From NCBI GenBank assembly GCA_015228935.1, contig JADGCO010000013.1:1-62231 (forward strand): DNA of 62,231 bases, given 5' to 3'. Below are positions 1 through 62,231 of this stretch, piece after piece. The position numbers and the translations under genes are program-made. The notes under the pieces were generated by a model. It was not told the origin of the DNA. It searched no databases and saw nothing but the letters and a program-made list of their open reading frames with translations. Origin of the DNA: Magnetococcales bacterium. GTDB lineage: Bacteria; Pseudomonadota; Magnetococcia; Magnetococcales; DC0425bin3. Numbering within the stretch: position 1 is the first letter of the stretch; each line of letters opens with the position of its first letter.

Positions 1-1
1 C

Positions 2-97
2 CTGGCCTGTCATGCCTCAGCCGTGCTGGTGACCCGTTTTGGTGCCCGTCTGGAACCTGCCCAGGCCCGGGAAATTTTGCGGGACTTTCGAGCCTGA
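2..97 (+). CDS. C-terminal end of an unidentified gene (partial)
   Basis: An open frame enters from the left edge and stops at TGA 95-97. It encodes 31 residues, with a fragment reading LVTRFGARLEPAQAREIL. The mix of small residues followed by FGAR and an amphipathic helix faintly recalls the C-terminus of ribokinase-like (PfkB) sugar kinases, but the piece is too short to assign. It runs convergent to the carbonic anhydrase gene, whose stop is 14 bases away. It could also be a chance open frame. Confidence 0.3.
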   Translation: MACHASAVLVTRFGARLEPAQAREILRDFRA

Positions 98-110
98 CCA
101 GTCAAGAACG

Positions 111-821
111 TTACAGCCATTCGACCTCGCCAGTCTCCAGATTGTAGACACCGCCCACGGCGGCCATTTTGCCCTGATGGGCCAAATGGGTGAGTTCTTC
201 GCTGCCATTGAAAATATCGGTGATGGCTTGGCGGACATTTTCCTTGATGGCATCGAGGATCAAGGCATCGGTGCCGCCGCGCAGATTTTTGGCGCGGGAG
301 CGTTCGACGGCGGGAACGATGTTGTCTACGAGTTGGGGAATTTTGCCGCCGACATGATCTTTTTTGACCACGGCGGTCACGGCACCGCATTTGGTGTGCC
401 CCAGGACGACGATCAACGGGGTACCGAGATGGCCGACGCCATATTCGCAGGTGGCGATTTCATCCGTATCGGCCACGTTGCCGGCGATCCGAATCACAAA
501 GAGATCCCCGATACCCCGATCAAAGATCAATTCGACCGGCACTCGCGAATCGGAGCAGGAGATGATGGTGGCAAAGGGGTGCTGGCCATCGATGAACACA
601 TCCGATTGGCGGGCAAGGGTCTGGTTGGGGCGGTCCATGGTCCGTTTGGCAAACCGTCGGTTTCCCTCGCGCAAATAGCGCATGGCCTGATCGAGCGTTG
701 TTTTGTTGGGATTGTCACTCAAGGCCTGGGAGCGGCGCGGCAGCATGGCCGACACCGAGAGCGCGGCCATGCCCGTCAACATCTTCCGTCGTGTGATCAA
801 ACAGTTGCACATGTCTTTCAT
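111..821 (-). CDS. Exported beta-class carbonic anhydrase
   Basis: The product should interconvert CO2 and bicarbonate with a zinc ion. With the chosen ATG it has 236 residues. The zinc and active-site residues of the beta class are visible: CSDSRVP (Cys89, Asp91, Arg93) and GHTKCGA (His142, Cys145). The N-terminus has a twin-arginine-like signal (TRRKMLTG, then a small hydrophobic stretch), so it is probably exported folded through Tat to the periplasm; that location is inferred. An in-frame ATG upstream (875) would lengthen it, but a GGAG lies just before 821 and an ATG at 812 is equally possible. The gene stands alone, convergent to the fragment at the left edge. Confidence 0.9.
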   Translation of the reverse strand: MKDMCNCLITRRKMLTGMAALSVSAMLPRRSQALSDNPNKTTLDQAMRYLREGNRRFAKRTMDRPNQTLARQSDVFIDGQHPFATIISCSDSRVPVELIFDRGIGDLFVIRIAGNVADTDEIATCEYGVGHLGTPLIVVLGHTKCGAVTAVVKKDHVGGKIPQLVDNIVPAVERSRAKNLRGGTDALILDAIKENVRQAITDIFNGSEELTHLAHQGKMAAVGGVYNLETGEVEWL

Positions 822-972
822 TTCTCCGGAAAATGTTGGATCCCTGACAGGGGATGCGGATACCCACGGAATCACAAAACAAATCCACCGCGCCGCACAC
901 CAGTATAGATAATTGAGTCCAGATTCCGCAATGGTCGGATCAAGCGCAGGTTCCAGGCTGGAACGCCCACAT

Positions 973-1206
973 TCAATGACCCGGCATCAGCTTGACAGCA
1001 GCAATGACAATCCCGGATACGGCAATCAACCATTTGATGATTTCCAGTTTCGCAGCAGCCAAATCCCGTTTGGTGACCAACTCGTCCAAGCGCGACACCT
1101 GTACTGTCTTGACCGCATCGGACATGGCTTCGGCCTGCATATCCGTGAAACCTGCTTCCTTGAGTCGTTTGACGAAAGCATGTGTATCAAAGGTCACAGT
1201 TGCCAC
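973..1206 (-). CDS. Short DUF1640-like coiled-coil membrane protein
   Basis: The 77-residue product starts with a segment of the form FDTHAFVKRLKEAGF, followed by a region resembling 'QAEAMSDAV', a short charged helix and one C-terminal transmembrane segment (about 56-72). This order is typical of the DUF1640/CCDC90 family of small bacterial proteins with a coiled coil and a membrane anchor; their function is not settled. It is shorter than most relatives, with only about one coiled-coil repeat. The gene is monocistronic and divergent from the cysQ-like gene. Confidence 0.7.
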   Translation of the reverse strand: MATVTFDTHAFVKRLKEAGFTDMQAEAMSDAVKTVQVSRLDELVTKRDLAAAKLEIIKWLIAVSGIVIAAVKLMPGH

Positions 1207-1398
1207 GTTGAACCTCCATGCCAGGATTGGATCCCATCACCCGCTTTTGCCACGTGTTCTATTCCATGAAATGTTTCAGTGTAATGCGCAGATGTGCAAA
1301 AGGAAAACGGTGTCGCCAAAAAAATGCTCAAGACGCATGCTCCGGCTGTCCATGGTCAACCGATGACAAAGTCCTCTTGGGCAGATAGAATGACTTGC

Positions 1399-2229
1399 AT
1401 GGAACCCATATCTGTCACAGATGCTGAATTGTCCTGCATGGTTGAGGCGGCCCGCCAGGCTGGGCAGGCGGCCATGCGCTATTTTCGTCTGGGCCAGACG
1501 GTGTCCAAGGCCGCCGATGTCCGGGAAAAGAGCCATGACAACCCGTTGACCAAGGCCGATCTGGAAGCCAACCGTATTTTATATGACCTGTTGCTGGCGG
1601 GACGATCCGATTGGGGATGGCTCTCCGAGGAGACCGTGGATGATGCCAACCGCCTGCAACGGGAACGGGTCTGGGTGGTGGATCCCATCGATGGCACCAA
1701 GGAGTTCATCGCCGGCCTGCCCCAGTTTGCCGTATCGATTGGCTTGGTCATCGCGGGCCAACCGGCGGCGGCCTGTGTCTACAATCCGGCTGCCGATGAA
1801 CTCTACACGGCACGTCGCGGCACCGGAACGCGCCTGAATGGCAAGATCGTACAGACCAGCCGCCGTGATCAACTGTCGGGTGCCTCTTGTCTGGCCAGTC
1901 GTTCCGAAACCCAGCGGGGCGAGTGGGCACCTTTTGAGACCGAATTTCGTTTGACCACCATGGGTTCCATTGCCTACAAACTGGCCCTGGTGGCTGCTGG
2001 TCGATATGACATCACCTTTACGCTGACTCCCAAGAACGAGTGGGATTATTGCGCCGGACTCCTGCTGGTCGAAGAGGCCGGAGGCAAGGTCACCAGCCTG
2101 CAAGGAGAGCCTTGCCGTTTCAATCAGGTCAACACCCGTACCCCATCCCTGCTGGCCAGCAATGGCCCCTTGCAGATACCCCTGCTGGAGCGTCTGCGCG
2201 GAATTTCCCTTGGGCCGGATCGACACTGA
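1399..2229 (+). CDS. cysQ: 3'(2'),5'-bisphosphate nucleotidase (CysQ-like)
   Basis: This is a lithium-sensitive-type phosphatase of the inositol monophosphatase fold. CysQ members hydrolyse 3'-phosphoadenosine 5'-phosphate, the by-product of sulfate assimilation. Visible metal-binding motifs are SEET (about 76-79), VVDPIDGTKEF (about 93-103) and a C-terminal NEWDYCAGLLLVEEAGG, matching the family's WD.aAg signature. From the ATG at 1399 it has 276 residues, the usual family size. Upstream in-frame starts at 1390, 1363, 1324 and 1294 exist and none has a clear ribosome binding site. Substrate choice between PAP and inositol phosphates is inferred from the DPIDGTKEF form. Confidence 0.85.
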   Translation: MEPISVTDAELSCMVEAARQAGQAAMRYFRLGQTVSKAADVREKSHDNPLTKADLEANRILYDLLLAGRSDWGWLSEETVDDANRLQRERVWVVDPIDGTKEFIAGLPQFAVSIGLVIAGQPAAACVYNPAADELYTARRGTGTRLNGKIVQTSRRDQLSGASCLASRSETQRGEWAPFETEFRLTTMGSIAYKLALVAAGRYDITFTLTPKNEWDYCAGLLLVEEAGGKVTSLQGEPCRFNQVNTRTPSLLASNGPLQIPLLERLRGISLGPDRH

Positions 2230-2296
2230 TCCCGGCCTGACCGTTCCCTGACCGCTTTTTATACCAAGTCATCTGTTGCAAGCTGATCCCGGCCTG
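2226..2296 (+). repeat. Short direct repeat downstream of the cysQ-like gene
   Basis: The 14-base string CTGATCCCGGCCTG occurs at 2226-2239 and again at 2283-2296, a spacing of 57 bases. The first copy overlaps the cysQ stop codon. No function can be assigned and it may be chance. Confidence 0.4.
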
Positions 2297-2402
2297 CTCA
2301 TTTTTTATGTAAAACCATATATTTCAATGGTTTGGCATGCATGCGCCGCAGGGTTCGGGTTCTCGGATCGACACCGATCCCGGTATTTTCCAGGGCAACC
2401 AC

Positions 2403-2471
2403 GCTCCGCCCCAAACCCCGCCAAGAGGAAGGGCACAGCCCTTCCTCCTGGACCTCCATCCCAGTTTTTCA
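2403..2471 (+). repeat. Dispersed hairpin repeat, copy 1
   Basis: This copy runs GCTCCGCCCCAAACC, then a hairpin, then GGACCTCCATCCCAG and a T-rich run. The same block recurs in reverse at 28695-28768 and in shorter form at 41443-41491. The stem (GAGGAAGGGC/GCCCTTCCTC, loop ACA) extends further with one mismatch. It lies between the convergent cysQ-like gene and the small gene at 2490-2780, consistent with a bidirectional or forward transcription terminator. Confidence 0.8.
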
Positions 2472-2489
2472 TTTGTTTTTTTTACCGGT

Positions 2490-2780
2490 TCAATTACTTT
2501 TTGGCTGTTCCATTTTGCCTTTGTCCTGATTCTTTTTCTTTCTTGGCTTTCTTTCAGGATCGCACTTTAAAAATTCTGTATTATTGTTGGCCGCTTTGTA
2601 ACAGGAGATTTTCTTTTCCATGGCCAGCAAACGTCTTTCTTTCTTGGCCTGGAACTGTTCAGGTGTCAAAGGTCTTTTTCTGGTTTGTCCTGCCTGGCTG
2701 TCCATTTTTTCTTCGGCATCAGCGGAACCGGCCAACAACAGTGCAGCGGTGACAGCCAGACAAATTTGAAATTTTCTCAT
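2490..2780 (-). CDS. Small exported protein of unknown function
   Basis: The 96-residue product starts with a clear Sec signal peptide (hydrophobic core about 5-20, likely cleavage after SADA). The mature part is charged and helical, with two cysteines (60 and 73) that could form a disulfide, and a very basic lysine-rich tail. The spacing of the cysteines within a basic helix loosely recalls PsiF-type repeats, but this is not an assignment. The ATG at 2780 follows a GGAG sequence; longer in-frame starts upstream would overlap the neighbouring gene and bury the signal peptide. Confidence 0.65.
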   Translation of the reverse strand: MRKFQICLAVTAALLLAGSADAEEKMDSQAGQTRKRPLTPEQFQAKKERRLLAMEKKISCYKAANNNTEFLKCDPERKPRKKKNQDKGKMEQPKSN

Positions 2781-2865
2781 ACTCCGTCTCCTGCTTGGAT
2801 GGGTTATCGATCCGATTTTATGACGATACTGAAATGATTGCGAAAAAATGGTGGATCCATGATCG

Positions 2866-3498
2866 TCAACCGGGATCAAGATCCTTGACACGACCGACAA
2901 AACGCCGGCTGTAGGGTGGAAGTATATGCCGCAATTGACGAACCTGTTCCTGGATACCGGCCAGGACACGCGGATCGGAAAAATCGGCATTTGGATCCAG
3001 TTTTTGAATTTCTTCACGAATTTTGACAAGTCTCTGACGCTCCTGCTGCCGCCAGGCGAGCATCAGATCCAGGAGTTCGTGCTGGGAAGATGGGGGATCG
3101 GCATCAGGATGAAAATCGAGATCGGATACGTGCAGCGCCATATTGGTAAAAGCCTGGAGGATTCTGGCGACATACTTTGACCAGATCCGGTCGGCAACAA
3201 ACAGGGCCACCAGATTCAAAAGAATCATGCCTCCTGCCACCTTGATGATTTCGTTGACCATGACCGAAGACAAATCCAGCGGCAATTGGTGGATTCGATA
3301 GATATTTTCTTCGAGAATGGTCGAAAAACGCTCGTAAAGGTAATAGACGGCTCCACCGACCAGGATGATTTCCATGCCGACCAGGGCGATGAGCATGCGC
3401 ATCTGGATGGCAAAATCCAGATATCGGGTATCGCGCTGCCGGAGGGGACCGGAACCTGGTGCCAGTCTGCCTTCTTGTTGGTGGGATTCAAAGGTCAT
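2866..3498 (-). CDS. Two-helix membrane protein next to the multihaem cytochrome
   Basis: The 210-residue product has two transmembrane helices (about 31-53 and 85-106) enclosing a short periplasmic loop with LPLDLSSV. A cytoplasmic amphipathic region resembling a HAMP linker follows, then a charged coiled-coil tail. No kinase, methyl-accepting or enzymatic domain follows. Its first 11 bases overlap the end of the cytochrome gene, so the two are probably translationally coupled. The layout matches the protein encoded at 4278-4856, suggesting paralogues. A role as a membrane partner or sensor for the cytochrome is inferred. Confidence 0.65.
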   Translation of the reverse strand: MTFESHQQEGRLAPGSGPLRQRDTRYLDFAIQMRMLIALVGMEIILVGGAVYYLYERFSTILEENIYRIHQLPLDLSSVMVNEIIKVAGGMILLNLVALFVADRIWSKYVARILQAFTNMALHVSDLDFHPDADPPSSQHELLDLMLAWRQQERQRLVKIREEIQKLDPNADFSDPRVLAGIQEQVRQLRHILPPYSRRFVGRVKDLDPG

Positions 3499-4291
3499 GG
3501 CAGGTCAGACACAGATTGGATCCTTCATTGGACATGACCAGGACACCATGCTTTTCCGCATAGGACTTGTGGCAGGAGACACAGGAGATTTTTCCATCCG
3601 GCAGGGCGATTTCCGGGGGCAGCATATGGACGTTACGGTACCCACTGTTGCGGGTCTTGCTGACCTTTTCATAGACTGTGCCGATGGGGTGGTTGGTGGA
3701 ACTGCCAAAATGACGCATGATGCCTCCCCCCATTCCGGACATTTCCAGGCCGACCTTGTTGGTGTCACCCAACTCTTCATGGCAGGAGAGGCACTCCAGG
3801 GTCACGGCATCCAATACCGAGGTACGATTGGTTTGTGTGGGATTGAGATGTCCCGAACGAACCAGAGAGGCACCCCGGTCCGGCATGCGGTCGAAAAATT
3901 TTGCCTCATGGCAGCTCTGGCAAAATTTCATGCCTCGTTGCGAGGAGCGCATCAGACCGGGTTCCCGGCCATGGGGAGTGTGGCAAGAGGAACAGGTCAT
4001 CTCCCCTTTCCAATCCAGGGGAAAATCAGCCGGAATGATGCTTTTGGGAAAGATTCCTGAAGGATGGCTGGTTTGCAAGGCCTTGGGATGACAATCCAGG
4101 CACAGCTTTTCCTGTCTGGCCACAAGCATTTTGGCATTTTCGGGCGTCACCTGTTGCGCCAAATGACACTCGGAACACGACTTGTCCAGGAGGTGTCCTT
4201 GGGGTGGCAATGCCGCCTTGGCCAGAATCCCGAATGCCAACGGAGACACCAGGAAGACCAGCAGCAGAAAGAGAATTCTAAAATTTGGCAA
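3488..4291 (-). CDS. Seven-haem c-type cytochrome
   Basis: The 267-residue product has an N-terminal signal peptide (hydrophobic residues about 6-22). It carries seven CXXCH haem-attachment motifs at residues 39, 64, 100, 124, 167, 237 and 261, the last only two residues from the C-terminus. It belongs to the multihaem or doubled-CXXCH cytochromes that move electrons in the periplasm. The start is TTG (4289-4291), because no suitable ATG lies before the signal peptide. The frame overlaps the upstream gene by 14 bases and the downstream gene by 11. Its redox partner is unknown. Confidence 0.88.
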   Translation of the reverse strand: MPNFRILFLLLVFLVSPLAFGILAKAALPPQGHLLDKSCSECHLAQQVTPENAKMLVARQEKLCLDCHPKALQTSHPSGIFPKSIIPADFPLDWKGEMTCSSCHTPHGREPGLMRSSQRGMKFCQSCHEAKFFDRMPDRGASLVRSGHLNPTQTNRTSVLDAVTLECLSCHEELGDTNKVGLEMSGMGGGIMRHFGSSTNHPIGTVYEKVSKTRNSGYRNVHMLPPEIALPDGKISCVSCHKSYAEKHGVLVMSNEGSNLCLTCHDL

Positions 4292-4856
4292 GGCTTTCCA
4301 GTTCCTTGAGTTGCTGGATGGTTTTCGTCAAACCATGGCCGAGATTCGGTTCAGGTATTTCGACCTGGACCCGGGCCAGATCGACGAGTTCGCTCATCAT
4401 GTCATAATGATATTGCAGACGTTTGGCTGCCGCTGAAAAGTGATAATGTTCTTCCTGGAGCCAATCTTCCGCACGCATTTTGCTGATGGGCTGGGGGCCA
4501 TTCCGAATCAGCTCCCTGAGACCTGTCGCAAAATGATGGACGGGACCAGCAACCCGGAACGTACTGTACAGGGCGACGACCCAGGTGACAATTCCCGCCC
4601 AGGCGGCAAGGATCATTCCGGCAAACAGGAGAGCCGGGGCCAATTGTTGACGGCTTTGAAAATTGGCAAAAAATATGTCCTGATAGGTTTTTCCGTCGCG
4701 GGCCATCATGAAAAAGGCAACCACAAAAAAACAGGCCGCCGCTGCCAGACCAACAAAAAGGGCGATCCGCGCCACCAGCTTCAGATGAGGCGTGATCAGC
4801 GGAACCGGAGCCTTGGCGGATGTCGGGTCCAGGGTGGATGTTTGCCTGTTTGCCAT
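4278..4856 (-). CDS. Two-helix membrane protein, first gene of the cytochrome operon
   Basis: The 192-residue product has two transmembrane helices (about 27-52 and 77-98), then a HAMP-like linker starting near AGPVHHFATGLRELI, and a short helical tail with no output domain. The ATG at 4856 follows GGAGAGAGT, a good ribosome binding site; an upstream in-frame ATG (4949) lacks one. The product resembles the 210-residue protein at the other end of the operon, so the cytochrome is bracketed by two similar proteins. Function is unknown; a sensory or scaffold role is inferred. Confidence 0.65.
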   Translation of the reverse strand: MANRQTSTLDPTSAKAPVPLITPHLKLVARIALFVGLAAAACFFVVAFFMMARDGKTYQDIFFANFQSRQQLAPALLFAGMILAAWAGIVTWVVALYSTFRVAGPVHHFATGLRELIRNGPQPISKMRAEDWLQEEHYHFSAAAKRLQYHYDMMSELVDLARVQVEIPEPNLGHGLTKTIQQLKELESLAKF

Positions 4857-5187
4857 ACTCTCTCCGAATGGATGGTCCTTGCTCCGGGTCGATGGCTCTT
4901 GAACGATGTCAAGGTTGCCACATGGAAAAACGGGACAGGACTCTGTCACGCATCGTCCATACTGTCAGGCTGGCAAAACGGAAGGAAGTTGTCCACTTCT
5001 TTTTTTTCACCAGACCGGAGAAATGAGCAGGATAGAGCCATTCTTTGCATATTTTGAATTGGGGGAGAAGGACTTTTCCATCTTTTTCGAGCAATCTGCT
5101 TCCCGGAGGAAACGATGAAAACAGGACACAGAAGCCCGGAAAAACATGAAACTTTCCAGGCTTCTGCTGGATTGGAAAATCCCGATT
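4857..5187. other. Intergenic region between the cytochrome operon and the MNT-HEPN pair
   Basis: No convincing gene lies in these 331 bases. They should hold the promoter of the cytochrome operon near its left end and the terminator hairpin listed at 5129-5166. A 50-codon frame at 5115-5267 has a good GGAGG but runs antisense into the HEPN gene; I do not call it. Confidence 0.5.
5129..5166 (-). terminator. Inverted repeat after the HEPN gene
   Basis: CAGAAGCC-C-GGAAA pairs with TTTCC-A-GGCTTCTG across a 10-base loop: 13 paired bases with one central mismatch. It begins 22 bases past the HEPN stop codon on the minus strand. A strong uninterrupted T run does not follow directly, so a classical terminator is likely but not certain. 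Confidence 0.5.
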
Positions 5188-5583
5188 TCATGGTGGTCGA
5201 AGACCATCCATCGCCCCTACCCGTTCCACCAATCTTCGCACTTTCTCCAGAATTTCCTGATGGTTGAAGTCTACACCCATATCATCGAAAAATTCATATC
5301 GGAATTGGACAGCGAAAGGCGACAGTTCGGCAAAATCCCACAGAGAATCCACATCAATACCGCTTTGTTCCAACATCACAATCAAGGAACGTAAACTGTG
5401 CGTTTTTGGGGGATCCCGACCCAGAATTGCCAGCCATGCCTTGAAAGCCTTTTCCGTTGCCTGCTGGGCGTGAAACCCGAATGCCTCCTCCGGGGCATGA
5501 TCCACGGACAATAAGATTTCGAGTACCCGGATATCCTTATTCGCCATGGTCAATAACATACGGGCAGTTTCAAGGTCGCGCAT
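5188..5583 (-). CDS. HEPN-domain protein of an MNT-HEPN pair
   Basis: The 131-residue all-helical product has the HEPN signature FHAQQATEKAFKAWL (about 37-51) and THSL, as in the PF05168 family. A possible RX5H string (RDPPKTH) is present, but whether it forms an RNase site like that of HepT toxins cannot be judged here. The gene overlaps the nucleotidyltransferase gene by 14 bases. In known pairs the nucleotidyltransferase neutralises the HEPN protein, in some cases by AMPylation. Whether this pair is a toxin-antitoxin module or a substrate-modifying pair is open. Confidence 0.8.
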   Translation of the reverse strand: MRDLETARMLLTMANKDIRVLEILLSVDHAPEEAFGFHAQQATEKAFKAWLAILGRDPPKTHSLRSLIVMLEQSGIDVDSLWDFAELSPFAVQFRYEFFDDMGVDFNHQEILEKVRRLVERVGAMDGLRPP

Positions 5584-5905
5584 ACAATATTCGACCTTCT
5601 TGCAGAGCCTTGTAAACCAGATGATGGGCCGCATGACGCAACCGGCCGATTTCCTCTCGACTGTAGACCAGGATGTCTGTTGGAATGGGAAACCGTCCCA
5701 TGGCCCGCTCAAGCCGTGCCATTTCCCGGAATCGACTACGCTCTGGTCCAAAAGGTGCGGACTCCACCACCAACAGGTCCAGATCGGAATCAGCACGACT
5801 ATCCCCTCGGGCATGGGAGCCAAAAAGAATCACTTGCTCGGGATCTGCCACATCAACGATGATCCGTGTCGCCTCCGCCAACAATTCCTGTGTCATTCCA
5901 GCCAT
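5570..5905 (-). CDS. MNT-type minimal nucleotidyltransferase, HEPN partner
   Basis: The 111-residue product carries the GSX10DXD motif of DNA polymerase beta-like minimal nucleotidyltransferases: GSHARGDSRADSDLD (Gly29-Ser30, Asp41, Asp43). A later acidic residue in PTDILVYS would complete the metal site. The start at 5905 follows GAGGGG; an upstream ATG exists at 5971. It is the first gene of a two-gene operon with HEPN and probably encodes the antitoxin or modifying subunit. Confidence 0.82.
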   Translation of the reverse strand: MAGMTQELLAEATRIIVDVADPEQVILFGSHARGDSRADSDLDLLVVESAPFGPERSRFREMARLERAMGRFPIPTDILVYSREEIGRLRHAAHHLVYKALQEGRILYARP

Positions 5906-6064
5906 GATCCCCTCATCCGATCCCGTTCCTTTGTCTGACGCCATCCGCATCCTCTCCACAATTATGCACAATCATCGCCTGATGTACATATGACCTTCTG
6001 CTTACCCTCTTGCCCAACCCTGATGCAAAAATCCATTTATCCAGAATGGCAAAGAAGAGAAGGA

Positions 6065-6901
6065 TCAATCTCCTGTGGCAACCAGGCGGGCAAACTCGTC
6101 CAGGGTCAAAGTTTCCCCCCGACGCTGGCCATCGATATTGGCGCGTAAAAGCCAGGCAGGGACATCGGTGGACAACCCTTTCAGGGCATTGGTCAGGGTT
6201 TTGCGGCGTTGGCCAAAAGCGGCCCGGACCACCCGTGTCAAAGCTGCCGGATCGGACACCAAAACGGTGGGCTGCTCCTGCAAGGTCATATGGACAACGG
6301 CTGAATTGACCTTGGGAACCGGATGAAACGCGGTCGGCGGGACTTCCAGGACCACTTCCACCCGGGACCATAATTGGCAATATACGGACAGGGTTCCATA
6401 CTCCTTGTTGCCTGGAGAGGCGGCCAGACGGTGTGCGACCTCCTTTTGAAACATCAGGGTCAAGGTCTGGAAAGCCCGCCGTTGCTCCAAAAAATGCAGC
6501 AACAGGGGCGAACTGATTTGATAAGGGAGGTTGGCCACCACCCGGAGTGGCCCCCCCAGACGATCCGCCAAGGCCTGGTAATCCTGATGCAGGGCATCGC
6601 CGGTGATGATGTGCAGCTCTCCCAAACCCTCGGCGGTCTGTCGCAGCAACGGCACCAGGCGGGAGTCGCGTTCAACGCACCAGAGACGACCGGTTTTTTC
6701 GAGCAGGGGACGGGTCAGACTGCCCAAGCCAGGCCCGATCTCCACCACGCGATCCGAGGGACCGATTCCGGACAGGGTCACGATGTGCCGGGCCAGATCG
6801 AGATCCACCAAAAAATTCTGTCCCTGGCTATGAACAGGGCTCAGGCCATGAGATCGCAACAGTTTCTGAATGCGGATCGCTTCAAAGTGACAAAAATTCA
6901 T
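6065..6901 (-). CDS. rsmA: 16S rRNA (adenine-N6,N6) dimethyltransferase RsmA
   Basis: RsmA (KsgA) methylates the two adjacent adenosines in the 3' terminal hairpin of 16S rRNA during small-subunit assembly. The 278-residue product shows the SAM-binding motif EIGPGLGSLT, the catalytic NLPYQIS and the conserved QNFL near the N-terminus. The ATG at 6901 overlaps the pdxA stop by 4 bases (ATGA), so translation is coupled. A much longer frame continues upstream inside pdxA but is not real. Confidence 0.95.
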   Translation of the reverse strand: MNFCHFEAIRIQKLLRSHGLSPVHSQGQNFLVDLDLARHIVTLSGIGPSDRVVEIGPGLGSLTRPLLEKTGRLWCVERDSRLVPLLRQTAEGLGELHIITGDALHQDYQALADRLGGPLRVVANLPYQISSPLLLHFLEQRRAFQTLTLMFQKEVAHRLAASPGNKEYGTLSVYCQLWSRVEVVLEVPPTAFHPVPKVNSAVVHMTLQEQPTVLVSDPAALTRVVRAAFGQRRKTLTNALKGLSTDVPAWLLRANIDGQRRGETLTLDEFARLVATGD

Positions 6902-7935
6902 GAACAATTCATCTGAAGATATTGGCGACGTTTGCACACAATCCGGGCCGCCATTGTCAGGGCCGCCTCCAACGAACCGGGATGGGCAACTCCCTGCCCG
7001 GCGATGTCGAATGCCGTGCCATGATCCACGCTGGTCCGGACAATGGGCAAGCCCAGGGTGATGTTGACGGCCTGGCCGAATGCCAGCATTTTCAAAGGAA
7101 TCAGGGCCTGATCGTGATACATGCACACCACGGCATCGTAGGTGCGACGTGCCTGCGGATGAAACAGGGTATCGGCGGGCAGGGGACCACGTATGGTTCC
7201 GACGGGATAATGCCTGGCCAGGGCGGCGCAAACCGGGGTGATGACCGTCTGCTCCTCCGTACCAAATGCCCCATTTTCCCCTGCATGGGGATTCAGGCCG
7301 GTCACCACCAGGCGCGGCCTGGAAATGCCAAAATCCTGCTGCAAGGCCAACAGGGTGGTTTCGATGATCCGGGTCAAATTCGGCATGGAGAGCGCGGCAG
7401 ATACCGACAGCAGGGATTGGTGAATGGTCGCCAGGACCACGCGCAAACCCCGACCGACCAGCATCATGACGGCCCGTTCCGCGCCGGTACAACGGGCAAA
7501 CAGTTCCGTATGACCCGGAATGGCATAGCCTGCCGCATGCAAAACCCCCTTGTGGATGGGAGGGGTCACCACCCCGTTGACCCGACCCGCCAGAGCCAGA
7601 CGACAGGCCGTTTCGATACTGCTCACCACGGCTGCCGCATGGCGCGGATTCGGAATCCCAAACTGCAACTCCGCAAGGCTGACAGCAACGCCCGTACTGA
7701 GCAAACCGGGGAGATAAACGGGAAGGTTTTCGGTCTCTTCAGGTGAGGCAACCGGTTGCCCCGGGCAGGGGAGTTCCAAACGACGTGCTGTCCAGATCAG
7801 CACCTCAGGGTCTCCCACAAACAGCCAACGGGGTCCACGTTGCTGCAATTTGACCCGGGCGGCAAAGGCCTTGAGCAGAATTTCCGGTCCAATTCCCGCC
7901 GGATCGCCCATGGTGATGGCCAGCAGATCAGGCAT
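6898..7935 (-). CDS. pdxA: 4-hydroxythreonine-4-phosphate dehydrogenase PdxA
   Basis: PdxA oxidises 4-phosphohydroxy-L-threonine in pyridoxal 5'-phosphate synthesis. The 345-residue product starts with ITMGDPAGIGPEI and contains GHTELFA, LNPHAGENG and MYHDQALIPLK, all hallmarks of the family including the metal-binding histidines. It lies 2 bases after the surA stop and overlaps rsmA by 4 bases. The order surA-pdxA-rsmA is common in proteobacteria. Confidence 0.95.
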   Translation of the reverse strand: MPDLLAITMGDPAGIGPEILLKAFAARVKLQQRGPRWLFVGDPEVLIWTARRLELPCPGQPVASPEETENLPVYLPGLLSTGVAVSLAELQFGIPNPRHAAAVVSSIETACRLALAGRVNGVVTPPIHKGVLHAAGYAIPGHTELFARCTGAERAVMMLVGRGLRVVLATIHQSLLSVSAALSMPNLTRIIETTLLALQQDFGISRPRLVVTGLNPHAGENGAFGTEEQTVITPVCAALARHYPVGTIRGPLPADTLFHPQARRTYDAVVCMYHDQALIPLKMLAFGQAVNITLGLPIVRTSVDHGTAFDIAGQGVAHPGSLEAALTMAARIVCKRRQYLQMNCS

Positions 7936-7937
7936 GG

Positions 7938-8921
7938 TCAGCGGATTTCAACAAAGGCACGCAGGCGCAAATCCCGTTGCCATTGCCGGTAGAGGTCCTG
8001 GATTTTGGTCTCTCGCAACCGGTTTTCCAACTCGGCCCGATTGGCATCGGAGCCCATGGCATCTCCGGGGGCACTTTTGCGTTCAATCACCTGGAAAACG
8101 TGCAAACCTTGCGCTGTCTGCAAGGGACCGGCCACAGCTCCGGGTGCCAGTGAAAACACCGCTTTTTCCAGCTCCGGAACCATTTCACCCCGTTTGAACC
8201 ACCCCATATCCCCCCCTTTCAGGCCGGTCGGATCATCGGAATATTGACCAGCCAGGGTGGAGAGAGACTCGCCGGCCCGCAGCCTCCGGACAATATCCTC
8301 CCCCTGCTTATGGAGTTTATCGATTTGTTCTGAGGTCATTTTTTCATGGGTGGCCAGAAGAATATGACCGAGATGAATTTGTTCCGGCCCATCCGCAGCA
8401 CGCAAGGTCCGGTGCAAATCCTTGATTTCATCCTCTGTGACCGCAACCAGAGGCCGGATGACCTGTGCGATCAGGCGGGATTGCAGCAATTCCTGTTGAA
8501 TGCTGTCCCGGAAAGAAGCGAGTTCAATGCCCTGGTCACGCAAAGACTTCAGGAAGCGATCCAAAGGAAGTTTATTGTTTTTCGCCACTTGCGCCATGCC
8601 CTGCTCGATATCCTTGTCGGTGATTTCAATATTGAGGGCATGTGCCTTGCGTTCGCGCAGCTTGCGGAGAATCAGTTCTTCCACCACCCGCCGGCGCACC
8701 TGGGATTCATCCCGCAGTTCCCCGTTGCGGGAAAGGCGTCGGATGACCGGATCGGCTACCGCATTGACTTCGCTCATGGTGATGATGTCCCCTTCCACCA
8801 CGGCAACGATGCGGTCCAGTTGCGCGGCCATCACCCATGGTGAAATCCCTGCCATAACAAGCAGAGTCAGGATAAATAACATCTTCCTCGTCACGGATTG
8901 TTGTGCCACCACGCTCTCCAT
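7938..8921 (-). CDS. surA: Periplasmic chaperone and peptidyl-prolyl isomerase SurA
   Basis: SurA escorts outer-membrane proteins, including LptD, across the periplasm. The 327-residue product has a signal peptide (hydrophobic about 14-32), a SurA N-terminal domain (about 33-165) and a parvulin-type rotamase domain (about 180-285: IHLGHILLATHE, YSDDPTG, GGDMGWFKRGEMVPELE). Only one parvulin domain is present, whereas E. coli SurA has two. The gene lies directly downstream of its presumed client gene lptD, 84 bases away. Confidence 0.92.
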   Translation of the reverse strand: MESVVAQQSVTRKMLFILTLLVMAGISPWVMAAQLDRIVAVVEGDIITMSEVNAVADPVIRRLSRNGELRDESQVRRRVVEELILRKLRERKAHALNIEITDKDIEQGMAQVAKNNKLPLDRFLKSLRDQGIELASFRDSIQQELLQSRLIAQVIRPLVAVTEDEIKDLHRTLRAADGPEQIHLGHILLATHEKMTSEQIDKLHKQGEDIVRRLRAGESLSTLAGQYSDDPTGLKGGDMGWFKRGEMVPELEKAVFSLAPGAVAGPLQTAQGLHVFQVIERKSAPGDAMGSDANRAELENRLRETKIQDLYRQWQRDLRLRAFVEIR

Positions 8922-9005
8922 ATTTTCTGTTCACGACAACCACACCGGAACTTTGGAATCCTCGCCCCACCGGCACGGCTGGAATCCTCTGCGTCACAAC
9001 CGGTT

Positions 9006-11276
9006 TCAATTGACGCCATAACCACCAAGCCCTTTGAAGTTGATCAGGAAACCAGCAAACCCACCCCCATGATCGACCGTGCTTGACGACAGCCTGCGCC
9101 CGGCGATCAGCTCCAGGGACCAGCAATCATGTTCGTAAGTCAGGCCGGATCGCCAGTTTTTGACATCGCGTTGCTCCAGGGAATAATTGACCTTTTGCGA
9201 CCACCGCCATCCGTCGGTCAATCCGATACGCGCTCCCAGGGTGGCATCCTTGATTGTTTCGCTGGTCTCCTGACGGTTCAGGTTGAATCCGACATCATAC
9301 TTGTCCTTGTGCGGCGTGGTATAGGAAACGGCAGCATCCGTGGCCATGAAGGTTGCTGCATAGGGATCGAAGCGCGTGGCAGTCGTCACGGACCATTGAT
9401 CCGATAGAAACACGTTGAGTGAGGAGACAACATCGGAAAAAGAGTGCCCTTTCTGGTAATCCCGCTCTCCGGCAGGGGCATAGCGTTGACCGACCGTCAG
9501 ATTGGCCACCTCACGCACCTGGGCTTTTTCCGTCTGCCGACCCAGAAAACGATTGGTCACGCCATAGGTCAACCAGTGACCACTGCTGATCCGGTCAATT
9601 CCCGGATAGAGATTGGTGGCAAAGAGGTTGGACGTGGAAAATTCCCGCAAGACCGGATCGTTATTTGAAATACTGGCGCGGGAATCATAATTCGGGACGT
9701 CGCTCTGCCCCTGGACAGCATTGACGGTATATTGCACGCTCGGTTCGACAGTGTGCTTCAAGGTGGCCAGGAGGAGTGTCGGCCACTCTTGCCGGGAGTA
9801 GGTGCGTTGCAGATGGCTGTTCAGACGCACATTGACCAGGGAGGCTTCCCGATGTGCGGAACCGTCGGCCCGCCCTCCCGCCTGAATGGGATTGTCACTG
9901 ACCTGATAGAGAGTTTCCCGCACGCCCAGCCGGGTATGCAACTGTCCAATCGACAGGGATCGGACATGATTCAGGGTGGGTGCCAGATCCACGCGATTGG
10001 TCAAATCGCCGGTCAATTGATAAAAATTATCAAACCGGACCACACTTCCCATCCGCCATCCCGACCCCCATTGCGGCAAGGGACGCTCATCCACCAGGCG
10101 GGCATAAGGCAACTGTTGCACGGTTTGGCGGTCATTGGGTGCCTGCAAGTCCTGAAACCAGCGTACCCCGGTCTCCACGCCGGTAAAGGCCCGCTCACGG
10201 GACCAAAGCCGGTCGAGTTGCACATTGGAGTCCAGATGGCGGTTGGTATTTTCCACCAGTTTTTGCTCAAAATCGTTGATGAAATCACGGGATTGGGTCT
10301 GTTCCAGACGTGCCTTGAAACGCCAGTCGTCCCATTGATGAAAATGGTCGAAAACCGTCAGGCCACGAAACTCTTCCCGCTTGGTGTCATAGATGTCATG
10401 GGTTTCAATCTCGCCGTGATAGCCGACGCCCATGTACCGATATTGCACCTTGCCCAGCACACCCCGGTTGCTCGTCGGATGCAGGGTCAGGGTGGCATCC
10501 CGTTCGGGAGCCAGGTTCAAATAATAGGGAACATCCAGTTCCAGACCATTGGCAGAGCTGACCCGCAGGGAAGGAGTCAAAAAGCCGTTCTGGCGAATAT
10601 TCTGTACCGGCTGACTCCACCAGGGCGTATAGGCCACGGGCAGATCGTGCAAAAAGAGCGTCACGTTGCGTGCGGTGGCCTCGTTATCCGGGCGGTTGAC
10701 CTCGATCTGATCGGATTTCAGGTACCAGGGCGGTTTGTCGCAGTCGCAGTTGGTGTAACTGGCATCGTACAGGATCAGATTGTCCTTGTCATGCAAGACC
10801 ACTTTTTCAGCCGTGGCATGTCCACCGGGTCCTTTCATATCGATCACTGCTTTTTCCAGCAGACCACGGGCCGTATTCTGTTCGAATTGCAAATGTGATC
10901 CGAAAAATTGATCCCCACTGCGTTGCAGATGCACCTGACCATCGGCACGCATTTTTCGGGTTTGCGGATTGTAGGAAAGTTGATTCGCTTCCAGTAAAAA
11001 TTTATCTGTCTGTTTGAGTCGGACATGCCCCGTGGCCAGCACCCGACTGCTGGCCTGATCCTGTTCCAACTGATCGGCCTCGACCTCCAGGGGCGGGGAC
11101 TCCTCTCCCCATCCAGGACGCGCCACGGGCCATGCGGCCAGTAGAAGACTCAACCACAAGATTCCAAGCCATTGTTTTTTCGGGCTACAGCGCTTCAGAC
11201 CTGTACGATACAGGCATCGCAAGGCATGCATCAAGGTGTCATCCCATCTTGAGATCATGGTGTCACGAGTCGCCAC
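9006..11276 (-). CDS. lptD: LPS-assembly protein LptD
   Basis: LptD is the outer-membrane beta-barrel that inserts lipopolysaccharide into the outer leaflet. The 756-residue product has an N-terminal signal region (hydrophobic about 37-48), an OstA-like periplasmic domain (EVEADQLEQDQASSRV, ATGHVRLKQTDK) and a large C-terminal barrel. Cysteines in NCDCDKPPW and a single EHDCW near the end may supply the inter-domain disulfides known in E. coli LptD. The frame opens at a GTG (11276); ATG at 11258 or 11231 are alternatives and none has a strong ribosome binding site. Confidence 0.93.
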   Translation of the reverse strand: MATRDTMISRWDDTLMHALRCLYRTGLKRCSPKKQWLGILWLSLLLAAWPVARPGWGEESPPLEVEADQLEQDQASSRVLATGHVRLKQTDKFLLEANQLSYNPQTRKMRADGQVHLQRSGDQFFGSHLQFEQNTARGLLEKAVIDMKGPGGHATAEKVVLHDKDNLILYDASYTNCDCDKPPWYLKSDQIEVNRPDNEATARNVTLFLHDLPVAYTPWWSQPVQNIRQNGFLTPSLRVSSANGLELDVPYYLNLAPERDATLTLHPTSNRGVLGKVQYRYMGVGYHGEIETHDIYDTKREEFRGLTVFDHFHQWDDWRFKARLEQTQSRDFINDFEQKLVENTNRHLDSNVQLDRLWSRERAFTGVETGVRWFQDLQAPNDRQTVQQLPYARLVDERPLPQWGSGWRMGSVVRFDNFYQLTGDLTNRVDLAPTLNHVRSLSIGQLHTRLGVRETLYQVSDNPIQAGGRADGSAHREASLVNVRLNSHLQRTYSRQEWPTLLLATLKHTVEPSVQYTVNAVQGQSDVPNYDSRASISNNDPVLREFSTSNLFATNLYPGIDRISSGHWLTYGVTNRFLGRQTEKAQVREVANLTVGQRYAPAGERDYQKGHSFSDVVSSLNVFLSDQWSVTTATRFDPYAATFMATDAAVSYTTPHKDKYDVGFNLNRQETSETIKDATLGARIGLTDGWRWSQKVNYSLEQRDVKNWRSGLTYEHDCWSLELIAGRRLSSSTVDHGGGFAGFLINFKGLGGYGVN

Positions 11277-11394
11277 GTTCCCGACTCCAACGGATCATGA
11301 TAACAGGGAAACACCTCTTTCCACCAGTCGCTTGCAACGCCCGCAATCTCGTTCATAATGAACCAGGTGATCTGGACCTTCAGAAGGATGCTGC

Positions 11395-13257
11395 ATGCCG
11401 TTATCGTTGTCACCCCCCATGTCCTCCGCACCCGACCCGGCCCTGGCCGTGTTGCAGCACTATTTTGGCTATGAACATTTTCGGGGCTTTCAACGCGAGG
11501 TCATTGCCCATGTCACGGCAGGGGGCGACGCCGTGGTCCTCATGCCCACGGGCGGAGGCAAGTCGCTTTGCTTTCAGATTCCCTCCTTGCTGCGACCTGG
11601 TGTCGGGGTGGTGATTTCGCCCCTCATTGCCCTGATGCAGGATCAGGTGGGTGCGTTACGGCAGAATGGTATCCGGGCGGCCTTCATCAACTCCTCTTTG
11701 AGCAGTCAGGAGGTTTGGCAGGTGGTCAATCGGGCCAGGTCCCGGGAACTCGACCTGCTCTACATGGCCCCGGAGCGTTTGTTGCTTGATTCCACGCTGG
11801 ATCTGCTCGCCAGCCTGCCCATCGCCCTGTTTGCCATCGATGAAGCCCATTGCGTCTCCCAGTGGGGGCATGATTTTCGTCCCAACTATCTGGGTTTGAC
11901 CGTATTGGCCGAACGTTTTCCCGGCATACCCCGCCTGGCCCTGACCGCCACGGCGGATGCCCCGACCCGGGCTGAAATCATCCAACGTTTGCGTCTGGAA
12001 GGGGCGCGGCAGTTTATCGCCGGATTCGACCGTCCCAACATTCGCTATCAGATTCAGCCCAAAAACAATCCCCGTCAACAGTTGCAGCATTTTCTCGCCA
12101 GTGAACACCCTCGTGATGCAGGCATCGTCTACTGTCTGTCACGCGCCAAGGTCGAGGATACGGCCGACTGGTTGGCCGACAAGGGTTGGAAGGCCTTGCC
12201 CTACCATGCCGGCCTGGAGACCGGGATTCGACGCCGTCATCAGGAGCGGTTTTTGTTCGAAGATGGCATCATCATCGTGGCCACCATTGCCTTTGGCATG
12301 GGAATTGACAAACCCGATGTCCGTTTTGTCGCGCACCTCGACCTCCCCAAAAGCCTGGAAGCCTATTATCAGGAAACAGGTCGGGCCGGTCGGGATGGAT
12401 TGCCCGCCAATGCCTTTCTCACCTATGGTCTGGAAGATGTGGCGATGCTGCGGCAATTTATCGACAACTCCCAGGCCGAGGAACACATCAAACGCCTCGA
12501 AATGCGCAAGCTGGATTCCCTGCTTGGCTTTTGTGAGACCACGCTGTGTCGGCGTCGGGTCCTGCTCAGCTATTTTGGCGACAATCCCCCGCCCACCTGT
12601 GGCAATTGTGATACCTGTCTGCATCCGGTTGCCACCTGGGATGGCTTGGTGGCGGCCCAAAAAGCCCTCTCCTGCATCTATCGCACCGGCCAAAAATTTG
12701 GTGCCGTCCACCTGATCGATGTCCTGACCGGCAAGCTGACCGACCGGGTGGAAAAATTTGCGCATCAAAAAATCAGCACCTTCGGTATTGGCAAGGAACT
12801 GACCCCTGAGCAGTGGCGGTCGGTATTCCGGCAGCTTGTGGCCGGAGGCTATGTGGCAGTGGATGTGGTGGGACATGGCGGTTTGCGTCTCTGCGAATCC
12901 AGCCGTCCCCTGTTGCGGGGCGAGCAACCCATTCTTTTCCGAAAAGATACCGTTCTATGCAAACCGCCGCGCCAGGAGCGCAAAAAAAAGGTTCCTCCGG
13001 ATCGCAAGAATTCACCCGCGCCAATCCCTCCCGACACATCTTCGGAACTGTGGGAGGCTTTGCGAGCCATGCGCCTGCAACTGGCCAAGGAACAAGGGGT
13101 TCCCCCCTTTACCATTTTTCATGACAGCACATTGCGCGCAATTGCCGCCGTCAGACCAGCATCCCTGGATGAACTCTCCGAAATCCATGGTATCGGTTCC
13201 AGAAAGCTCAAAAATTATGGCGAGCAGGTGTTGCGGGTGCTGGCTGCATATTCTTGA
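11395..13257 (+). CDS. recQ: ATP-dependent DNA helicase RecQ
   Basis: RecQ unwinds DNA in recombination and fork repair. The 620-residue product has the helicase core with Walker A PTGGGKS (about 51-57), DEAH box (149-152), the SF2 motif TATAD and [11 protein letters not shown] zinc-binding region follows ([18 protein letters not shown]), then an RQC winged helix and a C-terminal HRDC domain (about 550-620). All parts of a full-length bacterial RecQ are present. The ATG at 11395 follows AAGGA at good distance. It is divergent from lptD. Confidence 0.95.
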
Positions 13258-13293
13258 AAGGGACAGCGGTTCGAAAGTCACTTGCGAATCGTA

Positions 13294-13310
13294 ATGAGAA
13301 TGTGTATCAT
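13294..13310 (+). promoter_or_regulatory. Possible Fur-type operator before the iron transporter
   Basis: ATGAGAATGTGTATCAT is an imperfect palindrome (ATGA-A...T-TCAT) in an AT-rich patch 48 bases before the iron transporter's ATPase gene. It resembles Fur-family operators in composition and symmetry but is not a close match to the classical 19-base box. Iron-responsive repression of the transporter is inferred from position and gene function. Confidence 0.45.
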
Positions 13311-13357
13311 TTTCTTTGTTACAAACACGACTGCCGGACAAGGAATGATGAACACTC

Positions 13358-14437
13358 ATGGCTGCTGAACCTGGCAAACCCCTGTTGCAACTGGAAAATA
13401 TTGTTTGTGGTTACCGGGGCCACCCGGTGGTTCGTTCCCTCTCCCTGACCGTCGCCAGGGGTGAACTGGTCAGCCTGCTGGGCTCAAGCGGCTGCGGAAA
13501 AACGACCGTGCTGCGTGCCATTGCCGGATTCACCTCCCTGGATGGCGGGAAAATCATTCTGGATGGCAAGGTCATGGCGCATCCAGGCCTGACCACGCCC
13601 CCGGAAAAGCGGGGGGTGGGCATGGTGTTTCAGGATTATGCCCTGTTTCCGCACCTGACGGTCGAGGAGAACATTGCCTACGGTCTGCGAGGCCGTTCCA
13701 AGGCAGACCGACAGGCAAAAATCATGGAAATGCTGGAGCTGGTGGGATTGGCCAACCTGAAAAAACGCTATCCCCATGAACTCTCCGGCGGGCAACAACA
13801 ACGCACAGCACTGGCACGCGCCCTGGCACCCCATCCAGACCTGATTTTGCTGGATGAACCCTTTTCCAACCTGGACGTGGACCTGCGGGAACGACTCAGT
13901 CTGGAGGTGCGCCAGATTCTGGAAAGCCAGGGCATGACCGGCATTCTCGTGACCCACGACCAGAACGAGGCTTTTGCCTGGGGAGAGAAGATCGGCGTTC
14001 TGCACGAGGGACATTTGCGCCAATGGGGAACGCCCTATGAACTTTATCACACCCCTGCCGACCGCTTCGTGGCAGGATTCATCGGTCAGGGTACCTTCAT
14101 TACCGGTGTCTACAGCGCCCCGAATGCCGTGATGACCTCCGCTGGAACCGTCTTGCACGGACAAGGAAAACTGGTCGGGAAAGCAGGCGACCCGCTGGAA
14201 GTGTTGATTCGCCCGGATGATGTCGTCCCCGATGCCACATCCCCCGTGACGGCCCGGGTGATTCGTCGTGCTTTCAAAGGGGCGGAAATCCTTTACACCA
14301 TGCAGTTGGACTCCGGCTGTCAACTGCAAGCCCTGTTTCCCTCGCATCACAACCATGCCGAAGGCGAACAGGTGCAGATACGTGTGGCCACGGACCATCT
14401 AGTGGCTTTTCCCCTCCCGCGTCAGGAGGGGATCTGA
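13358..14437 (+). CDS. fbpC: Iron(III) ABC importer, ATP-binding protein
   Basis: The ATPase powers uptake of ferric iron across the inner membrane. The 359-residue product contains Walker A GSSGCGKT (42-49), the ABC signature LSGGQQQR (about 142-149), Walker B LILLDEPFSN and the switch histidine in LVTHDQNEA. About 130 extra C-terminal residues form a TOBE-like regulatory domain, as in FbpC and PotA-type ATPases. It is first in an operon with the binding protein (24-base gap) and permease. Iron rather than polyamine or sulfate is inferred from the binding protein. Confidence 0.88.
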   Translation: MAAEPGKPLLQLENIVCGYRGHPVVRSLSLTVARGELVSLLGSSGCGKTTVLRAIAGFTSLDGGKIILDGKVMAHPGLTTPPEKRGVGMVFQDYALFPHLTVEENIAYGLRGRSKADRQAKIMEMLELVGLANLKKRYPHELSGGQQQRTALARALAPHPDLILLDEPFSNLDVDLRERLSLEVRQILESQGMTGILVTHDQNEAFAWGEKIGVLHEGHLRQWGTPYELYHTPADRFVAGFIGQGTFITGVYSAPNAVMTSAGTVLHGQGKLVGKAGDPLEVLIRPDDVVPDATSPVTARVIRRAFKGAEILYTMQLDSGCQLQALFPSHHNHAEGEQVQIRVATDHLVAFPLPRQEGI

Positions 14438-14461
14438 AAATGGACAAAGGAGCGTAACAAC

Positions 14462-15466
14462 ATGAAAAATAACGTTATAACAGGTATGCTGTTGGCAGGT
14501 GCCCTGCTGCTGGGTACGGCAGCGGCTCAGGCCGAAGAGATTGTGATCTATTCGGCCCGCAAGGAACACCTCCTGAAACCCCTTCTGGATGCCTACCAAA
14601 AAAAAACCGGCGTCAGTGCCCGCTACCTGACCGATGCCGAAGGACCCCTGTTGGCCCGTCTGCAAGCCGAAGGCCAGGCCACTCCGGCTGACATGCTGGT
14701 CACCGTGGATGCCGGCAATCTCTGGAATGCCGGACAAAAAGAGGTGTTGGCTGCCGTTGATTCCGCCATGCTCAAGGAAAACATACCGGCACATCTGCGG
14801 GATCCGGAAAATCGCTGGTTTGGTCTGTCGATCCGGGCGCGCACGCTGGTCTACAGCACGGAGCGGGTAAAACCAACGGATCTTTCCACCTATGAGGCCC
14901 TCGCCGAACCCCAGTGGCAAAAAAAACTCTGCCTGCGCAGTTCCGAAAAAGTCTATAACCAATCCCTGGTGGCCATGATGATTGCCCGGCTCGGAGAACC
15001 CGCCACGGAAAAAATTGTGCGCGGTTGGGTCGCCAATCTGGCTGTGCCGGTTTTTTCCAACGATACCAAGCTCATGGAAGCCATTACCGCCGGGCAGTGT
15101 GATGTTGGTATCGTCAATACCTATTACTTTGGCGAGCTGCTCAAGAAAAATCCCAAAATTCCCCTGGCCCTCTATTGGCCAAATCAGCAAACCAGCGGCG
15201 TCCACATCAACATATCCGGAGCCGGCATCACCCGTCATGCCAAACATGCCGCCGCCGCCATCAAGCTCCTGGAGTGGCTGACCACCCCCGAGGCCCAACA
15301 AATTTTCGCCGGTCTGAACATGGAATACCCGGTCAATCCCAAAGTCGCACCTCACGCCACCGTGGCAGCCTGGGGTGAATTCAAAAGCGACAATCTCCCG
15401 GTCGCCCTGGCCGGAAAACACCAGGCCGATGCCGTCCGACTCATGGATCGGGCCGGGTATAAGTGA
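14462..15466 (+). CDS. fbpA: Periplasmic iron(III)-binding protein
   Basis: The 334-residue protein has a signal peptide ending AAAQA (about residue 24), followed by EEIVIYSARKEHL, the typical start of FbpA/FutA-type ferric-binding proteins. A pair of tyrosines in NTYYFGE (Tyr221, Tyr222) matches the iron-ligating tyrosines of the family. It should capture Fe(III) in the periplasm and hand it to the permease. The stop overlaps the permease GTG start by 4 bases. Confidence 0.9.
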   Translation: MKNNVITGMLLAGALLLGTAAAQAEEIVIYSARKEHLLKPLLDAYQKKTGVSARYLTDAEGPLLARLQAEGQATPADMLVTVDAGNLWNAGQKEVLAAVDSAMLKENIPAHLRDPENRWFGLSIRARTLVYSTERVKPTDLSTYEALAEPQWQKKLCLRSSEKVYNQSLVAMMIARLGEPATEKIVRGWVANLAVPVFSNDTKLMEAITAGQCDVGIVNTYYFGELLKKNPKIPLALYWPNQQTSGVHINISGAGITRHAKHAAAAIKLLEWLTTPEAQQIFAGLNMEYPVNPKVAPHATVAAWGEFKSDNLPVALAGKHQADAVRLMDRAGYK

Positions 15467-17094
15467 TATCCGTGCGTAAGATGAAATTTTTGGGTGGTAA
15501 ATGGGGTTATTCTGCATGGGGCGTGGCCCTGGTGGTCATTTGTCCCCTGGGTGTCATCCTGACTGCCTGGATCACACCGGAATGGGCCGTATGGCGTCAT
15601 CTGGTCGATACGATCCTGGGAGAGCTGTTGCTCAATACCGTCCTGCTCATGGTCGGCGTGGCGGTGGGCGTCCTGGTCCTGGGGGTCACTCTGGCCTGGC
15701 TCACCGCCATGTGTACCTTTCCAGGACGCGGTTTTTTCGACTGGGCCTTGATTCTCCCCCTGGCCATCCCCGCCTATGTCCTTGCCTTTGCCGCCCTGGG
15801 ATTCCTCGATTACAGCGGTCCCCTTCAATCCTGGTTGACGGCCCGTTTTGGTCCGCGTGGCTATTGGTTTCCGGAAATGCGTTCCCCGGGCATGACGATT
15901 GCGGTCCTGACTTTGACGCTTTATCCCTACGTCTACATGCTGGCCCGGGCCGCTTTTTTGAATCAGGGGCGGCGCATGTTGGAAGCCTCCCGCATTTTGG
16001 GTCGCACCCCGTGGGGAGCCTTTCTGCACGCGGCCCTGCCCATGGCCAGACCCGCCATCGCGGCGGGTTGTGCCCTGGCCGTCATGGAAGCCCTGGCGGA
16101 TTTTGGGGCCGTCTCCACCCTCAACTACAACACCTTCACCACCGCCATCTACAAGGCCTGGTTCGGCCTGTTCAACATCGAAGCTGCCGCCCAACTGGCT
16201 TCTCTTCTGTTATTGTTCGTCGGCATGGCCCTGGTGCTTGAACAACACATGCGGGGACGGGCACGTTATTTCAGCAACGATGGCACCCACACCGGCACCC
16301 GGGTTCCCTTGCGTACCCTGCCGGCTTTTTTTGCCACCACGTTTGCCGGCATCGTTCTGACCCTTGCTTTCATCCTGCCCCTGGGTCAACTGCTCGTCTG
16401 GGTTTGGCAGACAAAGCTGCTCGACCTGAATACCCGGTATTGGGAACTGGTGTCCCATACCCTGATCCTGGGTGGTGGAGCGGCCCTGCTGACCACAACC
16501 GGAGCCTTGTTTCTGGGAATTGCCCACAAACAACGGCCTGGCATCTCCCTGCAAACGGCTGTGCGTCTGGCCACGTTGGGGTATGCCATGCCGGGTTCGG
16601 TCCTGGCGGTTGGGGTGATGTTGACCGTGGTCTGGTTCGACAAGGGAGTGACCGTCCTTTTCCAGGGTTGGTTCGGCACAACCTCCGGAAACTGGGTCAG
16701 TGGCACGCTCCTGGCTCTTTTGTTTGCCTATCTGGTCCGATTTTTGGCCGTGGCCTTCGGGCCGGTCAACAGTGGTCTGGAACGCATCCGGCCTTCCATC
16801 CCGGAGGCCGCCCAGTCGCTTGGTTCCAGCAACAGGGAGATCGTGCGCCGCATTTATCTCCCCATCCTGCGTCCCTCTCTGCTGACGGCACTCCTTCTGG
16901 TCCTGGTGGAAGTCATGAAAGAGATGCCCGCAACCCTGCTCCTGCGTCCTTTTGGTTGGGACACTTTGGCCACCCGGATTTATGAAATGACCTCCGAAGG
17001 AGAGTGGCAACGGGCTGCCCTGCCCGCCGTGACCCTGGTCCTGGCCGGTATGGTGCCGGTAATTCTGCTCGTTCGCAAAACCATGCGGCATTGA
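15463..17094 (+). CDS. fbpB: Iron(III) ABC importer, fused permease
   Basis: The 543-residue inner-membrane protein has about twelve transmembrane helices in two similar halves. Each half has the cytoplasmic EAA-type loop that contacts the ATPase: EASRILGRTPWGAFLHAALP and EAAQSLGSSNREIVRRIYLP. This is the FbpB arrangement, in which two permease domains are fused in one chain. Translation starts at GTG 15463, overlapping the binding-protein stop (GTGA), so the two are probably coupled. Confidence 0.92.
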   Translation: MISVRKMKFLGGKWGYSAWGVALVVICPLGVILTAWITPEWAVWRHLVDTILGELLLNTVLLMVGVAVGVLVLGVTLAWLTAMCTFPGRGFFDWALILPLAIPAYVLAFAALGFLDYSGPLQSWLTARFGPRGYWFPEMRSPGMTIAVLTLTLYPYVYMLARAAFLNQGRRMLEASRILGRTPWGAFLHAALPMARPAIAAGCALAVMEALADFGAVSTLNYNTFTTAIYKAWFGLFNIEAAAQLASLLLLFVGMALVLEQHMRGRARYFSNDGTHTGTRVPLRTLPAFFATTFAGIVLTLAFILPLGQLLVWVWQTKLLDLNTRYWELVSHTLILGGGAALLTTTGALFLGIAHKQRPGISLQTAVRLATLGYAMPGSVLAVGVMLTVVWFDKGVTVLFQGWFGTTSGNWVSGTLLALLFAYLVRFLAVAFGPVNSGLERIRPSIPEAAQSLGSSNREIVRRIYLPILRPSLLTALLLVLVEVMKEMPATLLLRPFGWDTLATRIYEMTSEGEWQRAALPAVTLVLAGMVPVILLVRKTMRH

Positions 17095-17119
17095 ATTTTG
17101 AAACGACAAGTCGGGTGGA

Positions 17120-18316
17120 TCATTCAACGGCTTGCAATGGCATGCTCAGGGCAATTTCCGTTCCTGATTCATCGGTTCGGACCACATCAAGGACGCCAGA
17201 CATCAAATCCGCCAGTTTTTTACAGATGGCCAAGCCCAGACCGAACCCTCCCTCCTTGCGTGTCATGGGTGATTCCGCCTGGGTGAAGGCATGAAATATC
17301 ACCTCACGCTTGTTGGGTGGAATCCCGCTGCCGGTATCCTTGATGGAAAAACGGAATCGGTCTACCGCCAAGCCGGTTGATTGCTCCCGCGTCAGTTGGA
17401 GAGTGACCCCGCCCCGTTGGGTAAACTTGATCCCATTTGTCAGGAGATGACGGAGTACCTGGGTCAGGCGGCGGGGATCGCCGAGAACAAAATCAGGTAT
17501 GTCAGGCCCTTTCCGGAACTCAAGTGCCAGCCCTTTGCGTCCGGCCTCCTTTTCCAGAGCCGACATCATTGCAGCAATCTGGTCAACAAGGGGAAACCGG
17601 GTGTGGGTCAGGGAAAAGTGGCGCGGATCCATCTGGACAAAGTCAATAATGTCGTTGATATTATCCAGTAGAGACTGCCCGGAGTCCCGGATAAGATGCA
17701 ACAGTTCTCCCTCGCAGGGACTTTCTGGATCCGCTTCCAGCAAAAAATCGGAAAAACCGATGATGCTGTTCAAGGGAGTCCGCATTTCATGGCTGATCAC
17801 GGCCAGAAAATCCGCCTTCGCCTGATTGGCAAATTCCAGGTCCTTTCGCGTAATCTCAAGCTCTCGCGTTCGTTCCTGGACAAGGGATTCCAGATGAAAG
17901 CGGTGCCGGCGCAGTTCAAGTTGGTTACGCACCCGGGATAATAACAAACCAGGGTGAAGGGGCTTGGCGATGTAATCCACGGCTCCCAGTTCCAGTCCCT
18001 GCGCCTCATCATCAGGCTGATCCCGGGATGTCAGAAAAATGACCGGAATGTCGCGTGTTTGAGAGTCGGCCTTCAATCGCCGACAGGTTTCGTAACCACT
18101 CATGCCAGGCATCATGACGTCCAACAGGACAAGATCGATTCCCCCCTGTCGGGCAATTTTCAGGGCGGTCTCGCCGTTGGTGGCAATACGAAGAGCAAAC
18201 CGGTTGGCCAATGCCCCTTTGGTGGCATCGATTTGCTCTGGTTGGTCGTCTACCAACAAAATGATTCCTGAGGTAACCTCGCCACCCACTTGGCTGACTG
18301 TAACTGGATCCTGCAT
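17120..18316 (-). CDS. Response regulator-histidine kinase hybrid
   Basis: The 398-residue cytoplasmic protein begins with a receiver domain (about 15-130; phospho-acceptor Asp near 66 in LVLLDVMMPG; KPLHP lysine loop). A coiled linker leads to a HisKA domain (phospho-acceptor His near 175 in VISHEMRTPLNS) and a HATPase domain (GSGIPP, GGFGLGLAICKKL). It has no membrane segment, so its input is a phosphorelay or another protein. The start at 18316 follows AGGGA. It is convergent with fbpB and divergent from the OLD-like gene. Confidence 0.9.
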   Translation of the reverse strand: MQDPVTVSQVGGEVTSGIILLVDDQPEQIDATKGALANRFALRIATNGETALKIARQGGIDLVLLDVMMPGMSGYETCRRLKADSQTRDIPVIFLTSRDQPDDEAQGLELGAVDYIAKPLHPGLLLSRVRNQLELRRHRFHLESLVQERTRELEITRKDLEFANQAKADFLAVISHEMRTPLNSIIGFSDFLLEADPESPCEGELLHLIRDSGQSLLDNINDIIDFVQMDPRHFSLTHTRFPLVDQIAAMMSALEKEAGRKGLALEFRKGPDIPDFVLGDPRRLTQVLRHLLTNGIKFTQRGGVTLQLTREQSTGLAVDRFRFSIKDTGSGIPPNKREVIFHAFTQAESPMTRKEGGFGLGLAICKKLADLMSGVLDVVRTDESGTEIALSMPLQAVE

Positions 18317-18404
18317 AAGTTGTCCCTGTATGGATGATTCGTCTCGAAAAATAAATTGCCTGCCGTTAAAATGCCAAAAAAACCCCGAGAGGAGACCATA
18401 CACC

Positions 18405-20138
18405 ATGACTTGGATTACACGTTTGACCCTGCGTCATTTTAAATATTTTTTTGAGCAATCGTTTGATTTTACTAATTTTGACCTTCTGGCAGGACGCAAC
18501 AACAGTGGCAAGAGCAGTGTCTTACAGGCCCTGGCCGTCTGGCAATTTTGCGTTGACGAATTACAGCGTGCAAAACGACGAACACGAGCGCGGGGCATAC
18601 AGGTTGTGCTGCCTGATTTTACTGTGTTGCCCATTGCAAAATTTATCCTGCTGTGGAAGGACCAGAACTGCAAACTCAAAAAAAACATCCCAATTCCGAT
18701 TGAAATCATCGTCGAATGGCGCGATGCACAAGGCGGTTTCCATTCCTTTGGTGTGTCGTTGAGCTACCTCTCTCCACAATCTGTTTATATCATCCCGGTG
18801 GGTGGCTGGGAACGGTTCAATCCATTCAATCAGACAGATGATTGGCCACGCCTGGCCTACGTGCCCCCTTTTTCCGGTCTGGAACCCACCGAAGAGTGGC
18901 GTGATGACGGTCCCATACGCCGGCAAGTGGGCAAGGCCCAACCGGGTAGCGTTTTGCGTAACCTGTTGCTCCGGGTATTTCCACAGCAATCTGCTGAAAA
19001 TCCCGGCCAGGATCCTTCGGAGGGTCAACATGCACCGGCTTGGCAAGAGCTGACCGAACGGATTGAACAGTGGTTTGCCGTGAAACTGCAACGGCCCCAA
19101 TACCGAAAAGGGGTGGACACCCGGATCACGATCGAATACCGCCAAGGTACCAGGAATTATGACATCGTTGCCGGCGGCAGCGGTTTCCAGCAAATCCTGC
19201 TGCTGCTGGCTTTTTTCCATGGCTATAAACCCACCACAATCCTGATCGATGAGCCGGATGCCCATTTGCACACCAACCTGCAGCGGGAAATTCTCGATTA
19301 TTTCAAGCACAAGGCAGAATCAACCGGAACACAGTTTTTGGTTGCCACACATGCCGAGGAACTGGCACGTGGCGTGGATGCCAGCCAGATTATTTCTTTT
19401 CTGAGTCCAACTCCAAAACGCATCACATCCACGCCGGAAATCCTGCGCGCCATGGCTGACATCTCGAATGTGGAAATCACCCAACTGTCGAGTCATCCCC
19501 GCATACTCTATGTGGAAGGCGAGAGCGACGAACGTCTGCTGCGGGCATGGGCTGTTGCCTGTGGTACCCAGGGTGTCATGGACAGGATTTGTTTCAAATC
19601 CATGGGCGGTGGCAGCAAAAAAGAGATGAAAAACCGAGCAGAAGCACATTTTTCTGCCCTGCAACAGATCGTGCCAGGAATCGTCCGATTGATGCTTTTC
19701 GACTATGACAGCGATACCGCAGCCTTTCATCCTGAGCCAGACAACCCCATCCTGACAGAGTGGCGACGCAAGAATATTGAAAATTACCTTCTGGTGCCGG
19801 ATGCCTGGAAAAGAGCCGTCCTGCAACGCCTGCAATGCACTCCGGAAGATCCCTCCGTGCAAGATGTTCTTCATTTGGTTGACGAATTTTTTGCCGAACA
19901 AAACCTGACCCTCCCTCCTCGTAAATCCTGGCGGGAAGTGACTGCCAATATATTCAGTGTCGTCGATGGCAAACAGATCCTGTTTGAAAACGACCATTCA
20001 CTGTTCCATCGTTTGCGACAAACACCCCCATGCGTGATTCTGCCCCGTGAATATGTCGCATTGCACATGCTTGTCCCTGAAATCCACGCCGATGTGCATC
20101 AATTCATAGATAAAATGATTGATTTTACAAGAAAATAA
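18405..20138 (+). CDS. OLD-like ATPase/TOPRIM protein
   Basis: The 577-residue product has an ABC/AAA-type ATPase with Walker A GRNNSGKSS (30-38) and Walker B TILIDEPDAHLH (about 279-290). A TOPRIM nuclease-like domain follows: glutamate in LYVEGESDERLL (near 369) and the DxD pair in LFDYDSD (near 432). Such proteins (OLD, GajA-like) often act in phage defence or DNA repair, but this gene has no adjacent UvrD-like helicase, so Gabija is not supported. A good AGGAG precedes the ATG at 18405; a longer frame reads back through the hybrid kinase. Function is inferred from architecture only. Confidence 0.82.
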   Translation: MTWITRLTLRHFKYFFEQSFDFTNFDLLAGRNNSGKSSVLQALAVWQFCVDELQRAKRRTRARGIQVVLPDFTVLPIAKFILLWKDQNCKLKKNIPIPIEIIVEWRDAQGGFHSFGVSLSYLSPQSVYIIPVGGWERFNPFNQTDDWPRLAYVPPFSGLEPTEEWRDDGPIRRQVGKAQPGSVLRNLLLRVFPQQSAENPGQDPSEGQHAPAWQELTERIEQWFAVKLQRPQYRKGVDTRITIEYRQGTRNYDIVAGGSGFQQILLLLAFFHGYKPTTILIDEPDAHLHTNLQREILDYFKHKAESTGTQFLVATHAEELARGVDASQIISFLSPTPKRITSTPEILRAMADISNVEITQLSSHPRILYVEGESDERLLRAWAVACGTQGVMDRICFKSMGGGSKKEMKNRAEAHFSALQQIVPGIVRLMLFDYDSDTAAFHPEPDNPILTEWRRKNIENYLLVPDAWKRAVLQRLQCTPEDPSVQDVLHLVDEFFAEQNLTLPPRKSWREVTANIFSVVDGKQILFENDHSLFHRLRQTPPCVILPREYVALHMLVPEIHADVHQFIDKMIDFTRK

Positions 20139-20201
20139 ACGATCACGATCCGGACAGGATCATCCACTCCACACACATCAGGTGAAAACCGGAAGCAGAA
20201 A

Positions 20202-21830
20202 CTACAAATCCCGATAATCCGGCCCGCTGCCTCCTTCGGGAGGTGTCCAGCGAAGGGTGTCGCCTGGATCCTTGATGTCACAACACTTGCAATGGAGACA
20301 ATCCGCTGCCTGGATGGGCACCGGCATGCCGGGGCGTGCGGGCAGACGATAGACACCGGCGGGACAAAAACGGGTTTCCGGATGGACAAAAGGATTGGCA
20401 ATCACTGCTGGATTTTCACCCGGAACCTGTCGTCGCAGCAGGTGCAGTGGCTGATCCGGGTCATGGCGGATGCCACTGCCGGCCAGGGCGGCAGGACGGT
20501 CCAGGACAAAATCCCCGTCTGGTGGTGACCAAGCAAAAACCGGACAGGTTTTGGCGGGACGAAATTGTTCCCGGTCGTGGCGCTGCCAGCGCCAGGTCCA
20601 GGGTGACCTGCCCTGGGTCCACGCTTCCCAGGCCGCTCCGAGCCAACCAGCACTTTGCCCGGCGCGAAAACCGGGCGGAACATTACGCACCAGGCGCAGA
20701 CGGGTCATCAGCGGCGACCGATGCAGGGCATGCGGCCAGGCGGCCAGACCCTGACGGGAAAAATCCCCCCGGGCAAAAAGATCGCGCACGACCTCCGCCG
20801 CCAACAGGCCCGACTCGATGGCGTGGCCAATACCCTGCAACCGGGCGGCATCGAACAGACCCAGTGCATCCCCCACGAACAAGCCCCCATCGCACACCGG
20901 TTCCGGCAGACTCTGCCACCCCCCCAGACTGATGGTGCGGGCACCGAAGGCCAAAAATCGCCCGGCAGCGAGAATGGCACGCGGCACAGGGTGTCGCTTC
21001 CAGTTCTGGAACGCCCGGAAAGGGTCAAACCAGGGATTGTGGTAGGCCAAAGTCGTGGCAAACCCCACTGCAACCCGTCCTTCCCCGGCGGGATAGATGA
21101 ATCCCCCTCCGGCAATATCGCCGGGCAGGGGCCAGCCCAACGTATGCAGGAATGGCCCGGACCAGGCCCGGGGCACCTCCCATAACTCCTTGAAACCCAA
21201 GGCATAGGTCGGAGGGGAACAAGTGCGCCGCAACTGGAAATGATCGATCAGAATTTCACTCAACGATCCGCGACACCCTTCGGCCAGGATGGTGAGGGGT
21301 GCCCGGATGGCCACACCCGGCTGAAAACCCGCCTTGGGCTGCTGCCGGCGATTGCGTCCCAGGTCACCGGTGATCACGCCGGCCAGCCGTTCACCCTCCC
21401 AAAGGGGGGCCACCGCCGGAAAACCGGGAAAAAGATCCACGCCCACCGCCGCAGCCCGTTCCGCCAACCAGCGGACCAGACGCCCCAGGGAGAGATACCT
21501 CTCCCCCAGATGACTCCAGGCGGATGGCAAAAACAATGGCCAGGATTGTTTTGCGGTCAGGTAAAGCAGGGATTCGGCCTGCACCAGGTCTCCCAGGGGC
21601 GGAGGTGGAACGACTCCCGCCGCCGCAACCGAAAAAGGGGCCAGAACCCCGGGATCCACCAAGGCACCCGCCAGCGCATGGCCGCCCATGCGAGCCGCTT
21701 TTTCCAGGAGACAGACCCGCAGATGCGCATGCTGCGCCAGGGACCAGGCCGCTGCCAGACCCGCCGGCCCACCTCCCACCACCACCACGTCGTAGTCCAG
21801 GGTCTCACGCATGAGCGCGGGCCTGATCAT
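20202..21830 (-). CDS. Electron transfer flavoprotein-ubiquinone oxidoreductase-like protein
   Basis: ETF-QO passes electrons from electron transfer flavoprotein to ubiquinone at the membrane. The 542-residue product has an N-terminal FAD-binding GGGPAGLAAA, a later GDALGLFDA motif, and a C-terminal 4Fe-4S site with all four cysteines (FCPAGVY and CLHCKCCDIKDP). It is close to the usual ETF-QO length of about 550. No etfA or etfB lies nearby. It is convergent with the OLD-like gene. Confidence 0.88.
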   Translation of the reverse strand: MIRPALMRETLDYDVVVVGGGPAGLAAAWSLAQHAHLRVCLLEKAARMGGHALAGALVDPGVLAPFSVAAAGVVPPPPLGDLVQAESLLYLTAKQSWPLFLPSAWSHLGERYLSLGRLVRWLAERAAAVGVDLFPGFPAVAPLWEGERLAGVITGDLGRNRRQQPKAGFQPGVAIRAPLTILAEGCRGSLSEILIDHFQLRRTCSPPTYALGFKELWEVPRAWSGPFLHTLGWPLPGDIAGGGFIYPAGEGRVAVGFATTLAYHNPWFDPFRAFQNWKRHPVPRAILAAGRFLAFGARTISLGGWQSLPEPVCDGGLFVGDALGLFDAARLQGIGHAIESGLLAAEVVRDLFARGDFSRQGLAAWPHALHRSPLMTRLRLVRNVPPGFRAGQSAGWLGAAWEAWTQGRSPWTWRWQRHDREQFRPAKTCPVFAWSPPDGDFVLDRPAALAGSGIRHDPDQPLHLLRRQVPGENPAVIANPFVHPETRFCPAGVYRLPARPGMPVPIQAADCLHCKCCDIKDPGDTLRWTPPEGGSGPDYRDL

Positions 21831-21859
21831 CGTCCCAACAAAACCGCATCACCACCGGA

Positions 21860-22510
21860 TCAGTAGAGGTTACCGATGGAGCTGCGCCGCCGCCGATTGG
21901 CCAGAATCCCCCCACTGATGAACCCAAAGGCCAGGACACCAGCCCCCGCCAGAAAAAACTGGGTCAGCGACTGCCTCTCCAGGGCATTTTTTTCTTCGGC
22001 CAGTTCCTTGGATTGTGCTTCCAGGACCTGGACCCGTTCGGTAAGATGCTTGTTGGACTCTTCGAGATTCAGGGCGTTTTCGGAAACCTTTTTGACCCGT
22101 TCCAACTCGGCCTCCAGCTTTTCCTGGGAGCGCAGGCGACCTTTGACCTGGCCCAGTTCGAGGCGCAGGGCATCGCGTTCCCGTTCGGCTTTGGCCCGGG
22201 ACTCTTCGGCCTCGGCGACCCGCATTTTTGCCGGAGGTTGACGGGAAATGGTATTGGTCAGCATCCACCCCTCCTGACCGGATTCGGTCCGTACCCGGCT
22301 CCACCCTGTTTCACCCTCCTGGAGATACTCCAGGCGGGTACCGGTACTCAGGGACTTGATCACCTTGTATGTGATATCCTCGCCACGGCGCAGGGTGCTG
22401 AGACACTCATCGGCGACATACCAGGTTTCGGCCTGGGCAGGCAGTACCGCACCCCAGATGACAATCACCAGCCACGGGACAACCACTGGAGACAATTTGG
22501 TCACTTTCAT
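21860..22510 (-). CDS. SH3-domain protein of the TIGR04211 type with coiled coil and membrane anchor
   Basis: The 216-residue product begins with a signal peptide or anchor (about 8-27), then a bacterial SH3 domain (WYVADECLSTLRRGED, GWSRVRTESGQEGWML). A long coiled coil (about 95-175) and a C-terminal transmembrane helix with a basic tail (RRRRSS) follow. This order is characteristic of the TIGR04211 family (YgiM-like), whose role at the envelope is not well defined. The ATG at 22510 is preceded by GAGG; an upstream ATG at 22651 would add 47 unlikely residues. Confidence 0.85.
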   Translation of the reverse strand: MKVTKLSPVVVPWLVIVIWGAVLPAQAETWYVADECLSTLRRGEDITYKVIKSLSTGTRLEYLQEGETGWSRVRTESGQEGWMLTNTISRQPPAKMRVAEAEESRAKAERERDALRLELGQVKGRLRSQEKLEAELERVKKVSENALNLEESNKHLTERVQVLEAQSKELAEEKNALERQSLTQFFLAGAGVLAFGFISGGILANRRRRSSIGNLY

Positions 22511-22703
22511 GGAACCTCGACCTGGTCGGAAAAAACTGGACGAAACAGGATAAAATTCGGCAAACCGGGGTGCCCCCGGAGGATGACCAAGACACAAGAC
22601 CAGGCAGAATGATGAACCCCGATCTATTTGCAGTCTACGGGAAACCCACACCGGCCGGCAAGGAACCCGGCCCTTCGCCTACCAGAAAGCGGGAGAGATT
22701 TTC

Positions 22704-23588
22704 ATGTCCTTGAATGAACAAGTGGGAAAGGCACGTGTCCTGATCGAAGCCCTTCCCTACATGCGGCGCTTTGAAAAACGCACCTTCGTCATCAAATATG
22801 GCGGTCACGCCATGGTGGACGAAAGTTTGAAACGCACCTTTGCCCAGGATGTCATACTGTTGCGGCAGGTGGGGATTCATCCCATCGTGGTGCATGGTGG
22901 TGGCCCGCAAATTGGCCGGACCATGGACCAGATGGGCCTGAAATCCCACTTTGTGGATGGTTTGCGGGTCACCGACGAAGCCACCGTCAATGTCGTGGAG
23001 ATGGTGCTGGCCGGCAAGATCAACAAGGACATCGTCAACCTGATCAATCAGAACGGTGGCCGAGCCGTGGGCATTTCCGGCAAAGATGCCCGCACGATCC
23101 AGGCCCGCAAACTGTCGCATGTCCGGCGGGGCGAGGCCATGGCCGTTCCGGAAATCATCGATCTCGGCTGGGTGGGCGAAGTGGAACACATCGATACCCA
23201 GCTTCTGACCCTGTTGAAGGAATCGGACCTGATTCCGGTGGTGGCCCCGGTCGGGGTGGGGATCAACGGTGAAACCTACAACATCAATGCCGACCATGTT
23301 GCCGGCCATCTGGCAGCCGCCCTCCAGGCCGAAAAATTGATCCTCCTGACCGATGTCGCCGGCGTCCTGGATGCCGAACGCAACCTGATCGAACAACTGA
23401 GCGCCACGGAAGGACTCTCCCTGATCGACAAAAAAGTGATCCAGGGGGGCATGATCCCCAAAGTGGAAACCTGCCTGCGCGCCTGCCGGGAGGGGGTCTC
23501 CGCCGCCCACATCATCGATGGCCGGGTTGAACATGCGTTGTTGCTGGAAATTTTCACCGACAAGGGCATCGGAACCCTGGTACGGTAA
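22704..23588 (+). CDS. argB: Acetylglutamate kinase ArgB
   Basis: ArgB phosphorylates N-acetyl-L-glutamate, the second step of arginine synthesis. The 294-residue product shows [20 protein letters not shown], the substrate region [12 protein letters not shown] and LTDVAGVLD, as expected for an amino-acid kinase family member of full length. A GGAGAG precedes the ATG at 22704. It begins a plus-strand run with the SPFH gene 13 bases downstream. Confidence 0.95.
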
Positions 23589-23601
23589 AAGGAGATGATC
23601 C

Positions 23602-24549
23602 ATGGAAGCTGTTTCGACTCTGGTGTTGTTCATCGTGGTCCTGGTTCTCATCCTGGCACCGCTGAGCGTCCGGATTGTCCCCCAGGGTATGGAATACACC
23701 CTGGAACGCTGGGGACGTTATTCCCGGACCCTGGTGCCGGGCTTCAACGTCATCATTCCCATCTTCGACCGCATCGGTGCCCGCCTGGATATGCGGGAAC
23801 AGGTCCTCGATGTCCCTTCCCAGGAAGTGATCACCAAGGACAACGCCATGATCCGGGTCGATGGGGTGCTGTTTTTCCAGATTCTGGAAGCCGCCAAGGC
23901 CGCCTATGAAATATCCAACCTGCAAAACGCCATTCTCAACCTGACCACCACCAACATTCGCACGGTGATGGGCTCCATGGACATGGATGAACTGCTCTCG
24001 CGCCGGGATGAAATCAACTCCCGCCTGTTGGGGGTGGTGGATGAAGCCACCTCCCCCTGGGGCATCAAGGTGACCCGCATCGACATCAAGGACATCACCC
24101 CGCCCAAGGATCTGGTCGAGGCCATGGCCCGACAGATGAAAGCCGAACGGGAAAAACGGGCCGCCATTCTGGAAGCCGAGGGCATTCGGCAGGCCCATAT
24201 CTTGCAAGCCGAGGGAGAGAAGCAGGCCGCCATCCTGAAAGCGGAAGGCGAAAAAGAGTCCGCCTTCCGGCAGGCCGAGGCCCGGGAGCGTCAGGCCGAG
24301 GCCGAGGCCCGCGCCACCCAGCTCGTCTCGGAGGCCATTGCCAAAGGGGATGTCCAGGCTGTCAACTATTTTGTGGCTCAAAAATATGTGGATGCGCTTG
24401 GCAAGATTGGCACCGCCAACAACCAGAAGGTTCTCTTCCTGCCCCTGGATGCTTCCGGTATCCTCGGTGCCCTGGGAGGCATTGCCGAGCTGACCCGGCA
24501 CTCCCTGGTCAACCCGGCCCACCAGAAAATGTCCGGACCTGACACCTGA
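23602..24549 (+). CDS. SPFH/band 7 membrane protein (QmcA/stomatin-like)
   Basis: The 315-residue product has one N-terminal membrane helix (about 5-22), an SPFH domain (RIVPQGMEYTLERWGRY, GFNVIIPIFDRI) and an alanine- and glutamate-rich coiled coil with repeated AEGEKQAAIL-type segments that drives oligomer formation. Stomatin-like proteins build membrane microdomain cages. The neighbouring gene encodes the usual NfeD partner. AAGGAG precedes the start. Confidence 0.9.
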   Translation: MEAVSTLVLFIVVLVLILAPLSVRIVPQGMEYTLERWGRYSRTLVPGFNVIIPIFDRIGARLDMREQVLDVPSQEVITKDNAMIRVDGVLFFQILEAAKAAYEISNLQNAILNLTTTNIRTVMGSMDMDELLSRRDEINSRLLGVVDEATSPWGIKVTRIDIKDITPPKDLVEAMARQMKAEREKRAAILEAEGIRQAHILQAEGEKQAAILKAEGEKESAFRQAEARERQAEAEARATQLVSEAIAKGDVQAVNYFVAQKYVDALGKIGTANNQKVLFLPLDASGILGALGGIAELTRHSLVNPAHQKMSGPDT

Positions 24550-24608
24550 TGGATCCTGTACAACACCCTGCGCCCGTTTGCCCCGATATTTCCGTTTCCG
24601 GCACCTGA

Positions 24609-25124
24609 ATGGATCGATCCCTGCAACTTGAAACCCTTTTGACCCACCTGCAACACTGGCACTGGTGGATTGCCGCCGTGATCCTCGTGATCATGGAGGT
24701 GACCCTGCCGGCCTTTTTCTTTTTATGGCTGGGGGTGGCGGCAGCGGTGACCGGACTTTTGGCCTTGTTGTTTCCCGAACTGGGCTGGAAAGGCGAAATG
24801 CTCTGCTTTTCCGGTCTCTCTCTGGTCAGCATTGCCCTCTGGCATGGCGTGATCCGGCGTTGCCCCACCCCGACGGATCTGCCCAACCTGAACCGGCGGG
24901 CCGCCCAGTATGTCGGACGGGTGCTGACCCTGGATACCCCCATTGTCCATGGCTCAGGTCGTGTCAAGGTGGATGATTCATTGTGGAAAATTTCCGGTCC
25001 GGACACTCCCGCGCACGTCCAGGTCAAGGTCACATCCCTGGTCGGCACCACCTTGACCGTTCAGCCCCTGACTGCGGCGCTCAGCCAACCTGGCCCGCTT
25101 GAGGAACAATCCGGCCCGGATTAG
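24609..25124 (+). CDS. NfeD-family partner of the SPFH protein
   Basis: The 171-residue product has two to three membrane helices (about 18-58 and 65-80) followed by a C-terminal OB-like domain (QYVGRVLTLDTPIVHGSGRVKVDDSLW), as in the short NfeD proteins (YbbK/QmcA partners). These are paired with SPFH proteins in membrane quality control. It follows the SPFH gene after 59 bases; its ribosome binding site is weak. Confidence 0.85.
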   Translation: MDRSLQLETLLTHLQHWHWWIAAVILVIMEVTLPAFFFLWLGVAAAVTGLLALLFPELGWKGEMLCFSGLSLVSIALWHGVIRRCPTPTDLPNLNRRAAQYVGRVLTLDTPIVHGSGRVKVDDSLWKISGPDTPAHVQVKVTSLVGTTLTVQPLTAALSQPGPLEEQSGPD

Positions 25125-25210
25125 ACGGGCATTTTTCCGGATCTGTCCCTTCTGGACCATGCCTGTTTATCGATTCTCAACCCTCTGCTTTTGGAAATGG
25201 ACGTGTTTTG

Positions 25211-26611
25211 ATGTCCACCATCGTCTCCACAGACCAGCAACCCGTCACCAGTGTGCAAGATTTGATCGCCTATATGGAAGCCGGCTGCAAACCCCGCTCC
25301 CAATGGCGCATCGGCACGGAACATGAAAAATTCGGTTTCCAACGCAAGGATATGGTCCCCATTCCCTATGAAGGCCCCAGAGGTATCCGGACCATCCTGG
25401 AGAAAATGGCCGCACGGTTTGGCTGGCACCCGGTGCATGAAAACGGCAATCCCATTGCCCTGCTCCAGGGGCAGGCCTCCATCACCCTGGAACCGGGCGG
25501 CCAACTCGAACTCTCCGGTGCCCCCCAGGAAAACATTCACCAGACCCAGGCCGAGATCAACACCCATCTGGACCAGTTGGGCGAGGTGTGCCAGGACCTG
25601 GAGGTCGCTTTTGTCGGTGTGGGTGCGCAACCCAGGTGTCGGCGCGATGACATTCCCTGGATGCCCAAAGAACGCTATCGCTTCATGCGCGCCTACCTCC
25701 CCACCCGGGGAAACCTGGGTCTCGACATGATGACCCGTACCGCCACCGTCCAGGCCAATCTGGATTTTGGCAGCGAGGCGGACATGGTGGGCAAGTTTCG
25801 TCTGGCCCTGGCCCTGCAACCGCTGGTCACGGCTCTGTTTGCCAACTCTCCCTTTACCGATGGGCGTCCCAACGGCTTCCTCTCCTACCGGTCGGAAATC
25901 TGGCGCCATACCGATCCCGACCGGTGTGGATTTCTGCCCTGGGTGTTCGCCAACGGATTCGGTTTCCAGAAGTATGTTGACTATGCCCTCGATGTTCCCA
26001 TGTTTTTTTATTACCGGGACGGGCACTATCAGGATGCCGGCGCGGCACCCTTTCGGGAGTTTCTGGCCGGTCGTCTGCCCACCCTGCCGGGCCAGTATCC
26101 CACAGTCGCCGATTGGAACCTCCATCTGACCACGCTCTTTCCGGATGTCCGCCTCAAACATTTTCTGGAAACCCGGGGGGCGGACGCCGGCAACTCCGCC
26201 AATCTCTCTGCCCTCCCCGCCTTCTGGAAAGGGGTTCTCTACGATGACCAGGCCATGGCCGAAGCCTGGGAACGGGTTGCAGACTGGACCCTTGAAGAAC
26301 GGGCCGCCATTCATGCCCAAACCCCACGTCTCGGTCTGCGCACGCCCATTCCCGGTCACCGTACCCTGAAGGATCTGGCCATGGCCATCCTGGAGACTGT
26401 CCGGGCCAGCCTGAACCGGCAGGCCGTCAAAAATGCCGACGGCTGCGACGAATCCATCTACCTGCAACCCCTGTTTCGCGTCGCGGAAAGCGGCATCACC
26501 CCGGCGGAAAAACTCCTGAAAGCCTACCGCACCCGTTGGGGACAATCACTCAATCCGCTGTTTCGGGAAGAGGAGTTTGAATCCTTCTATGCCCGGTGCC
26601 GGAAGCAGTAG
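25211..26611 (+). CDS. gshA: Glutamate-cysteine ligase, GCS2/plant type
   Basis: The enzyme joins glutamate and cysteine as the first step of glutathione synthesis. The 466-residue product contains WRIGTEHEKFGF, ASITLEPGGQLELSGAP, the RY region (PKERYRFMRAYLP) and MMTRTATVQANLDF, characteristic of the proteobacterial/plant GCS2 group. A TTG at 25208 directly precedes the ATG chosen. The 3' end overlaps the convergent gene at 26550 by 62 bases. No gshB is in the window. Confidence 0.92.
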   Translation: MSTIVSTDQQPVTSVQDLIAYMEAGCKPRSQWRIGTEHEKFGFQRKDMVPIPYEGPRGIRTILEKMAARFGWHPVHENGNPIALLQGQASITLEPGGQLELSGAPQENIHQTQAEINTHLDQLGEVCQDLEVAFVGVGAQPRCRRDDIPWMPKERYRFMRAYLPTRGNLGLDMMTRTATVQANLDFGSEADMVGKFRLALALQPLVTALFANSPFTDGRPNGFLSYRSEIWRHTDPDRCGFLPWVFANGFGFQKYVDYALDVPMFFYYRDGHYQDAGAAPFREFLAGRLPTLPGQYPTVADWNLHLTTLFPDVRLKHFLETRGADAGNSANLSALPAFWKGVLYDDQAMAEAWERVADWTLEERAAIHAQTPRLGLRTPIPGHRTLKDLAMAILETVRASLNRQAVKNADGCDESIYLQPLFRVAESGITPAEKLLKAYRTRWGQSLNPLFREEEFESFYARCRKQ

Positions 26612-28253
26612 AATCTCCCAACTTTCCCGCCACCTGATGTGCCACCAGGTCCAGCACCCGTTGCACGGATTCGGCACCAAGCACCTCGTAATAGGGACCT
26701 CTATCGATACGATAATCGTCCTGGCCACTCTGGATGGCACGCATTTTTTCAACGAGATCCGATGTGGCATGAAAGCGATTTTTTTCCGGAAGATCCAGAT
26801 GATTGCCAATAATACTTGATGTGGAATAGAGAATCTGACGGCCAAAAGTTGCTGCTTCGAGAATTGTTGTTGAAAAATCGTGGATGCAGATTCCGGTCTG
26901 GATGATCACGTCATTCAATGCATATTCGGATGCCGGCAGGACATTTGCGGCCAGAAAGCCGTGTTCCACCCATATGGCGATACTCTCCTGCAAATCCTGC
27001 GACGGATGGGGGCGATAGTAAAAATCCCCCCGGTCGATCTTCAACAACCCGGCGGCTTCCTGCATCTGACGAACAATCTGTTTCTTCATGAAGGAATCAA
27101 AATAGGTGATCGGATAGCGCAAGGCTGGGGCATGACCGGTCTCTGCCGAGGGGAGGAACACTTTCCAATTGCCCACAATCCGGAGATGTTCAGCCTGGTA
27201 ACCGCTGTCTTCGAGGAATGCTGCCATCTGCTGACGTCCATACACGCCGGTCAACAAAGGGGTCGTGAATCCAAGCGTGGAATAGGGATTTTGCCCATAC
27301 ACCGCATACTCATAGTTAGGCTTGAACAGGGCAAAGCCATGGATCAATCCCAGAGTGGGTATGGAGCGGGCCAAGGCAGCAAGAATGACTGCCCGGGCAA
27401 AAGGCCCTGTTTCATAGGTCAGGATGATATGCCGAAGTTGGTGTTGTTTCAGAAAATGATGGGCAATATCGAGAAAAAAACGGGCACCGTAAGGCAACAG
27501 GGACCTTTCGGCATAAGCAATCAACAGATTCAGGGATTCCTGGAGAAACGGAGAGAGACCCGCCAGCGTGACAGGTCGCGGAGAAGGTGTTTGCAGCCGA
27601 CGCCATAGACCCTTGACCACATGGGCCAGGGTGGCATAATCCTCAAAAAATACGCCATGTTGGCTACGACCTTGTCTGTGGCGCAGGACATCGAAAAATC
27701 CAAAACGTTTTTTCAGGGAACCGTAATAGGGCGTTTCCAGATAAAATGGCGTCCAACCTTGCCTGCGCAGACCCTGTTCCAGGGGACCCAGTTCAATATC
27801 CTGACCACGACGAAAATGGCGAGGAATGGTCACCAGACAAACATCCCCCCGGGAACCGGATTTTCTTGTCAGCCATTTCGTGATTTTAAAGTAAAAAAAC
27901 TTCAGAATGAATTTGACATCATCACGCCACGGCGACGTCATGGCACACGGAAAGGCACCGACCCGCACGGCCTCGGCAATAAACTCGCGGACCGGGATGG
28001 TCAACCCTTCCCGACGGGCAATATGATCGACGCGCAGAGACAAATAATAGAGAGGAAACAGATAAGACGGCATGAATTGCCAAAAATTGACTCCATCAAA
28101 GGTAAATTTCTGGCAAACCTCCCTGGTACCACTCAGAAGGACGGTGATATCCCTTCCCCAGGCAAGATAGGGTTCCGGGGACTCTTCATACCGTTGGCCA
28201 TCGACTTCAATGGCAATGGAATCCAGTTGGTCATGCCAGATCAATCGCAACAT
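26550..28253 (-). CDS. Putative surface-polysaccharide glycosyl/glycerophosphotransferase
   Basis: The 567-residue product looks like a GT-B-type enzyme of capsule or surface glycan synthesis. It has a positively charged N-terminal segment, a mid-region IIGNW/RIVGNWKVF, FYYRPHPSQD (a HP-type motif common in capsule transferases), and a late STSSIIGNHLDLP. I cannot name the sugar or assign a family with certainty. The N-terminus lacks a signal peptide, so it is probably cytoplasmic. It is convergent and overlapping with gshA. Confidence 0.55.
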   Translation of the reverse strand: MLRLIWHDQLDSIAIEVDGQRYEESPEPYLAWGRDITVLLSGTREVCQKFTFDGVNFWQFMPSYLFPLYYLSLRVDHIARREGLTIPVREFIAEAVRVGAFPCAMTSPWRDDVKFILKFFYFKITKWLTRKSGSRGDVCLVTIPRHFRRGQDIELGPLEQGLRRQGWTPFYLETPYYGSLKKRFGFFDVLRHRQGRSQHGVFFEDYATLAHVVKGLWRRLQTPSPRPVTLAGLSPFLQESLNLLIAYAERSLLPYGARFFLDIAHHFLKQHQLRHIILTYETGPFARAVILAALARSIPTLGLIHGFALFKPNYEYAVYGQNPYSTLGFTTPLLTGVYGRQQMAAFLEDSGYQAEHLRIVGNWKVFLPSAETGHAPALRYPITYFDSFMKKQIVRQMQEAAGLLKIDRGDFYYRPHPSQDLQESIAIWVEHGFLAANVLPASEYALNDVIIQTGICIHDFSTTILEAATFGRQILYSTSSIIGNHLDLPEKNRFHATSDLVEKMRAIQSGQDDYRIDRGPYYEVLGAESVQRVLDLVAHQVAGKLGDSTASGTGHRRIQTPLPETAD

Positions 28254-28271
28254 GCCACCATCAAATCCGTG

Positions 28272-28565
28272 CTACGCATCCTTTTTTTTGGTAACCCGTT
28301 TGCATTTCTTGGGTTTCGTCTCGACCTCAGCACCAGACGCCGTTTCGGTGTCAGCGGCTTTTTTGCGGGTTCGTGTTGCTTTCTTTTTGGTTCCACTCTC
28401 CGGGATGGGATCGGGAGCTGCGGATTGTTCGGCTTTCATCTCCTGATCGACCATTTGGGTGGCCTGAAACCAATGTTTCTCACCCTGGCCATCGGGACGA
28501 CCCGACTGTTCCCACAGATCATGCGCCTTTTGACGAATCCGCTCTTCACGACTGAGTTTGTTCAT
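28272..28565 (-). CDS. DUF2934-family small protein
   Basis: The 97-residue product starts with EERIRQKAHDLWEQSGRP and DGQGEKHWFQA, the DUF2934 signature (I.erAY.lWE..GrP.G...hW..A). A lysine/arginine-rich tail follows, which could bind nucleic acid. The family function is unknown. Start 28565 has a G-rich upstream stretch; a longer frame to 28643 is less likely. The stop lies 18 bases before the start of the polysaccharide gene, so the two may be cotranscribed. Confidence 0.8.
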   Translation of the reverse strand: MNKLSREERIRQKAHDLWEQSGRPDGQGEKHWFQATQMVDQEMKAEQSAAPDPIPESGTKKKATRTRKKAADTETASGAEVETKPKKCKRVTKKKDA

Positions 28566-28694
28566 CGGCAACCCCCCTGTACAATGGATCGAAACCGTCT
28601 CGATATTTGAGTCTGCCTCCTGTTTAAGCAAATTCCTTGCCAATAGCCCTTTGAAAAAAAGATGTAACTATTCAGCTTCCCCAAAAAAAACGTT

Positions 28695-28768
28695 TGAAAA
28701 ACTGGGATGGAGGTCCAGGAGGAAGGGCTGTGCCCTTCCTCCTGGCGGGGTTTGGGGCGGAGCCCCAA
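28695..28768 (-). repeat. Dispersed hairpin repeat, copy 2
   Basis: Read on the minus strand this is the best copy. It opens TTGGGGCTCCGCCCC, then a perfect 14-base-pair stem (CCAGGAGGAAGGGC, loop ACA), then GGACCTCCATCCCAG and two T runs. It sits after the GlgX-MalQ stop (28834) on that gene's strand and so probably terminates its transcript. Copies at 2403-2471 and 41443-41491 are in the opposite orientation. Confidence 0.85.
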
Positions 28769-28833
28769 CAAAGTCTTTCTTATCAGACCCTTTTTTTGCA
28801 ATGGTTCTGAATAGATACAAAAAGATTTTCTTT

Positions 28834-31800
28834 TCAGACCGGTCTCTCTTTGGCCAGCATGGTGACCATGGCCAGGAAGCGTGGATCATCGAACAATTGT
28901 TCCAGATCCACGGAAATTTTGCGTTGCCAATTGGGATGTTCATTGACCGTGCCGGGCATATTGACCTGGTGGCGCTGGCCGACGAGATCCTCCAACTGGA
29001 CCATGAGGAGCTTGCCTGGGGTTTGGGCCATGAATTTATAGACCGCCCGGGCCAGTTCCGGCGACCAGGGGGGCAGGCCACCTTCGGCAGGGGACGGAGG
29101 TGTTTCCAGTTTGCGTTTGGCCAGGGATTGGAGCAGACGCTGGCGATCCAGGGTCCGTTCGGCACGCACCCGGTCGGCCAGGGCCTGGGTGGGATAAATG
29201 TCGAGGCGCTGTTTTTCTTCCAGATCAACCCCCTCCCAGAAACCGGCGAAAGTGGGCAGGTCATGGGTGGTGACAGCCACCAGGGAGAGGTCATTGTAAG
29301 CCGCTGGATCCAGAAAGTTGCCCTGACCATCCCGTTCAAAATAGAAGAGCCGATAGGAGAGAATACCGGCCTCACCGAGACGTTCCCGAAAACCATCCGG
29401 GACGGTTCCCAGGGCTTCGCCGATGACCAGGCACTGATTGCGTTGGCTTTCCAGGTTGACGATACCCAGAAGATCCTCGAAAGGATAGCGCACATACCCC
29501 CCGTCGGCGGCGGTGCCGCCTTCCGGGACCCAGAAGAGGCGCGTCAGACTCATGACATGGTCCAACCGCACGGCCCCGGCCCTCTGCATGGTGGCCCGCA
29601 GGGTCTTGGCAAACGTCTGGTATCCTTCGATACGGGCCATGCGGGGGTTGTAGGGGGGCAGACCCCAATCCTGGCCCTTGGGATTGAATTCATCGGGTGG
29701 GGCACCGATGCGGGCCGAGCCGAGATATTTGTCCTGGTTGGCCCAGAAATCGGCACCATTGACCTCCACGCCCAGGGCAATGTCGGCATAGAGTCCCACG
29801 GCCATGCCTCGTTCTTTGGCCTGCTGATTCACGGTCCCCAATTGTTCATCGGCGATCCAGTACAGATATTGGTAATACTCGACCGCTTCGACATTGTCGG
29901 CGGCAAACCGGATCACCTCCGGTGAATCGGGACGTCGATAGGGAATGGGCCACTGATTCCAGGAGTGGACACCCTTCTCTCCCTTCGAAAAATGGTCATC
30001 CAGGACATTGAACAGGGCCAGATGGCGCAAAGCATCGCCGCGATCTGCCTGGAAGGAGCGGAAGGCCTTGCCCCGTTCACTCGGGGAATTTTTGCCCTCC
30101 TTCAGGTGTTGTTTGCGGAAGGTGGCGTACAGTTCCCGGAGAACCTCTCCCTTGATCCTTGCCACACCTGGATAATCCACCATATCGGCTTTGCGCAGAC
30201 GGGTGATTTCGGATTTGGTGGAGGCTTTGTCGAGTATTTTACGGGCGGCGGGGGATTGCTCCAACTCCGGTATGGCTTCCGGATCGATGTAGATGGGATT
30301 CAGGAAGGCGCGGCTGTTGGGTGAATAGGGGCTGTAGCGATCTGGATGGTTGGGGAAAAGGGCATGGAGGGGGTTGAGGCCGATGATGCCTCCCCCCTGG
30401 CGGGCCGTGGCCTCGACCAGATTGCGCAGGTCCGTAAAATCGCCGATCCCCCAGTTGCGTTGTGAGCGCAAGGCAAACAGTTGCGGACTGAAGCCCCAGG
30501 TGCGCCGGTCTTTGCCCTGCAAGGTTTTCGGCAGGTAACACTTTTGCGGAACGATGATGACGGCCATTTTGGCCAGACCGTTCACGAGACCACCGCCCTG
30601 CATTTCCAGCCGGTGATACCCCAAAGGCAGATTGAGCTGGGGCGGCAGCGTCAAATGCCGTTGCTGCAAACCATGACCTTCCAGCGTGCGTTCCGCCACC
30701 AGGGGGAGGTTTTGCGGGAGACACTTTCCGGAATGGAGGGTTCCATTCTCTTCGACCAGGACCCATTCAATATTTTGTTCAATCTTGTCAGCCCGCACCA
30801 CCAGGGCAACAATCACTGGTTTGCCGACGCCATGCACGACCACCACGGGTTCCAGGCCCCGTCGCCAGGGCTCTTCGGCCAGTTGGCGGCGACTGGCCAC
30901 GATCTGTTCCCGGTTTTCAGCCGGCAGACCCATGGCCCGCAGAAAGGAGCGCATGGTCTGGAACGGAATGGCCCGCCAATCGCCATACAGCGTCCAGTAA
31001 CCGGGTTCCAAACCCGCCTCTTCGGCCAGTTTGTTGAGTTGTTCCAGATCATCGGCGGCGTCGGCAAGCGGCACGATCCCGCCATGCACCGGGGCCATTT
31101 CCACGGACCGTTTGACCCGTTCCAGGACGGCCAGAGTGCGGGAGTTGAGGCGATAATCGCTTGCGGAGGTAAAACGTTGGCCGTGACTCAGACCATTGCC
31201 CTGACTGGTGTCGATCTGGACCTGCCACTCTTCGTCGATCTGGGTGGCGGGCAGGGTCCAGGTCACTTCGGCACCGTCGGCATTGCAGATGACCAGGTAG
31301 GAATCATCGCCCTGGACTTCGCCGCACGGGGAACGATCACAATCCCCGGCCACACCGCTGATCATCATTCCCAGGGCTTTGTTGGCATGATTTTCCCAAT
31401 CCGCCTGAACCATTTCCCGGCCATCGGGACGCAACCAGACGATATCCCGGATGTTGGTACCAGGAATGTTGCCACCGGTCAGGTACCGGTTGCGCCGGAA
31501 GACCCGATGTTGCTTGCGCAGGGCTATGACCCGCTGCACGAAAGTTTGCAGCTCGCGGTCTTCCGGGGTGATGCCTTCCCAGTCGATCCAACTGATTTCG
31601 TTGTCCTGACAATAAGCATTATTGTTGCATTTCTGGGAGCGGCCAAACTCGTCACCCGCCACCATCATGGGGGTTCCCTGGGAGAGAAAGAGGGTGGCCA
31701 GGAAATTACGCATCTGGCGCAGGCGCAACTGGCGTATGGCCGGATCGTTGCTGGGTCCTTCCTCACCGTGATTCCAACTCAGATTATTATCGGTACCATC

Positions 31801-33246
31801 GCGATTTTCTTCGAGATTGTCCAGATTGTTCTTCTGGTTGCAGGAGACCAGATCCCGGAGGGTGAAACCGTCATGGGCGGTGATGAAATTGAGGCTGGCC
31901 CAGGGGCGGCGTCCGGCATGTTTGAAGGCATCGCTGGAGCCGGTCAGGCGGGAGGCCAGATTGCCGACCATGCCCCCATCCCCTTTCCAATAGCGGCGCA
32001 CACCGTCCCGGAAGCGATCATTCCATTCGGACCATCCGGGTGGGAACCCGCCCACCTGATGTCCATCCTGGCCCAGATCCCAGGATTCGGCGATCAATTT
32101 GACCTTGGAGAGGACCGGATCCTGGAGCATGGCCTTGAAAAAGCCGGAGTCGGCATCGAAGCGGCCATCGCCCCGGCGGGCCAGGGTGGGTGCCAGATCG
32201 AACCGGAAACCATCGACCTGCATCTCTTCGACCCAGTAACGCAACGAGTCCATCACCAGTTGCAAGACACGCGGATGATGCAGATTCAGGGTATTGCCGC
32301 AGCCGGTGTAATTCTGGAAATAGCGTTTGCCGCCCGGTTCCAGGCGATAGTAGACGGCGTTGTCGATGCCCCGGAAACTGATGGTCGGCCCCATCTGGCT
32401 CCCTTCGGCGGTGTGGTTGTAGACCACATCCAGGATCACCTCGATCCCGGCATCGTGCAGGACCCGCACCATGGTTTTGAACTCTTCCACCTCCTGGCCG
32501 GGGGTGGCATAGCGGGGATGGGGGGCGAAATAGCCGATGGGACTGTAGCCCCAATAGTTGGTCAATTTTTTCTTGACCAGGTGCCATTCGTCGAAAAAGG
32601 CCTGGACGGGAAGGAGTTCGACGGCGGTGACACCCAGGTCCCGCAGATGGCGCACCACGGCGGGAACCGTCAGACCTGCGTAGGTTCCCCGCATCCGTTC
32701 AGGCACGTCCATATGGCGTTTGGTCATGCCCCGGACGTGCAGCTCGTAGATGATCGTGTCAAGCCAGTGGGCACGGGGGCGGCTGTTTTCTCCCCAGGAG
32801 AAGGCCGGATCGATGACCCGACACTTGGGAACAAAGGGGGCGCTGTCCCGGTCATCGAAGGAGAGATCCTCTTCCGGGTCACCATGGCGGAACCCGAACA
32901 GGGCTTCATTCCAGCGGGTCGTGCCCTGCATGGACCGGGCATAGGGATCCAGAAGCAGCTTGTGATGATTGAAGCGATGGCCGGTTTCCGGGGTATAGGG
33001 ACCGTACACCCGATAACCATACAGTTGGCCAGGGCGTACATCCGGCAGGTAGCAGTGCCACGCCTGATCGCTGTATTCGGTCAGAAGTATTCGCTCTGTT
33101 TCCCGCATGCCGCTGGAATCGAACAGGCAGAGTTCCACTTTTTCGGCATTGATGGAAAACAGGGAAAAATTGACTCCCTTGCCATCCCAGGTCGCTCCCA
33201 ACGGGTATGGCTGACCTGGCCAGACACGCAACTTCCATTGGCTCAC
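28834..33246 (-). CDS. Fused glycogen debranching enzyme and 4-alpha-glucanotransferase (GlgX-MalQ)
   Basis: The 1470-residue chain joins two complete enzymes. Residues about 1-715 are an isoamylase-type GlgX: a CBM48 start, then GH13 catalytic residues in DGFRFDLAPTLAR (near 345), IAESWDLG (near 383) and TAHDGFTLRD (near 452). Residues about 725-1470 are a GH77 amylomaltase: WGFSPQLFALRSQRNWGIGDF, VRLDHVMSL (near 1229), IGEALGTVP (near 1272) and TTHDLPTFAGFW (near 1326). The first half removes alpha-1,6 branches; the second rearranges the freed chains. No internal stop or frameshift is seen. glgB lies upstream on the same strand after 67 bases. Confidence 0.92.
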   Translation of the reverse strand: MSQWKLRVWPGQPYPLGATWDGKGVNFSLFSINAEKVELCLFDSSGMRETERILLTEYSDQAWHCYLPDVRPGQLYGYRVYGPYTPETGHRFNHHKLLLDPYARSMQGTTRWNEALFGFRHGDPEEDLSFDDRDSAPFVPKCRVIDPAFSWGENSRPRAHWLDTIIYELHVRGMTKRHMDVPERMRGTYAGLTVPAVVRHLRDLGVTAVELLPVQAFFDEWHLVKKKLTNYWGYSPIGYFAPHPRYATPGQEVEEFKTMVRVLHDAGIEVILDVVYNHTAEGSQMGPTISFRGIDNAVYYRLEPGGKRYFQNYTGCGNTLNLHHPRVLQLVMDSLRYWVEEMQVDGFRFDLAPTLARRGDGRFDADSGFFKAMLQDPVLSKVKLIAESWDLGQDGHQVGGFPPGWSEWNDRFRDGVRRYWKGDGGMVGNLASRLTGSSDAFKHAGRRPWASLNFITAHDGFTLRDLVSCNQKNNLDNLEENRDGTDNNLSWNHGEEGPSNDPAIRQLRLRQMRNFLATLFLSQGTPMMVAGDEFGRSQKCNNNAYCQDNEISWIDWEGITPEDRELQTFVQRVIALRKQHRVFRRNRYLTGGNIPGTNIRDIVWLRPDGREMVQADWENHANKALGMMISGVAGDCDRSPCGEVQGDDSYLVICNADGAEVTWTLPATQIDEEWQVQIDTSQGNGLSHGQRFTSASDYRLNSRTLAVLERVKRSVEMAPVHGGIVPLADAADDLEQLNKLAEEAGLEPGYWTLYGDWRAIPFQTMRSFLRAMGLPAENREQIVASRRQLAEEPWRRGLEPVVVVHGVGKPVIVALVVRADKIEQNIEWVLVEENGTLHSGKCLPQNLPLVAERTLEGHGLQQRHLTLPPQLNLPLGYHRLEMQGGGLVNGLAKMAVIIVPQKCYLPKTLQGKDRRTWGFSPQLFALRSQRNWGIGDFTDLRNLVEATARQGGGIIGLNPLHALFPNHPDRYSPYSPNSRAFLNPIYIDPEAIPELEQSPAARKILDKASTKSEITRLRKADMVDYPGVARIKGEVLRELYATFRKQHLKEGKNSPSERGKAFRSFQADRGDALRHLALFNVLDDHFSKGEKGVHSWNQWPIPYRRPDSPEVIRFAADNVEAVEYYQYLYWIADEQLGTVNQQAKERGMAVGLYADIALGVEVNGADFWANQDKYLGSARIGAPPDEFNPKGQDWGLPPYNPRMARIEGYQTFAKTLRATMQRAGAVRLDHVMSLTRLFWVPEGGTAADGGYVRYPFEDLLGIVNLESQRNQCLVIGEALGTVPDGFRERLGEAGILSYRLFYFERDGQGNFLDPAAYNDLSLVAVTTHDLPTFAGFWEGVDLEEKQRLDIYPTQALADRVRAERTLDRQRLLQSLAKRKLETPPSPAEGGLPPWSPELARAVYKFMAQTPGKLLMVQLEDLVGQRHQVNMPGTVNEHPNWQRKISVDLEQLFDDPRFLAMVTMLAKERPV

Positions 33247-33313
33247 GTTTTTCTCTCCCCCCCACGGGACCGGTCAGAAACCACTCCCCGGAAGTTCATG
33301 GTCAAAATCAGTT

Positions 33314-35515
33314 TCATGTTTTTGCTTCAACACGGATATCCGGTCGCAGGATCAGGGCACCCAGAGGCGGCAACCGCAGTGCCACGGACCAGGCCCGACC
33401 ATGCCAGGGATCAGGCGTGGCCTGAACCCAACCATCGTTGCCAACGCCGCTGCCACCATAATCGATGGCGTCGGTGTTGACCAGTTCACGATACCACCCT
33501 TCGACGGGAACCCCAATCCGGTAACGGTCCCGTACCACAGGCGTAAAGTTGCAGACTGTTATGGTGACATCCCGGGGTTTTTCTCCCCGGCGCAAGAAGG
33601 AAATGATGCTCTGTTCGATATCATGGCAGTCGATCCACTCGAAGCCGCCCGGTTCACCGTCACGGAGGTACATGGGCTGGCTTGATTTGTAAAGGATATT
33701 CAGGTCGCGTATCAGGTTTTGCACCCCGGTATGGAACGGATCGGACAACAGGTGCCAATCCAGGCTGACATCGTGGTTCCATTCGCGATCCTGGGCAAAC
33801 TCGCCGCCCATGAACAGGTGTTTCTTGCCCGGATAGGTCCACATGAAGGCATAGTAGGCCCGCAGATTGGCAAACTTTTGCCAGCGATCTCCGGACATTT
33901 TACCGAGCAGCGACCCTTTGCCGTGGACCACTTCATCGTGGGACAGGGAGAGGATGAAATTTTCGCTGAAAGCGTAAAGCAGGCCGAAGGTCAAGCGTTC
34001 ATGGTGGTAACGGCGATAGACCGGATCCTTGGACATGTACAACAGGGTATCATGCATCCACCCCATGTTCCATTTATACCCGAAGCCCAGCCCGCCCTGA
34101 TAGACCGGATGGGACACCATGGGGTAGGCGGTGGACTCTTCGGCGATGGTGATGGCCCCGTTGCCTTTTTCGTAGACCAGAATGTTGAGTCGGCGGAGAA
34201 AATCGATGGCTTCCAGATTTTCATTGCCGCCGTATTTGTTGGGGATCCACTCCCCTGGCCGCCGGCTGTAATCCAGATAGAGCATGGAGGCCACGGCATC
34301 CACGCGCAGACCATCGATATGGAAGCGGTTGACCCAATAGAGGGCATTGGCGATCAGATAATTGGGGACTTCCCGGCGTCCGTAGTTGTAGATCAGGGTA
34401 TTCCAGTCCTGATGTTTGCCCTGGCGTGGATCCATGTGTTCGTAGAGACAGGTGCCATCAAAGTTGCCCAGTCCGTTGGGATCGGTGGGAAAATGGCCCG
34501 GGACCCAATCCATCAGGACGCCGATGCCGGCCTGATGGCAGCGATCCACCAGATGGCGGTAATCATCCGGGGTTCCAAAGCGGCTCGTGGGTGCATACAT
34601 GCCAATCGGTTGATATCCCCAGGAACCATCAAACGGATATTCGCTGATGGGCAGCAATTCAATGTGCGTAAAGCCCATTTTTTTGACATAGGGGATCAGA
34701 TCGTCGGCCAGTTCCCGATAGGTCAGATAACGGAACCCCTCTTCGGGTTTGCGTTTCCAGGACCCCAGATGGACTTCATAGATGGACATCGGGGCATTGC
34801 GGGTGGCACGATTGGCCATCCATGCGCTGTCATGCCATTCATAACGATCCTCGGGACACACGATGGAGGCCGTACCTGGCAACTGTTCCATGGCGAAGGC
34901 CAGGGGATCGGTTTTCAGGGGCAGGAGGGTGCCATTGCCGCCGATGATTTCGTATTTGTAGAGTTCTCCGGCGACCAGACCGGGCACGAACAGTTCCCAG
35001 ACACCACACTCTTTCCGGCGGCGCATGACATGGCGGCGACCATCCCACTGGTTGAAGGTCCCGACCACACTCACCCGTTGTGCCCCGGGTGCCCAGACGG
35101 CAAAGAGAACCCCGGCAACGCCTTCCATCTCGCGGGGATGCGCTCCCAGAACGTTGTACAGTTCCAGGTGTGACCCCTCGCTGATCAGGTGGATATCCAG
35201 ATCGCCAAGGCAGGGTGGATACCGGTAGGGATCATCCAGATCGATGGTTTCGTGCGGAAACTGAATCCGCAGACGATAGGGAAACGGCGCGTCGGTATCC
35301 ACCTGTCCGGAAAAAAAACCGGCCTCATGACGCTGGACCAGGGACCCACATACCTTGCGTGTCCGCCAGTCAAATACGGTTATGGTCAAGGCTCCCGGCT
35401 GAAAGGCGCTGACCCACCAGGTACCGTCGTGGACCCGATGCAGACCAAGAACACTGAACGGTTCACTGCATCGCCCCGTCACCACAGCTTCAATGTGGGC
35501 ATCAATCTGGCTCAT
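33314..35515 (-). CDS. glgB: 1,4-alpha-glucan branching enzyme GlgB
   Basis: GlgB introduces alpha-1,6 branches in glycogen. With the ATG at 35515 the product is 733 residues and begins [23 protein letters not shown], like the E. coli enzyme start. GH13 motifs are present: [30 protein letters not shown] and [16 protein letters not shown] upstream (35614) opens the frame further but is less likely. It is read in the same direction as the GlgX-MalQ gene downstream. Confidence 0.95.
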
Positions 35516-35787
35516 CGTCGGCTTTGCACCATCCTGATTGGAGAATCGAAAGCAGGCATCGTGAGGCAGTGTCTCCAACAAATCCCGTGGATTCGGCGTC
35601 CCGGCTCCCTGCAACGCACTGGTTCCGTGTCCTGATTCTTTAGGATTCCCGAATTATTGCCCGGATTCAAGGCTTCTTGTGCATCCGCTCCGTTCCCGGG
35701 TCACAATATGTCAAAAAGGTTCAAAGTGCAGGGATGCAAGGCTGTCGAGCAGGATCGCCTCGACCTGGGATTCGGACAGGAATGACA

Positions 35788-37530
35788 TCAGAACCGTACT
35801 CCCAGCAAGGAGCCTTTCACATCTTCATCCGTCAGACGCAGCCGGATGAAATTCGACAAACTGAATCCTGGCGATAACTCCTTCTCTGGGGTCATGTCGC
35901 TATTGAGGGTACAGATGTATTGAAAACCATGCGCTTCCGATTCTTGAGCTGCCAATTCAAGAGCGCGGGCGCGTTGACGTTCATCAACGCCATCAAAAAT
36001 CATGCTGTCATGGATCAGAACCCGAGGAGAAACTGATTGTTCCGCCCACAGACGGGCAAGCATCAGGTCGTAGCAGAAGATCTTCATATTATCGACGCCG
36101 CCGCTTCCCGAACGTTCAATCTCAACATCAAACCTGAACCCATTGGATCCAACGTCAACGACCAGATTTCCGGGAGCCGAGTACAAATGCTGCGAATATT
36201 CGTTGAACAGACTGATGGCCCTTTCCCGGATGGCTCTTCGCTCATCAAGATCCCGTCTGGCTTTCTGATGCAAACGTTCTTGGGCAATCTTGGCCTCGCT
36301 CATCCCCGATTCAAAAGCCCGGTGATTTTCGATCATCGAGGTGACCGCGTTCAACTCGTTCACCATATCCAGATGGCGTCGTTGCAGCTGCGTATATGCC
36401 TCCAATGCGCCATGGGTTTTCAAGATCGCCATGAATGCGGCGTTTTCCTCGGTTTTTTTCCGAATCAGGGTTTCTCGATTTGATATGGCGCTTTTGATGC
36501 GTTCCACCTCTTCAGCCAGGAAGGCGTGCCGATTGGAAATGATCGTTGCGTGGAAGTGGCGGACATCCTCGATTCTGCGCAGCGCTGTCGTCGGCAGGGA
36601 TATGCCCGCATCCTGATAGATCCGATCCAGAGAATCTGTTGGTGGTGGTTGCTCCTCGGACAAATTCTGCTTGTACAGTTCGAGCATTTTTCGATCAACG
36701 ATGTTGGCATTCACCAGTGAATGAATTTCTCCGGTCAATCTGTTGGCGTCGGTCTGGATCTGCTCATATTGAGGATGAACTTTGAACGACTCCAGATCCG
36801 CTTGTTCTTTTGTGACCAGATCCTTCAATCGGACTTGACGAGTTTCCAAATCACCGAGCTTTCCAGCGAAGCCATCCAATACTCCTGCCTTGATGGCGGT
36901 TCTGATGGATTCCAGATCCCTGCTTCGTTCCTTGATTTTCAGAAATTCCGAGGCGTCTTCCCAAGCCAGTCCAAGGAGAAAGGCATTATTGATTTGGGCA
37001 TTCAACGCTGTTTGTTTTCGGAATGATTCAAATGGGGTGGAATAGGCATCTTTGCGACGACGAATGAAATAGGAAATCAGGCTGCGAAAGGATGGACCAC
37101 GCAGAGAATCACCATCAGTGTCACAAGGCAATCCGAACAGAAAATGCCCGAGCAGCAGAGTCCATTCCCTGGCGATAAAGGCTTCGACGCCTTTCCGAAC
37201 CGTCGGTTGGATCGGCCAGTTGGATGGAACATCGGCAACCAGGAAATTGGTCGGGTTCTCCACTCCCCTGGTCACGATCATCTGTTGTGAGCCAATGGCC
37301 AATTCCAGGGAGAATTCCCAATCGGGCAAATGTTCTCTGGGCAGAACTTCCTTGTCCGCATTGGCTCCAAGGCAGAAGTGAATGATCTCGATCAGAGTTG
37401 ATTTGCCAAGGCCGTTCCGGGAGTTCTTCCTGGTTTCTTCTTTTGTCCTATCGGCCAACACCACGTTGAACCCTTTGGTAAACTCAACGCTTCGAAACGA
37501 GGAGTGATTGGATGTGACTCTCTTGATCAT
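35788..37530 (-). CDS. DUF2326 ABC ATPase of an ABC three-component system
   Basis: The 580-residue product is SMC-like. It has an N-terminal P-loop (NGLGKST, 39-45), a long central coiled coil (about 215-440) and a C-terminal DUF2326-type Walker B, RVLIHDSMIFDGVDERQRA (near 511). Such ATPases are the motor of ABC-3C conflict systems, in which they are encoded with a small middle component and an effector-carrying protein. Here the gene overlaps the middle-component gene by 4 bases. The target is unknown; anti-phage or anti-plasmid defence is inferred from family association. Confidence 0.85.
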   Translation of the reverse strand: MIKRVTSNHSSFRSVEFTKGFNVVLADRTKEETRKNSRNGLGKSTLIEIIHFCLGANADKEVLPREHLPDWEFSLELAIGSQQMIVTRGVENPTNFLVADVPSNWPIQPTVRKGVEAFIAREWTLLLGHFLFGLPCDTDGDSLRGPSFRSLISYFIRRRKDAYSTPFESFRKQTALNAQINNAFLLGLAWEDASEFLKIKERSRDLESIRTAIKAGVLDGFAGKLGDLETRQVRLKDLVTKEQADLESFKVHPQYEQIQTDANRLTGEIHSLVNANIVDRKMLELYKQNLSEEQPPPTDSLDRIYQDAGISLPTTALRRIEDVRHFHATIISNRHAFLAEEVERIKSAISNRETLIRKKTEENAAFMAILKTHGALEAYTQLQRRHLDMVNELNAVTSMIENHRAFESGMSEAKIAQERLHQKARRDLDERRAIRERAISLFNEYSQHLYSAPGNLVVDVGSNGFRFDVEIERSGSGGVDNMKIFCYDLMLARLWAEQSVSPRVLIHDSMIFDGVDERQRARALELAAQESEAHGFQYICTLNSDMTPEKELSPGFSLSNFIRLRLTDEDVKGSLLGVRF

Positions 37531-37754
37531 GGCTTCCTCCGCACCAGCAGACCGTCCACCCAGTCAATCGCCTGAATGGCAAAGAGAAAGTCCAGTGCCA
37601 GGACAAAACGCCAATAAACACTTACCTCCGGATTGCCGCGCACCCGTTCCCACAGTGCCGTGACCGTTTGCGGAGACTGCATGTGCCGCAGCAGGGTGGC
37701 CCCGGCTCCCAGAAGAGAGTGTCGCAGGTCAACATGCTTGGTGGGGAGAATCAT
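37527..37754 (-). CDS. ABC-3C middle component 6 (MC6)-like small protein
   Basis: The 75-residue all-helical product begins ILPTKHVDLRHSLLGAGATLL and ends with LDFLFAIQAIDWVDGLL. It matches the short MC6-type middle components that bridge the effector and the ATPase in ABC-3C systems. It overlaps both neighbours by 4 bases, upstream HNH gene and downstream ATPase gene. The assignment rests on this pattern and on context. Confidence 0.8.
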   Translation of the reverse strand: MILPTKHVDLRHSLLGAGATLLRHMQSPQTVTALWERVRGNPEVSVYWRFVLALDFLFAIQAIDWVDGLLVRRKP

Positions 37755-38512
37755 TTCTCGAACACCTCGCAGCTTTCAAACAAATACACAAGAACAGCCA
37801 GTCCTGCCGCCCGTCGTTTAAAAGCCATGTCGCCGCCACTGGCAAACTCCAGCAAGGCTTCAAACAGGGCGTCATCGTCCAGGTTCTGCGCCTGGAAGCC
37901 TTGATAGGCCGTCAGGAATCCAGACTTGAGACGTTCGGGAAAATCCGGGTCGAAGGTGGACATGTTCTGTAAATAACCAGACACCTCCTGACTCCGGACC
38001 ATACCCATGGTGATCAACTGTCCGACATTGCTGGTCAGCCGATTCTTGGCCATCTTCTCCCGAGGAGCGGTGATCGTGAAATCGTCCGTTGGGGTGCTGG
38101 GTGGAGAGGCAATAGCTTTGGCAACAACCTCCAGTTCCGGGAATCCGACGCTGGGCATGGCCGCCGCCAATGACTTTTTGACCCACCGTTCATGATCCGC
38201 CTTGATGGTTCTGAGCCTGTCTACGGTATAAGTGTTGAACTGTGCATCCACTTGGGCGTGGCAAGCCGGGCATAACAGGATCGAATTTTCGTAGGTATCC
38301 AACTGGTCTCGAGGAAAGCCGGGATCTCCCCGGGGACCGTCATCACTGTGGCCGACGATATGGGATCTTTCACCGATCTGCTTGGTGGGATCCGCATCTG
38401 TCGCCTCCAACACCAATTCCCGCCGACAGTCAGCAAACGCGCACCGGTTGCCGGAACGACCATAGAGCTTTTTGATTTCTGCCGGTGGTAGTTCTTTCCT
38501 TTGCCTATTCAT
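37751..38512 (-). CDS. HNH-domain effector protein of the ABC three-component system
   Basis: The 253-residue product has an N-terminal HNH-like domain with a likely zinc set: Cys24 and Cys29 (CAFADC), His51 and His55 (SHIVGH), Asn76, Cys81 and Cys84-His85 (CPACH). The C-terminal part (about 150-253) is helical and is taken as the ABC-3C interaction domain. DNA cleavage by the HNH is inferred; the histidine and asparagine expected for catalysis are visible. The gene overlaps the MNT gene before it and MC6 after it by 4 bases each. Confidence 0.75.
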   Translation of the reverse strand: MNRQRKELPPAEIKKLYGRSGNRCAFADCRRELVLEATDADPTKQIGERSHIVGHSDDGPRGDPGFPRDQLDTYENSILLCPACHAQVDAQFNTYTVDRLRTIKADHERWVKKSLAAAMPSVGFPELEVVAKAIASPPSTPTDDFTITAPREKMAKNRLTSNVGQLITMGMVRSQEVSGYLQNMSTFDPDFPERLKSGFLTAYQGFQAQNLDDDALFEALLEFASGGDMAFKRRAAGLAVLVYLFESCEVFEK

Positions 38513-38883
38513 CGTGCCGACTCCACCGCTTTTTCGGCGTCGCGAACCCGGATAAGGATATGCTGATCCGAGGCCTTTCCGTTTCCCTCCTGCACCACCA
38601 TATACTTTTCTTCAATATTGCGATGGAAACTTGCGGGCAGGTCATCCCAGACCAACACATCCGCCGGGAATGGAAGGTTGCTTTCGTCCAGGGCTTCCTT
38701 GAGTTCCAAGACCAGGGAACGTTGGTCAGGCGAGGTGAAGACCACCAGATCCAGATCGGAGTAGGTCCGAGCAGTTCCCTTCACACGGGAACCATAGACC
38801 CATAGCGTCACGCCGGGCAGAAAACGGCGTAACAGCGACTGTAACGTCGTCATTTGCTCTGGCTTGATGTCCAGGCCGGTCAT
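38509..38883 (-). CDS. MNT-type nucleotidyltransferase (HI0073-like)
   Basis: The 124-residue product has the GSX10DXD motif GSRVKGTARTYSDLDLV (Gly31-Ser32, Asp43, Asp45) and a third acidic position in PADVLVWDD. It is a minimal nucleotidyltransferase of the HI0073 kind, paired with the HI0074-like gene before it. Its start ATG (38883) overlaps the upstream stop by 4 bases, and its stop overlaps the HNH gene start by 4. An in-frame ATG lies two codons upstream. Confidence 0.85.
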   Translation of the reverse strand: MTGLDIKPEQMTTLQSLLRRFLPGVTLWVYGSRVKGTARTYSDLDLVVFTSPDQRSLVLELKEALDESNLPFPADVLVWDDLPASFHRNIEEKYMVVQEGNGKASDQHILIRVRDAEKAVESAR

Positions 38884-39302
38884 TCCCATGGAGTTCCCGT
38901 CATTGTCCGATAAAGACCGATGGCATCGGCGATGAACGTCTCCATGACCGCCAGCGCTTGGACAGCCTTGTCGCCGCTGTAGTCGTGGCTGGTGCCGATG
39001 CGGGCGTCGGCGTACTGCAGCCACTGCTCCACCGGGGAAGGCAGCAGATCGTTCTGCCCCGCCAGCCGGAGGGTGGGTTTCGGGCTGTTGGGAACCTCCG
39101 GCAGTCCCAGAACTTCCACCATGTGACGCTTGAGATCCTTCCACAGGGTATCGTAACAGGTCTCGAACCGCTGGATCACCGACTCCGCAATGCCCTCGCG
39201 GTCAATCTCCGTGAGTTCAGGCCGATGTGGCACCCGTTGATGGTTGGCGTATTGCAGTTCCAGGTGTTGGAGTGCCTTCTTGAGCTTGTCGTAGTCGATC
39301 AT
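38880..39302 (-). CDS. NTase substrate-binding (HI0074-like) protein
   Basis: The 140-residue helical product resembles HI0074-family proteins, which pair with a minimal nucleotidyltransferase. Typical features are VIQRFETCYDTLWKDLKRHM, a proline-rich turn and HDYSGDKAVQALAVMETFIADAIGLY. These four-helix bundles are structurally HEPN-like. The partner gene overlaps it by 4 bases. Its biological target is not known. Confidence 0.82.
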   Translation of the reverse strand: MIDYDKLKKALQHLELQYANHQRVPHRPELTEIDREGIAESVIQRFETCYDTLWKDLKRHMVEVLGLPEVPNSPKPTLRLAGQNDLLPSPVEQWLQYADARIGTSHDYSGDKAVQALAVMETFIADAIGLYRTMTGTPWE

Positions 39303-39305
39303 GGA

Positions 39306-39563
39306 TCAATCGTTCTTCGCCAGAGGATTATTTCCGCTAAACTTGTCCGGTTGCAAATGCGCCCATGCTTCTTCCTCCTCTGGCCGTTCCCAGTCCCGAA
39401 ACAGAGAACTCTCAGCAAAATGCAACAGTGCCCGATCCGTTCCCTCATCCGGCACCGATGCCATCACCGTCACCACGGCGCGGCAAGGGCCATGCAACTG
39501 GACCGGTTCCAACAACCGAATCCGGCCCTTTACGTCGATTTCCGCTTCGTAGGAGTGCATCAT
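39306..39563 (-). CDS. Orphan PemI/VapB-like antitoxin
   Basis: From the ATG at 39563 the product has about 85 residues. It begins MMHSYEAEIDVKGRIRLLEP and then has RAVVTVM and DWERPEEEEAWAHLQ, a pattern seen in small antitoxins usually followed by a MazF/PemK or PIN toxin. No such toxin follows here; the next gene, three bases on, is the HI0074-like one. GGAAGAG precedes the ATG. The frame continues upstream to a GTG at 39692 with a segment QLQKSLEKHFAEGAELEKRI that may be unrelated remnant DNA. Confidence 0.6.
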   Translation of the reverse strand: MMHSYEAEIDVKGRIRLLEPVQLHGPCRAVVTVMASVPDEGTDRALLHFAESSLFRDWERPEEEEAWAHLQPDKFSGNNPLAKND

Positions 39564-40076
39564 GGTCTTCTCTTCCGTTGTCATGGGGGGAATCACCAAC
39601 CGTCCCAACCCTTCCCGAATCCGTTTCTCCAACTCGGCTCCTTCGGCGAAGTGTTTTTCCAGGCTCTTTTGCAATTGCACAAACCGCTCCACAAGTTGCG
39701 AGCCATGATTGCCCTCCTGATCCCGATGATTGTCTGGAGATTCTTCATGTTACCATAAAAACCAAAGGAAGTAATTTATACTGTGACGCCAGAATGCGCA
39801 CCAGAGCCTCTGTCCATCAGGCGGCAAATGCCGGACCAGGGGACCACAAACCGTGCATGTATGCCAGGCAAACACGGTCATGGGCAAGGCTCATGGCTGC
39901 AAGGCAACCAGAAAATCCTCCATGGTGCCCCCCGGTAAAAAAATGCACACAACGGTCTTACCGACTGCGCAATCTTGTGTTACCATACGGACGCATGGAA
40001 ATTTCCGCTGCCTGTGGACAGCCTGACGGCCCTTCGCAACGCTCTGCTCACACTTTAACGATACATGAGGATTTCA
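39564..40076. other. Intergenic region between the conflict operon and glgC
   Basis: This 513-base stretch separates the minus-strand operon from glgC. Minus-strand GTG 39692 could extend the antitoxin. A TATAAA-like box lies at 39775-39780 on the minus strand. The string TGTTACCATA occurs at 39748-39757 and 39978-39987. No further gene is convincing. Promoters for both directions should lie here. Confidence 0.45.
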
Positions 40077-41390
40077 ATGGGAAAGCGCAAGGAAATCGAA
40101 ACGGCCCTGCCCCCGGCCCTGCGAAAAACCCTGGCCTTGGTTCTGGCCGGTGGTCGCGGGACCCGCCTCAAGGACCTGACCAATGCCGAGGCCAAACCCG
40201 CCGTGCCTTTTGCCGGCAAGTTTCGTCTGATCGATTTTCCCCTTTCCAATTGCGTCAACTCCGGCTTGCGCCGGATCGGCGTGATGACCCAGTACCGGTC
40301 ACACACCCTGATCCAGCATGTCCAGATGGGTTGGGGATTCCTGCGGGCCGAATTCAATGAATTCATCCAGGTCTGGCCCGCCCAACAGCAGGCGGAAAGC
40401 GAATCGTGGTACATGGGAACCGCCGATGCCGTCTACCAGAACCTGGACCTGATCGAATCCAACGAACCGGATTATGTCCTGATCCTGGGCGGTGACCATA
40501 TCTACAAGCAGGACTACAGCAAAATGCTCCAGGATCACCTCGAAAAAGGGGCCGATGTCTCCGTCGCCTGTGTGGAGGTCCCTCTGGACCAGGCAACGGC
40601 ATTCGGGGTCGTCGGTGTGGATTCCGAAGATATCATGGTCACCTTCATCGAAAAACCCGCCAATCCCGCTCCCATCCCCGACATGCCCGGGTTTGCTTTC
40701 GCCAGCATGGGGATCTACATTTTTTCTGCCCCTGCCCTGATCGAGGAACTCCGCCTGGATGCGACCAAGCCCGACTCTTTCCACGATTTCGGCAAGGACA
40801 TCATTCCCAGCATGGTCAGCAAGGGGCGCAAGGTTCTCGCCCATCGCTTCAGCCGCAGTTGTGTCCGGGAGTCGGACAAGATGGAACCCTATTGGCGGGA
40901 TGTCGGTACCCTGGAATCCTACTGGGAAGCCAATATGGACCTCACCTCGGTCACCCCGGATCTCAACCTCTACGACTCCAACTGGCCCATCTGGACCTAT
41001 CAGGTGCAGCGTCCCGCCGCCAAGTTTGTCTTCGACAATGAGGAACGGCGTGGTCAGGCCCTCGACAGTCTGGTCTCCGCCGGTTGTATCATTTCCGGAT
41101 CCACGGTGCGCCGTTCCCTGCTGTTCAGCAACGTCCGGGTCAACTCCTACGGCATCGTCGAAGATTCCATCATCCTGCCCGGTACCGATATCGGACGCTA
41201 TTGCCGCCTCAAAAAAGTGATCGTTGCGCAAGGGTGTCGGGTTCCGGATGGCCTTGTGGTTGGTGAAGATCCCGAACAGGATACCCGCCGCTTCTTCCGC
41301 ACAGACCGCGGCATCACCCTCATCACCCAGGATGCCATCAACAGATTGAAACCCATCGCTGTCCCGCCTCCCCCACCTGCGGAGTCATGA
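40077..41390 (+). CDS. glgC: Glucose-1-phosphate adenylyltransferase GlgC
   Basis: GlgC makes ADP-glucose, the glycogen precursor, and is the usual control point. The product from ATG 40077 is 437 residues with [11 protein letters not shown] (nucleotide-binding), [24 protein letters not shown] and a left-handed beta-helix C-terminus ([11 protein letters not shown] and [11 protein letters not shown]). GAGG precedes this ATG at good spacing; the ATG at 40065 has none. It is divergent from the conflict operon, unlike glgB. Confidence 0.94.
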
Positions 41391-41442
41391 CAATCCCGGA
41401 CGGACTGCATCCAAACCCTGCGCCGTAACAGTTCGGAATAAA

Positions 41443-41491
41443 GGGAGGAAGGGCACCGCCCTTCCTCCCGGACCTCTTGTCCCAGTCTTGC
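41443..41491 (+). repeat. Dispersed hairpin repeat, copy 3
   Basis: This shorter copy has GGGAGGAAGGGC, loop ACC, GCCCTTCCTCCC, then GGACCTCTTGTCCCAG and a T-rich tail. The stem is a perfect 12 pairs. Compared with copy 2 an A-T pair has become G-C on both sides, a compensatory change. It lies between convergent glgC and the NusG-II gene, consistent with a terminator. Confidence 0.8.
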
Positions 41492-41503
41492 ATTTATTAT
41501 TTA

Positions 41504-41905
41504 TTATTCGGCAATGGCATCAAACCGGGATGACGCATCGGCTTCTCCGGTCACCTTGATCAACACCCCGCAGGGAAGACAGGCGGCGACCTGTCCAGAG
41601 TTGCGAATCCACCCGGTACGGGTTCCAATCATGCGTGGACTTTGATACTCCCGAAGGCGCGCCTGACCCTGCACAATCTCAACCGTGACCGGTCCCAGGC
41701 GTCCCGCAATCCGCACGGTTCGGTGTTCATCCAGGGGCAGTGTCATTTCAAGGCGGTTGTCCCGGAACAGTTCGAGACGGCTCCCCGGATGACCATACAG
41801 GATCACGCCCAACCCCAGGATCATGCATGCCGTGCCGGCCATGACCCAACGATCCCCCGGTGTGGTGACCCGCCCAAGCAACCCTGGAAAACGATCCCAA
41901 CGCAT
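41504..41905 (-). CDS. NusG-II-domain membrane protein
   Basis: The 133-residue product has a short N-terminal tail, one transmembrane helix (about 22-38) and a C-terminal NusG domain II-like fold: GPVTVEIVQGQARLREYQ, GWIRNSGQVAACLPCGVLIKVTG. Such proteins occur near electron-transfer or flavin genes, but their role is unclear. It starts 9 bases after the end of the amidotransferase gene, on the same strand. Confidence 0.75.
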   Translation of the reverse strand: MRWDRFPGLLGRVTTPGDRWVMAGTACMILGLGVILYGHPGSRLELFRDNRLEMTLPLDEHRTVRIAGRLGPVTVEIVQGQARLREYQSPRMIGTRTGWIRNSGQVAACLPCGVLIKVTGEADASSRFDAIAE

Positions 41906-41914
41906 ACTGGCAAC

Positions 41915-43789
41915 TCAACTGGAGCCGGGATTGCCTACCACATTCCCTTCCAGGATACCAATTCCCATGGAGCGCCCCACCCGGACAGCCCAGCGTCGCG
42001 ACCAATGCCCCCCCCGGAACAACCGTTTTTTGTGCCGCAGCCGGCGATACTCGGGGAGCATTTCCTGCATCCAGGCGGCAAAGGGAACCATGAATCCGGT
42101 TTTGGATTTATTGACGATGGCATCCGGCAAAGGGGGATGGGGCGCGGTGGCCAGGAGACGTTTGCCGGAAGAACCCAACCCTTTGAGCAACAGGGGAGCC
42201 AGGCGACGGATCAACTCGACATCGACCAGCGGCACCCGTACTTCCAGGGAGTGGGCCATGCTGGCCCAATCCGTATCCCGCAACAATTGGTTGCGCATGT
42301 ACAGGGATCCTTCCAGGACCGCCACCCTGGCATAGGGAGAGTGGGGTTCCGGAACCAGGGCAGCACCGATGGTTTCCAGGGGACGCAGGCGTTCCAACCC
42401 TTCCCGGGCCAGATCGACCCCCAAAAGCCCGGTCAATTCCCAGGGCATGAACAGACCCCGGCGCAACAGATAGGCCCCTGGCCAGGAGCCGCCATGCAAC
42501 ACCAGACCGGCAATTTTGGGACTGAAACCAGCCGGCAGCATGGGCGTCAACACATGCTGGACAATGGATCCAAAGCCGGGAATGCGCGCCAGGGGAGAAA
42601 AAGAGCGCACCCAATTGGGCAGATCACGAAACGACGAATATCCCCCAAACAGTTCATCACCACCAAGACCGGAAATGGCCACCTTGAGACCCAGTTCCCG
42701 GGCTGCCTTGCTGACAAACCAGGTGTTGATCCCATCGATGCTGGGTTGATCCATGGCGGACAGAATTTTGGGCACATCGGCCAGAAACTCCTCGCGATGG
42801 ATCGTCCGCACCCAGTGCGGGGAGTTGTAACAGCGAGCGGTTGCCGCCGCCAAAATTGATTCATCTTCCGGGAGGTTCTGGAATTCTTCAAATTTCAAGG
42901 TGACGGACTGGAGTTTCAGGCCAAACCCCTGGGCCACACCCAAAAGTGCCCCGGAATCCACACCTGCCGACAGAAAACACCCCACCGGCACATCGGCTAC
43001 CAGATGGTGCTGGATGGAATCCCGCACCGCATCAGCAACCAGGGCACCAACATCACCCTTGGTAGGGGTATCACTGGCTTCCACGGCAGCACACCAGAGT
43101 GAGGCCAGGGAAAAATAGGAATGAGGTGCATCGACCTTGCCTGGACGTATCAACAACCAATGCCCGGCTGGCAGCGCCTGGACATGACGATACAGGGTGA
43201 AAGGCTCCGGCACCGAACCAAACAGCAGATACCCCACGGCACCAGCCGGATCCTGGCTTGTGGGCACCCCACCACCCGCCAGCAGGGCTTTGACCTGTGA
43301 TGCGACACGGATCATCTTGCCATTATCGGCATAATAGAGCGGTTTGATCCCCAGGGGATCCCGAACCAGAAACAGGGTCTGTGCGACAGCATCCCACAAG
43401 GCCAGGGCAAACATGCCCCGCAAAGCCTCAACCATGGCCGGGCCACGCTGCGCGTAAAGGTGGAGCAACACTTCAGTATCGGAAGTGGTTTTGAACACGC
43501 AGCCGCTCAGCTCCAATTCCTGGCGCAGGGCACGATAATTATATATTTCACCGTTAAATACAACAACATAACGTCCATCTGCGGAGTGCATGGGCTGATT
43601 TGCGCGAACATCCAGATCAATGATGGAGAGTCGCCGATGCCCCAGCAACAGGCGACCCCGTGGCTCTGACCACTCTCCTGCTGCATCCGGGCCACGTACT
43701 GCCATATGATCCCGAATGCCTCGCAACTCCTGGATGGACGGAGAAAGTGCATCCACAGCGTAAGAATAGAGTGCGACAATTCCACACAT
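41915..43789 (-). CDS. Asparagine synthetase-like amidotransferase
   Basis: The 624-residue product has an N-terminal class II glutaminase with catalytic Cys directly after the initiator Met (MCGIVALYSY). A C-terminal synthetase follows with FLSAGVDSGALL (ATP-binding, SGGxDS-like), GGDELFGGYSSF and NKSKTGFMVPF. Such AsnB-type enzymes make asparagine or add amino groups during surface-glycan synthesis; the latter is a reasonable alternative here. The upstream in-frame ATG at 43822 is unlikely because Cys2 is required. Confidence 0.88.
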   Translation of the reverse strand: MCGIVALYSYAVDALSPSIQELRGIRDHMAVRGPDAAGEWSEPRGRLLLGHRRLSIIDLDVRANQPMHSADGRYVVVFNGEIYNYRALRQELELSGCVFKTTSDTEVLLHLYAQRGPAMVEALRGMFALALWDAVAQTLFLVRDPLGIKPLYYADNGKMIRVASQVKALLAGGGVPTSQDPAGAVGYLLFGSVPEPFTLYRHVQALPAGHWLLIRPGKVDAPHSYFSLASLWCAAVEASDTPTKGDVGALVADAVRDSIQHHLVADVPVGCFLSAGVDSGALLGVAQGFGLKLQSVTLKFEEFQNLPEDESILAAATARCYNSPHWVRTIHREEFLADVPKILSAMDQPSIDGINTWFVSKAARELGLKVAISGLGGDELFGGYSSFRDLPNWVRSFSPLARIPGFGSIVQHVLTPMLPAGFSPKIAGLVLHGGSWPGAYLLRRGLFMPWELTGLLGVDLAREGLERLRPLETIGAALVPEPHSPYARVAVLEGSLYMRNQLLRDTDWASMAHSLEVRVPLVDVELIRRLAPLLLKGLGSSGKRLLATAPHPPLPDAIVNKSKTGFMVPFAAWMQEMLPEYRRLRHKKRLFRGGHWSRRWAVRVGRSMGIGILEGNVVGNPGSS

Positions 43790-43838
43790 GCACGTTGCTT
43801 TAATTCCAAAAAAAAACTGCAAATCCCCGCGTACCTGG

Positions 43839-43864
43839 CCCGGGGGGCACTTTCACCCCCCGGG
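43839..43864 (-). terminator. Strong hairpin before the amidotransferase gene
   Basis: CCCGGGGGG pairs with CCCCCCGGG around the loop CACTTTCA, a perfect 9-pair G+C stem. On the minus strand, 25 bases later, a run of nine T follows, in the sequence CAGTTTTTTTTT. It lies downstream of the fumarase gene and upstream of the amidotransferase on the same strand. It may end the fumarase transcript or attenuate the next gene. The spacer-then-T layout recalls the dispersed repeat. Confidence 0.55.
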
Positions 43865-43945
43865 TCACCCATGTCTGCGACTGTTCCAAATTTCCCCCGG
43901 CAGTACCAAGCCCGCAGCCAACCTTGAACCTTCCAGTCTCCTGCC

Positions 43946-44025
43946 TTTACATGCCGGATTCAGCCCTCTGTTGCATGATCCGACCCTTACCCGCCGGATT
44001 CAGCCCACTGTCGCACGATCCGACC
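43946..44025. repeat. Tandem pair of 40-base repeats
   Basis: Two adjacent units of exactly 40 bases (43946-43985 and 43986-44025) differ at six positions (85% identity). Each contains GCCGGATTCAGCCC and GATCCGACC. They lie between the fumarase stop and the amidotransferase hairpin. Function is unknown; a protein-binding site or recent local duplication are both possible. Confidence 0.75.
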
Positions 44026-44043
44026 TGGCTGACTTGAAGCAAA

Positions 44044-45660
44044 TCAAAGACCAAGTTCGGCAAAGAAGTTGTTGCCTTTGTCGTCAACGATGATAAACGC
44101 CGGGAAATCCTTGACTTCGATGCGGTAGACCGCTTCCATGCCCAGTTCCGGATAATCGATGACCTCGACTTTTTTGATGGACTCCTGGGCCAGTTGTGCG
44201 GCGGCACCGCCAATGGATCCCAGATAAAATCCACCATGTTTCTTGCAGGCTTCCGTGACTTGCAGGCTGCGATTTCCCTTGGCCAGCATGACAAAGGAGC
44301 CTCCTGCCGCCTGGAAACGATCCACATAACTGTCCATGCGTCCGGCGGTCGTGGGACCGAAGGAACCCGAGGCATACCCCTGGGGAGTCTTGGCCGGCCC
44401 GGCATAGTAGACGATGTGATTGCGGAAATAGTCCGGCATCCCTTCACCCCGATCCAGACGTTCCTGGATTTTGGCATGGGCAATATCCCGGGCCACCACG
44501 ATGGGACCGGTCAACATCACCCGGGTGCGAATCGGGTAACGGGAAAGGGTCTGGCGAATCTCCGCCATGGGACGGTTCAAGTCCAGTTGCACCACATCAC
44601 CCGCCAAGGCATCGGTCTTGATCTCGGGCAGAAAACGGGCCGGATCCCGTTCCAACTCTTCCAGCCAGATGCCTTCGCTGTTGATCTTGCCCAGCACATT
44701 GCGATCCGCCGAGCAGGAAACCCCGATGGCGACCGGGCAGGAAGCCCCGTGGCGCGGCAAACGGATCACGCGCACGTCGTGGGCAAAATATTTGCCGCCA
44801 AACTGCGCACCCAGGCCAATCTCCCGGGTAATCTCCAAGACCTCCGCCTCCAGTTGCAGATCCCGGAAGCCCCGTCCCAGAGCATTGCCGGTGGTCGGCA
44901 ACCCGTCCAGATAGCGTGCCGAAGCAAGTTTGACGGTTTTCAAGGCCAGATCAGGTGACGTACCGCCGATCACAATCCCCAGGTGATAGGGAGGACAGGC
45001 CGAGGTTCCCAACCCAAGAATTTTTTCCCGTAAAAAGGCCTTGAGGGTCGCAGGATTCAGCAGGGCCTTGGTTTGCTGGAACAGGAATGTCTTGTTGGCT
45101 GAGCCACCCCCCTTGGCGATGAACAAAAATTTGTAGTAATCCCCCTCCACCGCTTCGATATCAATCTGGGCCGGCAGATTGGTCCCGGTATTTTTTTCTT
45201 CATAGACAGTCAGAGGGGCCACCTGGGAATAGCGCAGATTGGTTTCGGTATAGACCTTGAAGATTCCCCGGGAGATGGCTTTTTTGTCCCCTCCTCCGGT
45301 CCAGACCTGTTGCCCTTTTTTGGCCACCACGGTGGCTGTTCCCGTATCCTGACAACTGGGGAGGACCATGCCGGCGGCTATATTGGCATTTTTGAGCAAT
45401 TCCATGGCTACATAGCGATCATTGGCCGAGGCATCCGGGTCATCGATGATGTTCCGCAATTGTTGCAGATGACCGGGACGCAACAGATGGGACACATCCC
45501 GCATGGCCTCGCTGGCCAACAGAGCCAAGCCCTGTAGATCGACCAGCAACATATCCTTGCCCTGAAATGAGGCCTTGCCGACATGCTCGCGAGTCAACAA
45601 ACGGTACGGAGTGGTATCTGCGCCGATATCCAACAATTCTGTATAATCAAATTCCGGCAT
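44044..45660 (-). CDS. fumA: Class I fumarate hydratase
   Basis: Class I fumarase interconverts fumarate and malate with an oxygen-sensitive 4Fe-4S cluster. The 538-residue product has the three expected cluster cysteines: [20 protein letters not shown] and [10 protein letters not shown]-terminal [12 protein letters not shown] and GGAAAQLAQ match the beta-domain. The ATG at 45660 follows AAGGAGAT; the frame runs open to 45747. The choice of fumA over other class I names is arbitrary. Confidence 0.93.
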
Positions 45661-45832
45661 AATGGGTATCTCCTTCTCTGAAACGATGGGAAACCAGTCG
45701 CCGACAGAGTAACCGTCATGCCACGCCCGCGCCACCCTGAATCGCATGGTACCAAGGATTTACGGAAAGGATCATGTTAATATATTGTTAAGAATGCGCA
45801 TACCGGCGCAACTTTACCAACCCCCGACCGTC

Positions 45833-46813
45833 TCACCGTGCGGCAATGGAATCGACAAGATAATCAGGTCGGATGCCGCGCTGGATACACAGATCTGTCA
45901 GAGACCCCCTGTATTCTGAAAGGACTCCCGACAGGGTCAGGCAGGTGGCAAACCCCATGGCGGTCCCCCCCAGGACATCCGTTTCCAGGGTATCCCCGAC
46001 CATGAGAATCCGTTCACGCGGCACGTTGCCGACACGCTCCAGGGCCAGTTCGAACACCGGGGCAAAGGGTTTGCCCAAACCGATCCAGGGAAGACCGAAG
46101 CGCACCTCCAGAGAGAAAACCGTCAGACCGGAAACCCAAATGTTGGACCCCTGGGAATTGGGTGCCACCAGGTCCGGATTGGCCATCAGCAGGGGACGAA
46201 CCCGTTCTGCCAGGAGGGTTTCAACCAGCCTTTGTTGGGGTCCGCCATAATATTCCACGTCGCTGCACAACACGATATAGGCTGCCTGTCGCCAATCCAT
46301 ATCGGACCTGGCTTCGCCTGACGGGGAAAAATTGACCATCAATCTTTCCGGCTGGGGGGCATAGGCCAGGGCACTGGCGTGGGTTCCCACGAGACAATAC
46401 GGTTGACCCTGAAACCGGCTGTTGGCCACCGCCGATTTGATCACCATACCCGATGTGACAATTTCCTGTTCCTCAAGATCAAACCCCATGCCTCGCAGTT
46501 GTGTCAGCACCTGGGGCGGGGAAAGACAGGCATTGTTGGAGACCAGGAAAAACCGCTTCCCCATCTGCCGGAGCCGCGCCAGGGTTGCCACGGCCCCGGC
46601 AATGGCCACCGGTCCCCGGTTCAAGACGCCATACGCATCGAACAGGATGCAGTCAAATCCGGCGGCAATATCCAAAAAACAGGGTGCATGCACCATGTTT
46701 CCGGCCAGCAACCGTTGGTCCAATTCCGGACGTTCAGCCACCAACAGATGCCGATATCGGGCATACAACTCCCGCAATCGATCCATATCCGGCAAAACAG
46801 GTTTAATCGACAT
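45833..46813 (-). CDS. HAD hydrolase, TIGR01459/NagD-like
   Basis: The 326-residue product is a HAD-superfamily phosphatase of the HAD-IIA kind. It has FDAYGVLNRGPVAIAGA with the nucleophile Asp, FFLVSNNACLSP, and GLGKPFAPVFELAL and MVGDTLETDVLGG near the C-terminus. The TIGR01459 branch is found mainly in alphaproteobacteria; its substrate is unknown. GGGAG precedes the ATG at 46813. Confidence 0.85.
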   Translation of the reverse strand: MSIKPVLPDMDRLRELYARYRHLLVAERPELDQRLLAGNMVHAPCFLDIAAGFDCILFDAYGVLNRGPVAIAGAVATLARLRQMGKRFFLVSNNACLSPPQVLTQLRGMGFDLEEQEIVTSGMVIKSAVANSRFQGQPYCLVGTHASALAYAPQPERLMVNFSPSGEARSDMDWRQAAYIVLCSDVEYYGGPQQRLVETLLAERVRPLLMANPDLVAPNSQGSNIWVSGLTVFSLEVRFGLPWIGLGKPFAPVFELALERVGNVPRERILMVGDTLETDVLGGTAMGFATCLTLSGVLSEYRGSLTDLCIQRGIRPDYLVDSIAAR

Positions 46814-46962
46814 GAGTCTCCCTGCGTGACATGCCATGCATCCTGTGTATTTTCCAAACGAATTTCCAATACCTCGCAGGCATCAGCTTCAGTTTTGAAA
46901 GCCCGTGGATAGACGCATTCATGCTGAAGGCTTCGCCTCAATCGTTTGCAACAGAATTCACA

Positions 46963-49062
46963 TCATCCGATTGTTGACAAGGAGAAAAAGAAACGACTTC
47001 CTCCACCTGGCACAGGTTCCATTCCAATCGTTCCACCATGCTGTTCGACAATCAATCGACTGATTGGCAATCCAAGACCAATGCCTGCCGGTTTTTCTGT
47101 CAGGACTTCGCCGCCTTGGTGAAACCTGTCAAAAATTTTGTCGCGCAGTTGTTCGGGCACGCCAATCCCGGTGTCACGGACGCTTATTTCAAGCGCCTGT
47201 TCACGCAAGGCTGCAGACACGGTGATTTGTCCCACTTGGGTAAACTTGATTGAATTATCCAGGAGATGATCGATCACCTGCATCAGGCGTGTGGCATCAC
47301 CATTCACGAGGGGCAATTCACCGGGAACGACCAGATTCAGACCCAATCCGGCGTTATCGGCACGGGGGCGTACTTTTTCCGTCGCCAGCGCAAGCAGTTG
47401 GAGCATGTTGACAGGCTTGGCTGCCATGGTCACCCTGTGTGCCTCCAGGTTGGTCAGGTCCATGACCTGATCGACCAGTCTGGTCAATCTCGTTCCCTCT
47501 GTGATGAGGGTTGACACGTTTTCACTGGCCCGGCTCAATTCCCGTTTGACCCTGTCCTCCTTGACCAACCCGGCCATTTTATCCAAACGACTTTGCAACA
47601 GTTTGGAAAAACCAAAAATGGCCGTAAGAGGAGTCCGCAATTCATGGGAAACACAGGAAAGGAACTCGGATTTCAGATGATCGAGTTCTCTGAGATCGGC
47701 ATTGGCCTTTTCCAATTCGGCAGTGCGGCTGCGAACCTTGTCATCAAGGCCTTGGATGTATTCCTGCAACGTGTTGACCATGGCGTTGAAAGCGTTGGCC
47801 ACCTGACCGATTTCATCCTGTCGCATCACGGGACAACGGGCTGTCAGATCGCCCTGCCTCACCCTCTGTGCGGTCACTGATAAAACTTCAAGCGGGGATG
47901 TCAGGCGACGCATGAAGAGAAAGCCGAGGAGCATGGCCAAAATCAGTCCGCCCATAGCGATCCAAAACAACCGCTTTGACAATGTCTCCGACCCTTCATA
48001 AAGGTCATCGAGATAGACCGATGTAGCCAAATACCAGTCAAATCCCCCGAAATGGCGTACCCAGGCAAGTTTATCGTAGGTATAGTTGCCAGGATCACTG
48101 GGGCGATCCCAGCGATAGCGCAATCCCTGCGATTGATTGGCACTTTTTCTCAATCTATCGGCCAATATTTCGCCAGTCTTGGGATCGACCATGTTGGCCA
48201 GATTTTTTCCCTCCAGGTTGGAATTTGGATGAACGAGCATGTTTAAATCTTTATCAAAGATGAATATATAGCCCCCCTTGGCGAGATGGATGTTCCCCAG
48301 TTCCACCTTGAGATTGGCCATGATCTTCTGTCTTCTCAGTTCAACCGCCTGCTTGATGTCGTCTATGTAAAAACCTGTACACAGAAGATAACCAAGATCT
48401 GGCAGGTCCTTGCAATACGACAGTTTTTCAATGGGGGTTTCCTGTCCAAGCCGTCGCCACCAATAACGATGATACCCGTCGCCATTTTTGCGTGCGGATT
48501 CCAACAAGGGAACAAGAACCATGTTCCCTTTGACATCCATGAGGTCTCGTGCGTCGTGTTGATGCAGTCGGGAGTCAGGATGAGAAACCAATTTCATGTC
48601 GTAATCCATGACCCAGACATAATCGTGATCTCCGTATGAATAATGACGAATTTCCTCGAAAATTTCATGCAACGCACTTTCTTGTTTCTTGCCAGCGTGG
48701 AGACGAAGTTCAAGATTGGTGCGCATGCCGGATTCGATCAATTGAATCACGCTTTTCAATTCTTTCTTGCGGGACATGATCGTGGCATCATGGAAATTGT
48801 CAAGTTCGTTTTTGGTATTCGTGACAATCTGATAAACCGTGTCAAGAATGTTACGCCCCGCATTTTCCTCGGATCTTTGAACAAACTCGCGAACCAACGG
48901 TACGGACAAAACGTGGGCCGTCATGAAAAAAACGAGTACCACTGCGACCAGGGTCACGAAAAGCCTTCTGAAGAGGGAACTGAAAATATTTGAACCGGGG
49001 TGGAAAAAGGCAATCAACGGTTGCATCCTCTGATCTGGATTGGTTTGTTTGTTGTGATCCAT
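46963..49062 (-). CDS. Cache-domain sensor histidine kinase
   Basis: The 699-residue membrane kinase has two transmembrane helices (about 32-52 and 360-380). They enclose a large periplasmic sensor with two Cache-type modules (about 60-350; YVWVMDYDMKLVSHPD and GYIFIFDKDLNMLVHPN). A HAMP linker (about 380-435), HisKA (His near 470, VSHELRTPLTA) and HATPase (IGLGLPISRL) follow. It probably binds a small periplasmic ligand. A stand-alone receiver gene lies upstream on the same strand. Confidence 0.92.
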   Translation of the reverse strand: MDHNKQTNPDQRMQPLIAFFHPGSNIFSSLFRRLFVTLVAVVLVFFMTAHVLSVPLVREFVQRSEENAGRNILDTVYQIVTNTKNELDNFHDATIMSRKKELKSVIQLIESGMRTNLELRLHAGKKQESALHEIFEEIRHYSYGDHDYVWVMDYDMKLVSHPDSRLHQHDARDLMDVKGNMVLVPLLESARKNGDGYHRYWWRRLGQETPIEKLSYCKDLPDLGYLLCTGFYIDDIKQAVELRRQKIMANLKVELGNIHLAKGGYIFIFDKDLNMLVHPNSNLEGKNLANMVDPKTGEILADRLRKSANQSQGLRYRWDRPSDPGNYTYDKLAWVRHFGGFDWYLATSVYLDDLYEGSETLSKRLFWIAMGGLILAMLLGFLFMRRLTSPLEVLSVTAQRVRQGDLTARCPVMRQDEIGQVANAFNAMVNTLQEYIQGLDDKVRSRTAELEKANADLRELDHLKSEFLSCVSHELRTPLTAIFGFSKLLQSRLDKMAGLVKEDRVKRELSRASENVSTLITEGTRLTRLVDQVMDLTNLEAHRVTMAAKPVNMLQLLALATEKVRPRADNAGLGLNLVVPGELPLVNGDATRLMQVIDHLLDNSIKFTQVGQITVSAALREQALEISVRDTGIGVPEQLRDKIFDRFHQGGEVLTEKPAGIGLGLPISRLIVEQHGGTIGMEPVPGGGSRFFFSLSTIG

Positions 49063-49165
49063 TCCTGAAACGCCTTTTTCCTGAACTCACGTCTGCGGAA
49101 AGGAACGAGTCAATCGCCATGGGCATGTGGCAGATCGTTGCATCCAGTGCGCAAGTGGCGTGACA

Positions 49166-49549
49166 TTATTGATCCTGTTCCAGGATATTCCTTGCCAGTT
49201 CAATGATATAGTCTGGATCGAACGGCTTCGTGGTAAAATGATTCGCACCGGCGTTCAAGCCTCTTTGTCGATCGGCTTCCTGGCCCTTGGCAGTCAGCAT
49301 CACGACCTTGGTATTGGCCAACTCGGCATCCTGACGGATCGCTGCGCATACGTCATAACCATTCATTATCGGCATCATCACGTCGAGAAAAACCAGGAGA
49401 GGTTGCTCGCGTTTGATCAAAGCCAATCCCTCACCGCCGTTTTGGGCGGTCAAAATGTCAAGTTCAAAATCCTCCTCCAGCTCTTCCAGGGTTTGTTGCA
49501 ACAGGCTGCGAATGTGGACCTCGTCATCGACGATCACGATCTTGGTCAT
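49166..49549 (-). CDS. Single-domain response regulator
   Basis: The 127-residue protein is a lone receiver domain: acidic pocket VDDEV, phospho-acceptor Asp (near 53) in LVFLDVMMPIMNG, and TKPFDP lysine. No output domain is present, so it likely relays phosphate or acts by protein contact. AAGGAG precedes the ATG at 49549. It sits between two sensor kinases on the same strand and is a likely partner for one of them. Confidence 0.9.
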   Translation of the reverse strand: MTKIVIVDDEVHIRSLLQQTLEELEEDFELDILTAQNGGEGLALIKREQPLLVFLDVMMPIMNGYDVCAAIRQDAELANTKVVMLTAKGQEADRQRGLNAGANHFTTKPFDPDYIIELARNILEQDQ

Positions 49550-49569
49550 TGTGACTCCTTGGTTCATTG

Positions 49570-52176
49570 TTATGGTCTGTTCTCGTGCGTGCTGACCCTG
49601 TTGGGGAAAATCAGGATCTGGAGTGCGGATATTTTTTTCAGGAATTCTTCATCCAACCGGCCGAACAACTCGGAAGGAATCACCACCAGACCTTGAAACC
49701 CACCCCGAACCAGGTTCAATAGTTCATCACCGTGACAAGGGATCATTTCCGTCATACCGTTGATTTCCGGTACGTTGATCACGGGCAGGTTGGGGTCGTT
49801 GAGAAGCAGGCAGGATGACACTCTTCCTTTTGCATTTGTTCCCAGGGCATGCCCTGAGATCAACATGCGTGCGCCATTCAGCAGAGCTTCCTCGTCCACA
49901 GGTTTATTGAAACTCAAATCGCTTCCCATGTCCACTTTGCCAGGCATCGCGGTCAGGGCGATGATTGGAATCTGGCACAGGCTGACGTCAGAGCGAAGAT
50001 GCTGGATGGTGGAACGACCATCCAGCACGGGCATGACCATATCCATGGTGATCAGGTCGGGATGATGCTCCCTTGCCATTTCCAGGGCTTCCCGACCATT
50101 GGATGCAGATTTTGCGATAAAACCTTTTTCTTGAAAAAATTGGGTGAGATAGGACACGACTCCGGCGTCATCGTCAACCACCAGCACCAGAGGTTTTTCA
50201 TCTGGTACACCCGTGGCAAGCCCGGCCTCACGCATGATCGGCTGTTCACCGACTCCAGGTTTCTGCTCGATGATCGTTCCCTGTGTAACCGGCAAGGTCA
50301 ACGAAAAGCAACTCCCCACACCCAGCTCCGAAGTGGCCCATATTTTCCCCCCGTAGTGGACAATGATTTCCCGACAGATGGAAAGCCCAAGGCCGGTTCC
50401 TGTTGGTTTCTCCTTCAGGATATCGTTTTGGCGAGCCTGCTGGAACTTGTTGAAGATGATCTCTGCGTCCTCATTGGCAAATCCGCGACCGGTGTCGATC
50501 ACGTCGATTTGCACCCAATCCTTTTTGTCCAGTACGCACGCAATCCGCACTTCGCCCTGATCGGTGAATTTGGCGGCATTGTTCAGCAGGTTGATCAATA
50601 CCTGGATCAACCGGTCGCGATCAACGGTTACCGTCAGCTCAGGGGTGGGCAGAGAGACCTGCAACGTGACAGCCGGTTTGTTGGTGAACTGGCCGCGTGC
50701 TGCATTGACCGCCTGCTGAATGGCCTCATGCAAGGGAAAGCGGGTATCGTGCCACTGGTTGCGGCCTGATTCAATCTTGGCCAGATCCAAGACATCGTTG
50801 ATCAAACGTGTCAGCCGCTCCGACTCGGAACGTATGATTTCGAGATTATCAAGGATTCGCTCTCCCTTGCGCTTGCGTTTGGGATCACTCTCTCCGGCAG
50901 CAAAGGTACGTTCGAACTCGCGCTGAATGAGTTGGGTAAATCCCCGTATCGAGGTCAATGGCGTGCGCAATTCGTGGGAAACCGAAGACAGAAGTTCCGA
51001 TTTGAGTTGATCCAGTTTCTTGAGGTTGCGATTGGCAACTTCCAGATCGATATTGGCCTTTTCCGCAGCTTCCCGGGCTGCGATGAGTTCCACCTCCATC
51101 TTCATTCGATTCGTGATGTCGCGAACAAGAATCACCTTGCCCAGGCATTCGGATTGTTCGGTATTCTTGACAAGTGTTGCACCGGGGGGAAGGGGTTTGG
51201 TGATGGACGTTGCGACCGCCTTGCCAATGTGCCCATTTGCCAGATGTATTTCAGTGGAACTGAGGATATGGGAGCAGGACAGGCTCTCTTCCATGAATTC
51301 GACGAATACTTTTCCAAAAACATCCGTACAGGTGTGCCCATTCATGTCGGACGGCTGCAGGTTGAACATGGCAAGCAGGCGTGGATTATACAAATTGATG
51401 GTTCCATCCGGGCTGGTCACCAGCAATCCATCCGCCATACTGTCAATGATGGCCGTGAGGGAGCCTAACGTGTCTTCCAACTCGCTGGTGGCACCCTTGA
51501 TTGAAAGATCAAATGACTCAAAATGTCCCGACATTCCATAGGCCAGACGATTCAGGGCAACCCCCACATTTATCAAGGAATCATTCGAGGTGAAATTCAG
51601 ACGTCCAGAAAAATCATTGGTTGAAAGTCTATGAATATAATCAATGACATCCTTTTCATTTCCAGCAAACCGCCGCCTCTCCATCGCAGAGAAAATTCCA
51701 AAAGTGATCCAGAAAAATATCATGGTAAAGACAATACTGGATAGTGCAGATTGTGTTGCCGTCAAACCTGTCAGCCAGACGAAGAGAAATACGACCAGTG
51801 ACAAGCCAATTGTCCACCAGACAGGAGGTAAAGACTGTAATCTTGACCGGTTGGATGGTACGACGTCGGGAAAAAATGCACCTGCCCGATGATATTTGAG
51901 AAAATGGAATCTGGCCGGATCTTCCTCATGCTTTACAAGGTAATAAAAATCACAGACCATGCAGGATGGTTGTTTCGAAGCGTGACTGCCCTGGACAACA
52001 CCGCCGCACAAGGTACCGGAAACTGCCCAGCAGATACGTCCCCCGTGGACACCTGAATTCAGTCCGGAAGACGAAACATCCGTTGCGGCTGGACAGACGC
52101 CAAGCTCCTCTTGATTCCTTCCTCCAGGTTCTCTTCCACAGTTTTTATATTCCCAGCAGTTGACACGTCTCGGCAT
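49570..52176 (-). CDS. Hybrid histidine kinase with a two-CW domain
   Basis: The 868-residue product starts with a cysteine-rich region (CWEYKNCGREPGG, a GVCPAA segment, CWAVSGTLCGG, SCMVCDFYYLV) that matches the two-CW metal/redox-type domain. Two transmembrane helices follow (about 118-160), then a HAMP-like linker, a PAS domain (ITDSMADGLLVTSPD-like), HisKA (His near 402, VSHELRTPLTS) and HATPase. A C-terminal receiver has Asp near 710 in LITMDMVMPVLDG. Redox or metal sensing is inferred from the cysteines. GGAGG precedes the ATG at 52176. Confidence 0.88.
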   Translation of the reverse strand: MPRRVNCWEYKNCGREPGGRNQEELGVCPAATDVSSSGLNSGVHGGRICWAVSGTLCGGVVQGSHASKQPSCMVCDFYYLVKHEEDPARFHFLKYHRAGAFFPDVVPSNRSRLQSLPPVWWTIGLSLVVFLFVWLTGLTATQSALSSIVFTMIFFWITFGIFSAMERRRFAGNEKDVIDYIHRLSTNDFSGRLNFTSNDSLINVGVALNRLAYGMSGHFESFDLSIKGATSELEDTLGSLTAIIDSMADGLLVTSPDGTINLYNPRLLAMFNLQPSDMNGHTCTDVFGKVFVEFMEESLSCSHILSSTEIHLANGHIGKAVATSITKPLPPGATLVKNTEQSECLGKVILVRDITNRMKMEVELIAAREAAEKANIDLEVANRNLKKLDQLKSELLSSVSHELRTPLTSIRGFTQLIQREFERTFAAGESDPKRKRKGERILDNLEIIRSESERLTRLINDVLDLAKIESGRNQWHDTRFPLHEAIQQAVNAARGQFTNKPAVTLQVSLPTPELTVTVDRDRLIQVLINLLNNAAKFTDQGEVRIACVLDKKDWVQIDVIDTGRGFANEDAEIIFNKFQQARQNDILKEKPTGTGLGLSICREIIVHYGGKIWATSELGVGSCFSLTLPVTQGTIIEQKPGVGEQPIMREAGLATGVPDEKPLVLVVDDDAGVVSYLTQFFQEKGFIAKSASNGREALEMAREHHPDLITMDMVMPVLDGRSTIQHLRSDVSLCQIPIIALTAMPGKVDMGSDLSFNKPVDEEALLNGARMLISGHALGTNAKGRVSSCLLLNDPNLPVINVPEINGMTEMIPCHGDELLNLVRGGFQGLVVIPSELFGRLDEEFLKKISALQILIFPNRVSTHENRP

Positions 52177-52246
52177 GTTTCCCTTCCTCCCACAAAAAAA
52201 TTGATGCGTCCATAAAATACTCCCCGAAGTCGGCATCATTTTCAGG

Positions 52247-54322
52247 TCAAGCGAGAGTGGTCACACCATCCCATTCCTGCCCCGGGTCTTTTTCCATCCA
52301 TCCCAGACAACGTTGCAGATAGATTACGGAAGGTTTGTCCGTGGACTTGATACGAATCACCTGTGCAAAGGCTTCACTGGCTTGCTGCCATTGACGTTGG
52401 TTGTAGGCAGCCATTCCGGAATTGAAATATTCCAGCGCCTTGTCAACAGCAGGGAACTCTTGTTCGGTGACGTAATCAAGGATTTCAAAGATGCGTACCG
52501 GACGATGTTTCCCCTTGACTCGTACCCGGTCGATCTCGCGACTTCTCAAGGGTTTTTTGATGCGTGTGAACGTATTTTCGCTCAACAAGATCGGAGTGCC
52601 GTAATATTTGGTGGCTGATTCGATCCGGGCCGTCAGATTGACCTCATCCCCAATGACGGTGTAATCCATCCGTTTGGGTGATCCGATATATCCGGAGACC
52701 ACCAGACCGGTATTGATGCCGATTCCGATCCGCAGAGGCCTGTTGCCTTTCCTGGCACGTGATGCGTTGAATTCCCGTAGCCGGATCATCATGTCTTGCG
52801 ATGCCAGAACAGCGTTTTCGGCGTCATTACCGGTTGGCAGTGGCGTTCCGAAAACCGCCATGATGGCATCACCAATAAATTTGTCCAATGTTCCATCATT
52901 GCTGAAAATGAGGTCAACCATTCTTCCCAAATAGTCATTCAGCATGGCAATGGTTTCAAGGGCCGAAAGATCTTCAGACAGGGAGGTAAAGCTGCGCAGA
53001 TCCGAGAAAAGAATGGTAACCTCCTGCTCGATGCCACCTAAAACCGAAACATCGTTCGTACCCAGGAAGTCGTCGATCACCTGGCTGGGCATGTAGCGGG
53101 AGAGGGCATTCTTGACACGTTTTTCGCGAGAAATGTCGTCGAACACCAGCAGACCACCGATCAACCGGCCATCCAGTCCCAGCATGGGAACCGTTGACAG
53201 GTTGATGCTGATGATTTTTCCTGACTTTGTAATCAAATTTTTTTCCGTTACGTCTTCCACTTTCCCCATTTCCAGAAGACGGTCGATTCGATCTCCCACC
53301 CAGGCGTTGGTCTCTCTGAAGAGTATTTGAGCAGAGTGTCCCGGAAGCTGGTCTGCATCGATGCCGAGAATGCGGAGAGCAGCTTGGTTGACTTTGACGA
53401 TGGTTCCTTCCAGGTCAAAGGTGATCACCCCATTGGAGAGACTTTTCAAGATGTTTTCGTTGTAATTCTTGATTGACAAGGTTTCTTCGAACAATATGGC
53501 GTTACGCAAGGCGGTGGCGGCCACGACCGACAAGGTTGATGCCCGATGCAGATCAACAGCGCGAAACTCCTGTTGCGAGGAGCTGATGCCCAGAACCAGC
53601 ATTCCTGCAACCTTGCCGGGATTTTCCAGTGGAACCATGAGAAGGGCGCAATCCTCCGACTGTTTCACTTGCCAGCGGGGATCTGACGTCAGATGATTGA
53701 TGATCTCTCCATGTGCATGGGCTGTGATGCTGTGGAACAGCTCCGATTCGACAACCTGTGAAAAAAAAAGGTCGTCGGGAGACCGGCCAGACACACCGAC
53801 CAGCCTTTGGTGACCGGTTTTTTGATCCGGCCAGAACACCACGCCCCATTCGGCAATGGATTCATGACCACAGAACTCCGCCAGCAGCGATTCTCCGATC
53901 TCCTTGACCACCATGGAATGGTTCAGACCCAAAACAGCGCGGTTCAAATGGGCATGGGATCGATACATTTCCAAAGTTTCAGCGGTCACCGCACGGCGGG
54001 CCAACTCGGATTCAACAATGGCTTGCAGGCCCATGATGATGAACTCGGCCTTGCTGGCAACATTTTTTCGCAACGACTCCGTACACTCATTTGGAAGGCG
54101 GATCAACAAATGGCCGATGATCTGTTCCTCCAATGATATGGGGGATTTGATGATTTCCTGACTTTCGAGAAAATCCATGTTCTTTTCATCCCCGGCAGCG
54201 CACAGAATCTGTCCCTCCTGATCCACGACCGCCAGGGAAAGACCCTGACCGAAACAGGCTTGCGCCTTATGCAGATGGTCGAGCAGGAATTTCCTGCCAA
54301 CCAACCTCTTGAGTTTCAACAT
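52247..54322 (-). CDS. Class III adenylate cyclase with GAF and PAS domains
   Basis: The 691-residue cytoplasmic protein has an N-terminal sensor region, a GAF domain (about 125-275), a PAS domain (about 285-400) and a class III cyclase. Metal aspartates lie in FSDLRSFTSLSE (near 442) and KFIGDAIMAVFG (near 477). The lysine in LDKFIGD and aspartate in MDYTVIGDEVNLTARIES favour adenine, so cAMP is the likely product. A C-terminal TPR-like part (YFNSGMAAYNQRQWQQASEAF) may bind partners. It ends 71 bases upstream of the two-CW kinase start, on the same strand. Confidence 0.9.
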   Translation of the reverse strand: MLKLKRLVGRKFLLDHLHKAQACFGQGLSLAVVDQEGQILCAAGDEKNMDFLESQEIIKSPISLEEQIIGHLLIRLPNECTESLRKNVASKAEFIIMGLQAIVESELARRAVTAETLEMYRSHAHLNRAVLGLNHSMVVKEIGESLLAEFCGHESIAEWGVVFWPDQKTGHQRLVGVSGRSPDDLFFSQVVESELFHSITAHAHGEIINHLTSDPRWQVKQSEDCALLMVPLENPGKVAGMLVLGISSSQQEFRAVDLHRASTLSVVAATALRNAILFEETLSIKNYNENILKSLSNGVITFDLEGTIVKVNQAALRILGIDADQLPGHSAQILFRETNAWVGDRIDRLLEMGKVEDVTEKNLITKSGKIISINLSTVPMLGLDGRLIGGLLVFDDISREKRVKNALSRYMPSQVIDDFLGTNDVSVLGGIEQEVTILFSDLRSFTSLSEDLSALETIAMLNDYLGRMVDLIFSNDGTLDKFIGDAIMAVFGTPLPTGNDAENAVLASQDMMIRLREFNASRARKGNRPLRIGIGINTGLVVSGYIGSPKRMDYTVIGDEVNLTARIESATKYYGTPILLSENTFTRIKKPLRSREIDRVRVKGKHRPVRIFEILDYVTEQEFPAVDKALEYFNSGMAAYNQRQWQQASEAFAQVIRIKSTDKPSVIYLQRCLGWMEKDPGQEWDGVTTLA

Positions 54323-54494
54323 GATATAAGATATCCCTCGATGATCAGATCACGATGATCAAGTCATTTTGTAAAACCAGGTTCTCTCTCTTGTCGTCCT
54401 CCAGATGTCGCCGACCCGGAACATCGCCCACAATGCCCGGAAGACGGTGTAGGGAAGGCACGGGCGCTGATGTGATCGGGCATGGCTCTTCGCA

Positions 54495-56786
54495 TCAACT
54501 GATGATATGCCGAACACGCGGCAGAAAATCGTGGACGACGACCGGTTTGACGGCAAAATCCACGGCTCCGAGGCGGAAGGCACGATCCCTGGTTTCTGTC
54601 TTGTCGTCGCCGGTGATCAGGATGACCGGGATGGCTTCGGTTTCCGGTTTTTTCTTGAGTTCCTTGATCAACTGGAAACCATCCATTTCCGGCATGGCAA
54701 TATCGGTAATGATCAGATGCGGGAGTTCCCGGGCGATCATGGCCAGGGCTTCCTGGCCGCTGCCGGCTTCATGAATCGAGACATCCAGGGCCTCCAGGAA
54801 GGCGCTGATCATGACCCGATCCATGGCACCATCGTCCACAACCAGCACCCGGGGGCGCAGAGGGGGGAGCCAGATGGTAAACGTCGTGCCGGCACCGAGT
54901 TCGGATTGGGCTTCCAGACGGCCACCATGGGCCTTCATGATGTCAAAGGAAAAGGGCAAACCAAAGCCGGTACCGGTTTCGCCCATGGTCCCCTGGGTGG
55001 AAACCTTCTCCTCGATCTGGAACAGCTTCGGCAATACTTCGGGTGGAATGCCCACCCCGTAATCCAGGACCGCAATGGCCGTGGCATCATCGGGAGGGGA
55101 GATCAACTGGATCCGTCCGTTGGGATGGCTGAACTTGACGGCATTGGAAAGCAGATTCTGCACCACCTCGCCCAGCAGGGCCGGGTCACCATAGAGACGG
55201 CTCTCTTCGGGAATCTGGTTGGTGATCTGCAAACCCTTCTTGCGGCTGATGTATTCAAGCTTCTGGATGGCATCTTCCACCAGAAAGTGGCCATCGAAAA
55301 ACCGTTTTTCCAGACGAATCTTGCCGGATTTCAGGCGACCGATGTTGAGAATTTCCTCGATCATCATGGTCAGGTTGCGACCGCTCGACAGGACATCGCC
55401 GAGGAGTTCCTTCTGCTCTTCGGTCAGGGGATTTTCCCGATCCTCCTGGAGAAACTCCAGGAGACTCATGATGGAACTGAGGGGTGCCCGCAAATCATGG
55501 GCCACCAGGGAGACGAATTTGTCTTTGAGACGACTCGCCTCTTCGGCCTCTTCCTTGGTCTGGATCAGGGCCGCTTCGACTTTTTTACGTTCCGTGATGT
55601 CCCGTGCCGAGGCGAGGATGAGACTCCCCTCGCCGGCATCGACGATCCGGCTTTTGATTTCCACGGGAAAGGAGGAGCCATCCTTGCGGCGGTGTACCCC
55701 CTCCACTGAAAGCGTGCCGGAAGTGCGAAGATCACGCACGTGATCTTCCCAGGAAGTGATCTGGACGGTTTCGCCTTGCAGCTCAGTCACAGTCAATTGC
55801 AGGAGTTCGTCCCGGGTATAACCCAGGGTGGTCCAGGCCGTGCGGTTGGCATCCAGGATGTGTCCCTGGTGCGGGTCGATCACGAAAAAGGCATCTCCGG
55901 CATGATCGATCAGGTTGCGAAATTTTTTCAGTTCCGCTTCGCGCAGCAGACGCTTCTGGATATCGCGAAAGGCACCGATGAGTTTTTTTTCGCCCTGGGA
56001 GACAAAGGAACCGGTGCTGATTTCCACCGGAAACGTGGAACCATCCTTGCGGCGCAGATAGCACAGAGGAATGTGGCGACCATCTTCGGAAAGTCCCTTG
56101 TCGCAGGCTCCCTGGACCGAGGTCGTGTCCACCGGGGAGGCAGAAAAATCGGTCATTTTCAGGGAGAGCAGTTCCGCCCGGGAGTGTCCCAGCATTTTGG
56201 CCATGGCCGGGTTGCAATCCTCGATGCGCATGGTCGTGGCATCCATGACCACAATGCCGTCGGTTTCGCTTTCGAAGAGGATGCGATTGCGTTCCTCGGT
56301 TTCCCGCAGGGATTGTTCGGTATGGCGGTGCGCACGCAGATCGTGCCCGATACAGAGAATTTCCGCCGGTTCTCCCCGGCCATCCAGAAGCGTGCGCCGG
56401 GTCCACAACAAACGCAGACGTTCGCCGCTTTTGGTGCAATGTTCGCTTTCATGGAGAGAAAACGACTCGACAGAACGGTTGATGGTGGTCAGGCCGACCT
56501 GGCTGGGATCGCCAGCACCATCCCGTTCCGGAACGAGAGTTCCCACCAAAGGGCGACCCTGGATCTCAGACAGGGAATAGCCGAACAGACGTTGGGCAAA
56601 ATCATTGAGATAGGTGACCCGCCCCTGGCCATCCAGGCACAAGATGACGCTGTTGGCCATCTGTACCCAGTTTTGAAACCGGTCGGCAGGAATTTTGGGT
56701 GACGTGGCAGGGAAAAGAGGCGTGGAGGCAGCATCCGGTTGCGAAGCAGGGAGTGGCTGGGTATGCGCCGGTGCTTTGTTTTCCAT
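54495..56786 (-). CDS. PAS-PAS-PAS hybrid histidine kinase
   Basis: The 763-residue soluble kinase has three PAS domains (about 35-155, 165-280 and 285-405). A HisKA follows (His near 428, LVAHDLRAPLSS), then a HATPase (GTGFGLPFSFDI) and a C-terminal receiver with Asp near 692 (LIITDIAMPEMDG) and KPVVV. No membrane helix is visible, so it senses a cytoplasmic cue such as redox, oxygen or a small molecule; this is inferred. It lies 172 bases before the cyclase gene. Confidence 0.92.
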   Translation of the reverse strand: MENKAPAHTQPLPASQPDAASTPLFPATSPKIPADRFQNWVQMANSVILCLDGQGRVTYLNDFAQRLFGYSLSEIQGRPLVGTLVPERDGAGDPSQVGLTTINRSVESFSLHESEHCTKSGERLRLLWTRRTLLDGRGEPAEILCIGHDLRAHRHTEQSLRETEERNRILFESETDGIVVMDATTMRIEDCNPAMAKMLGHSRAELLSLKMTDFSASPVDTTSVQGACDKGLSEDGRHIPLCYLRRKDGSTFPVEISTGSFVSQGEKKLIGAFRDIQKRLLREAELKKFRNLIDHAGDAFFVIDPHQGHILDANRTAWTTLGYTRDELLQLTVTELQGETVQITSWEDHVRDLRTSGTLSVEGVHRRKDGSSFPVEIKSRIVDAGEGSLILASARDITERKKVEAALIQTKEEAEEASRLKDKFVSLVAHDLRAPLSSIMSLLEFLQEDRENPLTEEQKELLGDVLSSGRNLTMMIEEILNIGRLKSGKIRLEKRFFDGHFLVEDAIQKLEYISRKKGLQITNQIPEESRLYGDPALLGEVVQNLLSNAVKFSHPNGRIQLISPPDDATAIAVLDYGVGIPPEVLPKLFQIEEKVSTQGTMGETGTGFGLPFSFDIMKAHGGRLEAQSELGAGTTFTIWLPPLRPRVLVVDDGAMDRVMISAFLEALDVSIHEAGSGQEALAMIARELPHLIITDIAMPEMDGFQLIKELKKKPETEAIPVILITGDDKTETRDRAFRLGAVDFAVKPVVVHDFLPRVRHIIS

Positions 56787-57408
56787 GGGTGTGCCCGTGG
56801 GTCAATGAATCGAACGATGTATGCCAACACCGGGACAGTTCGTCGCATCATGCGCAACGGCCCAAAGCGCAAGCCCGCGCTCTGTTGCTGTTCCCCCAAT
56901 CTCCGAATATACCAGGATCTGTTCGCGTTCGGAAGCACGCATGGCAATTTTTCCTGAATGTGGGCTTGCCGTCAGATCGTGTCCAGGGCAGCATCGGGCA
57001 GATTTTGTTTGAATTCATGACTGTTTTTCAGTATAGTCCCAGTATGGAGTTCTTTGCAAAAATGTCGGAAAAGAGTCAAAATTTGTGATAATTGAGTATA
57101 CAACAGGTTGATTTCAAACGGCTCGCATTGTGCGAAAGGGTTCGATTTGGATTTTTTGCAGGGGACACGGTATAGTGTGGCATGTGGTTTATCTGTACGG
57201 CAGATTTGTGGATGTTGGTGGAACGGATGCGTGGAGATGAACCGATATGTGCGTTGTCCGAATATTGCCTTTTGGAGCAATTGCTGTGGAAACAATGCGA
57301 TGGGTAGGATTCCGCCAGGTATATGCCAGTGGTTCTGAAATATCCCAAGGATGTTCGTAGAACATTTCTTGTTTGGCAGCTCGACAAGGTTACGGACAGG
57401 GGTATGAC
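56787..57408. other. Intergenic region before the VapBC-like pair
   Basis: This 622-base stretch holds no convincing gene. The several open frames lack ribosome binding sites, conserved motifs or coding-like composition. The middle part (about 57000-57180) is more AT-rich than the flanking genes. Promoters of the PAS hybrid kinase (left) and the antitoxin (right) should lie within it. Confidence 0.45.
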
Positions 57409-57645
57409 ATGCTGACAATCACTGTGCAATGTGAGGTTCCAGTAGAAAGAACAATCACCGTCAAATTGCCAGATCAGATTGAGCCGGGCATACACGATGT
57501 GGTTTTAGTGTTCGACCAAAGTGCGTCTCACCGAAAAATCCCTGACGATGCTCAAAATCTTATGAAACTGTCTGGCACTGTTCCTTCCTTCGCCAGGATC
57601 GATGGCGTTGCCTGGCAGCGATCCTTGCGGGAAGAATGGAAATGA
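57409..57645 (+). CDS. Antitoxin partner of the PIN toxin
   Basis: The 78-residue product starts with LTITVQCEVPVERTITVKLP, a short beta-rich fold, followed by a flexible tail with SFARIDGVAWQRSLREEW, which probably wraps the toxin. It resembles small VapB-type antitoxins but I cannot name a family. AGGGG precedes the ATG at 57409. The stop overlaps the toxin start by 4 bases, as expected for a toxin-antitoxin operon. Confidence 0.7.
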   Translation: MLTITVQCEVPVERTITVKLPDQIEPGIHDVVLVFDQSASHRKIPDDAQNLMKLSGTVPSFARIDGVAWQRSLREEWK

Positions 57646-58013
57646 GGTTTCTATTCGACACCAATGCCGCCATCAATTTGTTGAGCGGAAAGATCGTTGA
57701 TCCTTTACCGGAAGGCCAATATGGCATGTCCATCATCAGCGAAATCGAATTGCTTTCCTATCCTTCTCTGACTTCAGAGGAAGAACAAGCCATCCACACA
57801 CTGATAAGGAAGGTGGAACGATTGACCCTGGACAATGCAATTCGAGACCAGGCCATTGCTTTACGACGTGGCCATAATTTGAAACTGCCCGATGCGGTCA
57901 TTGCTGCCACGGCCATGGTCTGGAAGTCCACTCTTTTCACCAATGATCAACGTCTCCACCAGGTTCCGGGCTTGACGGCAATAACTTTGAATATCAAAAC
58001 CCCAGAACATTGA
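57642..58013 (+). CDS. vapC: PIN-domain toxin (VapC-like)
   Basis: VapC toxins are magnesium-dependent RNases that cut tRNA or rRNA. The 123-residue product has the first acidic residue in FDTNAAIN, a glutamate in ISEIELLSYP, the third in LPDAVIAATA and a late FTNDQRL, as in PIN domains. The ATG at 57642 overlaps the antitoxin stop (ATGA); an in-frame ATG two codons upstream is possible. GGGAAG lies at suitable distance. Confidence 0.85.
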   Translation: MRFLFDTNAAINLLSGKIVDPLPEGQYGMSIISEIELLSYPSLTSEEEQAIHTLIRKVERLTLDNAIRDQAIALRRGHNLKLPDAVIAATAMVWKSTLFTNDQRLHQVPGLTAITLNIKTPEH

Positions 58014-58224
58014 AGGAAGAGCGGGAATATATAATTACGATCCAGGAACCTGGACACAGGGTGTGCCTGCGTCCGACATGAAAACGGGCAATTTGATGCA
58101 TCAATCTCTCGGGTAAGATAACAGCAGGTGGAACTGAAGGATTGGGAGGGTGGTACGCACAATTTGATGATGGCATTGTGTCGTCATGACAGCACCATGC
58201 CTGAATGGTAAAAAGTCGGTAGTG

Positions 58225-59031
58225 TCAGCCAGCACTCTTTTTGCTGAACATGGCCATGGCCTTGGCATATTTGAAAAAACTGTTGCCGCAGCCGATGACG
58301 ACATGCACCAGGCCCGGAATACCATCCAGGAATCCCCGGCGGATGAGATAAAATTTGATGAATCGCACCAGGGGATTGAGCAGCAGATGATGGAAACGAG
58401 GACGCTGCCCCCGGGCGAGCAGTCGCTGGGCTTGCAGGGTGGTGTAGTGGTTTTGTTTGGCCAGATAGGTTTCCAGACTCTGCTCGGATTCGTGCAATAA
58501 ATCCCCGGACAACCACCCCACCGTGCCGGTGGTGATGACATGTTCGTGGATGGGATCCAGGCTCCAATGGGCATGATCGCGGTGATACAGGCGCAGATTG
58601 GGATCGGGATACCCTTCGCCATGACCCAACCAGCGCCCCATGAACCGATTGCGGCGGGCCATCCGGAAGGCATGGTGTCGGGGGACCCCGGTCAGAGTCT
58701 GGAGCAGGCTGGCACGCAACTCTGGCGAAATCCGTTCATCGGCATCCAGGGAGAGAATCCAGGGATGGCGGGCCATGGTGGCGGCAAACTGTTTCTGGGG
58801 ACCGAAGCCGAGCCAGGGCTGCTCGATGATTCTGGCCCCGGCCTGGCGGGCCAACTCCAGGGTGTGATCGGTGCTGCCGGCATCCACCACCAGGATTTCA
58901 TCGGCAAAATCCAGGGATGCCAGACAGGGTCCGAGTACGGATCCGGCATTGAGGGTGATGATCACCGCCGAGACGGGAGTACGGGGAGACATGACGGCGG
59001 CAAACAAATCCCCGGGTTGGGTTTCTTTCAT
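58225..59031 (-). CDS. Family 2 glycosyltransferase, WaaE/KdtX-like
   Basis: The 268-residue product is a GT-A enzyme: VSAVIITLNAGSVLG, ILVVDAGSTDHTLELAR, LSLDADERI and RRNRFMGRWLGHGEGYPD. These fit lipopolysaccharide core transferases such as WaaE. The C-terminal hydrophobic/basic helix may bind the membrane. The ATG at 59031 overlaps the waaC stop by 4 bases, so both belong to one operon. The exact acceptor sugar is not known. Confidence 0.82.
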   Translation of the reverse strand: MKETQPGDLFAAVMSPRTPVSAVIITLNAGSVLGPCLASLDFADEILVVDAGSTDHTLELARQAGARIIEQPWLGFGPQKQFAATMARHPWILSLDADERISPELRASLLQTLTGVPRHHAFRMARRNRFMGRWLGHGEGYPDPNLRLYHRDHAHWSLDPIHEHVITTGTVGWLSGDLLHESEQSLETYLAKQNHYTTLQAQRLLARGQRPRFHHLLLNPLVRFIKFYLIRRGFLDGIPGLVHVVIGCGNSFFKYAKAMAMFSKKSAG

Positions 59032-60116
59032 GACGGTGCCAACCAGGCCCGGGGTTCGAGTTTCTCGCCTGGCAGCGGCAAACCAAGCCCGGGTTGCAGT
59101 GCCTCCCAGACCCGTTGCGGGGCAAGAGTGGCCAGACAGGGGGGATGGCCGGGGTGAATTCCCGGCGGGGGGTGACACACCCGCCGCATGCACGGCGCAC
59201 AAGGAAAATCAGCCGCCAGCAATGTTTGTCGGGAACGGGCCACGCCCGAATAATCCGGATTGGTGGCACCAAACAGGGTGATGCCCGGAATATCCAGGGC
59301 ACCGGCCAGATGGGCCAGGCCGGAATCCAGACCAACCACGGCAGCAGCCCCAAGCAAATGGGCCGCCAATTCACCCAGACGCAGGGCCGGCAGAACCCAA
59401 ACGCCATGACCAGTGGCCGTTGCCATACGTTCTGCTCTCTGCCGTTCCTGGAGCGTGCCCCAGGGAAGCCAGATATGGAAATGTGTCTGGGTGCGGATGT
59501 GCCGGGCCAGGTCGATCCAGCAGGCCTCGGGCCAAGCCTTGCTGCTCCAGGCCGTGCCATGCAAAAAAACCACATAAGGATGTTCCGGTCGGGCCAGGAC
59601 GGGCAGGCGGTGCCGATCCAGGCCAAAATCGGGTGGTGTGGCGGGCAATGGATAGGCCAGGACTTCCGCCAGCAGGTGCCGGAGTCGCGCCACCACATGG
59701 TCAAGACCGGCAGCAGCCACGGTTGTCTGGTAGAATGGCAGGGCATACCGTTCCCGGACCCAGGTTCGATCCGGTCCGAACCGCCGGCCCTGTGCCAGAC
59801 GGGCCAGAATGGCACTTTTCAACAAACCCTGGGCATCCACGATGTGGGTAAACTCCTCGCCTCGCATTCTGGTCAAAAACTGCTGCAACTCGCCGCGACG
59901 CCAGGCCTGCATGGGGGAACGACGCCAGCGGCGCAATGCCACGGGAATGATGTGATCCACCCCCGGATGCCAACCGACCATTTCGGCCAGATTTTCTTCC
60001 ACAACCCAACTCAAACGCAGGTCGGGACATGCCCGTTTGGCATCGGTCACGGCAGGCAGCATGTGCAGGACATCCCCCAGGGAGGATGTTTTGATCAGGA
60101 GGAGATTGACAGTCAC
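59028..60116 (-). CDS. waaC: Lipopolysaccharide heptosyltransferase I
   Basis: WaaC adds the first heptose to Kdo-lipid A. The 362-residue product starts at GTG with VTVNLLLIKTSSLGDVLH, the family hallmark, and has FLHGTAWSSKAWP, LPWGTLQERQRAE, and GLDSGLAHLAGALDIPGITLFG in the C-terminal GT-B domain. The start overlaps the acyltransferase stop by 4 bases (GTGA) and its stop overlaps the glycosyltransferase start. A longer frame upstream reads into the acyltransferase gene. Confidence 0.9.
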   Translation of the reverse strand: MTVNLLLIKTSSLGDVLHMLPAVTDAKRACPDLRLSWVVEENLAEMVGWHPGVDHIIPVALRRWRRSPMQAWRRGELQQFLTRMRGEEFTHIVDAQGLLKSAILARLAQGRRFGPDRTWVRERYALPFYQTTVAAAGLDHVVARLRHLLAEVLAYPLPATPPDFGLDRHRLPVLARPEHPYVVFLHGTAWSSKAWPEACWIDLARHIRTQTHFHIWLPWGTLQERQRAERMATATGHGVWVLPALRLGELAAHLLGAAAVVGLDSGLAHLAGALDIPGITLFGATNPDYSGVARSRQTLLAADFPCAPCMRRVCHPPPGIHPGHPPCLATLAPQRVWEALQPGLGLPLPGEKLEPRAWLAPS

Positions 60117-61075
60117 CCGATCCGCTCCAAAAGCCGTTGTGGCAACGGTGGATGGGGTGCGATCCGGGATTGCCACAGGGTTTCGAGGGGAATATCCGGA
60201 CGCCACAGGGTGCCATCGGGCCGGCTGCGCCAACGGGCATGCAACCAGTTGTATTGCTCGGGCCACTCCAGGATCCAGGGTTCAAAGGCAGCCTGGATGC
60301 GGGCCGTAAAGAGTTCCAGTTCGGCGGGCGAGGCCGTTGACGGCGGCGGTTCGAGGGGGGTGCCGATGCGGATGAGCGACTCTCCCGGTGCGGTGCGAAT
60401 GCCGGCGACCGGGACAACCCGACAACCGTACTGACTGGCCAGTCGGGCCGGACCTGCCGGACATTGGGCCGGAATGCCCAGAAAGGGGGCCGTGATGCCT
60501 CCCCGCCGGGTGTTGATATCCACCATGAGACCCAGAATCTTGCGGTCGGCAAGGGCACGCACGGCAGCACGTGTCTCGTTGCGACGAATCATTTCGACGC
60601 CATAGTCACGGCGTACCCGCTTGAATTCCCGTTCACTCAGGGGATTGTTGGCATGGCGATACACCACCACCAGGGGTAACCCCGCATCCGCGCCGTGTTT
60701 CAAGGCAGGTTCCCAGGAACCCAGATGCATACAGGCCACAATAACGCCTTCTCCCCGGGCATGGAGGGCGGACAACTGGTCCAATCCCTCGAAGCGGCAA
60801 CGGCATTCCCGGACCCGCAACCCTTCCAGATGGCTGAGAAAAATATTTTCAAAGACCAGTGTCGCCAGCCGGTCCAGGCGGGAACCCGACAGCTCCGGAC
60901 CATAGACCAAGCGCAGATTGGTACGTGCCCAGGCCCATTCGGAACGTAAAACGTGGTGGGCGTGCCGGGCCAGCCACCGTATCCGCCGGGTCACAACGTC
61001 CATCTCCCCCTGCCGAACCCAGGCAAGAACGCCCCGCAAGACCAGCCATTCCAGAACATGTGAAATTTTGGGCAT
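60113..61075 (-). CDS. lpxL: Lipid A biosynthesis acyltransferase (LpxL/HtrB-like)
   Basis: The enzyme adds a secondary acyl chain to lipid A at the inner membrane. The product from ATG 61075 is 320 residues with an N-terminal hydrophobic segment and the catalytic HX4E motif HLGSWE (His117, Glu122). VYRHANNP and MVDINTRRGGITAPFLG match the family. ATGs at 61132 and 61126 extend it by 19 and 17 residues; the first overlaps the broken hicB stop. It leads the waaC-glycosyltransferase operon. Confidence 0.87.
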   Translation of the reverse strand: MPKISHVLEWLVLRGVLAWVRQGEMDVVTRRIRWLARHAHHVLRSEWAWARTNLRLVYGPELSGSRLDRLATLVFENIFLSHLEGLRVRECRCRFEGLDQLSALHARGEGVIVACMHLGSWEPALKHGADAGLPLVVVYRHANNPLSEREFKRVRRDYGVEMIRRNETRAAVRALADRKILGLMVDINTRRGGITAPFLGIPAQCPAGPARLASQYGCRVVPVAGIRTAPGESLIRIGTPLEPPPSTASPAELELFTARIQAAFEPWILEWPEQYNWLHARWRSRPDGTLWRPDIPLETLWQSRIAPHPPLPQRLLERIG

Positions 61076-61128
61076 TTTTCCGGCGCAAAACCCTGTTGAC
61101 TGTTGGCAACCGAGGCTGGGCATCATGG

Positions 61129-61338
61129 TCATGCGGTGATTTCCAGGGTTTCGGCCTGAATTTCGGCCTGAGGTAAAAAGGTCCGGTCATCTTCCACAGG
61201 TTCCAGGTAGAGGTCAATAGCCTCGTGAATGCTTGCCAACGCTTCTTCCCGAGAATTGTCCTCGCTGATGCAGCCTGATCAGGCGGGAACGACCACGGTA
61301 TGACCGTCTGCCTCGCCTGGTTCGAGGACGGAGATGCA
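61129..61338 (-). pseudogene. Broken hicB-like antitoxin gene
   Basis: Translating the minus strand gives ISVLEPGEADGHTVVVPA, an in-frame TGA (61279-61281), then SGCISEDNSREEALASIHEA and IDLYLEPVEDDRTF. Together this matches the HicB antitoxin pattern VxLEPxExGGYxVxVPALPGCxSEGDTxEEA. The TGA falls just before the GC of PALPGC. No start codon lies in the same frame before it; the nearest ATG (in CATGCATC) is out of frame, suggesting a second lesion. No hicA is seen. It lies between hsdM and lpxL. Confidence 0.7.
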
Positions 61339-61341
61339 TGA

Positions 61342-62019
61342 TCACGGCAACAAAGGCAGGCCCAGCTCGGCAAGGAATTGGTTATGACGCTGTTTGGCTT
61401 CACCGATCTTTTCCTCGGCGGCCATAAGGTCTGCATGCACTTCGGCAAGATTGATCTCATCCTCCGCCTCGGCTGTGCTGACGTAGCGGGAGATGTTCAG
61501 GTTGAAATCATGTTCTTCCTCAATGATCTCCAATGACACGCGCCGCGAATAGCGGGCTTCTTCCTTGCGGTGCTGGTAGGTATCGATGATCTTTTCGATG
61601 TGTTCGGGCAAGAGCTGGTTTTGCCGCTTGCCTTTCTCGTAGTGTTCGGCTGCGTTGATGAACAGCACATCATCCGGTTTCTTGCATTTTTTCAGCACCA
61701 GGATGCACACCGGGATGCCGGTGGAGAAAAACAGGTTGGCCGGCAGGCCGATCACCGTATCGATGTGGCCGTCTTTCAGCAGCCTGGTGCGGATGCGTGC
61801 CTCGGCACCACCCCGGAACAGCACGCCGTGCGGCAGGATGATGGCCATCACCCCGTCCGGCTTCAAGAAGTGGAACCCGTGCAACAGGAAGGCAAAGTCC
61901 GCCGCCGACTTCGGTGCAAGGCCATGGTTCTTGAAGCGTACATCCTCGGCGAGCGCACCCGTAGGCTCCCATCGGTAGCTGAACGGCGGATTGGCCACCA
62001 CGGCGTCGTGTACTGGTTC
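61342..62019 (-). pseudogene. hsdM: 3' part of a type I restriction-modification hsdM gene
   Basis: The frame encodes the C-terminal catalytic half of a type I DNA methyltransferase M subunit. The NPPF methylase motif (DAVVANPPFSYRW) stands at the very start of the recognisable part. It continues with FLLHGFHFLKPDGVMAIILPHGVLFRGGAE and ends in the usual helical tail. The preceding sequence (to ATG 62064) has no HsdM character, so the SAM-binding motif I and N-terminal domain are missing. It may be a truncated remnant, or the rest lies in rearranged DNA beyond the edge. No hsdS or hsdR is in the window. Confidence 0.75.
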
Positions 62020-62231
62020 AGCGTGAATCCGACAAACGACCATCGCGGATAAGCTACTTTTCATTCCCCATTCGGCATCTTAACGTGCCGAGAGTTGCGT
62101 TTTTTAAGGCATCCTGGATCTACCAACTCGATATGCAGGAAACGAGGGGCGATTGACCCCTCGTCCTCAATATCGACTCGGTGAGTCCAACCAGGTTATC
62201 CCTTGGTGGGTTGCTCGCCAGCATTGCCCAC
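62020..62231. other. Unassigned sequence at the right edge, with a hairpin
   Basis: These 212 bases lie upstream of the hsdM remnant and show no HsdM coding sequence. They contain a perfect 8-pair stem, ACGAGGGG and CCCCTCGT around a 7-base loop (62142-62164). The stretch could be the end of a mobile element or unrelated chromosome; the window stops before this can be decided. Confidence 0.4.

Follow-up and report, generated by a model that had tools for sequence, protein, structure and literature searches.

What kind of element is the G+C-rich hairpin that recurs downstream of genes on this Magnetococcales contig, and does it act on the transcripts of those genes or belong to mobile DNA? A preliminary description had reported three copies within the window (the whole stretch of 62,231 nucleotides analyzed here) and had implied that they mark RNA 3' ends. 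Below, the repeat is followed from its three sites in the window to its copies in related genomes, and each reading is weighed where the evidence on it is given.

The repeat at three sites in the window

All three copies were found at the positions first reported or within a few bases of them. At these sites, the described stem (GGAGGAAGGGC/GCCCTTCCTCC) was confirmed, as was the GGACCTC...CCCAG tail with the T that comes after it. Copy 1 (2403–2483, plus strand) is a standalone core with a partly degraded upstream hairpin (H1), the main hairpin (H2), the tail and a T-rich end, and it has no TIRs. Copy 2 is oriented on the minus strand. Copy 3 (41441–41491, plus strand) is a degraded standalone core in which H2 is retained, H1 is absent and the tail has diverged to ACCTCTTGTCCCAG. 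The gene calls place copies 1 and 3 in convergent gaps, in agreement with the claim that two copies are so located, and copy 2 between two minus-strand genes. The compensatory base pair also holds, as stem position 3/29 is G-C in copy 3 and A-T in copies 1 and 2. Overlooked in the earlier account were a second hairpin (GGGGCTCCGCCCC) upstream of the main one, the larger element that surrounds copy 2 and the fact that the tail mirrors the stem. A short segment, GGATCGACACYGATCCCGG, is also repeated in the window at 2200–2385, downstream of a gene ending at 2229, and one of its copies (2365–2380) scores as a terminator-like hairpin.

The core is carried by two types of MITE

Where in the genome does the repeat reside? 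Copies were sampled from stretches of the window's own genome (G000; Magnetococcales, 4.7 Mb in 197 contigs, rated 100% complete), which gave 77 distinct copies, and of its relatives, which gave 38 (37 in the congener G003 and one in G046). In the sampled copies, the core runs in the order H1 (GGGGC-NNN-GCCCC), AAACCCCGCC, H2 (CCAGGAGGAAGGGC-NNN-GCCCTTCCTCCTGG), ACCTCCATCCCAG, TTTTTCATTCGTTTTTT. After each of the two hairpins come a linker A and a pyrimidine tail, the latter a mirror of the hairpin's own purine arm. In copy 2, H1 is found at 28750–28768 (minus strand), where both sequence and fold give (TT)GGGGC-TCC-GCCCC(AA).

At least two MITE types contain the core; their ends are unrelated to each other, and both have target duplications. 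Complete type II elements account for 21 of the 77 sampled G000 copies; they are about 156 bp long (mostly 154–159 bp) and end in the TIR GTAWCYATTCAGA. Another 12 copies lie in complete type I elements of about 162 bp with the TIR GAGGCTGTCYAWTAAC. The remaining copies are mixed (2), single-ended (18) or without either TIR (24). Copy 2 is held by a complete type II MITE of 155 bp (28664–28818, minus strand) with TIRs GTAACTATTCAGC (28664–28676) and GTATCTATTCAGA (28806–28818), an architecture that matches that of the 21 sampled type II copies. Identical 8-bp target-site duplications, AAAAAGAT, flank this element on the left (28656–28663) and on the right (28819–28826). Copy 2 therefore shows a hallmark of bacterial MITEs, a short non-coding element bounded by TIRs on either side; copies 1 and 3 do not.

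A target-site duplication, also characteristic of bacterial MITEs, accompanies both types (8 bp in type II and TNA at most ends in type I). For type II, 7–8 of the 8 positions match in 15 of the 21 sampled copies, compared with 3.3% in the permuted control. For type I, TNA is present at 10 of 12 and 11 of 12 ends, and the pair is identical in 7 of the 12 full copies. Because these target duplications are present, it can be concluded that the MITE copies have moved by transposition. MITEs of both types also occur without the core (type II at L155, 79 bp; type I at L156, 75 bp), and L154 and L016 are chimaeras that combine type I with type II. Type II-like elements of 147 bp in G003 have the left half in common and carry different hairpin units. 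In genome G002, type I-like TIRs bound elements of 143–150 bp (L165–L170) with an unrelated palindromic interior and TNA-like flanks; these elements are another MITE family with type I-like ends.

Cores outside of MITEs have their own sequence signature. In G000, an AGTC variant is found in 9 of 13 standalone cores and in 3 of 57 MITE-borne cores (p=2e-6), and the two groups also differ in a GCA loop (p=0.004) and in a stem base G (p=0.003). Since these diagnostic bases differ from those of the MITE-borne cores, the standalone cores are not simply decayed MITEs and look like a separate lineage.

Which transposases could have served these elements? An intact IS was found at L140, in a genome of the same family and another genus, with GTAACCGTTCAGA at both ends and ATCGATCC duplicated beside it (an 8-bp duplication). 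It encodes one IS66 transposase of 530 aa (NF033517, 3.3e-62), and its matching ends point to a link between the type II MITEs and IS66. The type II elements share GTAA.. ends and the 8-bp target duplication with IS66-family MITEs but differ in their interior, which is the triplex-motif core common to another MITE type and not a remnant of an IS deletion. The type I elements have TIRs starting with GAG and a 3-bp TNA duplication, as do IS1031-like members of the IS5 group, and they may be likened to IS5-group (TNA-target) MITEs. No IS ending in GAGGCTGTC that could be their parent turned up in the genus, which sets them apart. Searches with PF13340 and PF01609 and among lone TIR sites likewise returned no parent IS for type I. 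No match to an IS66, DUF4096 or Y1 transposase was found in the G000 assembly, a MAG that breaks at repeats. Synteny between the window and L046, a contig from a Magnetococcales MAG, was searched for empty MITE sites, and collinearity was limited to 2.8 kb. This stretch (35729–38553 of the window and L046:4450–7272) is 90% identical and has flanks that are not collinear, which suggests a mobile or rearranged segment. The closest relative of one window protein comes from a Magnetococcales MAG.

The tail mirrors the stem and forms a triplex motif

In each unit, the tail that follows linker A complements the purine arm when the two are read in parallel (GGGG-CCCC, GGA-CCT, AGGG-TCCC, GGGGA-CCCCT, GGAGG-CCTCC), and in H2 this mirror relation spans the whole arm. 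The strand opposite the repeat reads tail(purine)-TCCA-arm(purine)-loop-arm(pyrimidine). Because the tail mirrors the purine arm of the stem, this strand is a class I intrastrand-triplex motif. Judged from its sequence, one DNA strand of the core could fold into a triple helix.

The motif was also recovered without reference to the repeat. The class I rule of ITxF calls for RH, R and Y blocks of 6–15 nt, loops of 1–6 nt and allowed triplets only. The whole window was scanned blind by the published rules, for the two purine classes on either strand and with perfect stems of at least 7 nt. Only copies 1 and 2 were returned, and one further A+T-rich site appeared at 6 nt. At copy 2 (28704–28743, plus strand), the motif is GGGATGGAGGT-CC-AGGAGGAAGGG-CTGTG-CCCTTCCTCCT, with 11-nt stems, loops of 2 and 5 nt and eleven allowed purine-motif triplets. 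The motif at copy 1 (2425–2462, minus strand) has perfect stems of 9 nt. Copy 3 does not conform to the class I rule and gave no perfect motif of at least 6 nt in the blind scan. In 12 dinucleotide shuffles of the window, no motif of at least 8 nt was found. A perfect stem of at least 9 nt is kept in 61 of 72 sampled G000 copies and in 32 of 38 copies sampled from relatives.

Has this layout been maintained over time? Genome-wide, stem position 6/26 is A-T in 55 copies, G-C in 14 and broken in 1 of 70. When the tail is included, the triple at stem position 6 is A-T.T in 89 cases, G-C.C in 15 and other in 3. Over 19 arm types, the tail agrees with the arm at 73 of 91 letters, a score equalled in 1 of 20,000 permutations that use related units and are not fully independent. 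A direct-repeat/antiparallel model of the tail was rejected, as it gave 55 of 91 compared with 73 of 91 for the mirror model. Elsewhere in the order, CCAGGA-stem hairpins have an ACCT tail in 36 of 42 cases (16 of 22 distinct), counts that are lower bounds because identical G039 strings were entered once each. GGGG stems with a CCCC tail amount to 114 units. Such covariation between stem and tail speaks, as comparative evidence, for maintenance of all three blocks of the layout and not of the hairpin alone. The triple changes may stem from few events, or from replacement of whole units by recombination. The earlier claim that structure rather than sequence is kept stands in part: changes occur on both sides of the stem and most copies are paired, but the independent events are few and 16 of 70 copies, copy 1 included, have an A.C mismatch at stem position 4/28.

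These limits bear on a second reading, in which the core is the neutral interior of a MITE, an ordinary palindrome with a mirror tail that is a chance inheritance and has no structural role. MITE interiors are usually neutral, and the independent two- or three-way changes are few. The rule that the tail follows the arm is violated by the CCAAGA subfamily (22 of 70 G000 copies, including copy 1), where position 4 changed and the tail did not follow, but the mirror rule holds in arms that differ in sequence and length, and in different families of the order. The same core is moreover shared by two MITE types and by standalone copies that form a lineage with diagnostic bases of its own, and a neutral interior is regarded here as improbable.

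The repeat as an unlikely signal for transcript ends

Could the repeat be kept for ending or protecting transcripts, as an intrinsic (Rho-independent) terminator or as a stabilizer of mRNA 3' ends? It is sited downstream of genes and more often in convergent than in divergent gaps (15:5 and 10:2, from approximate gene calls), but scarcity in divergent gaps would also result from avoidance of insertion into promoters. The same approximate gene calls show the repeat co-directional with genes in G000 (26:10), and this bias is reversed in G003 (1:7). A strong RNA hairpin is predicted on the plus strand (z -2.6 to -5.3) and the core has a T-rich end. What directly follows the stem, however, is a mirror tail of 13–15 nt and not a U-run. 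The G+C stem followed by a T-run that is expected of an intrinsic terminator is absent, and in copy 3 too the stem is followed by the tail and not by T. The GGACCTC..CCCAG tail was considered as a terminator tract and ruled out, as its letters mirror the stem's purine arm. It also covaries with the stem, which a terminator would not need. No RNA family reached the gathering score in an Rfam search of the window. In the related PIT motif, terminator activity was not found in earlier work (cited in PMC4666352). With no terminator called inside the repeat at copies 1 or 2 by the terminator scan, and with opposite orientations in two species, the RNA 3'-end or terminator element implied by the preliminary description was not borne out, and this role is considered unlikely.

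Copy number and distribution

An absence of further copies had been named as an outcome that would speak against the repeat, and the genome gave the opposite result. An oriented stem and tail pattern matches G000 at 135 forward and 134 reverse sites, compared with 0 for the reversed-pattern control, and a copy is found at the end of many G000 contigs. The match totals in G003 are identical (135/134) with different listed positions, which reflects either chance or an artefact of the counting. Apart from G000 and G003, the 48 genomes of the order that were searched gave a single occurrence of the pattern. In G003, the units also form tandem arrays with a period of 83–111 bp.

Related hairpins are more widespread. 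Several other Magnetococcales genomes contain hairpin units ending in GGACCC by the hundred, with a peak of 618 matches in G024, and a small number is present in one further family of the phylum; controls were near zero in both cases. GGACCC-type hairpins are joined into chains by ACCCCRCC. In G022 (L184–L187) and G024 (L180–L181), GGACCC-type units were also seen as inverted pairs about 150–390 bp apart, chained with other hairpins such as CCGGGGACCGTGACGGTCCCCGGACCCCTG.

Mobilization of the repeat by a RAYT (Y1 transposase) as a REP/BIME element with a GGTCCAGGAGG hairpin would suit a high-copy extragenic palindrome with a conserved flank on one side and solo and tandem copies, in an order where Y1_Tnp genes are frequent (33 of 48 genomes), but it is very improbable: no cognate RAYT flanked by the repeat was found in G000 or G003, a PF01797 search gave no Y1_Tnp in G000 despite about 135 copies and its 100% completeness rating, the sole Y1_Tnp gene of G003 has another hairpin (GCGGGCGTCCCGCCCGC) beside it, and more than 40% of the sampled G000 copies belong to complete elements that have TIRs of other kinds as well as target duplications. 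The RAYT-like Y1_Tnp region of G003 (L223:1547–3056; G003:C36), which has GCGGGCGTCCCGCCCGC hairpins on its flanks, with GGGAGC before them, is a candidate REP-RAYT pair unrelated to the triplex repeat.

Relation to known triplex repeats

Intrastrand-triplex repeats are reported to be abundant in bacteria and have been linked to genome instability (PMC4666352). The PIT/BoxC/TM-ECO repeats (Hoyne et al., 2000, cited in Holder et al., 2015; PMC4666352) are reported to form stable triplexes in vitro, but in vivo footprinting of the E. coli motif did not support stable triplexes, and rearrangement is more frequent at PIT/BoxC/TM loci (PMC4666352). The repeat described here shares with them a short, G+C-rich and intergenic nature, a high copy number and a patchy occurrence among close relatives. 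It also shares the hairpin with a third, mirrored purine domain, the short loops and the allowed triplets G.GC, A.AT and T.AT. Its sequence is unrelated to the consensus 5'-CCCTCNCCCN3-6GGGNGAGGGN3GGGNGAGGG. Whereas PIT/BoxC/TM-ECO repeats have the class II order, the window repeat has neither the TM-ECO/BoxC consensus nor that order and is of class I, with the third strand 5'. It is further set apart by its place within MITEs, often with a second hairpin unit before it; the PIT/BoxC/TM-ECO repeats were reported not to be associated with transposons or transposases (Holder et al., 2015; PMC4666352). The literature searched, with most subscription journals outside it, held no paper linking intrastrand-triplex repeats to MITEs and none on intrastrand-triplex repeats in Magnetococcales. 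The repeat belongs to a known kind, the PIT/TM triplex repeats, and its novelty is its occurrence as MITE cargo.

Outlook on the biology of the core

What, then, does the repeat do for the genome that carries it? It is probably a passenger of mobile DNA, a MITE core with an intrastrand-triplex motif, and not a gene-control signal. On this reading, the tail and the target duplications are explained, and so is the way in which the copies are distributed. The spread of the core can be traced step by step through the two MITE types, their core-less sisters, the chimaeras and the separate standalone lineage. Transposases acting in trans would have moved the MITE copies, with the IS66 family serving type II. 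The core would fold in single-stranded DNA during replication, and the folded core would lead to stalling, template switching and recombination between cores. Such events would explain how the tandem arrays and the chimaeric MITEs arose and how the core passed from one MITE family to another.

A bolder and more doubtful extension is that the triplex core is itself a selfish unit, passing between unrelated MITE families and tandem arrays by way of stalling and template switching. If this extension is true, the selfish core would gain the transposases of several IS families as vehicles, and its behavior would explain the high and patchy copy numbers of triplex-motif repeats in bacteria.
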